Shown one piece after another: positions 1 to 64,000 of a stretch of 64,000 nt of DNA (position 1 is its first letter; each line of letters begins with the position of its first letter). The DNA is from Candidatus Rifleibacteriota bacterium (GTDB lineage Bacteria > Muiribacteriota > Ozemobacteria > Ozemobacterales > Ozemobacteraceae). The position numbers and the translations under genes are program-made. The notes below the pieces were generated by a model. It was given only the letters and a program-made list of their open reading frames with translations, made no database searches and was not told the origin of the DNA. The DNA is taken from the NCBI GenBank assembly GCA_012517355.1, contig JAAYVD010000071.1, positions 1 to 64,000 of the forward strand, in the 5' to 3' direction.

Positions 1-49
1 CGGCATCGGCGGCGGCCGGCCCGTCGCGTTCCACCGCGTTCACGTTCAT
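1..49 (-). CDS. Possible 5' end of a gene running off the left edge
   Basis: An ATG at 49 on the minus strand opens a frame without stops to the window edge, reading MNVNAVERDGPAAADA. A G-rich stretch ending GGGGGGAGGC lies directly before the ATG and could act as a ribosome binding site, although its spacing is short. Only 16 residues are visible, so no family can be named. It lies downstream of the OppD-like gene on the same strand but is separated from it by about 350 bases of repeats. Confidence 0.3.
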   Translation of the reverse strand, partial: MNVNAVERDGPAAADA

Positions 50-130
50 GCCTCCCCCCACCCACCGTCCGAGGTTCCGAAGGTTCCGGGAATTCCGACG
101 ATTCCGGGCACTTCCGCTCTATGGCCACCG

Positions 131-230
131 AATTCCGGGGACATGATACGCAACTCTGGCGAGTTGCGTATCATGTCCCCGGAATTTCCACGGAATTCGC
201 CCCGGAATTGCGTATCATGTCCCCGGAATT
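131..230. repeat. REP-like palindromic repeat block
   Basis: Two perfect 26-base inverted arms occupy 131-156 and 161-186 around a 4-base loop. A third partial copy of the same arm follows at 206-230. The shared core is GTATCATGTCCCCGGAATT. Degenerate GGAATTCC-like units flank the block on both sides (about 75-120 and 187-240). The core recurs at 8978-9000 inside the neuB gene and at 9768-9794 inside neuD. Sequences of this kind are typical of REP elements mobilised by Y1-type (RAYT) transposases. No such transposase is encoded in the window, so these copies would be non-autonomous. The rest of the interval 50-398 holds no gene I can support. Confidence 0.75.
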
Positions 231-398
231 TTCGGAATTTTTCGGCAGTCCGGCGGAGGTCCTGAATCCGGTGGATTTCCGGGACCTGGCACGGAACCCC
301 GGGAGGGAGCGTGGCTGGCTCTTGCGCCACGGCGGGAAGGTGGCCGACCGTTCTGCGGTGTCGCTTTTCCTGTCCCCGGAAGTCCCTGGCCGTCGCGC

Positions 399-1403
399 TC
401 ATCCCTGGCCGCCTCCGGACGCCCCCTCGGGAAAATGGCACCGCACCAGGCGCCCCTCGGCCGGACGGCTGGCCGAAGGCATCATCTGCCGGCACACATC
501 CCGGGCCTTCGGACACCGCGGGCCGAAAACGCAGCCGGCGGGCTTGTGGTCGGGGGCCGGCAGATGGCCGGGAATGGGCCGGGGCAGGCGCTGCTCGCGG
601 ACCAGCCGGGGCATCGCCTCCCGCAGGGCCCGCGAATACGGGTGCAGGGGCGCCTCCAGAACCGCGGCAGACGGCCCCCATTCGACCAGGAACCCCGCAT
701 ACAGGATGGCCAGCCGGTCGGCCACCGTGCGGATCACGCCCAGGTCGTGGCTGATGAAGATGAGGGAATTCCCCTCCTCCCGCACGGTCCGGCGCAGTTC
801 CTGCAGCAATTGCACCTGCAGGGCGGCGTCGAGGGCCGTGGTCGGCTCGTCGGCCACGATCAGCTCGGGGTCGGTCGCCAGCGCCATCCCCAACATCGCC
901 CGCTGCCGCATCCCCCCGCTCAACTGGTGGGGAAACGAGTCGTAGAAGGTCTCGGGGTCGGGAAAGCCCGCCCGCTGCAAGGCCCGCCGCACCCGCTGCC
1001 GCACCTCGGCCTCTCCGAGGTCGGGAAAATGCACGCCCACGCCCTCGGCCACCTGGTCATACAGCGTCATCAGCGGGTTCATGGCCGTCATCGGTTCCTG
1101 GAACACCATCGCCAGCCGCCGCCCCCGCAAGGCGCGGAAACCGGCATCGTCCAGCCCCAGCAGGTCGGTGCCGTCGAACCGCACCGCCCCTCGCTGCTCG
1201 CGGATCGCGGCCCGGGGCAACAGCCCCATCAGGCTCAGGGCGAGCACGCTCTTCCCCGACCCCGATTCTCCGGCGATGCCCATCGTCTCCCCGCGGCCGA
1301 GGGTGAAGGAGATGCCCTCCAGCACCGGAAACACCCGCCCGTCGCTCCCGGACAGGGTCAGGCCGAACTCTTCGAGGGCCAACAGCGGCCCGGAACCGGT
1401 CAT
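399..1403 (-). CDS. Oligopeptide/dipeptide ABC transporter ATP-binding protein (OppD/DppD family)
   Basis: This 334-residue protein powers peptide-type ABC import at the inner membrane. Walker A GESGSGKS is at residues 45-52, the Q-loop Gln near 102, the LSGGM signature at 161-165, Walker B ending LIVADE near 181-186, and the switch His near 219 (SHDLG). The C-terminus has the HPYSRAL and Cys-containing GCVFGPRCP segment typical of the oligo_HPY extension of OppD/DppD. I chose the ATG at 1403 because GCAGGGGG precedes it and homology begins there; the longer open frame upstream looks non-coding. It lies downstream of a peptide-binding lipoprotein gene on the same strand, separated by 391 bases of repeats. 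No permease genes are visible. Confidence 0.9.
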   Translation of the reverse strand: MTGSGPLLALEEFGLTLSGSDGRVFPVLEGISFTLGRGETMGIAGESGSGKSVLALSLMGLLPRAAIREQRGAVRFDGTDLLGLDDAGFRALRGRRLAMVFQEPMTAMNPLMTLYDQVAEGVGVHFPDLGEAEVRQRVRRALQRAGFPDPETFYDSFPHQLSGGMRQRAMLGMALATDPELIVADEPTTALDAALQVQLLQELRRTVREEGNSLIFISHDLGVIRTVADRLAILYAGFLVEWGPSAAVLEAPLHPYSRALREAMPRLVREQRLPRPIPGHLPAPDHKPAGCVFGPRCPKARDVCRQMMPSASRPAEGRLVRCHFPEGASGGGQG

Positions 1404-1794
1404 GATTGCCCCCTGCGGATACCCGCGTGCCTGCCACCCGTGTCCGGCACCAAACGTGCGCCTCGCCACGCCCTCCGGGGCGGCACGGCCATCCTGCCGA
1501 CCTCGTGTCGGCAAGCCTCCAGGCCTTGCGCGAATGGGGCCTCTCGCCTCTCTCTCTGCGGCAACCCGGAAGCCCTTCCGACCTCGCGTGGGTCGGCTTC
1601 CCGTCCCCGTACGAAACCGGGGTCCCGAAACGCCCTTCTGAAGCGGATGGCCGCCAGGCAATCCTCGTGCCGGCCAACCCCGCGGCCGCAGGGGAACCCC
1701 GACCCTCCGGCCTTCCCGGCCAGGGGTGACCGCGCGGGGAAAAGGGCTCCACCCGCGCCGGCGGCCACCCTGGCGCTCACCAGAAAACCGCCGG
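1404..1794. repeat. Intergenic region with hairpin repeats
   Basis: This gap between the OppD-like gene and the solute-binding protein gene holds no gene I can support. It carries two strong hairpins: TGCCGAC/GTCGGCA at 1495-1513 and CCGACC/GGTCGG at 1578-1596, the latter extended by GGAAG/CTTCC outside. A CCCCG/CGGGG hairpin follows near 1604. The CCGACCT core with a 7-base loop recurs at 61084-61102 at the other end of the window, which suggests a dispersed palindromic repeat family. The hairpins could also attenuate readthrough between the two transporter genes. Confidence 0.5.
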
Positions 1795-3804
1795 TCAGGG
1801 CCCGGGCGGGGCCGGTACCACGGCCGCCCCGCTCCCGACCGGAGCGTCGGCGGAGGGAGGAGCAGAAGCGGGAAGGGGGCTGGAGACGGGGGCCGGCGCG
1901 GCCGGACCGTCGCCCGGCCCGGTGGACGAGCCCCCCACCCCGGATCCGCTATCGGGGGCGGGGGCGGGAACCGCCGGAGCCGGGGCCGGGGTGGGAAGGG
2001 TCCCCGCCGGGGGAACCGCCCCCGAGGCGAGGCCGGAGGCCGGACCGCCCTTCGACCAGGTCAGCAGATCCTGTTCCGCCATCAGGCGGGTGGGATCGAC
2101 CCCTTCCAGCCGGGTGCGGAAGGCCATCACGTCGCGGGTCTGCACCAGCCAGGCCACCGGCACCTGCGCGGCCAGGATGTCCCGCACCTCCGCCAGCCGG
2201 CTGGTGGGGCTGGCCCCGGGCGGCACCCGGTCCCAGGCCTCCAGGGCCTGGTCGAGCGCGGGCGAGGTGAACCCGGTGAAGTTCAACGATTCCCCGACCG
2301 GGGGCGACGAATGCCAGAGGTTGGTCCAGCTGCGGTCGTGGGGCACCGACAGGCCGATCAGGAACGTGTCGAACTGCCCGGGCCGCAGACGCTTGCCGAT
2401 CAGGTCCGACCAGCTCAGGATCTCGACGGTGGCCTTGATCCCGACGGTCTTCAGATCGGCCGCCAGCCGGTCGGCCACGGCCTTCCGCCCGAGATTCATC
2501 TGGTTGGTGAGGATGGAGAGCGTGAAAGGCTTGTTGTCCAGGTCCCGCCATCCGTCACCGTCGGCATCGGTCAGCCCGGCCTGGGTCAGCAGGTCGGCCG
2601 GCGACGGCCCCCCTTCGGGCGCAGCCGCCGCGCTGGCGGTGAGCCGTTCCCCGCCCGGAGGGCCGGCCATGATCACGCCATCGACGGCGAGGGTGTTCAG
2701 CAGACGAGGCCGGTCGACCACCCGCGACAGCGCCTGCCGCACCGGCAGCCGGTCGAGAGGCGGCCGGCGCGTGTTGAACCCCCAGACCAGGCAGGCCGGG
2801 TTCGGGGTCCGCACGAACCGCACGTCGGGGATCCGCAGCTCCTCGAGGCGGCTGGCGATCTCGGGCGGGACGCTCATCCAGTCGAGACGACCGGCCCGGA
2901 AATCCTCCACCAGGCCCTCGACGCGCGGATGGCACCGCACCAGGATCCGCTGGAAGGGAGGCACCGACCGCCCTTCCGGCAGGGTCGCCGCCGGACCGCT
3001 GGCGACCTGGCCCGGCCAGGCCTCCAGTTCCACGAACTGGGCCCGCTCCCGGGCCACCACCCGATACGGCCCGAGCCCGACCGGGAACTGGGCGAACGGC
3101 AGGCGGGCGTCGGTCGTGCCTGACCCGGCCTCGGCCGGAGGCGGGGACGGGGTCGCCACGCGCTGGAAAGTGACGGGAAGGCGGGCCTCCTCGAGTTTCT
3201 GCCCCTCGAGCAGGTGGCTCGGCAACACGCCGACCGTCAGCAGGTCGAGGAACTGGACCGAGTTGCCGGCGAACACGACCCGCGTGCGCCGGCCCCGGTC
3301 GAGGGTCTGCACCGCGGTCACCCGCCGGGCGAGATCGGCGTAGGGGGAATTCGTTTCGCTCGCGGCAAGGATCTGCAGGGTGAACTCGAAATCGCGGGCG
3401 GCGAAGGGGGTGCCGTCGTGCCAGCGCAGGCCGGTCCGCCAGGCCCCTTCCACGATCAGGTTTCCCTGCTCGTCCTGTGTCGGCACGAAGCTGGCGAACA
3501 GGTCGGGCAGGAACCCGCCGTCGGGGCCCCGCTTCAGCGGCCCCGCGTGCACGAGGTTGGTGACCAGGCGGCCGAACTCGCCGAGCGCCAGTCCCGGCGT
3601 CAATCCCAGCGGGTCGCCGTAGACGCCGAGGCGGAGCACGCCGGCCTCGTCGGCCTGCAGGAGGGCCTGCTGGGCCGGCGGCAGGGCCCGCTCCCGGGAG
3701 CACCCCACGGCCAGGCCCATCGCCAGGCCCACGAGGCACACCAGGACCAAACGCCGGGAACGGAACGCCCGGCCTCCGCCTTCAGCGGCATTCATCTGCG
3801 ACAC
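1795..3804 (-). CDS. Peptide-type ABC transporter solute-binding lipoprotein (SBP_bac_5)
   Basis: This is a family 5 extracellular solute-binding protein of about 669 residues. A basic, hydrophobic signal peptide ends in the lipobox LAVGC with the lipidated Cys near residue 35, so the protein should be membrane anchored. The body has family hallmarks: LRLGVYGDPLGLTPG near the mature start, TGLRWHDGTPFAARDFEFTL, and VRQALSRVVDR. The last 80 or so residues are a Pro/Ala/Ser-rich tail that is not part of the family fold. The GTG at 3804 has GGAGG five bases upstream and is preferred; an in-frame ATG at 3795 is possible. It lies 50 bases downstream of the ligase/TPR gene and is probably co-transcribed with it. 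Confidence 0.87.
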   Translation of the reverse strand: MSQMNAAEGGGRAFRSRRLVLVCLVGLAMGLAVGCSRERALPPAQQALLQADEAGVLRLGVYGDPLGLTPGLALGEFGRLVTNLVHAGPLKRGPDGGFLPDLFASFVPTQDEQGNLIVEGAWRTGLRWHDGTPFAARDFEFTLQILAASETNSPYADLARRVTAVQTLDRGRRTRVVFAGNSVQFLDLLTVGVLPSHLLEGQKLEEARLPVTFQRVATPSPPPAEAGSGTTDARLPFAQFPVGLGPYRVVARERAQFVELEAWPGQVASGPAATLPEGRSVPPFQRILVRCHPRVEGLVEDFRAGRLDWMSVPPEIASRLEELRIPDVRFVRTPNPACLVWGFNTRRPPLDRLPVRQALSRVVDRPRLLNTLAVDGVIMAGPPGGERLTASAAAAPEGGPSPADLLTQAGLTDADGDGWRDLDNKPFTLSILTNQMNLGRKAVADRLAADLKTVGIKATVEILSWSDLIGKRLRPGQFDTFLIGLSVPHDRSWTNLWHSSPPVGESLNFTGFTSPALDQALEAWDRVPPGASPTSRLAEVRDILAAQVPVAWLVQTRDVMAFRTRLEGVDPTRLMAEQDLLTWSKGGPASGLASGAVPPAGTLPTPAPAPAVPAPAPDSGSGVGGSSTGPGDGPAAPAPVSSPLPASAPPSADAPVGSGAAVVPAPPGP

Positions 3805-3854
3805 GTTGTCCTCCGGTTGGGGGTGGGATGGCCAGGCCCGGTGGCCCGGCCGCC

Positions 3855-6800
3855 TCACGGGGTGGCGGGGGCGGGGGCGGCTGCCCCCGGAGCCGCGGCC
3901 GGAGCAGGCACCGCGGTGGGCGCCTGGTCAGGAGGCTGGGGAGCCGGCGTCACCGGCGACGGGGCGGGTTCTGGGTCAGGGGCGGGCGCGGCCCGGTCAG
4001 GTTGCGGCGCCGGCGGCACCGGCGACGGAGTGGGGGCAGGGTCGGCACCGGCGGCAGGATTGGCCGCGGGGGCAGGATTGGCCGCGGGGGCAGGGTCGGC
4101 ACCGGCGGCGGGATTGGCGGCTGGAGCGGGATCGGCACCGGGAGCCGGATTGGGCGCTGGCGCCGGAGCGGGTTCAGGCGCAGGCCCCGGCGCCGGGGCC
4201 GGGGACGGGCCGGCCGGCGGCATCGCCGGCAAGCTTCCCCCCAGCATGGCCTTGAGGTTTTCCTTCACCTGGGGGCTCAACGCCTTGCCCTTGAGCAGCC
4301 GCTGCACGATGGGCATGGCCTCGGCCTGCTTCCCGGCCTTGACCAGGGCATTGGCCTGGCCGAACTCCACCACCGACATCGAGGCCAGCAGGCCCTCGAT
4401 TTCGGCCTTGATCTGGGGCGGGGTCGTCTGGGCGTCGTAGGCGTCCTCCAGCAGGGGGCGGGCCTCCACCAGGCGGTTCTGCCGCACGAGGGTGATGCCC
4501 AGGTCGCGCTTGAAGATGGGATGCCCGGGTTGCAGTTCCAGCGCCCGGCGCAGGTTCGTCTCGGCCGTGGCATACTGCCCGAGGTTCGAGGCGGCGATTC
4601 CCACGACGTCCAGGATGGTCGGGTCGACTCCGCCGATGGCCTGCGACACCGAGGCCCCGATGGCGTAGGCCTCCGCCCATTTCTGCTGGTGAGCCTTGAC
4701 CACCGCCAGGACGGCGCCGGCCTGGGTCTCGAAGGCGGGGAAGGTGATGGCCCGTTCGAGGGCCTTCTCGGCCTTCTCCAGGTCGCCCAGTTCCCAGGCG
4801 ATCTTCCCGATGTAGAAGTAGTAGATCGACCGCGCGTCGCCGCAGGTCAGGAACTTCCCAAGCTCGGCCTCCTGCAGGGCTTTCATGCGGTCCTGCAGGA
4901 TGTAGTAGTAGATGTGCATCTTCCGGAAGACCACCGAGTGGTAGGTCGACCGGGCGTTGAAGTTGATGTTCTTCCAGGCCCGCTCGGCCATTTCCAGGGC
5001 TTCCTGGCCCTTCCCTTCCATCTCCAGGATGGTGGACAGTTTGAGGTAGGGGTCGCCCGGCAGCGGATCGATGGCGATGGCCTCGAGCAGGTTGGCCTTC
5101 GCCTGGCCGACGACCTCCGGTGACTGCCGCGACTGGATCATGGTCTCCGAGAGCCGCACCAGCGTGTCGGCGCGGTAGGTCTTGCGCTCGAAATGGTAGC
5201 CGAGCAGCCCGGCCGCCATGACCACCACCCCCATGGCGATGACCACACCGGGCTCGGCCTGCGCCACGTAGGCCGGCAACGGCCGCTTGAAGAATCGGGA
5301 CTCGCCGAGGGTGGGCACCAGGGCCAGCACCACCACGGCATACAGGGCGGTCTCGATGCGGTGGAAGGGGAAGTCGGGCACGGCCGCGACCAGCTGGGAC
5401 GCCATCGCGGCACCCAACCCGATCAGCAGCACGTGGTCACCCGTGAACTCGCCCATCGCCGACGCCTGGCCCCAGGCCGCGGCCTGCCCCGGGGGCCCGG
5501 TGCTGTCGGGAGTCTCGCCCATGGTCTCCGCCCGGATCGACTGGTAGATGATCCCATAGAAACGCCACAGCAGGAACAGGAAGATGCCGAGCCCGATCAG
5601 GCCCAGTTCCGAGACCAGCTGCAGCCAGTCGTTGTGCGTCTGCCGGAAGGTGACGGCCGTGAACGTCTCCTTGTTGTCGTCGTCGAAGGTGGCCGCCTCC
5701 TGCAGCGGGAAGAAATGCTTGAACGACCCGAATCCGCTGCCGACCAGCCATTTGACCGGGTTCCGGGCGAACGACTGGAAGGTCGCGTACCAGACCCAGA
5801 GCCGTTCGTAGGTGTTGCTGGTCTTGCGATCCATGGTGAAGGTGCTCTTGATCTTGTCGAGCATGTTGAACGACTTCGAGTAGGTGACCGCCACGCCGAA
5901 GCCCATTACCAGGATCCCCAGCACGCAGACGAAGAAGATGGCGTTGCGCCTGACGAACCGCCACTGCCGGTCGAGCAACACCAACATCAGGGTCATGAAG
6001 GCGATCCCCGCCAGGATGCCCAGCAGGGCCGCCCGGCACCGGGTGATGTAGAGACCGTAGAGCATCACCCCGTAGAGCCCCATCGACAGGGCTTTCATCC
6101 CGATGTTGCGATAGTAGAAGTAGAACGACAGCGGAATGAACGCCGTGAACATGGTGAAGGTGCCGAGGTAGTTGCGGTTGCCGAACGTCGACACGATCGA
6201 GGACATGGCGTAGTTCTTGTCGGCCAGTTGCGGGAACAGCGGCAGGTAGTAGGCCTTGAAGTCGATCTGCCCGTTGAAGATCTCGTCACGGGCCCAGACC
6301 CAGCCTTGGACGGCATCCCACCGGAAATACCAGTTTTCCGACTCCATGATGCCCAGGCCCGCGGTGGCGACCCCTCCCAGCACGATCGCCCACAGGATCC
6401 CTTCCATCTGCCAGCGCGTCTTGACCGTGTTCACGATGAAGGGATACAGCATCATGATCAGGAAGGTGCCGCGCAGGTCGCGGATCGCCGACATGCCGTT
6501 GTAGTTCCAGGCCACCGACAGCACCGACAGGCTGAAGAACAACGCCAGCGGAAAGTCGAGCCGCGTGCGGGCCAACCGGATCACGCCCGAATAGACGAAC
6601 CGGATGGCGAACACCACGCCCAAAAGCGCCAGCGTCTGCTTCGACCAGAACTCCTTCGGGGTCAGGAAATTCTCGGTCGTCTCCCGGTCGAACAGGAAGG
6701 GACTCTTGAGCGTGACCCAGACGACGCCCAGGAAGATGATCCAGTCGAGCACGTCGAGACTCTGCCAGGCCTGCCCCGCCGTGGCCGGCCGGAAGATGTC

Positions 6801-6911
6801 GGCCACGAACCGGAGCGGCGGGGGAAGATCGTCGAGGCTCTTGTCGTCGCCCCGGGGCCGGGACACGTACGACTCCTCCGGGGAATGGCGGGGCCGCTTC
6901 GACTTCGCCAT
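3855..6911 (-). CDS. O-antigen ligase (Wzy_C)/TPR fusion membrane protein; candidate pilin oligosaccharyltransferase
   Basis: This is a 1018-residue protein. About a dozen transmembrane segments lie between residues 50 and 590. The Wzy_C signature GSGFGSFKHFFP followed by THNDWLQLVSELGLIG has its conserved His near residue 426. Tetratricopeptide-type helices follow (about 620-890), and the final 120 residues are almost pure Pro/Ala/Gly/Asp in repeated PAPxPAP units encoded by near-identical short DNA repeats (about 3861-4225). The family includes O-antigen ligases, polymerases and PglL/TfpO-type enzymes that move lipid-linked glycans onto pilins. The start codon is one base from the stop of the upstream pseudopilin gene, so the two are translated together, which favours a pilin-directed role. 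The acceptor is inferred, not shown. Confidence 0.85.
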   Translation of the reverse strand: MAKSKRPRHSPEESYVSRPRGDDKSLDDLPPPLRFVADIFRPATAGQAWQSLDVLDWIIFLGVVWVTLKSPFLFDRETTENFLTPKEFWSKQTLALLGVVFAIRFVYSGVIRLARTRLDFPLALFFSLSVLSVAWNYNGMSAIRDLRGTFLIMMLYPFIVNTVKTRWQMEGILWAIVLGGVATAGLGIMESENWYFRWDAVQGWVWARDEIFNGQIDFKAYYLPLFPQLADKNYAMSSIVSTFGNRNYLGTFTMFTAFIPLSFYFYYRNIGMKALSMGLYGVMLYGLYITRCRAALLGILAGIAFMTLMLVLLDRQWRFVRRNAIFFVCVLGILVMGFGVAVTYSKSFNMLDKIKSTFTMDRKTSNTYERLWVWYATFQSFARNPVKWLVGSGFGSFKHFFPLQEAATFDDDNKETFTAVTFRQTHNDWLQLVSELGLIGLGIFLFLLWRFYGIIYQSIRAETMGETPDSTGPPGQAAAWGQASAMGEFTGDHVLLIGLGAAMASQLVAAVPDFPFHRIETALYAVVVLALVPTLGESRFFKRPLPAYVAQAEPGVVIAMGVVVMAAGLLGYHFERKTYRADTLVRLSETMIQSRQSPEVVGQAKANLLEAIAIDPLPGDPYLKLSTILEMEGKGQEALEMAERAWKNINFNARSTYHSVVFRKMHIYYYILQDRMKALQEAELGKFLTCGDARSIYYFYIGKIAWELGDLEKAEKALERAITFPAFETQAGAVLAVVKAHQQKWAEAYAIGASVSQAIGGVDPTILDVVGIAASNLGQYATAETNLRRALELQPGHPIFKRDLGITLVRQNRLVEARPLLEDAYDAQTTPPQIKAEIEGLLASMSVVEFGQANALVKAGKQAEAMPIVQRLLKGKALSPQVKENLKAMLGGSLPAMPPAGPSPAPAPGPAPEPAPAPAPNPAPGADPAPAANPAAGADPAPAANPAPAANPAAGADPAPTPSPVPPAPQPDRAAPAPDPEPAPSPVTPAPQPPDQAPTAVPAPAAAPGAAAPAPATP

Positions 6912-6912
6912 G

Positions 6913-7686
6913 TCAGTCGGCCTTGATCAGCACTTCGAGCCCGGGAAACTGGCCCTTGGTGCCGTTGGCCAGGCGGTTGGCGAAGTCCTGGAGGTGCACG
7001 TTCCCGGAGGCCACCCGGACTGTCGACGACCCCGGAAAGAAGGTGGTGTCGTCCGCCGTTGCGCCCATGCGCAGCCACAGCTCGGTGGAACTTCCGGTCA
7101 ACCCGTCGCTGATGAAATCGGTGGTGTCCACGTCATTGGAGAACAGCAGGTCGGTGCTGTCGGCCGGGGTGGAGGCCACCCCTCCCCCGAACAGGATGCC
7201 GCCCGTGGCGATGGGCTGCAGGAAACGCGTGAATTCCAGCCGCAGCAGGTCGTTCTGCGTGATGTGCCGGTTGTGGTCGGCATCGACCCAGGTGGCCTTG
7301 TTCAGGCTCAGGGCCGGAAGGTAATCGACGACGATGTCGTCGCGAGGGTCCTGGTGGTCGGGCCCCAACGACTTGATGGTTCCTGACCCCGGCTGCACCT
7401 CGTAGGCCCGGCCCCAGGGATCGAAGGTCAGCTGCTGCAGGTAGTTGCCCTGCAGGACGTTCAGGTCAGTGTAGCTGAACTTCTTGTCCTCGAACGTGTT
7501 GTACTTGATCAGGGCCTCTTTGATGATGTCCAGCTCGTGCTTGGCCTTGGTGATCCGGGCCTCGCGCACGTAGTTCTGGTAATAGGGAAGCGCGACCCCG
7601 ACCAGAATGGCGATGATCGCCACCACGATCAACAGTTCGATCAGCGTAAAACCTTTCCTCGTCATCATAGGGGCCGATGGTATCAT
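6913..7686 (-). CDS. Type IV prepilin-like / GspG-like pseudopilin
   Basis: This 257-residue pseudopilin has the leader MIPSAPMMTRKG followed by FTLIELLIVVAIIAIL, so a prepilin peptidase would cut after the Gly and leave Phe1 and Glu5. GspG-like features follow: the helical spine, FDPWGRAYEV, and a SLGPDH turn. The C-terminal half carries the EF-hand-like loop DADHNRHITQND and then LLRLEFTRFL, a pattern shared with the pseudopilins at 52.8-58.6 kb. The ATG at 7686 has AGGGGGG six bases upstream; the ATG pair at 7668/7665 would give a shorter leader. It is the first gene of a minus-strand unit that continues into the Wzy_C/TPR gene. Confidence 0.88.
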   Translation of the reverse strand: MIPSAPMMTRKGFTLIELLIVVAIIAILVGVALPYYQNYVREARITKAKHELDIIKEALIKYNTFEDKKFSYTDLNVLQGNYLQQLTFDPWGRAYEVQPGSGTIKSLGPDHQDPRDDIVVDYLPALSLNKATWVDADHNRHITQNDLLRLEFTRFLQPIATGGILFGGGVASTPADSTDLLFSNDVDTTDFISDGLTGSSTELWLRMGATADDTTFFPGSSTVRVASGNVHLQDFANRLANGTKGQFPGLEVLIKAD

Positions 7687-7819
7687 AGCCCGCCCCCCCT
7701 GACAAGATGGACTCCCCGCCCTTCCCCTTCCTCCTGGATGCGTCCTTGGTCCACACCCTCCTTCCCACCCCCTCACCAAACCCAAAGGAAGCGTGATCTC
7801 CCGCCAGGCTACCACCCTG

Positions 7820-8060
7820 CGCTCTCCCCTTCCCCTCTTTCTCCATTTCCCCTCTTCCTTCGTTTTCTCTTCCTTCGTTTTCTCTTCCTTCGTTTTTCTC
7901 TTCCTTCTTTTTTCCTTCCTTCTTTTTTCCTTCCTTCTTTTTTCCTTCCTTCTTCCTCCTTTGTCTTGTCTCTTCCTTCTTTTTTCCTTCCTTCTTCCTC
8001 CTTTGTCTTGTCTCTTCCTTCTTTTTTCTTCCTTCCTCCTCTTCTGACTTGCCTCTCCCT
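7820..8060 (+). repeat. Pyrimidine tract with short tandem repeats (first of two)
   Basis: About 240 bases are nearly pure C/T on the plus strand. The tract contains three copies of a CTTCCTTCGTTTTCT unit, four of a CCTTCCTTCTTTTTT unit, and a roughly 43-base block repeated twice around 7935-8015. The frames open across it are low-complexity Phe/Leu/Ser runs and are not genes. It lies in the 612-base gap between the divergent pseudopilin and neuB genes. Mirror-symmetric polypurine/polypyrimidine DNA can form triplex (H-DNA) and is prone to length change. Confidence 0.85.
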
Positions 8061-8298
8061 CCTTGTTTCCTCTTTATCCGGTTTTCTCATCCATCCTGAT
8101 TTCCTTTCCCCTCACCTTGCCCCCCAGTTGCGACATTCCCTCCTCACCCCGGAATCATGGCGACGCCCTCCCCCGTTCCCCTTCGCCTTGATTTCCCTCC
8201 CCCAATGACGGAAAATGGAACCACCAGGGAATGCCCACAGCGGCGCCCCTCGCCTTTCCCCTGGCGTTCGACTTCCACGACGGAACAGGGAGCCCCAC

Positions 8299-9714
8299 AT
8301 GCCTCGCATCCTCGTCATCGCCGAAGCCGGCGTGAACCACAACGGATCCGTCGCCATGGCCCGCGACCTCGTGACCGCCGCTGCCGAGGCCGGCGCCGAC
8401 ATCGTGAAGTTCCAGTCGTTCAAAACCTCCCGGCTGGTCACCTGCCACGCCCGTAAGGCTGGCTACCAGGCCGCCCGCACCCGCGGTTCGCGCACGCAAC
8501 GGGAGATGCTCGAGCGGCTGGAACTACCCTCTGACGCTTGGCACAACCTGATCGACCTGTGCGCCAGGAAACGGATCGCCTTCCTCTCAACCCCCTTCGA
8601 CGAAGAAAGCCTGCGGGAACTGGTCGAAGACTATCGCCTTCCCATGCTCAAGATCGCCTCGGGCGAGATCACCAACCCCCTCCTCCTGCTCCCCGCCGCC
8701 CGCAGCGGGTGCCGCCTGATCCTCTCCACCGGCATGGCCACCCTCGCCGAGGTCGAAACCGCCCTCGGCATCATCGCCTACGGGCGGGCCACGGGCGGCC
8801 GGGCCACGCGAGGCCACCCCACTTCCGCCGACGCCCCGCCCTCCCTGGAGGCCTTCCGCGAAGCCTACCGCCTCGCCCAGGCCGCCCGCCCCGGTCCGTG
8901 GCCCTCCTGGTTCTCAGCCGCCGGCTTCCCGGCAACGGATCCGGAGGCAGATCCCCCCCATTCAGGGCTGGCCGCAGATTCCGGGGACATGATACCGAAT
9001 GCATTGTCTGTCGCCTCTCGTTCCCGAAGCCCCGGGAATGCCCCCCACCCCACCGGCATGCCATCTTCGAGCCACCGGCCAGGTTGCCGCCCGCCCTCCC
9101 GCCGCCGGGCTGGGTCCCCTCCCCTGCCGGACCTGCGCGCCCGGGTTGCCGGTCCACCGGCCAGGGGGGCGTCCCCCCTTCCCGCCCTGACCGGCCTGGA
9201 CGGCATCAGCCTGTTGCACTGCACCACCGAGTATCCGGCCCCCTTCGCCGAGGTGAACCTGCGCGCCATGGACACCCTGCGCGCCGCCTTCGGCCTCGAG
9301 GTGGGACTCTCCGACCACACTGAGGGCATCGCCATTTCCCTCGCCGCCGTCGCCCGCGGCGCCACCATCATCGAAAAGCACTTCACCCTCGACCGCACCC
9401 TTCCCGGCCCCGACCATCAGGCCTCCCTCGACCCGGCCGGCCTGCGGGCCCTGGTCATGGGCATCCGGGCCGTCGAAGCGGCCCTGGGCAGCTCCGCCAA
9501 GATCCCTTCAGAAGCGGAAATCCACAACATGGCCGTCGCCCGCAAGAGTCTCGTGGCCTTGCGCCCTATCGCCAAGGGGGCCCCCTACACCCCCGCCAAC
9601 CTCGGCGCCAAGCGCCCCGGCACCGGCGTCTCGCCCCTGCGCTACTACGAGTTCCTCGGTCGCCGCGCCCCCCGCGACCTCGCCGCCGACGAACTGGTCC
9701 CCGACCTGCCATGA
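8299..9714 (+). CDS. neuB: NeuB-family sialic/legionaminic acid synthase with an internal in-frame insertion
   Basis: NeuB condenses phosphoenolpyruvate with an N-acylated hexosamine to make a nonulosonic acid. Clear motifs are IAEAGVNHNG near the start, VKFQSFK, FLSTPFDEES, KIASGEITN, LSTGMATLAEVE, LLHCTTEYPAPF, GLSDHTEGI and EKHFTLDR, with an SAF-like C-terminus (VALRPIAKG). The product is 471 residues where about 345-375 is usual. The excess sits between the EAYRLAQA helix and LLHCTTEYP, roughly nucleotides 8890-9190. That segment is Pro/Arg/Ser-rich and includes a copy of the REP-like repeat (8978-9000). The frame stays open, so the gene may be functional with a large loop, or impaired. 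Its TGA overlaps the neuD ATG as ATGA. AGGGAG precedes the chosen ATG. Confidence 0.87.
   Translation: MPRILVIAEAGVNHNGSVAMARDLVTAAAEAGADIVKFQSFKTSRLVTCHARKAGYQAARTRGSRTQREMLERLELPSDAWHNLIDLCARKRIAFLSTPFDEESLRELVEDYRLPMLKIASGEITNPLLLLPAARSGCRLILSTGMATLAEVETALGIIAYGRATGGRATRGHPTSADAPPSLEAFREAYRLAQAARPGPWPSWFSAAGFPATDPEADPPHSGLAADSGDMIPNALSVASRSRSPGNAPHPTGMPSSSHRPGCRPPSRRRAGSPPLPDLRARVAGPPARGASPLPALTGLDGISLLHCTTEYPAPFAEVNLRAMDTLRAAFGLEVGLSDHTEGIAISLAAVARGATIIEKHFTLDRTLPGPDHQASLDPAGLRALVMGIRAVEAALGSSAKIPSEAEIHNMAVARKSLVALRPIAKGAPYTPANLGAKRPGTGVSPLRYYEFLGRRAPRDLAADELVPDLP
8890..9190 (+). repeat. REP-like insertion inside neuB
   Basis: About 300 bases interrupt the conserved NeuB reading frame without breaking it. 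Positions 8978-9000 match one arm of the palindromic repeat at 131-186 (core ATTCCGGGGACATGATAC). The surrounding sequence codes for low-complexity Pro/Arg/Ser/Gly residues unlike any NeuB. The borders are estimated from where family-like sequence stops and resumes. Confidence 0.6.
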
Positions 9715-10454
9715 TCAAGCTCGCACTTCGCACCGGGAACTCGCACGGCATGATCCGAAAATCCCGGAATTCAGTATCATGTCCCCGGAATTCGCGGAAT
9801 TCGAACTCCTCCCTTCCCTCCCTCGTCCTGGTGGGGGCGGGTGGCCATGCCATGGTGCTGCTCGACATCATCCGGGGCCTCGGCCTCGCCGTCCACGGCG
9901 TGATCGACCGCCGGAAACCCGCCGCCGGAGCGTTTCAGGACCTGCCCTGGCTGGGCGGCGACACCGCCCTGGTCGGCACCGACCCCGCCACCCTGGCCCT
10001 GGTCAACGGCATCGGCTCGGTGGCCTCGGTGGCCCGCCGCCGCGAGGTCTTCGAACGGTTCAAGACCCTGGGCTTCTCCTTCGCCACCCTCGTCCACCCC
10101 TCCGCGGTCATCGCCGCCGACGTCGAACTGGGGGAAGGGGTCCAGATCATGGCCGGGGCCATCCTGCAGCCCGGCGTCCGCCTCGGCGCCGACACGATCG
10201 TCAACACCCGCGCCGCCATCGACCACCAGTGCGTCATCGGGGCCCACGTCCACGTGGCGCCCGGCGTCACGCTCTCCGGCGAGGTCACCGTCGAGGACTC
10301 CGTCCACATCGGCACCGGTGCCACCGTCATCCAGGGCCGCCACCTCGGCACCGGCTGCCTCGTCGGCGCCGGCGCCGTCGTCGTCCGCGACGTCCCCGCC
10401 GGGGTCACCGTCCTGGGCGTCCCCGCCCGCGTCGTCGGCGCGGCCAAGGGCTGA
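9711..10454 (+). CDS. neuD: NeuD/PglD-family sugar O- or N-acetyltransferase
   Basis: This 247-residue protein has the NeuD/PglD layout. A small Rossmann-like N-terminal domain carries SLVLVGAGGHAMVLLDII, and a left-handed beta helix made of hexapeptide repeats runs from about residue 135 (VIAADVELGEGVQIMAGA) to the end, with the conserved His in AAIDHQCVIG. It probably acetylates a nonulosonic acid or an amino sugar intermediate. Its ATG overlaps the neuB stop. The first 35 residues are not family-like: nucleotides 9768-9794 are a copy of the REP-like repeat, so the N-terminus has been extended by repeat-derived coding sequence. Confidence 0.85.
   Translation: MIKLALRTGNSHGMIRKSRNSVSCPRNSRNSNSSLPSLVLVGAGGHAMVLLDIIRGLGLAVHGVIDRRKPAAGAFQDLPWLGGDTALVGTDPATLALVNGIGSVASVARRREVFERFKTLGFSFATLVHPSAVIAADVELGEGVQIMAGAILQPGVRLGADTIVNTRAAIDHQCVIGAHVHVAPGVTLSGEVTVEDSVHIGTGATVIQGRHLGTGCLVGAGAVVVRDVPAGVTVLGVPARVVGAAKG
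9768..9794 (+). repeat. REP-like repeat copy within the 5' end of neuD
   Basis: This copy matches the core GTATCATGTCCCCGGAATT of the palindromes at 131-230. A degenerate opposite arm appears to lie just upstream (about 9735-9767). It is translated as part of the NeuD N-terminus. Confidence 0.7.
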
Positions 10455-10496
10455 ACCTCTTCCCTGTCGCTCCCCGCCGCCGTCCCCGGCAGCCCC

Positions 10497-10690
10497 TCAC
10501 GGAATCAGAACGACTTCGCCACGGTCGGGGAAGATCCTGAGGAAGTCCCTCTGGTTGAAGGGGAGAAAGGCTTCCGCCTTGGACTTCTCGAAAACCACCT
10601 TTCCCAGCCATGCTCCGCCCCGCTCCCCAGTTTTGCCGGCGAGGAGGGACTTCCGCAGGGCTTGCCCGCAGCAGCTGGTCAGCCCGAATG
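10497..10690 (-). pseudogene. Possible fragment of a PIN-domain-like toxin gene
   Basis: On the minus strand a frame ending at 10497 reads KVVFEKSKAEAFLPFNQRDF and then LRIFPDRGEVVLIP before a stop. This resembles the C-terminal end of PIN-domain (VapC-like) proteins, where a FNxRDF motif is followed by a final strand. The frame has no start and upstream homology is lost within about 70 codons, so at best this is a relic. The rest of 10455-10773 shows nothing else I can support. Confidence 0.3.
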
Positions 10691-10773
10691 AGCCTGGAAA
10701 GCCGCTTGAGAGCTCATGGTGAGAATGGCGGCGCCTCCCCTCGCGGCTCGGCCGGCCACCGCGGGAACCGAGG

Positions 10774-12621
10774 TCAGGATCGGGGGAAGGCCGGCACCAG
10801 GCGCTGCAACCCCGCCAGGACGCCCTCGCGGTCCCCCCGGCGGGCGGCGGCGACCAGGGCTTCGACCCCGGCCAGCACGGTGCCTTCGTCGACCGGTTCG
10901 CTGGCGGCGGTGAAGATCTTGGCGTTGCGGGTCGCGGTCGTCTCCTCCGCCTGGGTCAGCAGTTCCTCGACCAGCTTCTCGCCGGGGCGGGTGCCGGAGA
11001 ACTCGATGCGCACGTCCTTGCCCGGCTCGAGCCCGGCGAGCCTGATCAAATCCTCGGCCAGGTCGAGCACCCGCACCGGTTCCCCCATGTCGAGCAGGAA
11101 GATCTCGCCGCCCTGGCCCAGCGCCCCGGCCTGGATGACCAGTTGCGAGGCCTCCGGAATGGTCATGAAATACCGCACCATGTCGGGATGCGTGATGGTG
11201 ATGGCTTCCCCGCGCTCGATCTGCTTCATGAACAGCGGGATGACGCTGCCGCGGCTGCCCAGCACGTTCCCGAACCGCACCGCCGAGTACCGGGTCGGCC
11301 CCTGCCGCGCCGCGATCCGCACCAGCATCTCGGCCACCCGCTTGGTGGCACCCATCACCGAGGTCGGCTTCACCGCCTTGTCGGTCGAGATCATCACGAA
11401 CCGCTCCGGGGGCAGTTCGCCCGCCGCCTGCAACAGGTTGCGCGTGCCCAGCACGTTGTTCTTGACCGCCTCGCCCGGATGGTCCTCCATCAGCGGCACG
11501 TGCTTGTGGGCCGCGGCATGGAAGACGATCTCCGGGCGCCGCTCGGCGAACACCTGCCGCACCCGGTCCAGGTCCTGGATGTTGGCGATCGCCGTCGCCA
11601 GCCCGCAGCCGGCGGCGTCAGGCCGCTGCAGCAGCTCCTGGTGGATCTGGTAGATGCTGTTCTCGCCAGCCCCCAGAAGCGTCAGCGCCCCCGGCCCGAA
11701 CGGCAGGAGCTGCCGGCAGATCTCGCTGCCGATGCTCCCCCCCGCACCGGTGACCAGCACCCGCCGGCCCCTGACGTAGGCGGCGATGCCCTCGGGATCG
11801 AGCTCGACCGGCGGGCGGCGCAGCAGGTCGGACACGTCGATGTCCCGCACCTGCAGGCGGGCCTGCCGCCCGGCCAGCAGGTCGTCGAGGCCGGGAACGA
11901 TCTTCACCCGCAGCCCCGCCGCCCGGCAGGCCCGCGCGATCTCGCGCAGCGTCGGCCCCGTCGCCGAGGAGATGGCGATGATGACCTCTTCGACCCGGTG
12001 CTGGGCGATGATGGAGGGCAGCCCGGCCCGGTTCCCCAGCACCTTCAGCCCGTGGATGAACTGGCCCGCCTTGGTCGGGTCGTCGTCCAAAAAGCCCACG
12101 ACCTCGGCCGCCTGCGGGCCGGCGTGCAGCAGCTCCCGCGCCACCCCTTCCCCGGCCCGGCCGGCGCCGTAGATCAGCACTTTTTTCCCGCCCGTCCAGT
12201 GCCGGGGCAGCAGCCACCGCACCCACCGTTCCTCGGCCATCATCAGCAGCAGGCGCGGGGTGACGCGCGACAGGCCGATCAGCAGCATGTTCAGCAGCCA
12301 GTCGGCGATCAGCACCGACCGCGAGAACCCCTGGAACTGCGCGTAGAGGAACCCCACCTTGGCCAGCGACGACAGGGTGGCCGCCTGGAAGACCGCAATC
12401 AGGTCGGGGATCGAGGTGAAGGCCAGGGTGCGGTCATACAGCCCCATCCACCACAGGATGATCACGGTCGCCGGGATCGAGAAGGCCAGCAGCTGGCTGC
12501 CCAGGGCCATGTGCGTATGCCCGGAGAACGCCTCGAACCGCAGCCAGATCGAGATCAGCATGGCCGCGATCATCGCCACGACGTCGATGACCAGGAACAG
12601 CAACTTGGTGCGCGTTTTCAT
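10774..12621 (-). CDS. pglF: UDP-GlcNAc 4,6-dehydratase, membrane-anchored (PglF/WbpM/FlaA1-like)
   Basis: This 615-residue nucleotide-sugar dehydratase converts UDP-GlcNAc to the 4-keto-6-deoxy sugar, the first step towards bacillosamine and related sugars. The N-terminus has four transmembrane helices (about 5-115). A CoA-binding-like Rossmann domain follows (GAGRAGEGVARELL near 150). The catalytic SDR domain carries VLVTGAGGSIGSEI near 290 and AAHKHVPLMEDHP. The catalytic segment STDKAVKPTSVMGATKR has Met at the usual Tyr position, as is normal in this family. Length and architecture match PglF/WbpM. It is transcribed away from the neighbouring neuB-neuD pair. Which 6-deoxy sugar it feeds depends on the PglD and PglE partners at 15-18 kb. 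Confidence 0.92.
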   Translation of the reverse strand: MKTRTKLLFLVIDVVAMIAAMLISIWLRFEAFSGHTHMALGSQLLAFSIPATVIILWWMGLYDRTLAFTSIPDLIAVFQAATLSSLAKVGFLYAQFQGFSRSVLIADWLLNMLLIGLSRVTPRLLLMMAEERWVRWLLPRHWTGGKKVLIYGAGRAGEGVARELLHAGPQAAEVVGFLDDDPTKAGQFIHGLKVLGNRAGLPSIIAQHRVEEVIIAISSATGPTLREIARACRAAGLRVKIVPGLDDLLAGRQARLQVRDIDVSDLLRRPPVELDPEGIAAYVRGRRVLVTGAGGSIGSEICRQLLPFGPGALTLLGAGENSIYQIHQELLQRPDAAGCGLATAIANIQDLDRVRQVFAERRPEIVFHAAAHKHVPLMEDHPGEAVKNNVLGTRNLLQAAGELPPERFVMISTDKAVKPTSVMGATKRVAEMLVRIAARQGPTRYSAVRFGNVLGSRGSVIPLFMKQIERGEAITITHPDMVRYFMTIPEASQLVIQAGALGQGGEIFLLDMGEPVRVLDLAEDLIRLAGLEPGKDVRIEFSGTRPGEKLVEELLTQAEETTATRNAKIFTAASEPVDEGTVLAGVEALVAAARRGDREGVLAGLQRLVPAFPRS

Positions 12622-12926
12622 AGGCCCGTGGGTCGCATGATATCATCCCCGCCCCGCCCGGGAACATCGGACATGGAAATCGCCCCCCTGGCACCCGCGT
12701 CCCCCCCCCGTGGGCCGGGCTGGTCCCCACCGGATGCCCACCGGCCTGATCTACGCAACGAGCGGCACAATCCGGCTGCCCCTTTTCCTGGGAATCTGGC
12801 CAGGCGCCCCGCAGGGTCATCCTCACGCCCCCCTCCGGATCTGCAGCCAGCCGAGGCCCGCTCTTCCCGTTCCCTTCCCAAACCTTCCCGAGGGGTCCGA
12901 TACGCTACTTCGCCCCCCACCGCACC
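12622..12926. other. Intergenic region, nothing recognised
   Basis: This stretch separates the divergent pglF-like and mazE-like genes. I see no conserved reading frame, repeat or terminator in it. Short frames on both strands have no family-like composition. Confidence 0.5.
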
Positions 12927-12955
12927 TTGACTCTTCGCCAGCTTTTGCGTATTTT
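12927..12955 (+). promoter_or_regulatory. Sigma70-type promoter of the mazEF pair
   Basis: TTGACT at 12927-12932 and TATTTT at 12950-12955 are separated by exactly 17 bases, 18 bases before the antitoxin ATG. The same TTGACT/17/TATTTT arrangement is found before the ATPase gene at 20409. Confidence 0.65.
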
Positions 12956-12973
12956 TGACAGAGGAGGTGACGC

Positions 12974-13279
12974 ATGCCACCTACCACCGCCTGCGTTCGG
13001 CACGGGTTGTATATTCCCCAGGACCTGCTCGCGCGCATCAAGGAAATCGCCCGTCGCGAGAAGACCTCGATCAACAAGAAGATCGAGAGGATCATCCAGG
13101 AATGGTTCGATTTCCAGAAGTCCAAAGACCTCGACACCCTCTCCCGCGAGGAATTCCATCGTCTCCCCGCCTGGCGGAAGAAGCAGATTCTGGCGGAGCA
13201 GGCCCGGGCCGCGCTCTCCTTCTACACGAAGGAGAATGAGTGGGCCGCCTTCCCGACCGACGACGTCCATGAATACTGA
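12974..13279 (+). CDS. MazE-like / ribbon-helix-helix-type antitoxin
   Basis: This small basic protein of 101 residues begins LYIPQDLLARIKEIARREKT, the type of strand-helix-helix start seen in ribbon-helix-helix antitoxins. An acidic, aromatic C-terminus probably binds the toxin. The start has GAGGAGG seven bases upstream. Its last 11 bases overlap the downstream mazF-like gene, the usual antitoxin-first order of type II toxin-antitoxin pairs. It should bind its own promoter and neutralise the toxin. The family was assigned from context and fold-like pattern; the DNA-binding residues were not matched to a specific subgroup. Confidence 0.75.
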   Translation: MPPTTACVRHGLYIPQDLLARIKEIARREKTSINKKIERIIQEWFDFQKSKDLDTLSREEFHRLPAWRKKQILAEQARAALSFYTKENEWAAFPTDDVHEY

Positions 13280-13628
13280 GCGCCCGAAGCGGGGAGAGAT
13301 CTGGCTCGTCTCCTTCGATCCGACCATCGGTTCCGAAATCCGGAAATCCCGGCCGGCCGTGGTGATCAGTTCCGATTCCATCGGGGTTCTCCCTTTGAAG
13401 CTCGCGTGCCCGGTCACCGAGTGGCGGGAGGACTTCCGCCACCTGATCTGGCAGGTGAAGGTCGTTCCGACGGAGAAAAACGGCCTGAAGAAACCGTCTT
13501 CGATCGATGTCCTGCAGACCCGGTGCCTGGACCTCCGCCGGTTCGGCCGGCGCCTCGGGGTGATCACCGAAGGGCAGATGAAGGACGTGTGCCTTGCCTT
13601 GTCCGAGATCACCGAGAGCGGCTTCTGA
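13269..13628 (+). CDS. mazF: MazF/PemK-family endoribonuclease toxin
   Basis: This 119-residue protein has the MazF/PemK signature RGEIWLVSFDPTIGSEIRKS followed by RPAVVIS near residues 8-34, the core of the SH3-like toxin fold including the catalytic Arg and the strand-turn Ser. MazF enzymes cut mRNA at short motifs and stop growth when the antitoxin is lost. The ATG at 13269 lies inside the antitoxin gene, so translation is coupled. The pair sits between the pglF-like and pglC-like sugar genes, as an addiction module inserted in the glycan cluster. Confidence 0.9.
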   Translation: MNTERPKRGEIWLVSFDPTIGSEIRKSRPAVVISSDSIGVLPLKLACPVTEWREDFRHLIWQVKVVPTEKNGLKKPSSIDVLQTRCLDLRRFGRRLGVITEGQMKDVCLALSEITESGF

Positions 13629-13808
13629 CAGGCATTCCTCCCCATGAAGGAATCCGCGGCCCGCCGCCAAAGTATCCCCTTGCAGAATTGATGAGCAGTA
13701 TCTGCCGCCTCAAATTGTTCCAGGGCGCCCATCTCGAAAGTTGGCAATCCCGTGCAAAACGGTGGCTTTCCTTGTCGCGCCTGGCCCGGCCGATGATGTC
13801 GGTTGTTT

Positions 13809-14426
13809 ATGCCAGGAGATACTAGCGCCCGCCCTCCGCGCGGGAAGCGCGTGCTCGACCTGCTGGTCGCCGGAACGCTCGGGGTCGTCCTGCTGCCCGT
13901 CGCCGTCGCCGTCGCCGCCCTGGTCTGGCTGGAAATGGGCTCGCCCGTGCTGTTCCGGCAGCGCCGCCCCGGCCTTGGCGGCCGGCCGTTCGACATCATC
14001 AAGTTCCGCACCATGCGCGACGGCCCCGAACCTGACGCCGAGCGCCTGACCGCCCTCGGACGCTGGCTGCGGCGGTTGAGCCTCGACGAGATCCCGCAAC
14101 TGCTCAACATCCTGCGCGGCGAAATGAGCCTGGTCGGGCCCCGCCCCCTGCTCGAGGAATACCTTCCCCTCTACACGCCCGAACAGGCGCGCCGGCACGA
14201 CGTCCTGCCCGGAGCCACGGGCTGGGCCCAGGTCAACGGCCGCAACGCCCTCACCTGGGAGGACACCTTCGCCCTCGACGTCTGGTACGTCGACCACCGG
14301 TCGCTCGCCCTCGACCTGCGGATCCTCCTGCTGACCGCCTTCCGGGTCGTCACAGGCTCCGGTGTCTCCCAGCCCGGCCAGGCCACCCGCCAGAAATTCA
14401 CCGGCAGCCCCCCTCCCCGCCCATGA
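13809..14426 (+). CDS. pglC: PglC-like phosphoglycosyl transferase (initiating sugar-1-phosphate transferase)
   Basis: This enzyme of about 205 residues starts glycan assembly by moving a sugar-1-phosphate from UDP-sugar to undecaprenyl phosphate at the inner membrane. It begins with one hydrophobic reentrant helix (RVLDLLVAGTLGVVLLPVAV), then shows family motifs: GSPVLFRQRRPGLGGRPFDI, KFRTM, LRRLSLDEIPQLLNIL, GEMSLVGPRPLL and the Asp-Glu pair in SLDE. The short, single-helix form resembles PglC rather than the larger WbaP/WcaJ. The ATG at 13809 has no strong ribosome binding site, and a TTG at 13803 is an alternative. Linkage with PglF-, PglD- and PglE-like genes suggests UDP-diacetylbacillosamine as donor. 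Confidence 0.88.
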   Translation: MPGDTSARPPRGKRVLDLLVAGTLGVVLLPVAVAVAALVWLEMGSPVLFRQRRPGLGGRPFDIIKFRTMRDGPEPDAERLTALGRWLRRLSLDEIPQLLNILRGEMSLVGPRPLLEEYLPLYTPEQARRHDVLPGATGWAQVNGRNALTWEDTFALDVWYVDHRSLALDLRILLLTAFRVVTGSGVSQPGQATRQKFTGSPPPRP

Positions 14427-14429
14427 AGA

Positions 14430-14960
14430 ACGATCCCTCTCGTTTTCGTCCCCCTCCCGGTTTTTCTCCAACCCTTCCCGCTTCTCCGGCGCCCCGATCT
14501 TGCGTCAGGACCGACCCGGTCCTCTCACCCGCTCGTTCCTCCCCCCCCTCTGTGCCCCCGCCCCCTTTCCTCCTTCCTTTCCCGCGTCTCTGGCGCCCCG
14601 ACCGCTCTCTCTCTGGGGCGGGGCCCATTCCTCTCCGTTCGCTCCTCCCCATCGCTGCGCCCTTTCCTCCATCCCTTCCCGCGTCTCTGGCGCCCCGCCC
14701 GAGCGTTCTTCCGTGCGGGCTACTGCCCTCCCCGCTCGCCCATTCCCCATCTTCCCCCCTTTCCCCTTGTCCGGCGTTCCTCCTTCTTTTTCCTTTCCTC
14801 GCGTCCCTTCTTCTTCCTTTCCTCTTTCTTCTCTCTGCTTCTTTCTTTTTTTCGCTTTCTTCCTTTCGCTTGTCTTCCTCTCCCGCTCCCGTTTCCCCTC
14901 TCTCGCCTCCCGTTTTTTCTCGTCCTCCTTCCTCTCTCTGTGCCTCCGACCCTCTGTGGT
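14430..14960 (+). repeat. Second long pyrimidine tract with a spaced 22-base motif
   Basis: More than 500 bases between the pglC-like and pglD-like genes are strongly C/T-biased on the coding strand. A motif TTCCCGCxTCTCTGGCGCCC recurs at about 14475, 14579 and 14676, spaced roughly 100 bases apart, as if remnants of a 100-base tandem unit. Open frames across it are low-complexity Ser/Pro/Phe/Leu and its reverse is Arg/Glu/Lys-rich; neither looks like a gene. Composition parallels the tract at 7820-8060. Confidence 0.8.
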
Positions 14961-15005
14961 GAAAGTCCCTGAAATGCCAACATCCCCGCCATCCAGGAAT
15001 CACCC

Positions 15006-15650
15006 ATGAAACCGATCTTCCTCTACGGCGCCAGCGGCCACGCCAAGGTCATCATCGACATCATCGAACGCGCCGGCCTCTACCGCATCGTCGGCCTCGC
15101 CGACGACGACCCCGCCCGCATCGGCACCGACCTGATTGGCTACCCGGTGCGCGGCCCCGGCCACCACCTGACCGACCTGTTCCCCCCCGACACCGAGGTC
15201 ATCGTCAGCATCGGCCGCAACGACATCCGCCGTGCCATCGCCACCACCCTCACCGCCCTCGGCTACCGGCTCGCCACCGCCGTCCATGTCCGGGCCGCCC
15301 TCTCCCGCGACGTCGAGATCGGCCCCGGCTCCGTCGTCATGGCCGGCGCCGTCATCAACGCCGGCGCCCGCCTCGGCCCCCTCGCCATCGTCAACACCGG
15401 CGCCCAGGTCGACCACGACTGCCAGACCGGCCCCGCCTGCCACCTCGCCCCCGCCTCCTGCCTCTGCGGCACCGTGAAGATCGGCGCGGAATGCCTCATC
15501 GGCGCCGGCTCGGTCGTCATCCCCAACCTCACCCTCGGCGACCGCGTCACCGTCGGTGCCGGCGCCACCGTCGTCCACGACCTCCCCGACGACGCCACCG
15601 TCGTCGGCACCCCCGCCCGCCCTCTCCGCTCTCCGCCCGTGGTAGACTGA
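15006..15650 (+). CDS. pglD: PglD-like UDP-amino-sugar N-acetyltransferase
   Basis: This 214-residue protein has the PglD/NeuD fold. The N-terminal nucleotide-binding domain starts IFLYGASGHAKVIIDIIERA. Hexapeptide repeats form a left-handed beta helix from about residue 95 (AALSRDVEIGPGSVVMAGAV), with the conserved His in GAQVDHDCQTGP that acts as catalytic base in PglD. It would acetylate the 4-amino group made by the PglE-type aminotransferase to give UDP-N,N'-diacetylbacillosamine. AGGA lies about 8 bases before the ATG. It is a paralogue of the NeuD-like gene at 9711; the cleaner N-terminus and the PglC/PglE context make it the better PglD candidate. Confidence 0.87.
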   Translation: MKPIFLYGASGHAKVIIDIIERAGLYRIVGLADDDPARIGTDLIGYPVRGPGHHLTDLFPPDTEVIVSIGRNDIRRAIATTLTALGYRLATAVHVRAALSRDVEIGPGSVVMAGAVINAGARLGPLAIVNTGAQVDHDCQTGPACHLAPASCLCGTVKIGAECLIGAGSVVIPNLTLGDRVTVGAGATVVHDLPDDATVVGTPARPLRSPPVVD

Positions 15651-15697
15651 AGGCAGCTCCCGGCCGGAACAGGACCCTGCGCCGCCGGACCGCCACC

Positions 15698-16498
15698 ATG
15701 CAGAACATCTATTTCCAACTCACCCGGGAATTCAACGATGGACGGCCCCGCGCCGTCATGAGCGGGGGCCAGGCCGTGGTCTGGCACCGGCTGGCCATCA
15801 TGAGCAAAGACGGCGACTGGATCCTTCGCCCCGACCCGGAAGCACTCGCTCATGTCCTTGGAGTCCTGGCCTCCCGTGGCGCCACCTACCGCTTTGGGGC
15901 GCCCCTCGATCTGCGCTGGCTGGCCGAGGGCTGGAGTTCGCATCTCGAGTTCCAGGAGCAGGGCATCCGCGTCCGCACCGATTTCGTGACCCGCCCCCCC
16001 CGGCTGCCGGAGTCGCGGCTGGCCAGGCTGTGGGCAGCACAGGACCAGGGCGACCCGCCGGTCCTCGGCGTTCTCGACCTGATCGCCACCAAGAAGACCA
16101 ACCGGGAGAAGGACTACGTGGTCATCGGAGAACTGGCCAGACTGCTCGAAGACCCGCGAGACCGCCTCCTGAACTCCCGCAGCGCCCGCGATCTCCGCGA
16201 CCTCGCCGCCGGTAATCCCGCCTTGGCGGCCGACCTGGGCGGGCAGCGGCCGTTGCTCCGCGAGGTCGCCCAGGGATTGGAAGCCCTCGAAGTGGCCCTG
16301 GACGCCGAGCGCCGCGCCTTGATCCACGCGAACGAAGACCGCCTGTCGCGCTTCCTGAAGGCAGCGGAACCCTGGGCCCGGCGCTGGCCCGAGGTGACTC
16401 GGCAGATGGCCGGCCGGCCCCTGGCTGAGGCACATGCCGCCATGGTCGCCGAGGCCGTCGGCTCCCTTCCCTGCCACGTTCCGGGAGGTCTGCCATGA
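15698..16498 (+). CDS. Conserved hypothetical protein, possibly nucleotidyltransferase-fold
   Basis: This protein of 266 residues is of unknown function. It reads like a family in which SGGQAVVWHRL, SKDGDWIL, YRFGAPLDLRWLAEGWSSHL, RVRTDFVTRPPRL and LDLIATKKTNREKDYVVIGE are conserved. The combination of an early Gly-rich turn, a central Arg-Thr-Asp and a basic KKTxREKD stretch suggests a minimal nucleotidyltransferase-like fold of the sort found in toxin-antitoxin modules, but I cannot confirm a GSxxxxDxD motif. Its TGA overlaps the ATG of the next small gene. The pair interrupts the bacillosamine genes, much as mazEF does upstream, which fits a mobile accessory module. Confidence 0.6.
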   Translation: MQNIYFQLTREFNDGRPRAVMSGGQAVVWHRLAIMSKDGDWILRPDPEALAHVLGVLASRGATYRFGAPLDLRWLAEGWSSHLEFQEQGIRVRTDFVTRPPRLPESRLARLWAAQDQGDPPVLGVLDLIATKKTNREKDYVVIGELARLLEDPRDRLLNSRSARDLRDLAAGNPALAADLGGQRPLLREVAQGLEALEVALDAERRALIHANEDRLSRFLKAAEPWARRWPEVTRQMAGRPLAEAHAAMVAEAVGSLPCHVPGGLP

Positions 16499-16776
16499 CC
16501 GACATGAAAGACGAATTCCTGAGCGAAGAGGACCTCGACCTGAAGTCTCTCACCCTCGAGGAACTCGACCGGGCTTGGACCGCCTGGCTCCTGCAGGCCC
16601 AGGCCACCAACGACCGCGACGCCAACGAATACTCCCACGGTGTCTTCTCCGGCATGGATCTGACTCAGGTATTCTGGCCCGAAAAGACCACGCCCACGAC
16701 ATCCCCAGCCACCCCTGCAAGCCTTGATGGCCCAGCCCCAGCACCAAAAGCGGCTTCACCGCGCCAGGGGAATTGA
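16495..16776 (+). CDS. Small acidic partner protein of the preceding gene, unknown
   Basis: This 93-residue acidic protein begins MTDMKDEFLSEEDLDLKSLT and ELDRAWTAWLLQAQATNDRD, predicted helical, then ends in a Pro/Ala/Thr-rich tail. No family is recognised. Its start overlaps the stop of the preceding gene by four bases, so the two products are probably made together and may form a complex. A two-gene toxin-antitoxin-like unit is an inference from size and overlap only. Confidence 0.6.
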   Translation: MTDMKDEFLSEEDLDLKSLTLEELDRAWTAWLLQAQATNDRDANEYSHGVFSGMDLTQVFWPEKTTPTTSPATPASLDGPAPAPKAASPRQGN

Positions 16777-16811
16777 CGTCTGGTGGTCCTTGGCCCTATG
16801 GTAATGAGGCC

Positions 16812-18047
16812 ATGAAGGAACACCCGCGCGACTCCGGGGGTGACCGCCTCGCCATCGACGGCGGCACGCCCGTCCGCACCGCCCCGTTCCCGCCCTGGCC
16901 GGTGTTCGCCCCCGACGAGATCGAGGCGGTCGAGCGGGTGGTGCGCTCGGGGAAGGTCAACTATTGGACGGGCACCGAGGGCCAGGAGTTCGAGAAGGAA
17001 TTCGCCGCCTTCACGGGCACCAGGCACGCGGTGGCGCTGGCCAACGGCACGGTCGCCCTCGAGCTGGCCCTCTTCGCGCTGGGCATCGGTCCCGGCGACG
17101 AGGTCATCGTTCCCTGCCGCACCTTCATCGCCACCGCCAGTTGCGCCGTCATGCGCGGGGCGCGGCCGGTCGTCGTCGACATCGACCCCGACAGCCAGAA
17201 CGTGACCGCCGCCACCATCGAGCCGGCCATCACCCCGGCGACGAAGGCCGTCATCGTGGTCCACCTGGCCGGCTGGCCGTGCAACATGACCGAGATCATG
17301 GCCCTGGCCGACCGGCACGGCCTGAAAGTCATCGAGGACTGCGCCCAGGCCCTGGGCGCCCGCTGGCAGGGCCGACCGGTCGGGTCCTGGGGGCACGCGG
17401 CGGCCTTCTCGTTCTGCCAGGACAAGATCCTGACCACCCTCGGCGAGGGCGGCATGCTGGTCACCAACGACACCGCGGTCTGGGAACGCGCCTGGCAGTT
17501 CAAGGACCACGGCAAGAGCCACGACGCCATGTTCCACCGCCAGCACCCGCCCGGCTTCCGCTGGGTCCACGAGGGGTTCGGCACCAACTGGCGCATGCTC
17601 GAGGTGCAGTCGGCGCAAGGTCGCGTCGCCCTGCGCAAGATCCCCGCCTGGGTCGACCACCGCCGCCGGGCCGCCGCCTTCCTCAACGAGGCCCTCGCCG
17701 ATCTGCCCGCCCTGCGCCTGACGCTGCCGCCCGCCGACGCCTTCCACGCCTACTACAAGTATTACGCCTTCCTGCGCCCCGAGCGGCTGCAGCCCGGCTG
17801 GACCCGCGACCGCATCCAGGCCGCCATCGCCGCCGAGGGCATCCCCTGCCTCGCCGGCAGCTGCGGCGACATCTCCCGCGAACTCGCCTTCCGCTCTCGC
17901 GGCTGGGGCCCCGCCTACCCCCTCGTCGCCGCCCCCCGCCTGTTCGACACCAGCCTGATGTTCCTGGTCCACCCCAGCGATGACGCCACCGTCCCCGGCC
18001 ACACCCAGGCCGCCATCCGCCGGGTCCTGGCCGCCGCCGCCTGCTGA
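16812..18047 (+). CDS. DegT/DnrJ/EryC1 PLP-dependent sugar aminotransferase (PglE-type candidate)
   Basis: This 411-residue enzyme transfers an amino group to a keto nucleotide sugar. Typical motifs are VNYWTGTEGQEFEKEFAAFT, ALANGTVALELAL, GDEVIVPCRTFIATASC, VIEDCAQALGA and the PLP lysine at about residue 205 in SFCQDKILTTLGEGG. With the PglF-, PglD- and PglC-like genes nearby, amination at C4 on the way to bacillosamine is the likeliest role; perosamine-type synthesis is an alternative. A TTG at 16773 overlapping the previous stop could be an earlier start, but family homology begins after the ATG at 16812. A decayed second copy of this gene lies at 21750-22290. Confidence 0.85.
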   Translation: MKEHPRDSGGDRLAIDGGTPVRTAPFPPWPVFAPDEIEAVERVVRSGKVNYWTGTEGQEFEKEFAAFTGTRHAVALANGTVALELALFALGIGPGDEVIVPCRTFIATASCAVMRGARPVVVDIDPDSQNVTAATIEPAITPATKAVIVVHLAGWPCNMTEIMALADRHGLKVIEDCAQALGARWQGRPVGSWGHAAAFSFCQDKILTTLGEGGMLVTNDTAVWERAWQFKDHGKSHDAMFHRQHPPGFRWVHEGFGTNWRMLEVQSAQGRVALRKIPAWVDHRRRAAAFLNEALADLPALRLTLPPADAFHAYYKYYAFLRPERLQPGWTRDRIQAAIAAEGIPCLAGSCGDISRELAFRSRGWGPAYPLVAAPRLFDTSLMFLVHPSDDATVPGHTQAAIRRVLAAAAC

Positions 18048-18290
18048 CGGGTTTGGGCCCCGCCCTCCCTACTGCCCCCAGCCCCACGACCCGCATGCCT
18101 CCCAACCTTGCCCGCGCCCGGCCATCCCTTCACCGCCGGCACGCGCCCCCACGCACCAGCGGCCCTATGGAACCAGCGTGGCCACACGAAGAAATTCCGG
18201 CACGAACGGCGGATTCCTGACCGAAGCAAGAGCCTGAAAAGATTCGGGTATGATCGCGGTTCCCTGTTGATTTCATGAAAAGATCCGGTT

Positions 18291-18593
18291 GTGACCGACA
18301 TCTTCCTGGAGAGGCTCCGCCGTAGGCTTTTGGTCCGCATCGGCAAACTTCAGCAGCAGGAGGTCGATTTCGTCGTCGAGCGCCATGGCCAGCGGAGGTA
18401 TTACCAGGTCTGCTACCTGCTCGCCAGTCCGGCGACCGTCGAGCGCGAGTTCGGGGCCCTGGAAACAATCCCCGACCACTTTCCCAAGTTCGTCCTGTCG
18501 ATGGACACCACCGCCCAACCTTCCCGCAGAGGAATCACCTGGAAAAACCTGGTCGCCTTCCTGCTCGAAGAGGACCACCCCGCCCCGAACTGA
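18291..18593 (+). pseudogene. C-terminal relic of an AAA/DUF4143 ATPase
   Basis: A 100-codon frame starting at a GTG reads QQQEVDFVVERHGQRRYYQV, then CYLLASPATVEREFGALETI, then FPKFVLSMDTT. This matches the nuclease-like C-terminal end of DUF4143 ATPases (E-V-D-F-V followed by Q-V and L-x-S-M-D). The Walker ATPase part is absent and no promoter palindrome precedes it. It is therefore read as the remnant of a third copy beside the two complete genes at 18872 and 20409, although a small stand-alone protein cannot be excluded. Confidence 0.7.
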
Positions 18594-18654
18594 CCGCCCC
18601 GACTCTCAGATCGGCCCCGCCGCCGTGGCCGATTCGGAAAGGTTGATCCTGGAG

Positions 18655-18837
18655 ACGCCCGGGTGGGCTTTCCGGTTCCCGGGCAGGGGCCGTTTTCCCG
18701 GGAAAGCCTCTGCACGACGCTCATCAGGCGATCGCGAAGGAGGTCCAGCATCCGGAGCTTCTCCGCCACGGATTCCCTGCCAGTTCCCGTCGTAGGGCCA
18801 GCTTCCCGAAAAGGATCTCCTTCAGGTCAAGGGTCAT
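18655..18837 (-). pseudogene. Frameshifted small ORF
   Basis: From an ATG at 18837 on the minus strand the first frame reads MTLDLKEILFGKLALRRELA. After about 20 codons the natural continuation SVAEKLRMLDLLRDRLMSVV lies in another frame, so a one-base shift near 18773 separates the halves. The joined product resembles the very small helical proteins often found beside nucleotidyltransferase or toxin-antitoxin genes. It could be a decayed antitoxin-like gene. Confidence 0.5.
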
Positions 18838-18871
18838 GGCCCGGGTTCCGAAAGTCCACCGCCCGAGGCGT

Positions 18872-20200
18872 CTATTCCAACGAAGCCGGCAGATCGAGCA
18901 GAAAACGCCAGGCCGGCACCGCCTCGATGGTTCCGCCATCGATGGCGATGCAATCGCTCTCGTGACGGGTCACGATGGTGCCGGTGCCCAGGCCCAGTTC
19001 TGCCATCGCCTCGCGCAGGGCTGTCGTTTCCCGCTTCCGCGTGAGCGGGTCGGCCAGGGTCTCGCACACCTGGAACAGCCGTCGCCGGCCCCTCCCCGGG
19101 AGAACGAAATCGACCTCCCGGCCAGTCCTGGTCTTGTAGTAGAAAATGGACGGATGATAATGCCGGAGGGCGGCGAAGACGAGGCTTTCCAGGAGACGGC
19201 CGGAGTTGGTCAGGATTCCCGACGACACCGAGGTCACCAGGGCATGATCGATGCAGTAGATCTTCTTGGGATTGGTGTTGCTGCGGGCGAGGGAGGGGTC
19301 GTAGAGGCGCACCGTGAACAGGAAGTAGGCATCCTCGAACCATTCCAGATATTCCGACACCGAGGTCTTGGGAACCTTGTGCCCCAGAGATTTCAGGTAG
19401 CCCGTGAGGTTGTTGACCGAGTAGAGCGAGGCCGTGTTGTCCACCAGCCAATGCGCCAGGTCGATCACGGCCCTCGGGTGCGGGATATCGTGGCGCTCGA
19501 TCAGGTCCCGCAACAGGATGGTATGAAAGTATTCCTGGTGGATCCTGATTCGCAGGTTCCGCTTGAGTCCGGCAACCTCTGGAAAACCGCCGGTTTCCCA
19601 GAATTCCCCGAAGGCCTTTTGGACCAGGAGCCGTTTCTTCGTCGACAGCGCTCCGCCGGTCTCGATCTTCTTGAAGTCCAGGAATTCCCGGAACGAGAAC
19701 GGGAACATCTCCCAGGAGATGGCCCGCCCGCGCATCTGGGTGGCGATCTCCTTCGATAGCATCCTGGCCGAGGAACCGGTCAGGTACACCTCGCAGTTCT
19801 CGGTTCGCAAGAGGCGGTCGACGAAAGGCTCCCACCCGGGAACCGCCTGGATCTCATCGAAGAAGCAGTAGACCTTCTCGCTGTGCTTCTTCTCGGGGTA
19901 GACCGCGAAATACGCTTCGGTGACCAGGCCGAGGTTGTCCTGCCGCAGGCCATGGAGGCGGTCGTCGAAGAAGTTCAGATACAGGATGTTCTGCCGCGGG
20001 ATGCCTCGGTCCAGCAGGCCCTGGATGACCTGGAACAGGAACGTCGACTTGCCCCCCCGCCGCACCCCGATGCAGACCGCCGCCTTGCCCTTCACCGTCT
20101 CGACCGGCACCCGCCGGGGCACCCCGGTCTCCAGGCGGGTCTCCTGGAAATCCAGGATGATGGCTTTGATCGTCTCGATCACCTGATCCCTCCCGGTCAT
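18872..20200 (-). CDS. AAA-family ATPase with DUF4143 C-terminal domain
   Basis: This 442-residue protein has Walker A GVRRGGKS at residues 45-52, Walker B in YCFFDEIQAVPGW near 115-125, sensor-like LTGSSARML, then a winged-helix segment and a C-terminal PD-(D/E)XK-like strand REVDFVLPGRGRRRLFQVCE. This AAA_14/DUF4143 layout is common in bacteria and archaea. Its molecular job is not established, and such genes are usually accessory and occur in multiple copies. It is transcribed divergently from a second copy at 20409. A sigma70 promoter whose -10 lies in a perfect palindrome precedes it at 20225-20263, which suggests autoregulation. Confidence 0.9.
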   Translation of the reverse strand: MTGRDQVIETIKAIILDFQETRLETGVPRRVPVETVKGKAAVCIGVRRGGKSTFLFQVIQGLLDRGIPRQNILYLNFFDDRLHGLRQDNLGLVTEAYFAVYPEKKHSEKVYCFFDEIQAVPGWEPFVDRLLRTENCEVYLTGSSARMLSKEIATQMRGRAISWEMFPFSFREFLDFKKIETGGALSTKKRLLVQKAFGEFWETGGFPEVAGLKRNLRIRIHQEYFHTILLRDLIERHDIPHPRAVIDLAHWLVDNTASLYSVNNLTGYLKSLGHKVPKTSVSEYLEWFEDAYFLFTVRLYDPSLARSNTNPKKIYCIDHALVTSVSSGILTNSGRLLESLVFAALRHYHPSIFYYKTRTGREVDFVLPGRGRRRLFQVCETLADPLTRKRETTALREAMAELGLGTGTIVTRHESDCIAIDGGTIEAVPAWRFLLDLPASLE

Positions 20201-20224
20201 GAATGGTGCCGCGATATGCCTGGT

Positions 20225-20244
20225 CCGGTAAATATTTTTACCGG
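20225..20244. promoter_or_regulatory. Perfect palindrome (operator candidate) for the ATPase gene at 18872-20200
   Basis: CCGGTAAA-TATT-TTTACCGG is a perfect 8-base inverted repeat with a 4-base spacer. A further half site ACCGG lies at 20272-20276. The palindrome covers the -10 element of the promoter below. Confidence 0.75.
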
Positions 20245-20263
20245 TTTATTGCCATATTGTCAA
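20235..20263 (-). promoter_or_regulatory. Sigma70 promoter for the minus-strand ATPase
   Basis: On the minus strand TTGACA (20263-20258) and TAAAAA (20240-20235) are separated by 17 bases. The -10 overlaps the palindrome, so a bound repressor would block it. Confidence 0.65.
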
Positions 20264-20348
20264 GAATAATGACCGGTTATCCCCCACCACCCGACAGCGC
20301 AGGAGTTTCCCTCCCCCGCCCAACCCGTCAGCAACCTGGTGGCCTATC

Positions 20349-20377
20349 TTGACTTTTCTCACGTGCTTGAGTATTTT
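20349..20377 (+). promoter_or_regulatory. Sigma70 promoter for the plus-strand ATPase
   Basis: TTGACT at 20349-20354 and TATTTT at 20372-20377 are 17 bases apart. The -10 lies inside the palindrome at 20368-20383. Confidence 0.65.
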
Positions 20378-20395
20378 TACTCATCATCCTGAGTA
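20368..20395. promoter_or_regulatory. TGAGTA palindrome (operator candidate)
   Basis: TGAGTATTTTTACTCA at 20368-20383 is a perfect 6-base inverted repeat with a TTTT spacer. A third direct TGAGTA half site follows at 20390-20395, just before the ribosome binding site GGAAGG of the ATPase gene at 20409. Confidence 0.75.
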
Positions 20396-20408
20396 ATTTG
20401 GAAGGACC

Positions 20409-21617
20409 ATGTTCGAACGACCGCTGGGCAGGATTCTCGAGCAACGGTGGCGCGAGCCCCGCCGGTTCCTGCTGCTGCTCACCGGACCCCGCCAGACCGG
20501 CAAGACCACCCTGGTCCGCCAGGTCCTGGCCCGGTTCCGGGGCCCCTCCCGCTACGCTGCGGCCGACGCCGCCCAGATCCAGGGGTCCTCCTGGATCGCC
20601 GGGCAGTGGGAACTCGCCCGCCTCGGCCTCCGCCAGGCGCCCGCGCGCCAGAAGAGGTACGGCGGCCTCCTCGTGCTCGACGAGATCCAGAAGATTCCCG
20701 GGTGGTCCGAAACCGTGAAGCGGCTGTGGGACGAGGACACCCGCCACGGATTTCCCCTGCGGGTTGTCCTGCTGGGCTCCGCCCCCCTCCTGCTGCAGCG
20801 GGGAACCGCCGAATCATTGGCGGGCCGGTTCGAGCGGCTCACCCTCGGCCACTGGTCTTTCCCGGAGATGCGACAGGCCTTCGGCTGGGATGTGCCCACC
20901 TTCCTGTTCTTCGGCGGGTATCCCGGCGCCGCCACCCTGATCGGGGATGAGCCCCGCTGGGCAGCCTACATCCGGGATTCCCTGATCGAAGCCACCCTGG
21001 CCCGCGACATTCTGGAAATGACCCGCGTCGACAAGCCCGCCTTGATGCGGAACCTGTTCCTGCTCGGCTGTCAGATGGCTGGTCAGGTCGTGTCCTATCA
21101 GAAGATGGTCGGCCAACTGCAGGACGTTGGCAACACCACGACCTTGGCCCATTACCTCGATCTGCTCGGCAACGCCGGTCTCCTGGTCGGCCTGGAAAAG
21201 TGGTCGGGCCAGGCCCTTCGCCGCCGGGCGTCCAGTCCCAAGCTTCTTCCCTTGAACACCGCTCTGGTCAGCGCGCTCTCCGGCCATTCCGCCGCCGCGG
21301 CCAGGGCCGACCACGCCTGGTGGGGCCGCCTGGTGGAAACCGCGGTGGGCGCCCACCTCTGGAGCGAGGCGACCGCCCTGGGAGCCACCCTGACCTGGTG
21401 GCGGGAAGGGCCCCAGGAGGTCGATTTCGTGGTCTCCCGCGGCCGACGTCTCCTGGCCTTCGAGGTGAAAACGGGCACCACCCGGACCTCCCTCCCCGGC
21501 ATGACTCGCTTCCTCACCGCCAACCCTCGAGCCACCCCGCTCCTCATCGGCCCCGACGGCCTCCCCCTGGAAACATTCCTGACGACCCCGCTCGAAACCC
21601 TGCTGGCGGACACCTGA
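20409..21617 (+). CDS. AAA-family ATPase with DUF4143 C-terminal domain, second copy
   Basis: This 402-residue protein has Walker A GPRQTGKT at residues 26-33, Walker B GLLVLDEIQKIPGW near 86-98, and LLGSAPLLLQR as sensor 1. The C-terminal nuclease-like strand pair is PQEVDFVVSRGRRLLAFEVK. It is a distant paralogue of the minus-strand neighbour, sharing architecture but little sequence outside the motifs. It has its own promoter with a different palindrome. GGAAGG sits three bases before the ATG, closer than usual. Role unknown; presence of a third fragment nearby suggests repeated gain of such genes at this site. Confidence 0.9.
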   Translation: MFERPLGRILEQRWREPRRFLLLLTGPRQTGKTTLVRQVLARFRGPSRYAAADAAQIQGSSWIAGQWELARLGLRQAPARQKRYGGLLVLDEIQKIPGWSETVKRLWDEDTRHGFPLRVVLLGSAPLLLQRGTAESLAGRFERLTLGHWSFPEMRQAFGWDVPTFLFFGGYPGAATLIGDEPRWAAYIRDSLIEATLARDILEMTRVDKPALMRNLFLLGCQMAGQVVSYQKMVGQLQDVGNTTTLAHYLDLLGNAGLLVGLEKWSGQALRRRASSPKLLPLNTALVSALSGHSAAAARADHAWWGRLVETAVGAHLWSEATALGATLTWWREGPQEVDFVVSRGRRLLAFEVKTGTTRTSLPGMTRFLTANPRATPLLIGPDGLPLETFLTTPLETLLADT

Positions 21618-21749
21618 CGCCCCCATTCCACGCACGAGCGCTGTTGGCCCTGACCTCTTGAAGCGTGCGTCCAGCCTCTGTCAACCCACCCGCCAGGGCC
21701 CCGCCCCCCCGGCCCGATCGGTCGATTGCCCCGCTTCACACCCCCTGTT

Positions 21750-22290
21750 ACCATGAGGGCATCCATGATCGGCCAAACCGGACCATCCGCCCCGGTCCCC
21801 ACCGGTCGGCAGTCGTTCGCTGTTTTCAAACGGTGTGTTGACCAACCCGGCAAAGGCTTTGGGCACACCTCGACATCGACCACCATCGCGAAGCCAGGCC
21901 ACCTGATTTGCGCGGCCTGGCCCTCCATGCTATCGTGAAGGCAATTATGGGTTCCCCGCGAAAACCACAGCCGGTCCCGACCGACATGGTGTTGGAAGGC
22001 TCCCCCCCCTGCCGCCACCGCTGGAGATGCGCAACATCGGTTTCCCGCAAGGCAATAGGGTCGCCCGAGAGAATGCGCTTCCTGACGCCCGAGCGGGATC
22101 ACCTCGACAGGACCCGCACCTGCATACAGGGCACCATCGCCGCGGAGGGCTTTTCTCTCCTCCCAGGCAGTTGCGGCGCCATCTCCCGCGCACTTACTAT
22201 CTGCTTCCGTGATTGGTTCGCGCCTACCCCCTCGTCACGGCCAATCGTTTCTTGGACGCCGGCCGATGATGCTCCAAAGTCCATCCCCCG
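21750..22290 (+). pseudogene. Decayed copy of the DegT-type aminotransferase gene
   Basis: Nucleotides 22105-22255 align closely with the 3' part of the aminotransferase gene at 16812 (about 17806-17945): shared runs include CATCGCCGC, GAGGGC, TGCGGCG, CATCTCCCGCG and CCTACCCCCTCGTC. Patches further upstream (around 21745, 21835, 21870 and 22030) match its start, its VRSGKVNYW region and its middle in the right order, with large deletions between them. No open frame survives. It lies directly upstream of wbpB-type and wbpD-type genes, just where a functional aminotransferase gene would be expected. The remaining parts of 21618-22362 show nothing else. Confidence 0.72.
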
Positions 22291-22362
22291 TTTCTTTTTC
22301 GGATGCCCGGGGCCTGGACCAACCCTCGGAGAAGGGCTTATTCCAAGCGACGCGATGCACCC

Positions 22363-23337
22363 ATGCCAGTGAATTTTGCCATGATCGGTGCTGCCGGGTA
22401 CATCGCCCCGCGGCATCTGCAAGCCATCAAGGATACAGGGAATCGTTTGGTTGCAGCCCTTGACCGCAGCGATTCCGTCGGCATTCTCGACCGGTTTTTC
22501 TACGACGTGGACTTCTTTCAGGAATTCGAACGCTTTGACCGCCATGCCGAAATGCTCCGACGAAAGGGAGACGATCATCGCCTTCACTACGTCAGCATCT
22601 GCTCCCCAAATTACCTCCACGACGCGCACATTCGTTTTGCCCTTCGCATCGGGGCACATGCCATCTGCGAGAAGCCCCTCGTCCTCAACCCCTGGAACCT
22701 GGATCCCCTCGCCGAATTGGAACAGGAATCAGGCAGGAAGGTGTTCAACATCCTCCAGCTCCGTCTGCACCCGGCGATCGCCGCTCTGAGGGAACGGGTC
22801 CAGGCGTCCCCTCCAAAGAACAAGACCGAAATCACCCTCACCTACGTCACCGCCCGGGGCCGATGGTATTTCTATTCGTGGAAAGGGGACGAGGCGAAGT
22901 CCGGCGGGATCGCCACCAACATTGGCATTCACTTTTTTGACATGCTGATCTGGATCTTCGGCCCGGTTGAATCCCAGACGGTCCACCTGTACGAACCCGA
23001 TCGGGCATCCGGGGTCATCGAGCTGGAAACGGCTCGGGTCAGATGGTTCCTGTCCGTCAACCGGCAGGATCTCCCCCCGGGCAACCGCGACCAGAACCGC
23101 ACGACGTTCCGTTCCCTTGCGATCGGGGAGGAACAGGTCGAGTTCTCCGATGGATTCACCGATCTTCACACCCGGGTTTACCAGGATATCCTGGCCGGGA
23201 AGGGGTTCGGCATCGCCGATGCCCGCCCGTCCGTGGTCCTCGCCCATCAGATCCGGCAAGCGCCGATTGCGGAAGCACGACCGTCCGAGGCGCACCCGCT
23301 CCTCACGGGCCTCGCTCGGTCCCTCAAGGAGAAGTGA
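22363..23337 (+). CDS. wlbA: Gfo/Idh/MocA oxidoreductase, WlbA/WbpB-type UDP-GlcNAcA 3-dehydrogenase
   Basis: This 324-residue NAD-dependent enzyme begins [20 protein letters not shown], the WlbA/WbpB form of the Rossmann start. Further hallmarks are [60 protein letters not shown] and [20 protein letters not shown]. WlbA oxidises C3 of UDP-N-acetylglucosaminuronate so that an aminotransferase can act. The ATG at 22363 fits the family start; an upstream ATG at 22303 adds unrelated residues. WbpD- and WbpI-type genes follow on the same strand, so the three form an operon for a 2,3-diamino uronic acid. The expected aminotransferase is only a relic next door. Confidence 0.92.
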
Positions 23338-23341
23338 ACCG

Positions 23342-23941
23342 ATGGAGTATTTTGTCCATTCCTCGGCCTTCATCGATGAAGGTGTGACCATCGGCCCCCG
23401 CACGAAGATCTGGCATTTTTGCCACCTGCTCGGTGGAACCTCCGTAGGTTCTGATTGCGTGCTCGGCCAAAACGTCATGGCGGGACCTGACGTCAGGATT
23501 GGCCATCGATGTAGGATCCAGAACAACGTCTCCCTCTACCGGGGAGTCACCTTGGAAGACGGGGTGTTTTGCGGGCCCTCCATGGTTTTCACCAACGTGA
23601 ACAATCCCCGGGCCTTCATCGAGCGCAAATCCGAATTTCGTCCAACCTTGGTGAAACAAGGCGCTTCCCTGGGTGCGAATTGCACCGTGGTCTGTGGCCA
23701 CACCATCGGGGCATACGCGTTTGTCGGGGCCGGGGCCGTGGTGACGTCGGACGTTCCCGACTACGCCCTGATGCTCGGGATCCCCGCCCGGATTCAGGGC
23801 TGGGCCTGCCGCTGCGGGGTCATCTTGTCCCGTGACCGGACGTGGCCGGCCGAACGAACCCTGGAATGTCCACAATGCCATGATCGCTATCGCCAATCAG
23901 GTGAGAATTTCCAGGCAGCCTCCCCTCGTGAAGGTCTGTAG
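23342..23941 (+). CDS. wbpD: WbpD/WlbB-type UDP-amino-uronate N-acetyltransferase
   Basis: This 199-residue hexapeptide-repeat acetyltransferase begins [20 protein letters not shown], followed by [10 protein letters not shown] and [11 protein letters not shown]. Asn/His-containing coils ([29 protein letters not shown]) match WbpD/WlbB, which acetylates the 3-amino group of UDP-GlcNAc3NA. After the beta helix a short zinc-ribbon-like tail is present (CRCG and CPQC pairs). Only four bases separate it from the wlbA stop. Confidence 0.92.
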
Positions 23942-23942
23942 C

Positions 23943-25124
23943 TTGGATCCCTTGCGCATCTGCACGGTCGTTGGAGCCAGGCCTCAGTTCATCAAAGCGG
24001 CAGTCGTCAGCCGTGCCATCAAGTCCCACAACCAGACCGGCTCGGGCCAAGCCATCATGGAAAAGGTGATCCATACGGGCCAGCACTACGACGAGAACAT
24101 GTCCGGGGTTTTCTTCGAGGAACTGGACATTCCTCGCCCCCACCACAACCTGGAAATCGGGTCGGGACCACACGGAGAAATGACTGGTCGGATGCTGGAA
24201 GGCCTGGAAAAGGTATACGGCAATCACCGACCGGACCTTGTCCTGGTCTACGGCGACACCAACAGCACCTTGGCGGGCGCTTTGGCCGCCGCGAAGATGC
24301 ATATCCCCGTCGCTCATGTCGAGGCGGGGTTGCGATCCTTCAACCGCCGCATGCCCGAGGAGATCAACCGGATCCTGGTCGACCATCTTTCCCACTGTCT
24401 TTTCTGTCCAACCGCAACCGCCGTGTCCAACCTGCTCCGCGAAGGAATCCCGGCCCCTCGTATCTCCCCTGGCCAAGTCTGGTTGACCGGAGACGTGATG
24501 TTGGATGCAGCAGAGTTTTACGGCCGGAAGGGCTCGCCCGCCCGAGTGCTTGGAACCCTGGGCCTGAAGCCACGGGAGTATCTCCTGGCCACCATCCACC
24601 GGGCCGAGACCACCGATGACCCCCGCTTGCTGAACCAAGTTCTGGAGGCCCTCCACGAGTTGGCCAACCGCGCCCATCCCGTCATTCTGCCGCTTCACCC
24701 ACGCACCCGCCGCTTGTTGGCTGCGGAACCGAACTTGGCCCGGGCATGGTTGGAGCATGACCATCCGCAGCTGCACTTCATCGAACCCCTGGGATACCTG
24801 GAGATGGCAGGGTTGGAAAGGTGTTCCCGCCTGATCCTTACAGATTCCGGGGGAATGCAGAAAGAGGCGTTCTTCCACGGGGTCCCATGCGTGACCCTTC
24901 GAACGGAAACCGAGTGGGTGGAACTGGTTGAGGCCGGATGGAACCTCCTGGCGGGACAGGATCCCCAAACCATCGTCCAGGCGGCCCAACGGTTCCTCGA
25001 ACACCCTCCCGCGGGATCCCCACCGCCCCTTTTTGGGGACGCCAAGGCGGCCCAACGGATTGTCAGACACCTGCTGGCAGCCGTTCTCTACTTGAATCCT
25101 GAGGGCTCCCCCTCCCCCCGTTAG
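23943..25124 (+). CDS. wbpI: UDP-N-acetylglucosamine 2-epimerase family (WbpI/WecB-type)
   Basis: This protein of about 393 residues has the epimerase hallmarks TVVGARPQFIKAAVVSRAI, HTGQHYDENMSGVFFEEL, DLVLVYGDTNSTLAGALAA, HVEAGLRSFNRRMPEEINR and LTDSGGMQKEAFFHGVPCVT. In the WlbA-WbpD context it is expected to turn UDP-GlcNAc3NAcA into UDP-ManNAc3NAcA, as WbpI does; WecB activity cannot be ruled out. There is no ATG at the family start. A TTG at 23943, one base after the wbpD stop, has GAAGG nine bases upstream and is preferred over a distant ATG at 23880. It ends in a short convergent overlap with the next gene. Confidence 0.9.
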   Translation: MDPLRICTVVGARPQFIKAAVVSRAIKSHNQTGSGQAIMEKVIHTGQHYDENMSGVFFEELDIPRPHHNLEIGSGPHGEMTGRMLEGLEKVYGNHRPDLVLVYGDTNSTLAGALAAAKMHIPVAHVEAGLRSFNRRMPEEINRILVDHLSHCLFCPTATAVSNLLREGIPAPRISPGQVWLTGDVMLDAAEFYGRKGSPARVLGTLGLKPREYLLATIHRAETTDDPRLLNQVLEALHELANRAHPVILPLHPRTRRLLAAEPNLARAWLEHDHPQLHFIEPLGYLEMAGLERCSRLILTDSGGMQKEAFFHGVPCVTLRTETEWVELVEAGWNLLAGQDPQTIVQAAQRFLEHPPAGSPPPLFGDAKAAQRIVRHLLAAVLYLNPEGSPSPR

Positions 25125-25996
25125 GAATCAATCCCGGGCAACCGGGTTTGACGGATCTTTTTCAAAGCATCCTCAAAATCTTCCCGCTGCAGCTCAGATG
25201 CAGGCTCGCAACGGGAAACCATGAGGAGGTTCCCTGCCCCAAGGGCGTGAAGAAGGCGGACGGCCAGACCTTTGGCGCGCAACCGCCACAGGAGCATCCC
25301 CATGGCCGACTTTCCCAAGAGGGACGGCCCATGGGTTTTCAGGATTTTCCGCTCTGTTTGGTAGCTGGCGAGAAACTTCCGAAGGTTGAATTGGCCCACC
25401 TCGCGGTAGAAATACAGGGGTTCGGGAAGTTTGGCGAACCGGCTGTTGGAATAGGTCCTCACCCAGAGTTCCCGGTCTTCCGCCCGCGGAAACCCTGGAT
25501 CGTAGAGATGGCGGCGGGACCATTCCCGCCTCGTGACCACGCAGGGGTGGATGATCCCCCCCTGCCGAAAAATGGTTGGCAGATCGGGTTCATCATCTTC
25601 CAACGCGCGTATCCCATGGAGTTCATTCCGCGAACCAATGGAAAAGATCCCGGAACTGACCAGGTCGATGCCCGGATTCCCTTCCAGGAAAGCAACCTGC
25701 TTGGCCAGTCGCTCCGGATGCATGAGATCATCCGCATCCATCCGCGCGATGAAGGAACCCCTGGCCGCCAGGATGATCTGATTCAACCTCGGGACCAAAC
25801 CTCGGTGCAAGCCATCCGTCAAGACCCTGACTCTGGAATCATGGACCCCTCGGACGAGATCGGGGGTCCCATCCGAGGATCCATCATCCACCAACAGGAG
25901 CTCCCAATCCTCGAAGGTCTGGGCAAACACGGACCGAACCGCATCCAGCACCGTGGCCGACACGTTGAGGAGGGGAACTCCCACCGTGACTTTCAT
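25121..25996 (-). CDS. Family 2 glycosyltransferase
   Basis: This GT-A-fold glycosyltransferase has about 291 residues. The N-terminus VTVGVPLLNVSATVLDAVRS, VDDGSSDGT and the metal-binding ARMDADDLMHPERL are clear. The acceptor side has CVVTRREW and EDRELWVR, as in many O-antigen GT2 enzymes. The ATG at 25996 fits the family start; a longer upstream frame has no homology. It converges with the wbpI-type gene, overlapping by a few bases, and is transcribed away from the glycosyltransferase at 26304. Sugar specificity cannot be read from sequence. Confidence 0.88.
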   Translation of the reverse strand: MKVTVGVPLLNVSATVLDAVRSVFAQTFEDWELLLVDDGSSDGTPDLVRGVHDSRVRVLTDGLHRGLVPRLNQIILAARGSFIARMDADDLMHPERLAKQVAFLEGNPGIDLVSSGIFSIGSRNELHGIRALEDDEPDLPTIFRQGGIIHPCVVTRREWSRRHLYDPGFPRAEDRELWVRTYSNSRFAKLPEPLYFYREVGQFNLRKFLASYQTERKILKTHGPSLLGKSAMGMLLWRLRAKGLAVRLLHALGAGNLLMVSRCEPASELQREDFEDALKKIRQTRLPGIDS

Positions 25997-26303
25997 CGAT
26001 TGTCGACCATCCTGGATGAACTCCTGGGCAGACCACTCTCGGAGGCCCCACCCAGCGCCAGAGTGTCCACTGAAAAACCGTCCACTAATGAGGAAATATA
26101 CCATCCAAAGGGAAACCGCACCTGAGAAATTCAACTCTGGAGACTTCGCTCTTTCCCGAGAAGATTTCGATCAGACCATCAGGTTTTCCCCGAGAACAAT
26201 TTGTCGAGTCTCACCCCAATAGCAAGAGGTTGTCGCAACCCCAACCATTTGGTACTCTTCCCTTAGATCACCTAATGGCCATCATGGCGAAGGGAACTGC
26301 CCA
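25997..26303. promoter_or_regulatory. Divergent promoter region between two glycosyltransferase genes
   Basis: This stretch is distinctly richer in A/T than its flanks and holds no gene. A possible plus-strand promoter TTGTCG (26234) with TACTCT 17 bases later precedes the gene at 26304. AAGGGAA lies about 8 bases before that ATG. Confidence 0.45.
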
Positions 26304-27502
26304 ATGAACCCCATTCGGCTATTTCACATCACGACAATACCCATGACGCTTTTTTTTTCGCTGATCAGATTCGTCATCTCAAGGCCCATGGATTTGACAT
26401 CCGGGCCGTGTCTTCCCCCGAACCGGACCTCCAAAGATTTTCCGAGGTGACGGGAATTCCCGTTTTCTCCATTCCCATGTCCCGGCAACCTTCCCCCTTG
26501 ACTGACGTCATCTCTTTGGTCCGCCTGACCCGGCTCCTGCGCCAGGAAACTCCGGATATCGTCCACGCCACGACCCCCAAAGCCGGCCTCCTTGGCACCA
26601 TGGCCGCCAGGGCGGCGGGCATCCCTTCGGTGGTCCTCTCGCTTTTTGGACTTCCCCAGATGACCCGAAGCGGCTGGCAGAAAGCTTTGTTGGACCTGCT
26701 CTCCCGGACCTCCTGCCGGTTGGCGGATCTGGTTTGGTGCGACAGCCCATCCATGCGCAGGCACGTCATTCGGGAGAAACTCTGCCCCCCCCGAAAGGTT
26801 GTGGTGCTGGGGCAGGGGAGCGTCAACGGCATCGATGCCCTGGGCCGCTTCTCCCCGGCTCAATACGGTGAGGGCACCAGGGAACGGATCCGGCATTCCT
26901 ACGGCATCCCCACCGATGCCCTCGTGCTGGGTTTTGTGGGACGGATCGTCTGCGACAAAGGCCTCCGGGAACTGATCCAGGCGTGGCGGGGCCTCCGAGA
27001 ACGGTTCCCGCTGCTGCATCTGCTGCCGGTCGGGATTTTCGAGCCCCAGGATCCGCTCCCCCCAGCGGATGAAGCCCTGCTGCGCTCGGATCCCCGCGTC
27101 CACCTGGCAGGGTGGCGAACCGACATTCCCGAGCATCTCACTGCCATGGACCTCTTCGCCAATCCCTCGTATCGGGAGGGGTTTGGCGTCGCCAATCTCG
27201 AAGCTTCGGCGATGGGCCTGCCCGTCGTTGCCACCACCATCCCTGGTTGCGTCGATTCAGTGCAGAACGGAATAACCGGAACCCTCGTTCCACCCCGCGA
27301 GGCCTTGGCCCTCGAGGAAACCCTGGCCGCCTATCTCCTCGACCCGTCGCTCCGCCGGAAGCATGGCCAGGCAGGCCGCGCCAGGGTCCTGGCCCATTTC
27401 CGCCCCGAAACCCTCTCCCGGGAAGTCGAAGGGATGTACCGCGGCTTGGCAAAACGCAAGGAGTCACCGCCGCCCACTCCGGTCACCCCATGCCAGTCAT
27501 GA
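26304..27502 (+). CDS. Family 4 glycosyltransferase with a frameshift at a T9 run
   Basis: The intact body from 26360 on is a GT4 enzyme: HLKAHGFDIRAVSSPEPDL, DIVHATTPKAGLLGTMAARA, LGFVGRIVCDKGLRELI, and the donor-site motif FANPSYREGFGVANLEASAM. The natural N-terminus (NPIRLFHITTIPMTLFF) starts at the ATG at 26304 but is out of frame. The two parts meet at nine consecutive T residues (26350-26358). One extra T would restore a continuous 399-residue protein. Without it only a start at 26408 inside the gene is possible. This may be a phase-variable tract, transcriptional slippage or a sequencing error. The gene converges on the methyltransferase at 27506. Confidence 0.82.
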
Positions 27503-27505
27503 ACC

Positions 27506-28432
27506 CTACCCCAGGGCGGGTTTCCGGGAAAGAACTCCAAGATGGCTGATCCGGAGGTCGTGCTCGTCGGTGAAGGAAACCCGGGGATCGATGGTTCCGG
27601 GAAGCCCGCGTTCAGTCCGTTCATGGGCGTAGAGGACGGTCGACTGCACCCCCCCCAATGCCGAAAAGAGCCGGAACCACGCGCTGGCACGAAGCCGGTT
27701 CCCCCGGGATGACTCCATTCCTGGGCCATACGCCTGCCCGGCAAGGCCAAGGAAATCAAATGGTCGGCCCTCGATGTCCTGATGGTCCTCGAGGTGGATG
27801 CAATGAAGCATGATCCCACCAGGCTTCAGGCTCGCGGCGAGGTTGCCCAACAGGTTCCCGACTTGGGCCTCCGGAACGTGTTCCAGAACGGAAAAGGAAT
27901 AGATGAAATCGAACTCTCCCGCGGGTTTCTGCCGCGAAAAATCCACCGGACTCTGGTATAAAATGCCCAATGATGTGAGGGCGTCGAAGCCAAACCGGGG
28001 AATGGATGTCAACCCAGCGAACCGCTCCCGTATTCGGGCCGGCTCTGCAAAGGGAGAAAGGATTTCCCGGGGCAGGGAACCGATGGACTCCCGGACCGCA
28101 ATGTCCAATGCCCTCGGCTCCGCCTGGGGTTGGATATCCGCGGCAATCACTTGAGCCGCCCCCAGAAGGTGACATACCAACGCATGGGAAAGAACCCATC
28201 CCGCGCCAACTTCAAGGCAGGTCTTCCCTTCCAGGGAAATCGGGCCGGCCAGATGAAGGACATGGGCAAACTGGGCGGCGCAGATGTCCAGACGCTTGGA
28301 AGTCCTGGCCAGCTCCCGTGCCCTTTGGTACCGAAAGAAGGCCGATTCCCTGATTCGGGAGAGCCAGCCCGATGGAATCACCGTCTGAAACATCCGCCAC
28401 AGACTCCCCAATTGCTTGGTGATCACAACCAT
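27506..28432 (-). CDS. SAM-dependent methyltransferase
   Basis: This 308-residue class I methyltransferase has motif I in CLEVGAGWVLSHALVCHLLG, motif II near VIAADIQPQ, and FDFIYSFSVLEHVPEAQVGN with LKPGGIMLHCIHLEDH as later motifs. The N-terminus is amphipathic and may touch the membrane. It is the last gene of the long minus-strand operon that starts near 36.5 kb. AAGGGG precedes the ATG by about 8 bases. It probably methylates a sugar of the surface glycan or a lipid-linked intermediate; no closer function can be given. Confidence 0.8.
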   Translation of the reverse strand: MVVITKQLGSLWRMFQTVIPSGWLSRIRESAFFRYQRARELARTSKRLDICAAQFAHVLHLAGPISLEGKTCLEVGAGWVLSHALVCHLLGAAQVIAADIQPQAEPRALDIAVRESIGSLPREILSPFAEPARIRERFAGLTSIPRFGFDALTSLGILYQSPVDFSRQKPAGEFDFIYSFSVLEHVPEAQVGNLLGNLAASLKPGGIMLHCIHLEDHQDIEGRPFDFLGLAGQAYGPGMESSRGNRLRASAWFRLFSALGGVQSTVLYAHERTERGLPGTIDPRVSFTDEHDLRISHLGVLSRKPALG

Positions 28433-28574
28433 TCATTCCCCTTTTGAACAAGAACCGGTGGGAAGGTCGTTTTCCCGTTTTCCAGAACGGAGCAAGCCGC
28501 AGGTCGGCTTCTCCGGCCGGCCCGCCCCCATCGCCTGCCCCAGGAATCTTCCACGCAACGCTTCCGCCTGCCCA

Positions 28575-29651
28575 TCAGAAAAACACCCCCACCTTGGCAG
28601 CGAAATCCAGGTGCTGGGCAGCAAACTCGTGCATCCGCTCCGGCAGGCGATCTCGCTCCGACAACCGGGAATACCAGTCGATGATGGCCCCGATCTCGAT
28701 CGGGGAATCGTCGCCGGGAACCCGAAAAACGAAGGGAAAATCATCCGCAAAATCCGGATCGGGCATGGAGGCTAGGAATGGGATCCCTATGGCGCAGTAT
28801 TCGCGGGATTTGAGATAGGAGGCCAACTCGAGACCAAGTCGGTGGCCCCCCAAGGAGGAAACCGCCACATGGGCCTCGCCATATCTTTCCTCCAGCGGTT
28901 TCCCCGTCAGACGCCCAGAGAATTCCACCCATTTCTCCAATCCAAGGTTTTGCACCAGTTGCCTCAAACGTCCCAGTTCCGGGCCCTCCCCGACCATCAC
29001 AAAACGCACACGGCAGCTCGGTTCCTCCCCAGCGATTGGTCGTTGGTAATAGCGCTCCACACCCCGGATTACCCGATCGTAGCCGTGCCAGAAAGACAGG
29101 GACCCCACCCCGAGCAGGCAGAACTCCCGTTGGGGCCAGGCGGGGATGCGCTGGCGGGCCGGGATGGTCCGCACATCGACGCCGTTGGCCACGAGAAAGG
29201 TCTTTCGTCGGATCCCCAAGAGAAACCATGGGTGCTCGAGGCTGTATTCCAGTATCCGGAAGGCCGGCCAACAACACCAGGGAAAGGAAATCAGCCACAG
29301 CAATGCCCGCAGCAGACTTCCCACGAACCAGCGCTCGACCCCAAGCTCCTCCCGGAGCGAATGCAGGACCGGCGTGGGCAGGTCGATGATCACCCGCCTT
29401 CCGCGCAAAGCCTGCCAGACCATAGCCAGGGACATGAGCAGCATGGAGAACCCGGTGGAACGGAAGACGATGGTCGACGCCGAGGATCGCAGAAGGACCA
29501 GGAAAACTCCCAGTTGGCCCCAAAGGCCTGCTTGCGAAACGAAGGTCGCCCGCGCCTTCACCCCCCCACGCACCAGGGCCGCCACAGTCTGGGTCACCTT
29601 GTTGGCAACCCCCGGAAACCGTCCCGGATTGCACAGGGCGATGTATTCCAA
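28575..29651 (-). CDS. Glycosyltransferase family 4-like protein
   Basis: This protein of about 358 residues has a GT-B fold pattern. The N-terminal half is hydrophobic and includes IIDLPTPVLHSLREELG. The C-terminal half has FCLLGVGSLSFWHGYDRVIRG, RFVMVGEGPELGRLRQLV, and EFSGRLTGKPLEERYGEAHV, as in GT4 enzymes. No ATG exists at the expected start. A TTG at 29651 (followed by EYIALCNPGRFPGVANKVTQ) is the best guess, and a TTG or GTG further upstream up to 29819 would overlap the wbpG-type gene. It sits in the operon with the acetamidino-sugar genes. Confidence 0.78.
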   Translation of the reverse strand: MEYIALCNPGRFPGVANKVTQTVAALVRGGVKARATFVSQAGLWGQLGVFLVLLRSSASTIVFRSTGFSMLLMSLAMVWQALRGRRVIIDLPTPVLHSLREELGVERWFVGSLLRALLWLISFPWCCWPAFRILEYSLEHPWFLLGIRRKTFLVANGVDVRTIPARQRIPAWPQREFCLLGVGSLSFWHGYDRVIRGVERYYQRPIAGEEPSCRVRFVMVGEGPELGRLRQLVQNLGLEKWVEFSGRLTGKPLEERYGEAHVAVSSLGGHRLGLELASYLKSREYCAIGIPFLASMPDPDFADDFPFVFRVPGDDSPIEIGAIIDWYSRLSERDRLPERMHEFAAQHLDFAAKVGVFF

Positions 29652-29776
29652 TTCCCCGCCATGGGGGCATCCCCGATGCGCAGGCCCAATACCCGGGGCT
29701 TGCCCCCGATCCCCATCCGGCCAGATCCGTTGACCGATGTTCACCCCACCCAGCCCTCCCTCGACACGGATCGTCC

Positions 29777-30913
29777 TCACCACCCCAGCTTCCGCTTCCA
29801 CCTCGCCAGGAAATCCCACACCTTCCGCTCGGAAGGGTAGAAATCATGCGCCCGTTCAGGACGTTGCAGATAGTCCTCGAAATCGGCCCTTGTCCACCCG
29901 ATCTTTTTGAGGAAGAATTCCGTATCCTCCTGGAGCTCCTTTTCCGATTGGTAGGGGGACCCCTGCAGCATTTCCCAGCCCACCTCCCGGGTCATCTGGC
30001 CGCTCATGATCAGGGTCGAGAAATGGGCTTTCCGCTTGTCGACCCCGAATTTCCTGGGCAGGAGGAAACCCTGGTAGAACCTGGTGAACACCGATTCATA
30101 GTGCTTGTGGGAGTAGGGGCGGAACCCGAGTTCCCGGCTCAGATCCTCCAGGGCCTGGGCTTTCCGATACGGGAAGAAATCCAGGAAACACACCCAGGCG
30201 ATGCGACGGACGTAGGTGTAGTACAAGTAATCCCAGGTTCCGAACAGCGGAAAAGTTTTCAACGGCCGTCCTTCTCCCTTGGCTTTCCAGATCCCAAGGA
30301 TGTTGGCCTTGTCGTTCTTGAACCAATTCCAGTTCCTGGGAATGACCACTCCTTCTGTCGCCTGGTTCATCCCCGAAAGAATGAATTCCACTCCGAATCG
30401 GGAGGCCTGTTGATAATTCACTGCCAGCATGGCGTTGTCATACAGGAGTTCCACGTCGAGGACATCCGCATCCAGGAAAGCCCGCTGCAACCCCCGGTAT
30501 TCCTCCCAGTCGATGACATGGGTGAACAGATCGACCCCCAGGCGCCTCACCAGGTTTTCGATGTTGCTCTGGGCAAGCTCGGAATCCCACCCATTGTCCA
30601 TATGAACCGCCAGCGGGCGAAGACCACATTGCACAGCCTGCCACAGGGCATAGGAACTGTCCACACCCCCGGAAACCCCGACCACGCAATCGTATTTCCT
30701 TCCCCGGCCGCTTTTCCTGACCCGTTCGAGAAAGGCTTCCCGACGTTGCCGGGTCGCAGGATCATCCTCCATCGGAGGGCGCCCGACCCGGGCCTCATAC
30801 TCCCGGCAGTATGAACAAACCCCCGCCTCGTTGAAGGAAATTCCCTGCGCGGTGGTGTCCATCAGACATCGCGAGCAAACCTGCCCTGGCGCTCCTTGTC
30901 GTTCGTTGCTCAT
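29777..30913 (-). CDS. wbpG: WbpG-type N-acetyl sugar amidotransferase
   Basis: This 378-residue PP-loop ATP pyrophosphatase converts an N-acetyl group on a nucleotide sugar into an acetamidino group, using ammonia from the HisH/HisF pair. The ATP-binding loop VVGVSGGVDSSYALW is near residues 78-92. N-terminal CSRCLMDTT and CSYC pairs are typical of the N-acetyl sugar amidotransferase family (WbpG, PseA). Further conserved stretches are LAVHMDNGWDSELAQSNIEN, DVELLYDNAM and GRPLKTFPLFGTWDYLYYTY. It overlaps the hisF2-type gene by four bases, the order known from the Pseudomonas aeruginosa O5 locus. Confidence 0.93.
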   Translation of the reverse strand: MSNERQGAPGQVCSRCLMDTTAQGISFNEAGVCSYCREYEARVGRPPMEDDPATRQRREAFLERVRKSGRGRKYDCVVGVSGGVDSSYALWQAVQCGLRPLAVHMDNGWDSELAQSNIENLVRRLGVDLFTHVIDWEEYRGLQRAFLDADVLDVELLYDNAMLAVNYQQASRFGVEFILSGMNQATEGVVIPRNWNWFKNDKANILGIWKAKGEGRPLKTFPLFGTWDYLYYTYVRRIAWVCFLDFFPYRKAQALEDLSRELGFRPYSHKHYESVFTRFYQGFLLPRKFGVDKRKAHFSTLIMSGQMTREVGWEMLQGSPYQSEKELQEDTEFFLKKIGWTRADFEDYLQRPERAHDFYPSERKVWDFLARWKRKLGW

Positions 30914-31677
30914 TCCCTCTCCTGAAAAAGCGCCTTCAGATCGCCATACTTGGGATAGCTGATCAGTACTGCCCGGTGCGGCATCTGGAAGACGAACAGG
31001 CTTCCCGCCGCTGCAGCCGAGGCTTCCCCTTCGACGACGGCCGCTTTCAGATCCTGGATGGAACGGGCCCCCCCGGAGGCGATGACCGGGATGCCCACGG
31101 ATCCAGCCACAGACCGGGTGAGTTCGAGATCATACCCCGACATGGTCCCATCGCGGTCAACCGCAGTGAGAAGGATCTCCCCCGCCCCATGACTTTCCAC
31201 CTGCTTTGCCCAGGCGACCACCTCCAGAGAGGTGACGATGGTCCCGCCCCGGGCAACCACCTTGGGCGTTCCCCAGAAATTCCGGCGTACGTCGATGGCA
31301 ACGACCACGCTCTGGCTCCCGAACTCCCGGGCCAGTTCCCGCACCAACTCTGGCCGCTCGACCGCAGCGGTGTTGAGGATGACCTTTTCCAGGCCCAGCC
31401 GGAAAAGGGCACGGGCATCCTCCAGGCAGCGCACGCCACCACCATATCCCACCGGCATGAATGCTTCGCTCACCACCTGTTCGAGAAACGTGAACGCAGG
31501 AGGCGTACCGTGCCGTGACGCCAGGATGTCCAGGATCACCAGTTCATCGACATCCTTCTCATTGAAGATCTTGACGATATTGATCGGGTCTCCGAGATAG
31601 GTTGGCTGGTCGAACCGGACCGTCTTGACGAACCCCCCACCCTTGAGCAGGAGGCAGGGAATGATCCGGGGAATCAT
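30910..31677 (-). CDS. hisF2: HisF2-type cyclase-like subunit for sugar amidination
   Basis: This 255-residue TIM-barrel protein of the HisF family begins IPRIIPCLLLKGGGFVKTVR. Phosphate-binding and catalytic segments follow: DELVILDILAS with the Asp that replaces the HisF position, GYGGGVRCLEDARALFRLG, VVAIDVRR, LTAVDRDGTMSGYD and IPVIASGGARSIQDL. As in WbpH/HisF2 it would channel ammonia from its HisH partner to the WbpG amidotransferase and not make histidine. It overlaps both neighbours by four bases (ATGA). Confidence 0.92.
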   Translation of the reverse strand: MIPRIIPCLLLKGGGFVKTVRFDQPTYLGDPINIVKIFNEKDVDELVILDILASRHGTPPAFTFLEQVVSEAFMPVGYGGGVRCLEDARALFRLGLEKVILNTAAVERPELVRELAREFGSQSVVVAIDVRRNFWGTPKVVARGGTIVTSLEVVAWAKQVESHGAGEILLTAVDRDGTMSGYDLELTRSVAGSVGIPVIASGGARSIQDLKAAVVEGEASAAAAGSLFVFQMPHRAVLISYPKYGDLKALFQERE

Positions 31678-32309
31678 GGCCCAGGGATCTCCAGGAAGTT
31701 GGCCAGCAGCCGGAACCCAAAACGATGGCTTTTCTCGGGGTGGAACTGGACCCCAAGGATGTTTCCCTCCCGGATGACCGCCGGGAAATCGATACCATAA
31801 GTCCCTGACGCCACCACCACCTCCGGGTTTGCCACCCGCAGGTGGTAGGAATGGACGAAGTAGAACCGGCTCTCCTCTTCCAGGCCGTTGGCCAGGGAAT
31901 CCACCCGTTTCCAGGTCAGCGTGCTCCATCCCATATGCGGGACTTTCCATTCCCGGGTGCCAGGGGGGAACCGGAACCGGATCGTCTCGGCATCGATCCA
32001 GCCGAGACCTTCCATCGTCCCTTCCTCACTCTTCCGGCCCAGCAACTGCATTCCCAGGCATACCCCCAGGATGGGTTTGCGGTCGACCCGGACCGCCTGG
32101 TGCAGAAAGGGCAGGAACCCCTTCTCGGCAAGGCTCTTCATTCCCGTATCGAACGCCCCCACCCCGGGAAGAATGAGACGCGGGAACCCCACTATCTGCT
32201 CTGGCTGGCTCAGGCGGGCAGGGTCTGCACCAATCCGGCGCAGCATGTTCATCAGGGCGCCAAGGTTGCCCAGGCCGCAATCCACGATGCCAACCACCCG
32301 ATTCCCCAT
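31674..32309 (-). CDS. hisH2: HisH2-type glutamine amidotransferase subunit
   Basis: This 211-residue class I glutamine amidotransferase has the nucleophile Cys in ILGVCLGMQLL, the oxyanion Gly turn LPGVGAFDTGM, and the catalytic His-Glu pair in GVQFHPEKSHRFG. It hydrolyses glutamine and passes ammonia to the HisF2-type subunit. The ATG at 32309 (GNRVVGIVDCGLGN) fits the family; an ATG at 32357 is possible. AAGGGGGG lies just upstream. Co-location with wbpG and hisF2, away from any his operon, marks it as a sugar-amidination component. Confidence 0.92.
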   Translation of the reverse strand: MGNRVVGIVDCGLGNLGALMNMLRRIGADPARLSQPEQIVGFPRLILPGVGAFDTGMKSLAEKGFLPFLHQAVRVDRKPILGVCLGMQLLGRKSEEGTMEGLGWIDAETIRFRFPPGTREWKVPHMGWSTLTWKRVDSLANGLEEESRFYFVHSYHLRVANPEVVVASGTYGIDFPAVIREGNILGVQFHPEKSHRFGFRLLANFLEIPGP

Positions 32310-32442
32310 GTCCCCCCCTTGGGCCCTCAGAATAGCCCATCCTTGGCCAATCCACAACCCAGCCCTCCGCCTCCCTTCGCGTCCTCGGCCAATCCGCCCA
32401 TTCGGGAAAGAGAACCTTTCCCATCCGGGAATTGGTCACCCC

Positions 32443-33459
32443 TCAGCCCGAGGTGGAAACGCAATCCCGGCAGCATGCCTCGGGGAACCTTCCCGCCAGG
32501 AACAACCCCCGCATTCGCTGGAAATAGGCATTGTTCCAAACCTCCTGGTCCAGGAATGACCCGTTCCCGGCGTTGTTGAGGAGCATGCCGGCACACCCGC
32601 CGACCTGTCCGTTCCCGTCGATCCGAAGAGTGGTGAACACCGACTTGCAGAAACGCTTTTTCTCCGTGATCAGGCGTGGCAGTTCGACGCGCACCCGGAA
32701 GCGTGCCCAATCAGTCTCGGAGAAAAACCGGGTTACCGCGGGGTCCGCGGCGAACAGGCAGCGCTCAGCCGCGGAAAAGCCGGGCACCGGCGGGATGGGC
32801 AGAAACTGCTGGATGGCCACCCGGTCCGCTCCAAGCTCATCCGCGAGCGCCACGAAGTGCCCGGCCTCCCGATAGGTCGTCCGGTCGAATACACAGGTCA
32901 AGACCACGTCCATGGGCCGATGGTGAACCCGTTTCCGGGCGATGATCCGTTCGGCGTTTCGCCGGATTCTGGGAAAGAGTGATCCATCCAGTCCCGTGAA
33001 GCGATGAAAGGAATCCTCGTCATACCCGTTGAGGCTTATTTCCAGACGATCCAGGCGGGAGTCCGCCAATCGTTCCATGACGGCCGGGCCCAGGGTGCCG
33101 TTGGTGGAGGTGATCGTGAGGAGGTTCCGGGAGTGGGCATACTCGACCATCCGGAAGAAATCGGGATTCAGGGTCGGCTCCCCGCTTCCGATGATCGACA
33201 CCGCCAAAGCCTCGGGAAACCGCCGCAAAAAAGCACGGAACATGGAAAAGGTGACATCCGGGCAGGGTTGATGCTGGTAGGGATAGGGGCTGACCTTGGG
33301 GGAATGCACATGACAGAACTCGCAACGCAGATTGCACCGGCTGACGGAGCTGACCGAAAGATACAGCGGGCGATAGGGCAGAATCGGCTGCCATCCCGAA
33401 CAGAGATAGCGAAGCAGGTTCCAGGCTTGTCGGAGGGTCAACCAGCGGCGCGGGATCAT
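32443..33459 (-). CDS. Radical SAM protein with SPASM-like C-terminus
   Basis: This 338-residue protein has the iron-sulfur motif CNLRCEFC near residue 46, IIGSGEPTLNPDFFRMV, and TSTNGTLGPAVMERL, as in class A radical SAM enzymes. Additional Cys residues near the C-terminus (GGCAGMLLN and CCRDC) suggest extra iron-sulfur clusters of the SPASM type. Its substrate is unknown; such proteins occur in glycan loci where they modify sugars or amino-acid substituents. Its ATG overlaps the stop of the glycosyltransferase gene as ATGA. A 130-base gap separates it from hisH2. Confidence 0.85.
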   Translation of the reverse strand: MIPRRWLTLRQAWNLLRYLCSGWQPILPYRPLYLSVSSVSRCNLRCEFCHVHSPKVSPYPYQHQPCPDVTFSMFRAFLRRFPEALAVSIIGSGEPTLNPDFFRMVEYAHSRNLLTITSTNGTLGPAVMERLADSRLDRLEISLNGYDEDSFHRFTGLDGSLFPRIRRNAERIIARKRVHHRPMDVVLTCVFDRTTYREAGHFVALADELGADRVAIQQFLPIPPVPGFSAAERCLFAADPAVTRFFSETDWARFRVRVELPRLITEKKRFCKSVFTTLRIDGNGQVGGCAGMLLNNAGNGSFLDQEVWNNAYFQRMRGLFLAGRFPEACCRDCVSTSG

Positions 33460-34766
33460 GGACGCCCTCCTCCTCCGGGACACCCGACCATTCCTTGGGT
33501 GGATTTTCGGGCATGGAGTTCAAGCAGTTCCGCCGCAAAGCGCGGGAAATTCCGTGCGGAGGCATATCGCTCCCACCAGATTTCCCGGCTGCCAACCCGA
33601 TGGCGGGCCAGGTCCTCGGGATGCTCCAGGCACCACGACAAGCCCTGGGCAACCTCTTCCGGCGAGGGATGGGGTGGCAGGGCAACCGCATTCCTTGGCG
33701 TGGCGATCTCGGGATTTCCCCCCACCCGGGTCGCCATCAAGGGAATGCCGCAACTGGCAGCCTCCATGACGGCAACGGGGGTCCCTTCCGAACTGCTGAC
33801 GTTCACGAACAGATCGATGGGTTGCTCCCGATAGTGACGAAAAACCTCCGCCGTCCCTGGATACCCTGGCATCTCCCATCGGACATTCTCCGGAAAGACC
33901 TTCCGGGCGTTTTCTTCAAGGAAGGGTCGCATCGGGCCATCCCCGAAATGATGCCAGAAAAACCGCCGGTCGGAAAACCGGCTGGCTGCCGCGGCGATCC
34001 CTTGCTGCAGCAGGTCAATCCGCTTGACCGGAACCATGAACGAGCAGGACTGTACCCGGAAGAGGCCATCCGCCGAGGGCCGGGCCTGGAAGCCTGGATC
34101 AGGCACTCCCAGCCGCGCGGTGTGGATCCGGAGATTCCCGGGCAGGGCATACTTTCTCTGAAAATAGTCAGTCCCCTGGTCCGAATCGGGAAAGACCCCG
34201 TCGATCATGGCAAGAACCTGCTGCCGCACAGGAATATAGGCTGGAGTATGCCGCTCTTCATAAAGATCGAACCCATGGGCCCGGGTCACAACCGTCACGG
34301 CAGGGAAGGCCCTTTTGAGGAGGGCCAGAGCCGTGGTGGCATAATCGAACCAATAGGTATAGAAAACACAGTCCTCCGGCAAAAACCGGTTTCGGGCCAT
34401 GAAAGCCCGAAGCCACCGGAAGGCGGTAACGGCATGCCCGACGTGCGACAGGAGCCGCCGCCAGGAACGGATCGTGTCCCAGGGGTTGGTCCGCCAGGGA
34501 ACTTCGTTCCGGGTCAGCCTGGAAAACAGGGCCCGCCGCAGCAAGGTCAACGTGGACGAGCACCGCAAGGTGTCCGCCAGTCCGACGTCCAGGGCCACCC
34601 CGCTGGGCAAGGGCAAACGCGCGCCCCGGGAACCGCACGGCACCACGAACACCTGGGCGAACGCCTCCCGAAGAAAAGGAATTTCCGGATCGAGAAAAGT
34701 GTTTTCCGCCGCATCTGAGAATGGATAGGAACCTGGGATCAACACCAGGTGGGGGAGGGCGCTCAA
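33456..34766 (-). CDS. Glycosyltransferase (GT4-type)
   Basis: This protein of about 436 residues has GT-B features. Its N-terminal domain is HLVLIPGSYPFSDAAENTFL, CVFYTYWFDYATTALALLKR and VVTRAHGFDLYEERH. The donor domain has SCSFMVPVKRIDLLQQGIAA, HHFGDGPMRPFLEENARKV, and VSSSEGTPVAVMEAASCGIP, the usual nucleotide-sugar site. The start is a TTG at 34766: GGAGGAAG lies about 7 bases before it and it overlaps the upstream stop as TTGA. Acceptor and donor are not known. Confidence 0.86.
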   Translation of the reverse strand: MSALPHLVLIPGSYPFSDAAENTFLDPEIPFLREAFAQVFVVPCGSRGARLPLPSGVALDVGLADTLRCSSTLTLLRRALFSRLTRNEVPWRTNPWDTIRSWRRLLSHVGHAVTAFRWLRAFMARNRFLPEDCVFYTYWFDYATTALALLKRAFPAVTVVTRAHGFDLYEERHTPAYIPVRQQVLAMIDGVFPDSDQGTDYFQRKYALPGNLRIHTARLGVPDPGFQARPSADGLFRVQSCSFMVPVKRIDLLQQGIAAAASRFSDRRFFWHHFGDGPMRPFLEENARKVFPENVRWEMPGYPGTAEVFRHYREQPIDLFVNVSSSEGTPVAVMEAASCGIPLMATRVGGNPEIATPRNAVALPPHPSPEEVAQGLSWCLEHPEDLARHRVGSREIWWERYASARNFPRFAAELLELHARKSTQGMVGCPGGGGRP

Positions 34767-35479
34767 GGAACTTCCTCCGACAGATATCGGGCCCGGTCTC
34801 GTTCGAATTCCACGATGGCCCGTTGGTAATCGTCCACCCTGCCGATGTCCAGCCATTCTCCCGCATGCGGATGACAGGCAACCGTCTCCCCCGCTGCCAG
34901 CAGCTCCAGGACCAGATCGGGGAGATCCATCCGCTTCCCCGGAATGATGCGTTCGAGAACCCGAGGCTCGAAAAAGTAGATCCCGGTACTCACCTGGTAG
35001 GTGAATCTCGGCTTTTCGGTGTAGTTCGTCACCTGCTGCTGATGATCGATGTCGAGAACCCCGAAATCGATCTTCACTTCCCGCGTGAAGGAGGCAAGGG
35101 TGGCGATGGCACCGGACGATCGATGCCTCTGAAGCATGGCCGGGAAGTCGAGATCCGTCAGGAGATCGCCGTTCATCACCAGGAAGGTTTCCTGCAACGG
35201 GCCCACCAGGGCCAGCGGTCCGGCGGTCCCCAATGGCTGGTCTTCACGGGAGTAGCGGAGGTTCACCCCGAACCTGGCCCCATCCCCACAATAGGCCATG
35301 AGCAGTTCCGCCAGGTAGCCCACCGACAGGGTGACCTCGCGGAATCCCGACCGGGCGAGCCGACGCAGGACGATCTCGATGATGGGCATTTCTCCCAGCG
35401 GCATGAGAGGCTTTGGAAAAACAGTGGTGTAGGGGGCCAACCGCGTCCCCCGACCTCCCGCAAGAACAATGGCTTGCAT
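34763..35479 (-). CDS. Sugar-1-phosphate nucleotidyltransferase
   Basis: This 238-residue NTP_transferase has the signature QAIVLAGGRGTRLAPYTTVF followed by PKPLMPLGEMPIIE. The metal-binding Asp lies in FLVMNGDLLTDLDF, and GEWLDIGRVDDYQRA closes the active site. The short form resembles HddC/RfbA-type and mannose-1-phosphate guanylyltransferase-like enzymes of O-antigen loci. The sugar is unknown. GGAGGAAG directly precedes the ATG. It follows a reductase/epimerase gene in the same operon, so both may act on the same nucleotide sugar. Confidence 0.88.
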   Translation of the reverse strand: MQAIVLAGGRGTRLAPYTTVFPKPLMPLGEMPIIEIVLRRLARSGFREVTLSVGYLAELLMAYCGDGARFGVNLRYSREDQPLGTAGPLALVGPLQETFLVMNGDLLTDLDFPAMLQRHRSSGAIATLASFTREVKIDFGVLDIDHQQQVTNYTEKPRFTYQVSTGIYFFEPRVLERIIPGKRMDLPDLVLELLAAGETVACHPHAGEWLDIGRVDDYQRAIVEFERDRARYLSEEVP

Positions 35480-35519
35480 GGCTTCCTCCCCCGCCTGGTG
35501 CCCGGGCCCTGCCGAAAGG

Positions 35520-36479
35520 TCAGGGCCTTTGGAGCAACATTCCAAGGCCGCTCCGGATGTTCTCCCGCCAGTCCTCCAACATGTCAGAAAGCGACGGCCA
35601 CAACGCCCACCCAGGCTGCCAGCCGGTCGCTTCATGCAACTTCCCGAAATGCCCCACCTGGACGGGAACGTCGTTCGCCTGGACGAGATTGGGGTCCCGG
35701 ATGATCTCGATGGGAATCCGGCTCTGGGCCACGAGATGGTCCAGGCACTCCTGCACCCCGACCGCTTGCTGGGAACAGATGTTGTAGGCCTCTCCAGGCT
35801 GCCCGTCCCGGGCAAGGAGCACCATCGCCCGAACCGCATCCCGGACATCGAGGAAATCCCTTTTGGCCGACAGGTTCCCCACCCGCAGCACGGGAGGGAT
35901 TTCTCCCGCTTCGGCCAGGGCGATCTGCCGGCAAAACGCGGACAAGGCCAAGACCGGGGATTGGCCAGGTCCCACGAGATTGAACGCCCTGGTGCAGATG
36001 ACGGGGATTCCAACGGTCCGGAAATACCGGTAGGCAATCTCCTCCTGGATGACCTTGGTCAGGCCATAGGGCGTGACGGGCCTCACCGGCTGGGTTTCCA
36101 GGATCGGGGATTCATCCTGGCCCGGCCCATACACCGCGCTGGAACTGGCGACAACCACTAGCGGCCGGATCCCTGTCCCCGCCAGGGTTTCAAACAACAT
36201 GAGAGTCCCAACCCCGTTGACCTGGAACAGGGGCTCGGGTTGGTCACTCTTCAGGAGCCCCGCGAGATGGAAAATGACCTCAGGGCGGGCGGCATCAAGA
36301 AAGCATCGCAGGGGATCGACATCCCGTATGTCCATGAGCCGGAACCGCTCTCCGGGGATGGCCAATTCCTTCCGGGGTCGATCCGACAACCCCCAGACCT
36401 CATGCCCTTCCGCCAGAAGCGCCCGGATCAGGTGCGTCCCGATGAAACCGGTGGCCCCAGTGACCAGGGCTTTGCCCAT
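35520..36479 (-). CDS. NAD-dependent epimerase/reductase (GDP-4-keto-6-deoxymannose reductase-like)
   Basis: This extended SDR of 319 residues has ALVTGATGFIGTHLIRALLA as dinucleotide fold, the YxxxK pair in PYGLTKVIQEEIAYRY, SSSAVYGP, and TRAFNLVGPGQSP. The pattern RAFNxxGPGQ is typical of the GDP-6-deoxy-4-keto-mannose reductase (Rmd) group and near relatives. A role in making a 6-deoxy sugar nucleotide is likely but the substrate is inferred. It is the promoter-proximal gene of the minus-strand operon that runs down to 27.5 kb. Confidence 0.85.
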   Translation of the reverse strand: MGKALVTGATGFIGTHLIRALLAEGHEVWGLSDRPRKELAIPGERFRLMDIRDVDPLRCFLDAARPEVIFHLAGLLKSDQPEPLFQVNGVGTLMLFETLAGTGIRPLVVVASSSAVYGPGQDESPILETQPVRPVTPYGLTKVIQEEIAYRYFRTVGIPVICTRAFNLVGPGQSPVLALSAFCRQIALAEAGEIPPVLRVGNLSAKRDFLDVRDAVRAMVLLARDGQPGEAYNICSQQAVGVQECLDHLVAQSRIPIEIIRDPNLVQANDVPVQVGHFGKLHEATGWQPGWALWPSLSDMLEDWRENIRSGLGMLLQRP

Positions 36480-36787
36480 GCATCCTCCACAGCCTGCCCC
36501 TGTCGGGGCGACCGCCCTCTCCCTCCGGGAATTTGGGTTGGACCGTCCTTTTCGAAGGGATTGGTTATTGGTACCACTCCTTGCGGACATTGGCAAGAGC
36601 CTCATCCAACCACATCCTTCACCCCTCTTGGAAATTCTGACTCGGTTTCTGGAAAGCACTCTGTGGCTCTCGCGACGCCTGGTATTCTGGCCGAAGGTGG
36701 GTTATCCTGTCGAAGCAAGAAACTGAGTGGGGGCCAAACCTGCGACAATGGCCAGAGGGATGGGCCCCCAAAGGGCGACAGATACGT
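36480..36787. promoter_or_regulatory. Divergent promoter region with an inverted repeat
   Basis: This stretch lies between two oppositely transcribed sugar operons and holds no gene. An 8-base inverted repeat TGGGGGCC (36728-36735) / GGCCCCCA (36763-36770) with a 27-base loop lies just upstream of the ATG at 36788. It could form a leader hairpin or an operator. No confident -35/-10 pair was found. Confidence 0.4.
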
Positions 36788-37687
36788 ATGCGTGTTTTGA
36801 TCCTGGGCGCCTCAGGGATGCTGGGGCATGTTCTATTCAAGAAACTTTCCACCAAGCAGGGCCTGGAGGTTTTTGGAACGATTCGGACGGCAAGCCCCCC
36901 ATCGGGGGTTTTCACTGTCGCGGAGGAAACACGGATCCGTCCAGCCGTTGACGCAGACAACTTCGATACGATCATCCGTGCTTTTGCAGCAATCCAACCT
37001 CACCTGGTCATCAACTGTGTCGGATTGATTAAACAACTTCCTTCATCCGCGGATCCTCTCTCTGCCGTCACCATCAATTCCCAACTCCCTCACCGGATTT
37101 CCCTGGTATGTCGGACGGCCGGGGCCAGACTTATTCACATAAGCACTGACTGTGTTTTTAACGGAACCAAGGGGAATTACTCCGAAGCAGACCCATCCGA
37201 CGCTCTTGACCTGTACGGGCGGACCAAGTTTTTAGGTGAGGTTTCGTATCCGCCACATTGCTTGACCTTGCGAACCTCGATCATCGGTCACGAGATAAAA
37301 AACTACCTCTCTTTGGTGGAGTGGTTCCTCGGCCAATCCAATCCTGTAAACGGATACTGCCAAGCCTTTTTTTCAGGCTTGACCACGTTGGAAATGACCC
37401 AGGTATTGACAGATCACGTCATCCCCAACCCCGCCTTGACCGGCCTTTTTCACGTTTCCACCTCGCCGATCTCGAAGCACGATCTTCTTCAGCTGATCAA
37501 ACATGAGTATTCGGCAAAAGCTCCTATCGTCCCCGACAACTCGGTGAGGGTTGACAGGACGTTGGATTCCAGTGCATTCCGATCCGCGACGGGGTATCAC
37601 CCTCCGACTTGGCCGGACCTCATCAGGAACATGCACCAGGATTTTCAAAGCGCGTCATACTACAAAAAGACAGGGAATAGGCAATGA
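36788..37687 (+). CDS. RmlD-like nucleotide-sugar reductase (WbvR/FnlB-type)
   Basis: This 299-residue SDR begins RVLILGASGMLGHVLFKKLS and carries VINCVGLIKQLPSSADPLSA, LIHISTDCVFNGTKGNYSE and LYGRTKFLGE, the RmlD-like fold with Ser-Tyr-Lys chemistry. It is first in a three-gene overlapping operon with FnlA- and FnlC-type genes. FnlB/WbjC proteins have an added cupin-like domain, which is absent here. The shorter RmlD-like form resembles WbvR from UDP-L-QuiNAc pathways, where it reduces C4. So L-QuiNAc or L-RhaNAc is favoured over L-FucNAc. Base composition is lower in GC than in flanking genes. Confidence 0.85.
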   Translation: MRVLILGASGMLGHVLFKKLSTKQGLEVFGTIRTASPPSGVFTVAEETRIRPAVDADNFDTIIRAFAAIQPHLVINCVGLIKQLPSSADPLSAVTINSQLPHRISLVCRTAGARLIHISTDCVFNGTKGNYSEADPSDALDLYGRTKFLGEVSYPPHCLTLRTSIIGHEIKNYLSLVEWFLGQSNPVNGYCQAFFSGLTTLEMTQVLTDHVIPNPALTGLFHVSTSPISKHDLLQLIKHEYSAKAPIVPDNSVRVDRTLDSSAFRSATGYHPPTWPDLIRNMHQDFQSASYYKKTGNRQ

Positions 37688-38748
37688 ACGGTGTTTTTGG
37701 GGGGAAGAGAGTTCTGGTCACCGGTGGAACCGGATCTCTGGGGAAGGTCCTGGTCCGCAGATTGCTCTCGGGGAAGGAAGGAACGCCCGCCAAGGTTGTA
37801 GTGTTTTCCCGTGATGAGGCCAAGCAACATTTCATGCGTTTAGAATTTCAGGACAAGTTGCAGGCCACTGATGAAGTCATCTACAACAATTTTCGCCGAC
37901 TTCTGGAATTCCGGATCGGGGATATCCGGGATTTCGGATCGGTGGTTTCTGCCCTGAAGGATGCAGATATCGTGATCAATGCAGCGGCGCTCAAACAGGT
38001 GCCCTCTTGCGAGTATTTCCCTGGGGAAGCGGTTCATACCAACATCGGAGGGGCAGAAAATCTCGTCCGGGCAATCCGGGAGTTGGGAGTCCCGGTGGAA
38101 ACCGTGGTGGGGGTTTCGACCGACAAAGCGTGCAAGCCGGTGAATGTCATGGGAATGACCAAAGCGATCCAGGAGAGGATTTTCATCGCTGCGAACATTC
38201 TCAACCCGCGGACAAGGTTCGTCTGCGTGCGTTATGGCAATGTCCTGGCTTCACGGGGCTCGGTTATCCCATTGTTCCACAGGCAGATCGGCCAGGGGGG
38301 GCCGGTGACGATTACCACCTCGGAAATGACGCGTTTCCTCCTTCCTCTTGAGAGGGCTGTGGATACCATCCTCGCCGCCATCGCTGAAGGGAAACCTGGA
38401 GAAACATATGTTCCAGTCGTCCCCTCCTCCCGGATCACGGATTTGGCCAAAGCCATGATCGGTTCACGACCAATCGAAATCCAGATTACCGGAATCCGCC
38501 CGGGAGAAAAGATCCACGAAATTCTCGTCTCGGAAGAAGAAGGCGTTCGAACGTATCGTCGGGGGGAGTTTCTCGTCATCCGGCCAATGCTGCCGGAACT
38601 CGCTGAAGAATTCGAGGTGGGAGCGCTTGGAAAAGCCTTCAGCTCCTCAGAAGAGGTGATGGATTTGGCCCAAACAACTATTCTTCTGCAGGAACAACGC
38701 TTGATGCCGGAACAAGTGATCCAACTGGATGGGGACCTTTTGAGATGA
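37684..38748 (+). CDS. fnlA: UDP-GlcNAc 4,6-dehydratase/5-epimerase (FnlA/WbjB/CapE-type)
   Basis: This 354-residue SDR begins VLVTGGTGSLGKVLVRRLLS and contains VFSRDEAKQHFMRLEF, FRIGDIRDFGSV, NAAALKQVPSCEYFPGEAVH, VVGVSTDKACKPVNVMGMTK and CVRYGNVLASRGSVIPLF. The soluble, short form with STDKACKPxNVMGxTK matches FnlA/WbjB/CapE, which dehydrate UDP-GlcNAc and invert C5 to give the L-series keto sugar. It overlaps both neighbours by four bases (ATGA), so the three enzymes are made in a coupled way. Confidence 0.93.
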   Translation: MNGVFGGKRVLVTGGTGSLGKVLVRRLLSGKEGTPAKVVVFSRDEAKQHFMRLEFQDKLQATDEVIYNNFRRLLEFRIGDIRDFGSVVSALKDADIVINAAALKQVPSCEYFPGEAVHTNIGGAENLVRAIRELGVPVETVVGVSTDKACKPVNVMGMTKAIQERIFIAANILNPRTRFVCVRYGNVLASRGSVIPLFHRQIGQGGPVTITTSEMTRFLLPLERAVDTILAAIAEGKPGETYVPVVPSSRITDLAKAMIGSRPIEIQITGIRPGEKIHEILVSEEEGVRTYRRGEFLVIRPMLPELAEEFEVGALGKAFSSSEEVMDLAQTTILLQEQRLMPEQVIQLDGDLLR

Positions 38749-39872
38749 AGGTGATGACCATTCTGGGAACCAGGCCCGAGTTGATCAAGCTTTCACGGGT
38801 AATCGACAAACTTGACCAGCACTTCCACCACATCCTAGTACACACCGGCCAGAACTTCGATGACGAATTGAACGGAATCTTCTTTCGGGAAATGGGGATT
38901 CGAAAACCCGACTGCTTTTTGGAGGTTGCGGGAAAAACGCCAGCGGAAACCGTCGGCCAAGTCATCGCCCTCGCGGACAAGGTGCTGGGGGACCTGAAAC
39001 CGGAGGCCCTTTTGTTTCTTGGGGATACCAATAGCTGCCTGGCTTGCATTGCCGGGAAACGTCGGAAAATCCCCATTTTCCACATGGAAGCAGGCAACCG
39101 GTGCTTTGACCAGCGAGTCCCCGAGGAAATCAACCGAAAGATCATCGACCATACGAGCGATATCAACATGCCCTATAGTTCCCTTGCCAGGGAGCATCTC
39201 CTGGCAGAAGGGTTTCCCGCAGACCGGATTATCCGAACCGGCAGTCCGATGTTCGAAGTTTTGGCCCATTCCCGGAAACAGATCGAAGAATCTGATGTCG
39301 TCGAACGATTGAATCTGAAACGGAACAGGTTCTTTGTCGTCAGTGCCCATCGAGAGGAAAACATCGATTCACCATCCCAATTCGAAGCATTGGTTGCGTT
39401 GTTGAATCACCTGGCAAGCCACTTCAACCAACCGGTAATCTTTTCCGCCCACCCCAGGACCCGCAAACAGATCGAGATGAACAGGGTTGTTTTTCACCCC
39501 TCGGTTCGTCTTCTTAAACCGCTTGGTTTCTTTGATTATGTCCGATTGCAGACACAGGCCCAAGCGGTTATCTCAGACAGTGGAACCATCACAGAAGAAT
39601 CCTCGATCCTGAATTTCCCCGCGGTCAATATCCGGGAGGCTCACGAAAGACCCGAAGGGATGGAGGAGGCTTCCGTAATGATGACCGGCCTCCACATTGA
39701 TCGGGTCATGGAAGCCCTGGCCATTCTGACCTGCCAAAAACGCGGCAGGGCAAGAACCTTGCGCATGGTCGAGGACTACAACGTTCCAAATGTTTCGGAA
39801 AAGGTCTTACGGATAATTGAAAGCTACACCGATTTCGTGAACAGGGTGGTTTGGCGTCGCTACCGCGAATAG
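38745..39872 (+). CDS. fnlC: UDP-N-acetyl-L-hexosamine 2-epimerase (FnlC/WbjD/CapG-type)
   Basis: This 375-residue member of the UDP-GlcNAc 2-epimerase family begins KVMTILGTRPELIKLSRVID. It carries HTGQNFDDELNGIFFREMGI, LFLGDTNSCLACIAGKRRKI, FHMEAGNRCFDQRVPEEINR, SAHREENIDSP and ISDSGTITEESSILNFPAVN. These variants (GNRCFDxRVPEE) mark the FnlC/WbjD/CapG subgroup that epimerises C2 of UDP-L-amino sugars. It completes the FnlA/reductase/FnlC set. It ends 56 bases before a convergent glycosyltransferase gene; a GAGCCAG/CTGGCTC inverted repeat lies between them. Confidence 0.93.
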   Translation: MKVMTILGTRPELIKLSRVIDKLDQHFHHILVHTGQNFDDELNGIFFREMGIRKPDCFLEVAGKTPAETVGQVIALADKVLGDLKPEALLFLGDTNSCLACIAGKRRKIPIFHMEAGNRCFDQRVPEEINRKIIDHTSDINMPYSSLAREHLLAEGFPADRIIRTGSPMFEVLAHSRKQIEESDVVERLNLKRNRFFVVSAHREENIDSPSQFEALVALLNHLASHFNQPVIFSAHPRTRKQIEMNRVVFHPSVRLLKPLGFFDYVRLQTQAQAVISDSGTITEESSILNFPAVNIREAHERPEGMEEASVMMTGLHIDRVMEALAILTCQKRGRARTLRMVEDYNVPNVSEKVLRIIESYTDFVNRVVWRRYRE

Positions 39873-39928
39873 CAAGGGTCTCGGACGAGCCAGCAACCAC
39901 GTGTCAACCACTTTAGCCCTGGCTCCGC

Positions 39929-40891
39929 TCACAGATCACAAGCGTTGACCAGGGTTTTTCCCCAACCACGGATACCAGCAACCAGTCGTTTCAACTCCGC
40001 CACCAGGATAGCTCCTCCGACCTGTCCTCGGCGCGCCTCTTTCCGAACCCCCCCCAAACCGATCAAACTCTTCCTCAAAGCTCGCCTGGTGGCATGAGGA
40101 AGGCAACTTCGGGCGAAAACGAGTGCCAGCTCGACATACCTTGCAGAGTCGTCCTTTCCCGGCCCCCACATCTCTTCGGGCGTGAAGTTTTCAATAACCC
40201 AGGAGAACAAGCGGTCCTTTTCTCGGAATAAAATGGCCCGTTTCCGGTTTGAATCCTGACCAGAGTGTATGCGGGAATGATTGGAACACACAGGCAGGTA
40301 ATGGAAAGAATATCCTCCGCGCGCCATCCTGAGCCACATTTCGCAATCCTGAACTGTTTGAAGAGCCGGGTTGAAACCACCACACTCAAAAAAGGCTTTC
40401 CGAGGAATCAACAGGGAACAGCCCCCAAGAAAACGGTCCCGGATCAGTCGAAAAACAAACTCTCCAATCGGAAAAGAAAGGGATTTCCCTCTGGCAATCA
40501 AGTTTCCTTGTGCATCAATGAGATTCTCGTGGGAAAAAATTACACTCCGGTCGTCTGCCAGCGTTTTGAAAAATTCAACCTGCCGTTCAGTCTTCTCCGG
40601 CAAATACACATCGTCATGGCTCAACCAGGAAATGAATTGCCCTCGGGCCGCGTCAATTCCTGCATTCAAAGCCGTGGCCACCCCGCCGTTGGGCTTTTCC
40701 AGATACCTGATTTGCTCCCCAAATCGACGCGCCACTTCGCGCGTCTCACCCCCATCATTCGACCCATCGTTCACCACGAGAATCTCTACGGATGGGAAGG
40801 TTTGGGCCAGCGCGCTCTCCACAGCCTCACGCAGGAAATCCCCCCCGTTGAAAACCGGGATAATTATCGAAACCAATGGACTCACCATCAA
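39929..40891 (-). CDS. Family 2 glycosyltransferase
   Basis: This 320-residue GT-A enzyme has VSIIIPVFNGGDFLREAVES, LVVNDGSNDGG and the metal site ISWLSHDDVYLPEKTERQ. The acceptor region CSLLIPRKAFFECGGFNP and DCEMWLRMARGG follows the usual pattern. A basic C-terminal helix may hold it at the membrane. Its ATG overlaps the stop of the preceding GT41-like gene by four bases. Specificity unknown. Confidence 0.88.
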   Translation of the reverse strand: MMVSPLVSIIIPVFNGGDFLREAVESALAQTFPSVEILVVNDGSNDGGETREVARRFGEQIRYLEKPNGGVATALNAGIDAARGQFISWLSHDDVYLPEKTERQVEFFKTLADDRSVIFSHENLIDAQGNLIARGKSLSFPIGEFVFRLIRDRFLGGCSLLIPRKAFFECGGFNPALQTVQDCEMWLRMARGGYSFHYLPVCSNHSRIHSGQDSNRKRAILFREKDRLFSWVIENFTPEEMWGPGKDDSARYVELALVFARSCLPHATRRALRKSLIGLGGVRKEARRGQVGGAILVAELKRLVAGIRGWGKTLVNACDL

Positions 40892-42621
40892 CTTGCCTTC
40901 ATGCGGGCCATGAAAACCCGAAGAATGTAATACAGATGGTAAAGGATCTGGATAACCCTATCAATCAATGGTGAAAAACCACTTTTTCCCCGTTTACGCG
41001 TTTGATTTTCCGGTTCGAATTGGGGATCTCCCTGACGTTTCTTACGAAAAACTTCAAGCATGATCTGTTCACATCGCCGCACCATTCTTGCGGGGTTCCC
41101 GTTTTTCTCCCGAATGCCATGGGAAACTGCAGCCGAAATTTTCGCATACCATTCATTATCCGCCAACAATCGTGTCACAACCGCACCCATCGCCGGAAAA
41201 TCGCCGCGAGGGACAACCAGCTCGGAGACGGGAATGATCTCCTCGGCCGGATTCCAGTCCATTTGATTGAAACGACGATGATAGTTGTTCCGAAAGGAAA
41301 CGCAGGGTATCCCTGATGCCATGGCATCCATCAATACCATACCCCCTCCAGAAGGGTAGGTATCGATCACAATATCTGCGGCCGTCAAGATCTCCTGGAA
41401 TTTGGCCGTCCATGGGACAAAACCGACCCTGGAGAATCGTTCATCATTGGAAAGGCAACGCAAAGGCTCTATTTCATTCTTCCGAGGTCCAACAACGAGA
41501 AGAAATACCCTTGGATCACGGTTCAAAAGGTCAAAGAGAAAACGCCAAAACTCGTCGGACTGAAATTTGGATGACCGACCGGCGCAGAGAATGACCTTGC
41601 CATTCTTTGGAAAACTGCGGAAGAACTCCAGTTTCGTTTTGACCGGGACCATCTCGGGAAAAGAGAATTCAAGGGGCACAACAGAACAATTCACCGGGGT
41701 GTCCATGGCACAATGCTTGGAATAGGAAATGGCCCAATCAAGACCAGGAGCGGAGAATTGTGGTGGAGGACCGTGAACCAACCCGATTTTTGCGGCTTGG
41801 GGAAAGGCATTGACCAGGAAAAATTGAGCCGGGTCTGCAAGCAATGCCGTTGTAAGGATAACATCGGGCTCAAGTTTTCCAAGCATCCCGATGACATCGA
41901 TGATCCGTTCGAATGCATTCATTTTCCTGGAGTACAGAATCCGCCAGCCAAGGCTCCGAAATCGGTCCACCGCCGATCGGGCCACAGGGTTCTCCATCAG
42001 CAATGTTTCATTTGGAAAGGCCACCACAAACGTTTCGAAGGTGGAACGGTCACTGAATCGCGCAAACTGGTGATAGATTTTGGAAAAAACATTCCCCACG
42101 GAATCCCAACCATACATCAACAGGGCAACCCTGACCTTGTTCACGGTACGGCCGACGGTGGACCTCGGTTGAACCCAACGTCGAGCCATCTCTCGAAGAA
42201 GGAATAGAACCTCATGATCGAAGGAAAATTCGTCCGAATTCCGAAGATTGGGATAGGCATTAAGCGACTCCCGGCAAAAATGAAAAGCCGCCTCATAATC
42301 GCCTTTTTGAAAACAGGAAAAGGCCAACCTCCGGCATGCGCATTGAAAGCTTTCTACGTCCTTCCGGACCAGGCATAACTCCCTGAAATCGGGAAAATAC
42401 CTTTCGAAATCCGGGGCAACCAGCCAACCCCGCTCCATCAATTGGAAGGCGTCTGCCTCAATTCCCTTGCCATGCGCTTCAATGGCTTCTTGAAAAAAGC
42501 CCTGAGCTCTCCCTGCTGCGCTTTCCTGAAAGGGTGCCAACGGAGTCGTGTCAGGGCGTTCAGACATTCCGACGACTTTCAAAGGGGTTGGCCTTTTTGA
42601 AACGAACAAGATCTGCGGCAT
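40888..42621 (-). CDS. GT41/OGT-like glycosyltransferase with helical N-terminus
   Basis: This protein of about 577 residues (559 if an ATG at 42567 is used) has an N-terminal helical region resembling tetratricopeptide repeats (residues 35-130). A GT-B domain follows with RVALLMYGWDSVGNVFSKIY, KIGLVHGPPPQFSAPGLDWA, GKVILCAGRSSKFQSDEFWR and ADIVIDTYPSGGGMVLMDAM with ASGIPCVSF. The last motif resembles the donor loop of SPINDLY/OGT-type enzymes, some of which glycosylate proteins. A role in protein rather than glycan modification is possible. It lies in the minus-strand transferase and methyltransferase cluster. Confidence 0.75.
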   Translation of the reverse strand: MPQILFVSKRPTPLKVVGMSERPDTTPLAPFQESAAGRAQGFFQEAIEAHGKGIEADAFQLMERGWLVAPDFERYFPDFRELCLVRKDVESFQCACRRLAFSCFQKGDYEAAFHFCRESLNAYPNLRNSDEFSFDHEVLFLLREMARRWVQPRSTVGRTVNKVRVALLMYGWDSVGNVFSKIYHQFARFSDRSTFETFVVAFPNETLLMENPVARSAVDRFRSLGWRILYSRKMNAFERIIDVIGMLGKLEPDVILTTALLADPAQFFLVNAFPQAAKIGLVHGPPPQFSAPGLDWAISYSKHCAMDTPVNCSVVPLEFSFPEMVPVKTKLEFFRSFPKNGKVILCAGRSSKFQSDEFWRFLFDLLNRDPRVFLLVVGPRKNEIEPLRCLSNDERFSRVGFVPWTAKFQEILTAADIVIDTYPSGGGMVLMDAMASGIPCVSFRNNYHRRFNQMDWNPAEEIIPVSELVVPRGDFPAMGAVVTRLLADNEWYAKISAAVSHGIREKNGNPARMVRRCEQIMLEVFRKKRQGDPQFEPENQTRKRGKSGFSPLIDRVIQILYHLYYILRVFMARMKAS

Positions 42622-42749
42622 TCACTTTCCTGGCTCGTCCTTACCGATCGAAAACGAACCCTTTCCATCTGGTGATCAGAAATGTCCTTCCAATAAATCA
42701 CGGAGCCATTTGGCCTTCCCTCGACCACCGGTGAATCTCTTCTGGCCAG

Positions 42750-43454
42750 TCAAATGACCAGCACATTTGGGGTCGCACTCCGGAGGGCATCGCGGGTGGC
42801 TACTCCACAATGGGCGATCATGTCCAGGATGGAAACGGCTCCTTCAAAAGCTCCGAAAAACTGGGGATAGGGAGCATAGTCATACGTTTTGTACTCGAGC
42901 CGGATACCCTCCCGTGCGAATGCACCCTTATCCAGATAGGCATCCGCCCGTGGCCCTGAAAGATACTCGGTGGCCCCAGCTTTTTTCAAAATGTCCAGCA
43001 AACGATCGGTCTTCTGTCCCACGGGCGAGAATTCCTGTGACATCCGCAGGGGTGTGCCAATCCCAAGAAACCCACAAATGGACCGGATGAGGAACACATT
43101 CAATTGACTAATCGTCAAACCTCTTTTCCCCCGCTCCATGTCCCCCAGCAGGCGTATGACATCATCAAAAAACGGGGCCCGGCTGTAGTTTTCTTTCCAT
43201 AGACGGAGATGCTTTCCACGCCAATCGTGGTCATCGACGACCTCTGTATCGCAAATCCGTTGCGATTGGTGGGTATGGTGGACAGGAACCGTCAACCACC
43301 TCTTCCCCTTTTCTGTTTTCAAACAGTTGCGATTTCTCCAATCTCCCTTTGTATACTGAATGTCGTCGTGGAAAATGAACAGGTCCACACTTGCAATAAA
43401 GTCGAAATACCCTCGCCACGGAATGAACGAGGATTGAATAATGCCCACCCTCAC
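42750..43454 (-). CDS. WbqC-family protein
   Basis: This 234-residue member of the WbqC family begins RVGIIQSSFIPWRGYFDFIA and shows VDLFIFHDDIQYTKGDWRNR, WLTVPVHHTHQSQRICDTEV, HLRLWKENYSRAPFF, and YLSGPRADAYLD. These proteins occur widely in O-antigen loci; their biochemical function is uncertain, with a possible transferase or acyltransferase role. Its ATG overlaps the stop of the upstream TylF-like gene by four bases. Confidence 0.9.
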   Translation of the reverse strand: MRVGIIQSSFIPWRGYFDFIASVDLFIFHDDIQYTKGDWRNRNCLKTEKGKRWLTVPVHHTHQSQRICDTEVVDDHDWRGKHLRLWKENYSRAPFFDDVIRLLGDMERGKRGLTISQLNVFLIRSICGFLGIGTPLRMSQEFSPVGQKTDRLLDILKKAGATEYLSGPRADAYLDKGAFAREGIRLEYKTYDYAPYPQFFGAFEGAVSILDMIAHCGVATRDALRSATPNVLVI

Positions 43455-44224
43455 CAGTCGACCTCGATATATCCCGTGGGATTGCTATGCCACGGGAACT
43501 TCTCGATCCGCGGCTTCTTCCCAAATCGCCGTTCGAAGAATTCATCGACGGCCTTGGTTTCCCCACCGAAAGTGGGAACAGCATACTCATCGACGATGAT
43601 GATTGCCCCCCGCGACATTCGCGGAAAAAACCATTCAAGAGCCACTCGGGTGGGTTCATACAGATCGAGATCGAGATTCAAAAGTGATATTCGTAGCCCC
43701 TCTCCCTGAGAAGCCACAAATTTTGGGATGGTATCCATTACATCCCCCTTGATAAACTGAACCCGATTGATATGCCGCAGGTGGCGATCGTGGTTCATGG
43801 CATCCTGGGCCAGCCTCAGTTCCTCTTCGGCGTTTTTTCCCCCATGATATCCCCCCGGAACGACATCCTCCTTTGGATTTTCCGGTCCGTCTTCAGCTCC
43901 AATCTTGGGAAATCCAGAAAATGAATCGAACCCGAATACCGTTTTTCGAATATCGGTTGGGCAGAAGATCTCACACAATTTGGCCCAGGTGAAAGTGGAG
44001 GCTCCGCGAAAGACCCCCAGATCCACGATGACGCCTGGAACATCCAGAATTTTCCGAAAAATTTCGTAGTGGGCAATAAAGCGAGCAAGATTATAGCGGG
44101 GTGTCACCACAGGGAAATTTCGGAACAAATCGAATGTGGAAAGCTCTGTTTGGGCGAACAATCTTTCCAGCACTTCGCGCTGCCTTCGTTCTGGTTCGTG
44201 CCGCTCAGACATGTCGCTCATCAT
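43451..44224 (-). CDS. TylF/MycF-type SAM-dependent O-methyltransferase
   Basis: This protein of about 257 residues resembles macrocin O-methyltransferases. It carries RFIAHYEIFRKILDVPGVIV, DLGVFRGASTFTWAKLCEIF, VFGFDSFSGFP, LLNLDLDLYEPTRVALEWFF and IIIVDEYAVPTFGGETKAVD; the acidic DLDLYEPT and DEY residues form the metal site in this family. It probably methylates a hydroxyl of a sugar in the surface glycan. GGGGGAA lies right before the ATG pair at 44224/44221. It follows the methyltransferase at 44236 after 11 bases. Confidence 0.88.
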   Translation of the reverse strand: MMSDMSERHEPERRQREVLERLFAQTELSTFDLFRNFPVVTPRYNLARFIAHYEIFRKILDVPGVIVDLGVFRGASTFTWAKLCEIFCPTDIRKTVFGFDSFSGFPKIGAEDGPENPKEDVVPGGYHGGKNAEEELRLAQDAMNHDRHLRHINRVQFIKGDVMDTIPKFVASQGEGLRISLLNLDLDLYEPTRVALEWFFPRMSRGAIIIVDEYAVPTFGGETKAVDEFFERRFGKKPRIEKFPWHSNPTGYIEVDW

Positions 44225-44235
44225 TTCCCCCCGAT

Positions 44236-44979
44236 TTAACCACCGGTCACATCTGGCTTTCGCCGGGCGACAAAGAGCTTCCTTGTCATCTGCCGACACA
44301 GATCATACCCGGGATTCTCCAGGATCATTTCCCGGATTGCTTGATCCACCCCGGGATAACTGGTGAAGGCATCATCAAAACACAACCACCCGCCAGGCAC
44401 CAGGTGCTTTTCCACGCTCTGGATATCCTGGCGTACCGCTTGATAGCCGTGATCTCCATCCAGGAAGGCCACCCGGCATCGAAACCCTGTGCCCCTCGCG
44501 GCGAGAAAGGACTCCAGGTCACCTCGATGGGCCAACACCACCCCCTGCATTCCACGGGCTTCAATGGTTCGATGGAAAATTTCCCATAAACTCTCCGAGG
44601 TCTCATACACCTTTACCACTTGATTCTGAAAGGTGTCCCTCCATACCGTCTGTTCCTGATAACCTTGATATTTCTGTCCATGAATCTCCACCGCAAAGGA
44701 ATAGGTTCCATCAGGGTTTTCCCGCCAGTCACTTTTTTCCGGGAAGAGGTCGACGCAATGCACAACCGAATGCCCCAACAACTTCACCGCTTCGCCGAAA
44801 ACAACCGCCGACCTCCCGCTCCAAGAGCCCACCTCCAGGACGTCCCCTTCCAAACCGGCCGAAGCCATGGTAATGGTGAATAGGGCAAACAACTGGTCAA
44901 TAGGAGTCCATCCATGAATCTGGGCAGTAAGGGCTTCAATCTTTTCCCAGACGGGCTTCACTTCATCCATCTCGGGCAT
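44236..44979 (-). CDS. Class I SAM-dependent methyltransferase
   Basis: This 247-residue methyltransferase has motif I in GDVLEVGSWSGRSAVVFGEA, VHCVDLFPEKSDW as motif II, FLDGDHGYQAVRQDIQSVEK and LVPGGWLCFDDAFTSYPGVD as later motifs. The DGDHxYxxVxxD pattern is found in methyltransferases related to cephalosporin hydroxylase and TylF types. Together with the next gene it forms a methyltransferase pair, suggesting two methylated positions in the glycan. Confidence 0.83.
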   Translation of the reverse strand: MPEMDEVKPVWEKIEALTAQIHGWTPIDQLFALFTITMASAGLEGDVLEVGSWSGRSAVVFGEAVKLLGHSVVHCVDLFPEKSDWRENPDGTYSFAVEIHGQKYQGYQEQTVWRDTFQNQVVKVYETSESLWEIFHRTIEARGMQGVVLAHRGDLESFLAARGTGFRCRVAFLDGDHGYQAVRQDIQSVEKHLVPGGWLCFDDAFTSYPGVDQAIREMILENPGYDLCRQMTRKLFVARRKPDVTGG

Positions 44980-45084
44980 CTATCCTTTCGGAATCGGATG
45001 ATTTCATCAGGCGAAGAAGTTCCTTGGCAATGGGGAATGACCGGTCTAGCTTCCCCAGAAATCGATGCGAAAGGTGATTTTTCA

Positions 45085-46053
45085 TCAGGCCCCTTTAGCA
45101 TCACCTATCAGGTCACCATACCCCCGGCCTTCATCTGGCCAACGAACCTCTTCCCAATCCGGGCATTGGCTGCAAAATGGGAAACAAGAAAATGAATTCT
45201 TTAAATGAGCTTCACGCAATGCTTGGTAGAATTTCCCACACCATGTCTCGGCTATGGTTTTTTCACGAAAATCCGCCACCGTGGACGCGTGTGACCAATC
45301 TGCGGGACAATAGGCAATTTCCCCCCTGGGGGAGATTAACACACGCTCCCACGGATAGATGCAGGGTCGTCGTTCACGCCCCATCTGCCGGGAATGTTGC
45401 GCGTCAGCTCGCCATTTGACCGCCCCCGCTGCCGAATGTAACCTTCGAATGATTATCTGCTCGATACCTTGTTCTTTCCAGAAATTCGTGAACGGACCGA
45501 CCTCATGGCAATTGGCAGGTTGCTCGATGAAGGTCACCAGGATTTTGGTTTTTGCTCCGCACTCTCGAACCCAACGGAGCAGGTTCTTCACATTGGCCTG
45601 CGTAATCTGCAGGCTCCCCCCTCGCCGAATCTCCCGGTATGTTTCGGGGGAAAATGCATCAATACTGACATCGATCAAATGCAAACCTGCTGACAGAAGG
45701 TTTTTCATCTCCGTTTCCGGTAGAATTGTTCCATTCGTCGTCAGGGTGACAAATGCTCCGGAATGCCGTACAGCATAATCCAACATTTCAAAGGCATGGG
45801 GATGGAGCAGGGTCTCCCCTTCACTGGAATACCGGATGAGTTGTTTCCCACCATTTCCACATTCCCTGACCTCATCAACAGCCTTTCGGTTCAACGCAGG
45901 ATCGAGATGGCGCCCGGAATAATGCTCGGATTTGACGAAATCTGCATGAGGGCAATGGATGCAGGCAAGGTTACACACCTCAGTTACATCAATGATGACC
46001 TGGGAAGGAAATGATTCTGTCAACCGTCCCCCAAACCCGTATTTCCCTTTCAC
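45085..46053 (-). CDS. Radical SAM protein with SPASM-like C-terminus
   Basis: This 322-residue protein has VTEVCNLACIHCPHADFVKS, the CX3CX2C cluster near residue 27, then YSSEGETLLHPHAFEML and VTLTTNGTILPETEMKNL. The C-terminus carries more Cys residues (CIYPWERVLISPRGEIAYCP and CFPFCSQCPDW) in a SPASM-like arrangement. The start is a GTG with GGAGGT six bases upstream. It differs from the radical SAM protein at 32443. It lies next to the DegT aminotransferase and methyltransferases; its substrate is unknown. Confidence 0.87.
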   Translation of the reverse strand: MKGKYGFGGRLTESFPSQVIIDVTEVCNLACIHCPHADFVKSEHYSGRHLDPALNRKAVDEVRECGNGGKQLIRYSSEGETLLHPHAFEMLDYAVRHSGAFVTLTTNGTILPETEMKNLLSAGLHLIDVSIDAFSPETYREIRRGGSLQITQANVKNLLRWVRECGAKTKILVTFIEQPANCHEVGPFTNFWKEQGIEQIIIRRLHSAAGAVKWRADAQHSRQMGRERRPCIYPWERVLISPRGEIAYCPADWSHASTVADFREKTIAETWCGKFYQALREAHLKNSFSCFPFCSQCPDWEEVRWPDEGRGYGDLIGDAKGA

Positions 46054-46089
46054 GTGACCACCTCCGAGAGATCCCAGTTCCGCATTGCA

Positions 46090-47223
46090 TTACACCCCAA
46101 GCACTTCTCGTACATTCCTGACCACATCGCGGGTGTCGTCTGGGGACATGGAAGCACTGACGGGAAGGGTCAGGATTTTCGTGGCTATTCGATCGGTTTG
46201 TGGGAGGGACAGCGGGTCACCATGGCCATAAATCGGCATTCGATGAAGGGGGGCATAATGAATGCTTGCCCCAATGTTTCTTTCTCGCAAAGAACCAAGA
46301 ATGGCATCCCGATCATGCTTTTCCTCAAATACTACCGGGATCAGGTGCCTTGCATGGAATGAACGATCCAAACCACTTTGAAACTGAATCCCCATTTCGG
46401 AGAGTCCGGACAAATACTCTCGCGCAATTCCCAGGCGAATTTGCGAAAATTCCGGCTGTCGAGCCAACTGCACTCGACCCAAGGCCGCCTGGAGATCGGT
46501 ATAGTTCATTTTGTAACCCACCTCACAAATAGAAGGAACCACCATCCCCTTCGGGTTGACAAATCTGTTCCAGGCATGTGTGGGCATGCCATGCTGCCGC
46601 AAACTTCGAAGCCGATCGGCTTCGGTCTGCCCGAAGAGCGCAATGGCCCCACCCTCACCAGTTGAGAGGTTCTTGTTGGCGTAAAAACTGAAACAGACCA
46701 GGTTTCCCGAGGCCCCAACCCGTTTCCCGTCGAAATACCGGCTACCAAAAGCATGGGCGGCATCCTCGACGATGACAACCTCTCTAGGAAGAACCTTCCG
46801 AATCTCTTCAACATCAACAGGGTAGCCCCCGTAATGGACGGGAATGACGGCTTTGGTTCTCGGGGTTATCTTGGCCAAAATCTCTTGGGGAGTCACACAG
46901 AAGGTCTGGGGATCCAAATCGCAAAAGACCGGCTTGGCCCCAAGATACAACGCGGCGTTGGCTGTACTGCACCAGGTAAGGCTGGGAACGATGACTTCAT
47001 CTCCCTGGCCAACGCCGGAAACAAGAAGGGACAAAAATAAGGCGGCCGTGCAGGAGGATACCGTTACGACATGGGGAACTTGCAGGTGGTCCGCCAATTC
47101 TTCCTCAAACTTCAGGGTCTCTGGCCCCATACCGATCCATCCGCTTCGAAGGACCCGAAGGACAGCCGCCTCTTCCTCAGGGCCGAAATTAGGCTTTCCA
47201 AAGGGAAGATAGGTGTTTCTCAT
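46090..47223 (-). CDS. DegT/DnrJ/EryC1 sugar aminotransferase (second type)
   Basis: This 377-residue PLP enzyme has PFGKPNFGPEEEAAVLRVLR, SGWIGMGPETLKFEEELADH, VSSCTAALFLSLLVSGVGQG, DEVIVPSLTWCSTANAALYL, VIEDAAHAFGS (variant VIVEDAAHAFGSRYF) and the PLP lysine near residue 184 in FSFYANKNLSTGEGG. It belongs to a different subgroup from the gene at 16812. It could supply the missing WbpE step (3-amination of the uronic acid) or make a 4-amino-6-deoxy sugar. AAAGG lies 7 bases before the ATG. Confidence 0.88.
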   Translation of the reverse strand: MRNTYLPFGKPNFGPEEEAAVLRVLRSGWIGMGPETLKFEEELADHLQVPHVVTVSSCTAALFLSLLVSGVGQGDEVIVPSLTWCSTANAALYLGAKPVFCDLDPQTFCVTPQEILAKITPRTKAVIPVHYGGYPVDVEEIRKVLPREVVIVEDAAHAFGSRYFDGKRVGASGNLVCFSFYANKNLSTGEGGAIALFGQTEADRLRSLRQHGMPTHAWNRFVNPKGMVVPSICEVGYKMNYTDLQAALGRVQLARQPEFSQIRLGIAREYLSGLSEMGIQFQSGLDRSFHARHLIPVVFEEKHDRDAILGSLRERNIGASIHYAPLHRMPIYGHGDPLSLPQTDRIATKILTLPVSASMSPDDTRDVVRNVREVLGV

Positions 47224-47397
47224 CGTATAACCTTTCAACACGCCTGAAAGCGGAAAACGCACCCGAAAAATCCACGGAAGGAGGTTTTTCGATTTCCATT
47301 GAAGGCCGTTTCACATGTCTGAGAGTAGCATACTTGAAGTTTAGCGGGGGTTCAAGGCGGGGAGAGCCATGATGAACCTGTCGAACCGGGATCTGAG

Positions 47398-48756
47398 CTA
47401 GCTACCCCCACCCGAAGCGGCACGTCCGTGCCGCTTCTTTCGGAAATTGAGAGCCGTTCGCCAAACCACGGGAAGCAAAACAACCTGTGTCAGAAAAAAA
47501 CCAAGACCCATTCCTGCAGCTCCTTTGAAGAACCCCAGGATCAAATTGCTGCCGGTAATCAAAACCCCCGATAGAACGGAGACCAAATACAGGGGCTCTT
47601 CCCGGTGCGCTCGCAAGTATCCTGCTATAGGGACAAGCGCAATGGAAATCATGTTTCCCAGCATGAACAAGATGGTAGGCCCCAGAGGGAGAAAACGTTC
47701 TGGAAAGGCGCCCCACCAGTTCCCTATCAACGCAACCACCAAGATCAGGGATATGTTCAGGAAGCACCCCACCCCAACGGTGATTCTCACCAACTTTTTC
47801 ACCAGGTCCTCCAGCGCGCCGTGCTCCCCTCTGGCAAGGAAAAGCCCAAACCTGGGAAATTGAGGAGAAACCCAAGCATTGGTTATAGTGGTCACGGTTG
47901 AAACGACCGTCCAGGTCATCCCCATTTTCCCGGCGACCTCGGGACCGTGGAAACGGAATAAAACGGGAACGAACAAATTGTAGCTGAAAAAGCCACTGAT
48001 CCAACTGACTGCAATCCGCCATTGCATGGGAAACAGGTCATTCCACCAGGAGATTTCATCCCCCTGCACCGGAACTCGAAGAAGGTGTTGGAAAAAACGA
48101 CCGAACCACTTTGCCAGAAGGAAACCCGAAACCGAAACGTTTACCAAAAGGCCGCAAGCGTTTACCCAAAGACCGAGCCCACAAACGATGCCTAACCACA
48201 AGCCAACGGAAGCGCCAACCCCTGCAATCAATCGGATCAGATTGACCTCGCCCACAAAGTTGCATCCCTCCAGAACGGAAAAAAACGGCAACCCCAAGAA
48301 TTGGATGGAAGCGAGAACAGCCAGGAAAAGCCACGGGGAAGTCCACTCGACTGTCGTTTCCCGAACCTGAAACAACCAGAGGCCCCCCAACAGCAAAATC
48401 CAGCAAAGGATAATGGCGGCAAAAAGAAACCACTGGAGGACTTTCTTAAGAAGGCAGGACAACCGAACCTTTGCCGTGGCATCCCCTTGAACCATCCCAT
48501 CGGGGGATAGCTTCAGAGAGGCCCATTCACGGCTGGAAAAATTGACTACAACAACCCCCAACCCGAGTTCGGCGAAGATGTTCAAGGCAAGGAGAGAACT
48601 GAACGAATAATAGTAGCCCTGAACTTCGGGGGTGAAACAACTAGCAACGAGGAAAATGCTTATTGGACCTGCAAAGAAGGACCACCCGCGATGGGCGATT
48701 CCCCAGAGAACCGCTCGATTGATTTCCATCGAACGAAGTCGCTCAGCAAGATTCAT
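47398..48756 (-). CDS. wzx: Wzx-like polysaccharide flippase
   Basis: This 452-residue integral membrane protein has about 12-14 hydrophobic segments, beginning INRAVLWGIAHRGWSFFAGP and FLVASCFTPEVQGYYYSFSS. Charged loops and a late GNMISIALVPIAGYLRAHRE helix pair fit the MOP/Wzx fold. It would flip undecaprenyl-linked oligosaccharide to the periplasm. The ATG at 48756 is favoured over 48816, though ribosome binding sites are weak for both. The ligase paralogues lie just upstream, as expected in a Wzx/Wzy-type locus. Confidence 0.85.
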   Translation of the reverse strand: MNLAERLRSMEINRAVLWGIAHRGWSFFAGPISIFLVASCFTPEVQGYYYSFSSLLALNIFAELGLGVVVVNFSSREWASLKLSPDGMVQGDATAKVRLSCLLKKVLQWFLFAAIILCWILLLGGLWLFQVRETTVEWTSPWLFLAVLASIQFLGLPFFSVLEGCNFVGEVNLIRLIAGVGASVGLWLGIVCGLGLWVNACGLLVNVSVSGFLLAKWFGRFFQHLLRVPVQGDEISWWNDLFPMQWRIAVSWISGFFSYNLFVPVLFRFHGPEVAGKMGMTWTVVSTVTTITNAWVSPQFPRFGLFLARGEHGALEDLVKKLVRITVGVGCFLNISLILVVALIGNWWGAFPERFLPLGPTILFMLGNMISIALVPIAGYLRAHREEPLYLVSVLSGVLITGSNLILGFFKGAAGMGLGFFLTQVVLLPVVWRTALNFRKKRHGRAASGGGS

Positions 48757-48893
48757 GGTGAATCGAATTCCAATGTTACCCTCTCCGTGGGGATCTATCG
48801 CGTCGAGATCCGGCAACGTCCCTCCTACAGTCCCCTACCAAATGGTTCCCTTTTTCATTCCCTCCAAGCCACGGGACATCTTCACCGCGAGAT

Positions 48894-50723
48894 TCAGGCG
48901 AGCCCCACCGGCTCCATCTTTCGTGATCGCCTGGCCGATTGCTGGTTGAGACCAATCCCGGCGCCCAGGCAGCACCAGAAGATTGGGGCAACCGCCACCA
49001 CGCTGTCGTTGAAAATTCCCGCCGCCAGATAGGCCCCGACCGTTGCCGCCAGGGTCACCCCGGCCACTTCGGGGAAAGCATCGAAACTGGCGTGCCAATA
49101 CAGCTTGGCGGATTGCCAGAGGTATCCGCCAAACAGGATCAGGAGGGCGAGGAGCGACACCCCACCCGTGTTGATGCCGATCTGGAGATACATGTTGTGC
49201 GGCTTGTCGACCAGCCACGCGATCGGATAGCCGGATTGGATCTTGGCCACGAAATCGTCCTGGGGAAAATGATACAGGAACATGTCGGGGCCGAACCCCA
49301 GGAACAGCGCATCCCACAACAACGGCAGGCTGCGGGACCAGATGAATCCCCGCCCGTTGCCCCAACGCTGCCGCCCCTCGAACCCCCACCGCCGGATCGC
49401 CCGTAGCTTGTGAGGCCGCAGCAACCCGTCCAACAACATGAACCCCTGCTCATTCAACTGGAGATTCAGAACCGTCTCCTCGCGGGTAACCTGAACGACC
49501 TTCGATGCGGTCGCCACTTTGACCAGGAACCCCCGGAATTCGCCGGGCGGGAACAACAAGGTCTGGCCACGCCATTCATACGGAACCTTCTCACCCTTCC
49601 GGTTGAAGAATTCAAAGGCCCCGTCTTTCCCCACCTCACATCGGATCTGGTTGCTGGCATGGATGAGATCGAAGGAATCCGTTCCCAACACCAGGTTTTG
49701 GAGATCGCTTGGGGCGCCCTGCTCATGGGAGATGCGCTCCGCAGCGAAATTGTCCAGCAAGCGGTTGGCATCTCCCAATTTCAGGGTGTGATAGTCCATG
49801 CAGAAGACCAGCAGGGAATACCCGACGACCAGTGTCAGAATACCCTTTCCGTTGTCCCGCCATCGCCGACGGCCAAAGATGGCCAGGGCGGACATCCCAA
49901 GGAGTCCTCCGAGGACTCCTGCCTTCGAACGGCATCCCAGCCAGGAAACGCCCACCAGGAAATGCATGGGAAGAACCGCCCAGCGCCGCCAATCCCTGCC
50001 GAACCAGAACAACCCAAAGGTCAGCACCATGATCATGCCCGAATAGCTTCCCATGTAATTCGGGTTGGGCATCAGGCCATAGACCCAACTCTTCCCGGAC
50101 AGGAAACCGATTCCATCGGCAAAGGCGGGAAACCTCGATGGAACGATCAAATGCCTCCCCCACGAGGTTCGCAGCAGGTCATGCCCGGCAAACTGGCAGA
50201 GGCCCAGCAGGGAAATGACCGAGGCCCCCGCCAGGACTGCCCCAAACAACCACCGGACAAAACGGGGCGATTTTCCTTCCTGCAGGCAAATGCTGGCGAG
50301 AAGGGCATAACTCACCAGGACCAAAGTGCCTTCGCACCGGTCTGGACTTCCTTGGAGGGCCAGCCCTGGACTATCGGAAAAGAGTGTGGAAGCAATCGCG
50401 AGAAACCCATAACAGGCCAGGGGATACACATGCCAGGACCAGGGCTCCTTTCCCCTTTTCCCAAGGAAAGTCCAACCGATCGCCCCGGCCAGCAATATCA
50501 ACCAACGCGACCGGTAGAAGGCAAAGAAATCCCAATTTTCCTTGGTGCCGATCCAGAAGGGAATCTGCTCTGGGAGGAGAGGAACGATCCGCATATACAC
50601 GATCAACGGGATGCAGAAAACCAGGACAATCACCAGAGCGGGAACCGGATTTGCCCGGAAGTCCGCTCCGGAATCCCCGTCCTTTGGCCCTTCCCCCATC
50701 CCGGCCGGAACCTTTTCATCCAT
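48894..50723 (-). CDS. O-antigen ligase/polymerase (Wzy_C family), copy 1
   Basis: This 609-residue membrane protein has about ten helices. The typical SKAG segment is in LGCRSKAGVLGGLLGMSALA, and the family motif DKPHNMYLQIGINTGGVSLL near the end has the conserved His-Asn. A large extracytoplasmic domain of roughly 170 residues lies between (SFDLIHASNQIRCEVGKDGA to GRGFIWSRSLPLLWDALFLG). It aligns along its whole length with the next gene, so they are tandem paralogues. AAGGGG sits 7 bases before the ATG at 50723. It may polymerise the glycan or attach it to a protein acceptor. Confidence 0.87.
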   Translation of the reverse strand: MDEKVPAGMGEGPKDGDSGADFRANPVPALVIVLVFCIPLIVYMRIVPLLPEQIPFWIGTKENWDFFAFYRSRWLILLAGAIGWTFLGKRGKEPWSWHVYPLACYGFLAIASTLFSDSPGLALQGSPDRCEGTLVLVSYALLASICLQEGKSPRFVRWLFGAVLAGASVISLLGLCQFAGHDLLRTSWGRHLIVPSRFPAFADGIGFLSGKSWVYGLMPNPNYMGSYSGMIMVLTFGLFWFGRDWRRWAVLPMHFLVGVSWLGCRSKAGVLGGLLGMSALAIFGRRRWRDNGKGILTLVVGYSLLVFCMDYHTLKLGDANRLLDNFAAERISHEQGAPSDLQNLVLGTDSFDLIHASNQIRCEVGKDGAFEFFNRKGEKVPYEWRGQTLLFPPGEFRGFLVKVATASKVVQVTREETVLNLQLNEQGFMLLDGLLRPHKLRAIRRWGFEGRQRWGNGRGFIWSRSLPLLWDALFLGFGPDMFLYHFPQDDFVAKIQSGYPIAWLVDKPHNMYLQIGINTGGVSLLALLILFGGYLWQSAKLYWHASFDAFPEVAGVTLAATVGAYLAAGIFNDSVVAVAPIFWCCLGAGIGLNQQSARRSRKMEPVGLA

Positions 50724-50916
50724 TGGGCAGCCCCTTGAGAGAAAATGCTGAACATGGCGGTGAGGATCTGCGTTTTGGCCCCAACCGCCATGGGCAACCA
50801 CCTCGGCAGGGAGATCCGGAGGATGCCCTTGGCCGCGCGGCACCCACCGGTGGCCACGCCACAGCGAAGCCCCCGCGAACCCTTGAGAAGCATACCCTAT
50901 TCATGCTGGAGAATGC

Positions 50917-52758
50917 CTATCCTTCCCTGGGTCCGGCGGGCTCGGCCTCGAGGGAACGGTTCACCCCGATCCCGGTGCCCAGGAGGGCCCAGAAGACCGG
51001 TGCCACCGAGACGACACTGTCATTGAACACTCCGGCCACGAGATAGGAAAAAACCGCCATGGCCAGACACAGCCCGACACTCTCTCGCCAATCCTCGAAG
51101 GAAGCAGTCCAATACAGGCGAACGGACTGCCCCAGATAGGCACCGAACAGGATCAGAAGGACCAGCAACGAAGTGACGCCGGTGTTCACCGCAATCTGAA
51201 GGTAGAGATTGTGTGGCTTGTCGATGAACAATCCGATGGGGTAGTCGGCGCGCAGCAAGCCGAGGAAATCCGTCTGTGGAAAATGGTAGAGGAACATGTC
51301 CGCCCCGAACCCCAGGAACAGGGTATCCCGAAGCAAGGGCAGGGTCCTCGACCAGATGAATCCCCTGCCGTTCCCCCACCGGTCATTCCCGGAAAAACCC
51401 CATTTTTCCACCGGCCGCAGGATCTGTTCGCGTCCAAGAGCGTCGAGGAAGCGAAACCCATCCGGGGTGTATTTCACATGAACCCGCTGTTCCAACCTCT
51501 TGATCTGGAGGATCCGGGCCTCGGTGGCAATCTTGACCAGAATGCCATGAAACTCACCAGGGGGAAAAACGATTTCGCTTCCCTTGAGTTCGAAGGGAAC
51601 CCCCTCCCCTTTGGCATTCCGGAAGATGAACGCACCGTCACGTTGCTCAACCCTGATACGGTTCGTTCGGTAGATCACCTCGACCGAATCCGAGGCCAGG
51701 ACCACGTTCTCGAAATCCGGTGGCAGGCTTTGGGCATGAGAAATCCTTCGTGTGGAAAAGTCGTCGAACAGGCGCCTGGCGCTTTCCAGTCGCAGGGTTG
51801 CAAAGTCCATGGCGAAAAGGACGGCAACCATGCCGAGTCCCAATCCCGCCAGCAGTCCGAGGCGGCCTTTGAGTCGCCGCCTGCCGATGACCAGCAACCC
51901 CAAGCAACCGCATCCCAACCCCAGCATCCCCGCCTTGGACCGGGAACCCGATAAAACAACGAATTGCAGCAGGAACAACAGAACCAGCCAGAGCTTTCTG
52001 GGAACCCCCGGCAGGAAGATCACCCCCGACAGCACCAGCAAAACCATGGGGACAAAGCTGCCCAGATTGTTCGGGTTGGGAAAGGTCCCGAACATGCTGC
52101 CTGCCCCGGCCGAAAACTGAAGAAAGGGAGCCCGGTCATGATCGCGGAAAGGGAGAATGAGTTCTTTTCCCCATTGGGTCTGAAAAGGATCGTGGCCTAG
52201 GAATTGGGCGATGCCGACGATGGCAATGACGCAAGAGGCGGCCATCAAAACGCCAAGCAACCATTTCACGCTGGCGCGGTCATTGGCTTGGTTGATGCAC
52301 AGGAAGCACGTTCCTACATACGAAAGCAAGACGAACAAGCCTTCATATCGACCGGGCGCCCCCCAAAGGGTGGGCCCCGGGGTTTCGGAAAACATGGTCG
52401 AAAGAATCGCCAGAACGGCGAAAAGGAACAGGGGAACATTGAACCACGTCTGGCAGTAGCGACGCCCCTGAAAAAAGAAAAGGGCCATTCCCGTACCTGC
52501 GAAAAGGCAAAGCCACATCGCTCTGACGCAGGAGAAAAGGTCCCGGTCCTCGGCCAGGCCGATCCAACGACTGGCCTCGAACCCGGTCAGGACGACCGGG
52601 TGCTGGTAAACGATCAGGGGGACGATCCCGACAACGCCCAGGATCGGAAAAAGGCTTCCCCAGCCCAACGGGCCACCCGGCGCCAACCGCTCATCCGCCC
52701 TTGGGGGGGGGGGTGATAGCATGGGGAGGAGGATACCACGCTCGAGGGAAGGAGGCAA
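50917..52758 (-). CDS. O-antigen ligase/polymerase (Wzy_C family), copy 2
   Basis: This 613-residue paralogue of the preceding entry has the same order: N-terminal helices, FSETPGPTLWGAPGRYEGLF, SGSRSKAGMLGLGCGCLGLL, a beta-rich loop domain (DSVEVIYRTNRIRVEQRDGA to GRGFIWSRTLPLLRDTLFLG) and DKPHNLYLQIAVNTGVTSLL. The start may be a TTG at 52758, which has GAAGGAA about 7 bases upstream, or an ATG at 52722 without a clear ribosome binding site. It directly follows the pseudopilin gene at 52822 on the same strand. This mirrors the pseudopilin/Wzy_C pair at 6.9/3.9 kb. Confidence 0.86.
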   Translation of the reverse strand: MPPSLERGILLPMLSPPPPRADERLAPGGPLGWGSLFPILGVVGIVPLIVYQHPVVLTGFEASRWIGLAEDRDLFSCVRAMWLCLFAGTGMALFFFQGRRYCQTWFNVPLFLFAVLAILSTMFSETPGPTLWGAPGRYEGLFVLLSYVGTCFLCINQANDRASVKWLLGVLMAASCVIAIVGIAQFLGHDPFQTQWGKELILPFRDHDRAPFLQFSAGAGSMFGTFPNPNNLGSFVPMVLLVLSGVIFLPGVPRKLWLVLLFLLQFVVLSGSRSKAGMLGLGCGCLGLLVIGRRRLKGRLGLLAGLGLGMVAVLFAMDFATLRLESARRLFDDFSTRRISHAQSLPPDFENVVLASDSVEVIYRTNRIRVEQRDGAFIFRNAKGEGVPFELKGSEIVFPPGEFHGILVKIATEARILQIKRLEQRVHVKYTPDGFRFLDALGREQILRPVEKWGFSGNDRWGNGRGFIWSRTLPLLRDTLFLGFGADMFLYHFPQTDFLGLLRADYPIGLFIDKPHNLYLQIAVNTGVTSLLVLLILFGAYLGQSVRLYWTASFEDWRESVGLCLAMAVFSYLVAGVFNDSVVSVAPVFWALLGTGIGVNRSLEAEPAGPREG

Positions 52759-52821
52759 TGGAGGGTTCCTTCCAGGAGGAATGGTCCATCCGTTCCCCAG
52801 ATCTTGGAGGTCGAACCGCCC

Positions 52822-53532
52822 CTATTGGGCTGCCTGGATGACCGTCGCCTGGTCCGATTTGCAGGAGGTTCCCCCCACATCGACAATGGTGTTCACGGAG
52901 GAAATCGAAATCGTGTCAAAACCAAGGCGGAACGCGGGATTTGCCCCGAAATCCAGAGTGAGCCGAACCGCCCGGTCGTTGTCGGAGAAGGCAGGCGCGG
53001 AATAATCGTTGGCCGGATTCCCGCTTGAATAGATGAAATCCCCGGTAGCGGCGGAAAGGCTGGGCCCGTCGCCCGGGTTGGTCCGCAGGGGCCGGGTGAA
53101 CTTCAGCAGCAGGCGATCCCCTGTTTCCACCAGGAGATTCTTGTTGGTGTCTTCGAAATAGACCTTGGCCAAGGCCAAGGGTGGCCGGAAATCCATGGAG
53201 ATGTCATCAGGAGAGTATTCGATCCGGTCAGTCCCTTTGGAGAAACAGATGGAGCGGGGTGAATCGACGACATACGGGCTTCCCCAGGGGTCGGCCATGG
53301 CTTTGCTCAGGTAGGGGCCCACGAGATCGTTGAGGTCGGTACGCGAATAGAGAGAAGGATGATCGATCTCCCAGCGCACCAAGGCATGCCGAATTTCGTC
53401 AAGATCCTGCTTGGCGCGGGAAATCCGCGAGTCCTCGATGTATTGCAGGGCATAGGGAAGGGCGGCACCCGCAAGGATGGCGATGATGGTGACCACGATG
53501 ATCAACTCGATGAGGGTGAACCCCGAACGCAT
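52822..53532 (-). CDS. GspG-like pseudopilin
   Basis: This 236-residue protein begins MRSGFTLIELIIVVTIIAIL, so cleavage after Gly4 leaves Phe1 and Glu5. ADPWGSPYVVDSP follows in the GspG position. The C-terminal half has the loop DTNKNLLVETGD and then RLLLKFTRPLRTNPGDGP, the same EF-hand-like/strand pattern as its neighbours. It ends GTSCKSDQATVIQAAQ. GGGAGG lies seven bases before the ATG. It is the last pseudopilin before the ligase pair. Confidence 0.9.
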   Translation of the reverse strand: MRSGFTLIELIIVVTIIAILAGAALPYALQYIEDSRISRAKQDLDEIRHALVRWEIDHPSLYSRTDLNDLVGPYLSKAMADPWGSPYVVDSPRSICFSKGTDRIEYSPDDISMDFRPPLALAKVYFEDTNKNLLVETGDRLLLKFTRPLRTNPGDGPSLSAATGDFIYSSGNPANDYSAPAFSDNDRAVRLTLDFGANPAFRLGFDTISISSVNTIVDVGGTSCKSDQATVIQAAQ

Positions 53533-53594
53533 GCGACCTCCCCTAAAATGGAAACAGCTTCCGGCGGGGTGACCCGCCGGAAGCACAGGAGAAC

Positions 53595-54323
53595 TTACTG
53601 AAGAGCCTGAATCGTAACTTGGTTGCCCAAGGGGGTATTCGGGCCGTAAGGCGCAACCGCCTGATCTTTGACGGTAGCACCACTGCAAATGAGGCTATCC
53701 CGCCCAGGAACAAACGCAGAAGGCGGGGACACGACAACTAGAACATTTCGGGAATTGGCGGTGGTGGTTCCAGCCAAATCTCCTGCAGCAACCTGGCTAC
53801 CAGCGATGACGAAATTGAAATCCGATTCGGTAATTACCGCAGCTGCCAAGGGCCGAGTAAAGCGAAGGCTGATCTGATCGGGGGTTCCGACTGTCCCGCT
53901 CTTGTCGGAATCGATCCAGTAAGCCTTGGTCATGGCCAGAGGGGGGCGGAAATCGACGGTGATGTTGTCTGCATTGACCGCATCGGTCCACGTGGTCGAG
54001 TTGATCGCCCGATCCGGGCCGGCAGAGACGACGATGGAGTTGGATTCAGAGATCTGATAAGGGGTCCCCCAAGGATCGATCAGGGCTTTGGCCAAGTAGG
54101 GACCGACAAGTTTGGTGATGTTGGTCTCGGTATTGGGCCAAGAGGTCCCCTTGTCGATTTCGTAGCGAATCAGGGCGTTCTTGATTTCGGTCAGATCGGC
54201 CTTGACCCGGGAAATACGGGCATCTTCGATATATTCCTGGACATAGGGAATGGCCGCGCCGGCCAGAATGGCGATGATCGTCACGACGATCAACAGTTCG
54301 ATGAGCGTGAAACCTCGTTTCAT
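53595..54323 (-). CDS. GspG-like pseudopilin
   Basis: This 242-residue protein begins MKRGFTLIELLIVVTIIAIL. IDPWGTPYQISES and SAGPDR are present. The head has DSDKSGTVGTPDQISLRFTR (EF-hand-like loop with strand) and ends VTIQALQ. GGAGG precedes the ATG at 54323. A 148-base gap upstream contains GTGCA-TTT-TGCAC, a perfect inverted repeat near 54350, and could hold an internal promoter. Confidence 0.9.
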   Translation of the reverse strand: MKRGFTLIELLIVVTIIAILAGAAIPYVQEYIEDARISRVKADLTEIKNALIRYEIDKGTSWPNTETNITKLVGPYLAKALIDPWGTPYQISESNSIVVSAGPDRAINSTTWTDAVNADNITVDFRPPLAMTKAYWIDSDKSGTVGTPDQISLRFTRPLAAAVITESDFNFVIAGSQVAAGDLAGTTTANSRNVLVVVSPPSAFVPGRDSLICSGATVKDQAVAPYGPNTPLGNQVTIQALQ

Positions 54324-54471
54324 GATACCTAACCTCCGTCTCGGAAATTCAGTGTGCATTTTGCACGAACCAAGGACAACCCCCAAATCCTTACGCTCTT
54401 ACACCTCCTTATCGATTGTCTTCTACTTTGGAATTCTCTCGCAACAAAATTGCAGCAAAACCCATGCCATA

Positions 54472-55215
54472 TTATTGAGGCAAAATCCGGACATTCTGGT
54501 CACTGATGCATTTGTTAGGGGTGGGCTGGGCCTGGTCAATGATGCCATTCCCAGCCACGACGTTCACCGAATCCTGCCCCGCCGTGAAGACATTGGCGGT
54601 CCCCACGTCATACACCAGGGTTCTCGTCGCGACGATCTGCACCGACGAAGAAACCACCAGATTGCTGAGGCTGGTCAGCACTCCTCCCACCGTCGCGGCC
54701 AGCATGGGACCGATTTCCGAGATTTCATCGAAACTGGTAACGTCATTCCCCAGCTTCCGACTGAAGGAAAGCTGCAATTGGTCGGGGGTGTTCTGGACAT
54801 CCACCGCACCGCTCTGGTTCCGGTCGACCCACTTGACGGTCACCAGCGCAAGGGGAGGCTGGTAGGGGAAGTTGATGTTATCGAGGCGATCCGCGGTCGT
54901 GTTCGATTTGCGGTCAGGCCCCGAGGAATACACGATCCCGGCTTCCGGATCGACGATGTAGGAAACGCCCCAGGGATCGATGGGGGCCTTGTTCAGATAG
55001 CGGCCGGTCAGGTCGGAAACATCGGTCTTGACGTAATCCCCCTCCCGGGTTTCGTAGACGGCCAAAGCCCGGGCGATCTCTTCCAGGTCGGCTTTGGCCT
55101 TGGCCACCCGGGATTCCTCCACGTAATTCTGAACGTAAGGGAGGGCGGCCCCGGCCAATACAGCAAGAATGGTGATGACAACGAGCAATTCGATCAAGGT
55201 GAATCCTGATTTCAC
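54472..55215 (-). CDS. GspG-like pseudopilin, tandem copy A
   Basis: This 247-residue protein reads MKSGFTLIELLVVITILAVL from a GTG with GGAGGA seven bases upstream. IDPWGVSYIVDPE and YSSGPDRKS are GspG features. The head has WVDRNQSGAVDVQNTPDQLQ followed by LSFSRKL, and it ends CISDQNVRILPQ. It is very similar to the two following copies over its full length and separated from the next by 12 bases, so it arose by tandem duplication. It is the most diverged of the three. Confidence 0.92.
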   Translation of the reverse strand: MKSGFTLIELLVVITILAVLAGAALPYVQNYVEESRVAKAKADLEEIARALAVYETREGDYVKTDVSDLTGRYLNKAPIDPWGVSYIVDPEAGIVYSSGPDRKSNTTADRLDNINFPYQPPLALVTVKWVDRNQSGAVDVQNTPDQLQLSFSRKLGNDVTSFDEISEIGPMLAATVGGVLTSLSNLVVSSSVQIVATRTLVYDVGTANVFTAGQDSVNVVAGNGIIDQAQPTPNKCISDQNVRILPQ

Positions 55216-55227
55216 GGGCAAATCCTC

Positions 55228-55971
55228 CTATTGAGGCAAAATGAGTACGGCTTGGTCACTCAGACATTTGTTGGCGGTAGGCACCGCGTTGTCCTGCAGG
55301 GTATTCCCCGATTTCACGGTCACCGAATCCTGGCCTGCGGTAAAGGCATTCGTGGTGGAGACGTCGTAGACAAGGGTCTTCGATGCCACGATCTGGATGG
55401 AAGGCGGAGTGACCAGCCCGCTGAAAAGGCCGATGACCCCATTGGTGGTGGCGGCAAGCAGCGCATCCACTTCGGTGACCTCGTCGAGACTCGCAACGAG
55501 GTTGGCCAGTCGCCGGCTGAAGGTCAGCTGAAGCTGGTCAGGGGTGTTCTGGGTATCGACTGCCCCGCTCTGATTGCGATCGACCCATTTGACACTGACC
55601 AGCGCCAAGGGCGGCTGGTACGGAAAAATGATATCGTCGAGCTTTTCCGCGGTGCTCGATGATTTCCGGTTGGGGCCCATGGAATACACGGTGCCGGCCT
55701 GGGTCGCAACCACGTAAGAAACACCCCAAGGATCGATGGGTGACTTGTTCAAATACCGACCGGTAAGATCTGAGACATCGGACTTGGAATACTCCCCTTC
55801 CCGAGTCTCATAAACGGCTAAGGCCCGGGCAATTTCTTCGAGGTCTGCTTTGGCTTTGGCAACCCGGGATTCCTCCACGTAATTCTGCACGTAGGGGAGG
55901 GCCGCCCCGGCCAACACCGCAAGGATGGTAATGACGACGAGAAGTTCGATCAGGGTGAATCCGGATTTCAC
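55228..55971 (-). CDS. GspG-like pseudopilin, tandem copy B
   Basis: This 247-residue protein reads MKSGFTLIELLVVITILAVL from a GTG preceded by GGAGG. IDPWGVSYVVATQ and YSMGPNRKS are in the GspG positions. The head contains WVDRNQSGAVDTQNTPDQLQ and LTFSRRL, and ends CLSDQAVLILPQ. It differs from copy C mainly in a stretch of the head (residues 150-185), the region likely exposed on the fibre surface. Confidence 0.92.
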   Translation of the reverse strand: MKSGFTLIELLVVITILAVLAGAALPYVQNYVEESRVAKAKADLEEIARALAVYETREGEYSKSDVSDLTGRYLNKSPIDPWGVSYVVATQAGTVYSMGPNRKSSSTAEKLDDIIFPYQPPLALVSVKWVDRNQSGAVDTQNTPDQLQLTFSRRLANLVASLDEVTEVDALLAATTNGVIGLFSGLVTPPSIQIVASKTLVYDVSTTNAFTAGQDSVTVKSGNTLQDNAVPTANKCLSDQAVLILPQ

Positions 55972-55983
55972 GAGGTAAACCTC

Positions 55984-56727
55984 CTATTGAGGCAAAATGA
56001 GTACGGGTTGGTCACTGATGCACTTGTTGGCCGTGGGAACCGCGTTGTCCTGCAGGGTGTTCCCCGACTTCACATTCACCGAATCCTGGCCCGCGGTAAA
56101 GGCATTCGTGGTGGCGACGTCGTAGACCAGGGTCTTCGACGCCACGATCTGAACCGAAGTGGGGACGATCAAAGAACTGAGAAAGGCGATGCTTCCCCCG
56201 GTGGTGGCTGAAAGGAGGGCATCGACCTCGCCGATATCATCAAGACTTGCAACGGGGTTGGCCAGTTTCCGGCTGAAGGTCAGCTGAAGCTGGTCGGGGG
56301 TGTTCTGGGTGTCAACAGCCCCGCTTTGGTTGCGATCGACCCATTTGACACTAACCAGCGCCAAGGGCGGCTGGTACGGAAAAATGATATCGTCGAGCTT
56401 CTCCGCGGTGCTCGTTGATTTCCGGTCGGGGCCCTTGGAATAAACGGTCCCGGCTTGGGTGGCGACCACGTAGGAGACGCCCCAGGGATCGATGGGCGAC
56501 TTGTTCAAATACCGGCCTGTGAGATCGGAAACATCCGATTTCGAATACTCCCCTTCCCGTGTTTCGTAGACGGCCAGCGCCCGGGCGATTTCCTCGAGGT
56601 CGGACTTGGCCTTGGCCAGACGCGATTCAGCCACGTAGGCTTGCACATACGGCAGGGCGGCCCCCGCCAGGATGGCCAGGATGGTGATGACAACCAACAA
56701 CTCGATCAGGGTGAATCCACGTTTCAT
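55984..56727 (-). CDS. GspG-like pseudopilin, tandem copy C
   Basis: This 247-residue protein begins MKRGFTLIELLVVITILAIL. IDPWGVSYVVATQ and YSKGPDRKS follow. The head has WVDRNQSGAVDTQNTPDQLQ, LTFSRKL and ends CISDQPVLILPQ. The ATG at 56727 has AGGAG 12 bases upstream, longer than usual; a TTG at 56739 is too close to that site. It is the nearest relative of copy B. Confidence 0.92.
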   Translation of the reverse strand: MKRGFTLIELLVVITILAILAGAALPYVQAYVAESRLAKAKSDLEEIARALAVYETREGEYSKSDVSDLTGRYLNKSPIDPWGVSYVVATQAGTVYSKGPDRKSTSTAEKLDDIIFPYQPPLALVSVKWVDRNQSGAVDTQNTPDQLQLTFSRKLANPVASLDDIGEVDALLSATTGGSIAFLSSLIVPTSVQIVASKTLVYDVATTNAFTAGQDSVNVKSGNTLQDNAVPTANKCISDQPVLILPQ

Positions 56728-56767
56728 GAGTCTCTGCAACTCCTTGCGAAGAAGGAAATAATGGCCA

Positions 56768-57496
56768 TCATTGAGGCTGAATCACGACGTCCTGGCGGGA
56801 AAGACACCGATTCGGAACCCGCGATAAATCAAGCAGGTCGTTCCCATCATTCACGAGAAAGGTATCACTCCCCGGGACAAAGGCATCCACCACCCCGGTC
56901 GCCAATGGCAGTGTCAACCGCTTCTGGTCAGCCGAAAGGCTCACGGCATTCCAGGCAAACGCCGCGGAAAGGGTGGAAGTCCCGGTCATGGAAAAACAGG
57001 ACAGCGACGCCCCCGAGCTGGTCAGAGCGGGCGAGGTCGTGGAGATCCCTCTCGAAAACGAAAGAACCACGAAATCCGGAGTATTCTGGGTATCCACTTT
57101 TCCCGTGTGGTTGGCATCGACCCAGGTCGCCTGGGTTAACGCCAGGAGAGGCTGATAGGGGAAAACGATATCATCGGCATTCAGCGGCACCCTGTCGGGA
57201 CCACTGGAATAAACCACCCCCGATCCTGTTGCCACAATGTAGGCTTTGCCCCATGGATCGAGGGGAGACTTTGACAAGTAGCGCCCGTCGAGCTGGAAGA
57301 CGTCGGAGGCAGTGTAGGTTTTCTCGCGCATCTCATAAGTGGCCAGGGCGCGGCTGATCTCTTCGAGGTCGCTCTTCGCTTTGCTGATGCGGCTTTCCTG
57401 CACGTAGCTCTGGACATACGGAAGGGCGGCCCCGACCAGGACGGCCAGGATCGCAATCACCACCAGCAGCTCGATCAGGGTGAACCCGCGTCTCAA
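56768..57496 (-). CDS. GspG-like pseudopilin
   Basis: This 242-residue protein reads MRRGFTLIELLVVIAILAVL if a TTG at 57496 is used; GGAAAGG lies eight bases upstream and the four-residue leader then equals that of its siblings. A GTG at 57520 would add eight residues. LDPWGKAYIVATG and YSSGPDR are present. The head has WVDANHTGKVDTQNTPDFVV and LSFSRGI, and ends CLSRQDVVIQPQ. It heads the pseudopilin run. Confidence 0.9.
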   Translation of the reverse strand: MRRGFTLIELLVVIAILAVLVGAALPYVQSYVQESRISKAKSDLEEISRALATYEMREKTYTASDVFQLDGRYLSKSPLDPWGKAYIVATGSGVVYSSGPDRVPLNADDIVFPYQPLLALTQATWVDANHTGKVDTQNTPDFVVLSFSRGISTTSPALTSSGASLSCFSMTGTSTLSAAFAWNAVSLSADQKRLTLPLATGVVDAFVPGSDTFLVNDGNDLLDLSRVPNRCLSRQDVVIQPQ

Positions 57497-57777
57497 AGGG
57501 TCATTCCTTTCCAGGTACACTGTGCGGCCCAGTCTACCAAGATCTCAGCCATTTGTCCCGAAAAATCGAAATCTCCTGGGTCCATCGCTCGATGTGTCAT
57601 TTTGGCACGTCTAGTGCAAAAAAATAAATCATTTTTTATAACCGCAAGGGGCGTACCTGGAAAGAATCCCTGGAAAACTCTGAGAAACTTGTCATATCCG
57701 AATTTATGCCCCATTTTGCCGAGGAAAATTTCCCTGGCCAGGGAAAATTTCCCGAGAAAAATAACGGTTTATTTATT
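57497..57777. promoter_or_regulatory. AT-rich gap upstream of the pseudopilin run, with palindrome
   Basis: This gap is clearly AT-rich in an otherwise GC-rich region, with no gene. TTTTGGCAC-gtcta-GTGCAAAA at 57599-57620 is a near-perfect inverted repeat. Read on the plus strand it resembles a sigma54 promoter (TGGCAC, 5 bases, GTGCA), but no plus-strand gene follows. It may be the operator or promoter area for the pseudopilin genes below. Confidence 0.45.
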
Positions 57778-58611
57778 CTACATTTTCCGACGCTGAATGA
57801 CAACCCCTTCCACCCCGCTGAGCCGCCTCGCCGGGGAGCCACAATCCACCACGCTCATGATGTCGTAGAACGGCTTGACCTTCGTCTCCCCCAACCGGAT
57901 CTTGGGCGGCAACGGTGGATTGAACACGATCTTCAGGCTCGACCCCTTCGCCGGGGCGACCACTTTCGCGCTTCCGAAGGCATTCTCGGGGAACATCGTC
58001 ACAAAATCGAACAGGGAAACCCCGTTCATGCGGGCGGGGCGGGAAAACGTGATCTCGACCTCGTCGCCGAAATCCACCTGGTTGTTCCGCGTCGCATCGA
58101 CGAATTCCGCTTTCGTGATGGTAAAGTCGGCGGGCAGGTAGTGGAAAACGAGATCGTCAGCCCCGGCCCGGACATCGGCCGTCTCGTCGATCAGGTTCGG
58201 TCCACAGGAATAGACAACCCCCAAGTCGGGATTGTGGCGGTAAGGCTGTCCCCACGGGTCCTTGGGCGGGGCGACCTCCAGGTAGGTGCCGATGAACGGG
58301 CCGAGGTATTCCGCCGTGAAGGTGCCGATGGCGAACGGCTTCTCCTCACGGATGTTGTACCACCGGATGGCTTTGGCCAGATCCTCGAGATCGCTTCGGC
58401 AGCGAGTGACTTTGGCGGAAACGATATGATCCTCGTATTCGTGAATGGCAAAAACAAGAACCACACCAAGGATGAGCAGGGTCACCATCAACTCGATGAG
58501 CGAAAACCCCCGTGGAATCTCTGATTCCCAGGGGTGGACGATCCTCGGGTGATGGCCCGACCGCCACCGGCCGGGGCTTGTCGGGAGGTCGCTCCCTTGG
58601 AACATTTTCAC
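57778..58611 (-). CDS. Pseudopilin with an unusually long leader
   Basis: This protein of about 277 residues has RGFSLIELMVTLLILGVVLV starting near residue 34, so the leader before the cleavage Gly is about 35 residues, far longer than the 4-12 in its neighbours. No start codon lies closer. The GTG at 58611 has AGGAGA about 8 bases upstream; an ATG at 58605 is an alternative. KDPWGQPYRHNPD and YSCGPN are GspG-like. The head has DATRNNQVDFGDEVEITFSR. It lies 19 bases after the secretin gene. Confidence 0.85.
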   Translation of the reverse strand: MKMFQGSDLPTSPGRWRSGHHPRIVHPWESEIPRGFSLIELMVTLLILGVVLVFAIHEYEDHIVSAKVTRCRSDLEDLAKAIRWYNIREEKPFAIGTFTAEYLGPFIGTYLEVAPPKDPWGQPYRHNPDLGVVYSCGPNLIDETADVRAGADDLVFHYLPADFTITKAEFVDATRNNQVDFGDEVEITFSRPARMNGVSLFDFVTMFPENAFGSAKVVAPAKGSSLKIVFNPPLPPKIRLGETKVKPFYDIMSVVDCGSPARRLSGVEGVVIQRRKM

Positions 58612-58630
58612 CTCATGATCTCCTGCCCGG

Positions 58631-60568
58631 TCAATTCACGCTGTCGAAATGCTGCACGGTCAGGCCGGAATGACCGACCGGGGCTTCCGGTTCAGCCGGG
58701 GAATCGAGGTTCACCAAATGGGGGGTGACCAGCATGATCATTTCCGACTCGGTGACGGAAACATTGTTGTGGCCAAGAATCTTCTTCAGCAAGGGCACTT
58801 TGTTGAGGACCGCCGGACTCTTGCCCTGGGTGGTGTCCTGGTTGCGGATCAGCCCACCGAGCACGACCGTCTCCCCATCCTTGATCCGGACGTAGGTCGT
58901 GGTGGTGCGCTCGGACCGCACGAGCTGGCCATCGCTGTTGGGCGGCTCGGTATCGTCGACGGTCACGTTCAGGTCGAGGGCGATCTCGTTGTCGCGGGTG
59001 ATCTCAGGGGTTACCTGAAGCCGGATACCAACCTTCACATCACGGTATTCCTTGTAGGGCTGGACATTGTTCCCGAAGATGTTGGTGCTGGAAGCCACCT
59101 CGTAACGGTAATAGGGGACCGGATAGATCTTGCCGATGCTGATGGTCGCCGACTTGCCGTGCACCGCCCGGATCTTCGGGCTGGCGAGCGTCTTGGCCTT
59201 GTTCTGGCTTTCGAGGAAATCGAGGGTGGCCGCCAGCGGATACGAAGTGGGCAACCGGGTGATGTCGTTCACCTTGATGATCTTGTCGACGTCGATGCCG
59301 AGGGTCTTGACCGATTCACGATTCACCTCGAGGAGCTTCACCTCGATAACCGCCTGTTTCAGCTTCTCGTCGATATTCTCGATCACCCGGGCGATCAGGG
59401 CGAGGTTCTCGGGGGTGTCGTAGCAGGAAAGAGCATTGATGCGCTCGTTGACCGCCATGTTGGAGGTGTCGATCTTCTCGGCCAGCGACTTGCTGCCGGT
59501 GATCATGCTGATCACTTCGGACGGCTTGGCATTGACCAGCTTGAAGGTGCGGTATTCCTTGGCCCCGAACTCCTTGGCTTCGGTCTTCGACATGATGATG
59601 AAGGTGTTCTCGTTGTGGGGCTTCTTGACCAGGTTGTTCGTGCTGATCAGCAGGTCGAGCAGCTCGTCCAGGTTCAGGTTCTCGACGTAGAAATTGACCT
59701 GCTTGTCCTCGACCGACTCGTGAATGATCAGGTTGATGTTCATCATCTTGGAGAGAGTCTGCAGGGCGTCTTTCAGGCTCAGGTCGCGGAAAAGGAGCTC
59801 GCGGGCCATGCGGCCGGTGTCCTGCGCGAGAGAGATGACCGTCAGGTCATTCCCCTTCAGCGTGTACTGGAAATCCTTCTGCAGGAGAAGGGTCTTCAGG
59901 ACATCCCGCAGGGGAACGTCCTGCGCGTTGATCGAGAATTTCCCCTTCACCCCGGAATCCGCCACGACCCGCAGGTTGAACTTGACCGCCAGGGCCCGCA
60001 GGATCTCGGAAAGCTCCTCCTGCTCGAACTGCATGCTGACCCGCTGGTCGAGGATCCCGGCTCCGGGCATTTCCGGCAGGCGGGCCAGGGCGGACGCGGG
60101 GGCCTCGGACCGGGACCCCGCAGGGGTCGGAGCGGGCCGGGCCGCGGCGGCCGGGGCCACAGCCATGGGAGCCGGGGCCAACGTCTCGAGGAACAGGTGT
60201 TCTCCGACGAGCCGGGGAACGAAGGTTCCGGGCTGTTTGAAGACGATGGTGGCCCGGGTGACCTCGGGGCTGTCGCTCACCTGGCTCAGGCGCAGGAACC
60301 GGATCTTGGGGTGCGGCGCCAGCACGATCGAGGTTCCCTTGTCGAGCGAGAAGAAGGGCAGGTCCAGCACCAGGATGTCCGGGGCGGGCTGGCTGGACTT
60401 CAGGTCCTGGAAGGTGTGACCCGGGAACAGTTTCAGCGTCTTGGCGTCCTGCGTCTGGACGGTGGTGTCGCTGAAGGAGTCCCCGAACGCGACCGAGAAC
60501 CCTCCCGCCGCCAGGGCTAGGATCATCAGGATGGTTCCCACTCTCACGCCGCGTGTGCGAAAGTCCAT
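58631..60568 (-). CDS. Secretin (GspD/PilQ family)
   Basis: This 645-residue protein forms the outer-membrane channel. A signal peptide (1-29) is followed by an AMIN-like domain (35-135), an Ala/Pro linker (135-165) and two STN/N-type domains (SMQFEQEELSEILRALAVKF near 180; LKDALQTLSKMMNINLIIHE near 270). The secretin domain carries TLASPKIRAVHGKSATISIG, GIRLQVTPEITRDNEIALDL, DGETVVLGGLIRNQ and VPLLKKILG. The AMIN domain is typical of PilQ rather than GspD. No pilotin or PilP gene is seen nearby. It lies upstream of the pseudopilins on the same strand, so they probably form one secretion or pilus machine. Confidence 0.92.
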   Translation of the reverse strand: MDFRTRGVRVGTILMILALAAGGFSVAFGDSFSDTTVQTQDAKTLKLFPGHTFQDLKSSQPAPDILVLDLPFFSLDKGTSIVLAPHPKIRFLRLSQVSDSPEVTRATIVFKQPGTFVPRLVGEHLFLETLAPAPMAVAPAAAARPAPTPAGSRSEAPASALARLPEMPGAGILDQRVSMQFEQEELSEILRALAVKFNLRVVADSGVKGKFSINAQDVPLRDVLKTLLLQKDFQYTLKGNDLTVISLAQDTGRMARELLFRDLSLKDALQTLSKMMNINLIIHESVEDKQVNFYVENLNLDELLDLLISTNNLVKKPHNENTFIIMSKTEAKEFGAKEYRTFKLVNAKPSEVISMITGSKSLAEKIDTSNMAVNERINALSCYDTPENLALIARVIENIDEKLKQAVIEVKLLEVNRESVKTLGIDVDKIIKVNDITRLPTSYPLAATLDFLESQNKAKTLASPKIRAVHGKSATISIGKIYPVPYYRYEVASSTNIFGNNVQPYKEYRDVKVGIRLQVTPEITRDNEIALDLNVTVDDTEPPNSDGQLVRSERTTTTYVRIKDGETVVLGGLIRNQDTTQGKSPAVLNKVPLLKKILGHNNVSVTESEMIMLVTPHLVNLDSPAEPEAPVGHSGLTVQHFDSVN

Positions 60569-61139
60569 GGCACTGCTCCTTCTGTGTCAGGCAGAGTGAC
60601 CCGCCGGGGTTGCCGGCAAGAAATGAGTATCCATAATCACTATCGGCAGTCCCGGACCAAAACCTGAGCCCGGAGGTCCCGGGCCCGATTCCAGCAAGAG
60701 ATAGAGAAGCGGAACCGGGAAAAAGGCAAGAGGAAAATGCTGGAACCACAAAATGCCTGAGGCCGCCCAGGAGGGGCCCTGCCGCTCCTTGAGCGGAGAA
60801 CCACCCCCTCCCGTCCAGACGTCCCGCCAAGGAAGCAGCTTCCGACATCGAGCGGGTTGGCCCCGATACCTTTCGGGAGGCGGGTGTTTCGCGCTGCCCC
60901 CAGTTCGGGGAAGGGGGGAAGGTCCACATCGAATCGGTCAACCCCTGGGCGGTTAACGTACCGTTCGTTTCGCGTCGTCAGCCATTGCGGCAAGGCGGGG
61001 CGGCCCACCTCGGACAGTCGGACCCTATACAATGCGCGGAACTGGTATTTCGCGCCGCTTTCCATGGCGGAAAAGGAGTTTGGCCGACCTGGTATCGGTC
61101 GGGCCGTGTCTCTCGCTCGCCAAAGAGAGACCCGGTCGG
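60569..61139. other. Long gap between the secretin and gspF-like genes, with hairpins
   Basis: No gene is supported here. CCGACC-TGGTATC-GGTCGG at 61084-61102 is a hairpin of the same kind as at 1578-1596. A CTCTC...GAGAG hairpin follows near 61110-61130. These sit just after the gspF-like stop on the minus strand and may end transcription or lower expression of the secretin gene. Confidence 0.45.
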
Positions 61140-62321
61140 TCAGGGTGCGCCGGGCAGCCCGGGGGTAGCCCCGCCGCCGCCACCGCCGGTGATGACCTTT
61201 GCCATCCGGAAGATTGGAAGGTACATGGCGACGACGATGAAGCCAACGATACCGCCCAAAACCACGATGAATGCCGGTTCGACCATGGCCGTCAACTGAT
61301 CGACCAGGAAGTTGATCTCGTCTTCGTAGAAATCAGCGACCTTTTCCAGCATCTCGTCGAGGTTTCCCGACTCCTCGCCGACCTCGATCATCTGCGTGGA
61401 GAGTTCGGGCATGACGTTGACGGCGGTGAGGGCCTTGGCGATGGGCATGCCGCCTTCGACATCCCGCACCACGCTCAGCAGCGACTCGGCGATCACCGCG
61501 TTATCGACGGCCTCGACGCTGATGCGCATGCCGTTGATGATGGTGACACCCGACTGGAACAGGGTGGCGAGGTTCCTGGCATACAGGGCGATGTTGTATT
61601 TCAGGGTGAGGTCGCCGAACATCGGGATCTTCAGTTTGACGGAATCGAAGAAGTGCTTCCCGCCCTGGGTCTGGTTGACCTGGTAGATGACCAGGAAAAA
61701 CCCGAGGGTGACCGCGGTCAGGTTCAGGAAGTTGTTTCCGATGAACGTGCTCGTGTCGATCACGACTTGGGTCGCCCACGGCAGTTCCTGGCCGAACTGC
61801 TGGAACAGCTTGGCAAAATTGGGGATGATCACCAGCATCAGAAACAGGACCACCCCGGTCGCCACGACAGTGATGATGGCGGGATAGGTCATGGCCGACA
61901 ACACCCGCCGGCGCAGCTTCAACTGCCTGTCAAGAAGCTGGGACAGGCGGTCGAGCACGTTGAACAGCCGGCCGCTCTCTTCCCCGACGCGGACCAGGTT
62001 CACGTACAGCAGGCCGAAGATGTCCTCGTTCTTGCGGAAGGCCATGTTGAGAGGAAGGCCGCCCTCGACCTCGTCCCGCATGCGGAAGATGATGTGCCGG
62101 AACCGGGGGTTGCTGATCTGGCGGGCCAGCGTGGCCAAGGTGCGCAGCACGGGGATGCCGGCCTTGTTCAGGGTGGCGAAATACTTGGTGAACAGGAGGA
62201 GCTGGGATACCGTCACCCGCCCGTAGAAGGGGTTCAGGTAGGAGAGTAGGGAACGCTCCTCTTCGCCCCCATCGGCAGGCTTCGCATCGGGGGTCGGTTT
62301 CGGTTTCTCGGTGTCGGCCAT
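61140..62321 (-). CDS. GspF/PilC-type inner-membrane platform protein
   Basis: This 393-residue polytopic protein has two T2SSF domains, each with the hallmark V/EVGEESG motif (RVGEESGRLFNVLDRLSQLL near 115; EVGEESGNLDEMLEKVADFY near 318). Hydrophobic segments lie near 150-180, 205-225 and 350-380. It begins with a charged, Pro-rich stretch and ends in a Gly-rich tail. GspF/PilC anchors pilus or pseudopilus assembly. The matching assembly ATPase is not in the window. GGGAGA lies before the ATG at 62321. Confidence 0.92.
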   Translation of the reverse strand: MADTEKPKPTPDAKPADGGEEERSLLSYLNPFYGRVTVSQLLLFTKYFATLNKAGIPVLRTLATLARQISNPRFRHIIFRMRDEVEGGLPLNMAFRKNEDIFGLLYVNLVRVGEESGRLFNVLDRLSQLLDRQLKLRRRVLSAMTYPAIITVVATGVVLFLMLVIIPNFAKLFQQFGQELPWATQVVIDTSTFIGNNFLNLTAVTLGFFLVIYQVNQTQGGKHFFDSVKLKIPMFGDLTLKYNIALYARNLATLFQSGVTIINGMRISVEAVDNAVIAESLLSVVRDVEGGMPIAKALTAVNVMPELSTQMIEVGEESGNLDEMLEKVADFYEDEINFLVDQLTAMVEPAFIVVLGGIVGFIVVAMYLPIFRMAKVITGGGGGGATPGLPGAP

Positions 62322-62545
62322 GCTGGGTCTCCCTCTAGGAACCGCAAATGAGGCCCGGCTGCCGGGAAAGGGCTGGGTCAGACTGAAAGCCACTGCCGGG
62401 GCGGTGGCGAAGGGCCCACCCCAGGAGCGGTTCAGGCGACGACGTTCCGGCTCGGACCATGTCGGCGTTCATGATACCACGGATCGGCCGCGCGAGGGGA
62501 AACGACCACCAGGGGCGGAACCGCCGTCATCCTGAAGGATGACCG

Positions 62546-63036
<491 letters not shown>

Positions 63037-63040
<4 letters not shown>

Positions 63041-63933
63041 TCATTTTTCACCATCACGAGAACCTGCTCGAGCGGGTCCTTGAAATCGAGGATCTTGCGG
63101 GACGGGCGGTAGCCGCGCTTGGTGAGCTTGATCTCGGCGAACTCGCGCTTGATCTCGCGCACCTTGAAGATGCACTTGGCGTTCGTCTTGACCATCATCT
63201 TGTCGAGCCGGATCTCGACGTCGGACAACGGCTGGCGGGTGCGCGAATCGACCACCTTCACGGTGACCTCGTCGGCCAGCGTGACCGGGTCGAGCAGGAT
63301 CTGGTGCGGGGGGCCGACCTGCAGGACCTGGTCGATCGGGCCCTGGACCACGCCGTAGCCGTCGGCGAGCAGGATGACGCGGCCGGCGACCTGGTCGATG
63401 ACCACCTGGCCGAGGCGGTTGCTCTGGTAGATCTTGCCGCCGAGCAGCATCGCCGCCCCGCCCACGCCCTTCCCCGTCTGGCGGTCGATGATCTCGATCT
63501 GGCAGGGGGAAGGCAGGGCCGCGGGAGCGGGTGTTTCTCTTTCCATGCGGATCCGGGAGGTGGCAGGGGCCGCGAGGGGTTCTTCGGCAGTCATGGATTC
63601 CTCGTCGGCGGGGGGCATCGCCTTGGGGGCGCCGGCCCGGGTCTTGTTCACCAGGTTGACCTGGACCAGCGGCTCGCGCAGGAAGCCGTCGTCGAGGGCT
63701 TTGGCGATCAGGCGCGCCGCCTCGACCGGTTTGCGGCCGCCCAGCTCGACGGAGCCGAGGAGGGGATAGGCGATGGTGCCGTCGGCATTGACGGTGCGCT
63801 CGACGGTCAGCTCGGGCTCGCCTTTCACCCAGACGCGGACCCGGTCGCCGGGCGAGAGGGTGTCCTGCGCCCAGCCGGCCTGACCCCAGGCCAGCAGCAC
63901 CAGCAACAGGCAGAACAATTTGGACCTAGTCAT
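63037..63933 (-). CDS. Wza/polysaccharide-export-like protein with C-terminal beta domains
   Basis: This 298-residue exported protein has a signal peptide ending near WGQAGWAQ (no lipobox Cys). The Poly_export/SLBB-like domain is next: TLSPGDRVRVWVKGEPELTV, VNADGTIAYPLLGSVELGGR and ALDDGFLREPLVQVNLVNKT. A Pro/Ala linker leads to a C-terminal part with two carboxypeptidase-regulatory-like repeats (IEIIDRQTGKGVGGAAMLLG and VKVVDSRTRQPLSDVEIRLD). It is shorter than true Wza and lacks the C-terminal membrane helix. It may form or bind an outer-membrane export pore. GGAGAAAC precedes the ATG. Confidence 0.85.
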
Positions 63934-64000
63934 GTTTCTCCGCTGAGTAGAGGCTGCACATTCCATCGGCGCTATCAGGCGAATGGTTTAACAAAATCTT

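Follow-up and report, generated by a model that had tools for sequence, protein, structure and literature searches.

Autoregulated toxin-antitoxin promoters and the controller (C) boxes of restriction-modification systems carry private palindromic operators, which lie over the unit's own promoter and are specific to that unit.

PDC-S01 is a candidate single-gene defence system of PADLOC that joins an ATPase to a PD-(D/E)XK-like domain. According to PMC12988326 it ranks fourth among the defence systems of prokaryotes, with 29,494 bacterial and 9,986 archaeal systems. DUF4143 is mentioned in a study of Thermus Argonaute, in passages that do not touch on operators (PMC4406477). In the open literature searched, with most subscription journals and preprints outside it, neither operators nor autoregulation nor sites on phage DNA are described for PDC-S01 or DUF4143, and the titles and abstracts contained nothing relevant on COG1373 or PF13635/PF13173. 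Because of this coverage, the novelty of DUF4143 operators and of autoregulation is provisional.

In the window (the whole stretch of DNA analysed, 64,000 nucleotides of a Candidatus Rifleibacteriota genome), both proteins of a divergent gene pair match PDC-S01 strongly. Sequence comparison suggests that each of these DUF4143 ATPases is probably its own transcriptional regulator, acting through a private operator array.

The gene pair and its two promoters

The two genes diverge from an intergenic region at approximately 20.2-20.4 kb of the window. Both proteins have the AAA_14 + DUF4143 architecture, with scores above the curated cut-offs, and PADLOC assigned the two to different PDC-S01 models (E 2.9e-105 and 2.3e-159). 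The whole 7.1-Mb genome contains 12 DUF4143 matches. The PDC-S01 genes of the window are:

18872-20200, minus strand: gene 1, 442-aa AAA_14 + DUF4143 ATPase (PDC-S01 model PDLC04787)
20409-21617, plus strand: gene 2, 402-aa AAA_14 + DUF4143 ATPase (PDC-S01 model PDLC04791)
18291-18593, plus strand: remnant of a third PDC-S01 gene (C-terminal 100 aa; PDLC04787, E 1.1e-26, profile positions 319-409)

The remnant adjoins the ATPase pair. The cluster sits between two stretches (17768-17927 and 22078-22236) that are 77% identical; the former lies inside an aminotransferase-like gene belonging to a polysaccharide cluster and the latter resembles a degraded copy of the end of that gene, so the ATPase cluster may have come in with a partial duplication.

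AlphaFold2 (AF2) models (pLDDT 95 for protein 2 and 90 for protein 1) predict for both proteins an AAA+ ATPase, a winged helix and a C-terminal PD-(D/E)XK-like domain. Among solved folds, Foldseek placed them closest to the archaeal MNS ATPases SSO1545 and PAB2304 and to DNA-bound Orc1/Cdc6. A sequence search of the PDB returned no chain that is a convincing relative. The predicted winged helices are encoded at:

21036-21251, plus strand: winged-helix segment (protein 2, residues 210-281, with residues 243-255 as the recognition helix; AF2)
19253-19477, minus strand: winged-helix segment (protein 1, residues 242-316; AF2; Foldseek matches to SSO1545 and Orc1/Cdc6)

A preliminary description of this DNA had placed in front of each gene a palindrome covering the -10 box of a promoter with a 17-base spacer, together with one additional half-site. 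All of these elements are present, as follows:

20225-20244, no strand: operator 1, CCGGTAAATATTTTTACCGG, with the palindrome CCGGTAAA-TATT-TTTACCGG, covering the -10 box of gene 1
20272-20278, no strand: extra operator 1 half-site, ACCGGTT, at a distance of 32 bp from the copy at 20240
20235-20263, minus strand: gene 1 promoter, -35 TTGACA (20263-20258), 17-bp spacer, -10 TAAAAA (20240-20235)
20349-20377, plus strand: gene 2 promoter, -35 TTGACT (20349-20354), 17-bp spacer, -10 TATTTT (20372-20377)
20368-20383, no strand: operator 2, facing half-sites TGAGTA-TTTT-TACTCA, covering the -10 box of gene 2
20390-20396, no strand: third half-site TGAGTAA of operator 2 (TACTCA-N6-TGAGTA; the 12-bp step recurs in orthologues)

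The promoter scan of the 18-23 kb region found two sigma-70-like promoters (0.5 expected), exactly these two, and both -10 boxes fall within the palindromes; for gene 1 it also offered an alternative -10 box, AAAAAT, with an 18-bp spacer. The 32-bp offset of operator 1 is the best direct-repeat offset in the gene 1 orthologues L026 and L028 as well.

When each upstream region was compared on its own with dinucleotide shuffles, the inverted repeats were not significant (p 0.07 and 0.16). The significance of the palindromes derives instead from their uniqueness and from their conservation upstream of orthologues: operator 1 (CCGGTAA-N6-TTACCGG) and the full operator 2 site each occur once in the 7.1-Mb genome.

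The overlap of operator and promoter fits repression, which does not in itself prove the direction of control. That the ATPase activates its own promoter, in the manner of the STAND activator MalT, is improbable: the structural matches include MalT (8bob), but the arrays occupy the -10 box and the sequence downstream of it, and not the region upstream of the -35 box.

Conservation of the sites and covariation with the winged helix

A scan limited to one genome per species yielded 80 relatives of protein 2 (42-60% identical), with 78 usable upstream regions, from more than 20 phyla that range from Gammaproteobacteria to Bacteroidota, Chloroflexi, Verrucomicrobia and Omnitrophota. The preliminary description would have been contradicted by homologues lacking the palindromes; exact TGAGTA/TACTCA half-sites were found within 110 bp upstream of 66 of the 78 genes, at least two copies being present in 56. 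The mean number per gene is 2.17, approximately 100-fold above the background of 0.022 measured elsewhere in these loci.

The half-sites in these orthologues are regularly spaced, at 10 bp when facing, 12 bp when back to back and 22 bp on the same strand. The centre of the palindrome is a -10-like hexamer (TAAAAT, TAATTT and similar), and the sequence 16-18 bp from it, at the position of a -35 box, is nearer to TTGACA than at other offsets (3.25 versus 2.51 matches of 6). Among orthologue pairs with at least 50% protein identity, 81% share significant similarity at -100 to 0, compared with 1% at -220 to -120.

Sites of the ACCGG/CTGG-TAA...TTA-CCAG/CCGGT type occupy the equivalent position in gene 1 orthologues (65-80% identical; L025-L029 and L134-L137). 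In protein 2 orthologues of rumen and gut Bacteroidales (L109, L112, L116, L127, L129 and L131) direct repeats in iteron-like arrays have replaced the inverted arrangement, and the half-sites have changed as well (TTGAGAA, TTGAACA, TTGAAGA and CGGAGA).

No recurrent partner gene was found across the 80 orthologous loci, apart from a large downstream NTPase gene in one subclade and tandem DUF4143 genes. The toxin-antitoxin part of the earlier suggestion of a 'toxin-antitoxin or defence type' is thus unsupported, since a conserved partner gene is missing, while the defence part, itself unproven, agrees with the candidate family PDC-S01.

The large gene of the subclade lies directly 3' of the ATPase gene at 11 loci (L084, L086, L095, L096, L102, L105, L117, L120, L122, L126 and L133); an example encodes 1363 aa (L292:5082-9173, minus strand). 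Its product has Walker-type VLLGxPGxGKT and FIDGLDE motifs and appears NACHT-like by eye, and neither Pfam nor PADLOC gave a match. It is possible that the ATPase and the large NTPase form a two-gene defence operon with a shared operator.

The repeats extend beyond the protein 2 clade. Other DUF4143 subfamilies have different motifs at the equivalent position, either long palindromes (arms of up to 22 bp) or direct repeats. Upstream repeats (-100 to 0, p<=0.01) were detected for 52% of 216 non-redundant DUF4143 genes (still 50% without the protein 2 clade) and for 5% of 231 other ORFs; approximately half of the sampled DUF4143 genes thus have no individually significant repeat.

Upstream similarity was found in 79% of DUF4143 pairs with at least 50% protein identity, 48% of those at 40-50% and 5% of those at 30-40%, and in only 3% of pairs of unrelated DUF4143 paralogues within one genome. 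Since similarity tracks protein identity and is rare between paralogues of the same genome, the operator belongs to the gene and not to the genome: it is a private operator over the gene's own promoter, conserved with that gene and not common to paralogues. Some Bacteroidota genomes contain 20-30 DUF4143 matches (30 in G069, 29 in G163 and 24 in G186) and represent a natural set for the study of operator insulation.

These results make it very unlikely that the palindromes are bound by an unlinked regulator encoded by the host. Palindromes over -10 boxes are typical of repressor sites, and the ATPases are not annotated as regulators, but each full site occurs once in the genome, is retained across more than 20 phyla and differs between paralogues of the same genome.

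The recognition helix reads GNTTTLAHYL in most orthologues with TGAGTA sites and differs in most of those with other half-sites: for example, GNVTTLASYL accompanies TGAACA or TGAGAA, GNATTLVNYL accompanies TGAAGA, and GNTDVLAGYL accompanies TGGGTA. There are exceptions, namely orthologues that keep TGAGTA despite changed residues in this helix.

In a simple mutual-information scan against operator class the clade signal dominates, and phylogenetically matched pairs were therefore used. In 14 such ortholog pairs with different operators, the operator classes being assigned by eye, substitutions were relatively enriched in the winged helix (p 0.0007) and in its recognition helix (p 0.0013), whereas the AAA+ core and the C-terminal nuclease-like domain were not enriched. 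A helix N-terminal to the winged helix (residues 192-206) also scored in the covariation scan.

Covariation of the winged helix, together with the lack of a conserved neighbour that could supply a regulator, makes direct autoregulation the best reading. It is very unlikely that the array is a target or cleavage site of a restriction-like ATPase-nuclease. The intact E-V-D ... E-V-K motif of protein 2 speaks for this reading; against it, the array lies on a promoter and the nuclease is encoded in the same genome, and protein 1 and its relatives, in which QVC or QVx replaces the ExK of the PD-(D/E)XK motif, retain their operators.

Of 74 DUF4143 genes with strong direct repeats, 60 have offsets of 21-23 or 32-34 bp (controls: 6 of 18), which corresponds to two or three helical turns. 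It is also very unlikely that the repeats act as RNA hairpins in attenuation or translation control: an inverted repeat close to a start codon can fold, but here the repeats cover the -10 box and would be only partly transcribed, many relatives have direct repeats at 22-23 or 32-33 bp that form no hairpin, and the helical-turn spacing indicates a protein on DNA.

Operator copies in phages

The exact array TGAGTA-N4-TACTCA-N6-TGAGTA is present in at least 120 viral stretches of IMG/VR, with no match for the reversed control. Among the matches listed, approximately 106 fall into a single connected group of tailed phages (with terminase, portal and capsid-like proteins), and there are nine further phage groups, all small. 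Each of 20 whole viral records contains exactly one array, and none of these 20 encodes a recognisable relative of protein 2. The viral array lies mainly in non-coding DNA, at varied intergenic positions.

A 33-bp palindrome, TATCAAAACTTG...TTTTGATA, was found near the array in 31 of the 120 viral loci listed, compared with four matches in 827 kb elsewhere. Another DUF4143 ATPase, L221, has this palindrome as its operator (match score 26, control maximum 18.5). Orthologues of L221 retain the site, and in two of them (L530 and L531) a change in one arm is matched in the other. Searched alone, the L221-type site occurs in 102 viral stretches (control 0), in 47 of which a facing TGAGTA pair lies within 600 bp. 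The viral contigs concerned are L295-L414 and L542-L590 (IMG/VR).

The idea that the whole phage cassette is a mosaic of DUF4143 operators was not supported, as 43 DUF4143 upstream regions matched the cassette with a score of at least 15 against 51 for AT-rich DNA of the same phages, and only the L221 operator match outlived this control. For the AACTGGTAA-type operator of gene 1, the viral contigs gave a single match. Among named phages, a search with the array gave partial matches only, and the capsid-like protein of the main phage group had no match.

We tentatively consider that the non-coding phage cassette, with one copy each of the TGAGTA array and TATCAAAACTTG...TTTTGATA, might serve as a decoy that titrates several PDC-S01 ATPases; most of the array-bearing contigs come from one phage group. 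If it were true, the contact between ATPase and operator would be a front of the phage-host conflict, which would explain why every ATPase has a private, fast-changing operator, and phage copies of the operator without the gene would tie regulation directly to infection.

Probable autoregulation and comparison with known systems

Since the motif accompanies the gene across phyla, the ATPase probably turns off its own gene. That these are self-regulating units bound by the ATPases through the winged helix, as first proposed from the window, is well supported by the comparison: the operator travels with the gene, is unique and paralogue-specific, and covaries with the protein.

The following mechanism can be envisaged. 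The winged helix would bind its private half-site directly, two to four copies of which lie on one face of the DNA over the gene's own promoter; the AAA+ ATPase would oligomerise on the array, blocking RNA polymerase and keeping expression low, and would thus repress rather than activate. Release might be induced by the ATP state or by a signal of infection, such as phage DNA that offers competing sites, and the PD-(D/E)XK-like domain may have a role in defence.

If each protein reads a private operator through its winged helix, this would provide a handle on PDC-S01, a very common defence-like gene. Knowledge of the operator would allow prediction of binding sites from sequence, of an induction reporter and of the residues that change specificity.

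The proteins resemble the archaeal AAA+ proteins of the MNS clade (SSO1545 and PAB2304) and Orc1/Cdc6 in having an AAA+ core followed by a winged helix; in contrast to Orc1/Cdc6, the proposed site here is the promoter of the gene itself and not a replication origin. Compared with toxin-antitoxin promoters and C boxes, the present units differ in two respects: (i) a single polypeptide is involved, without a partner gene, and (ii) the operators form arrays in which the repeats follow one another at two or three turns of the helix.
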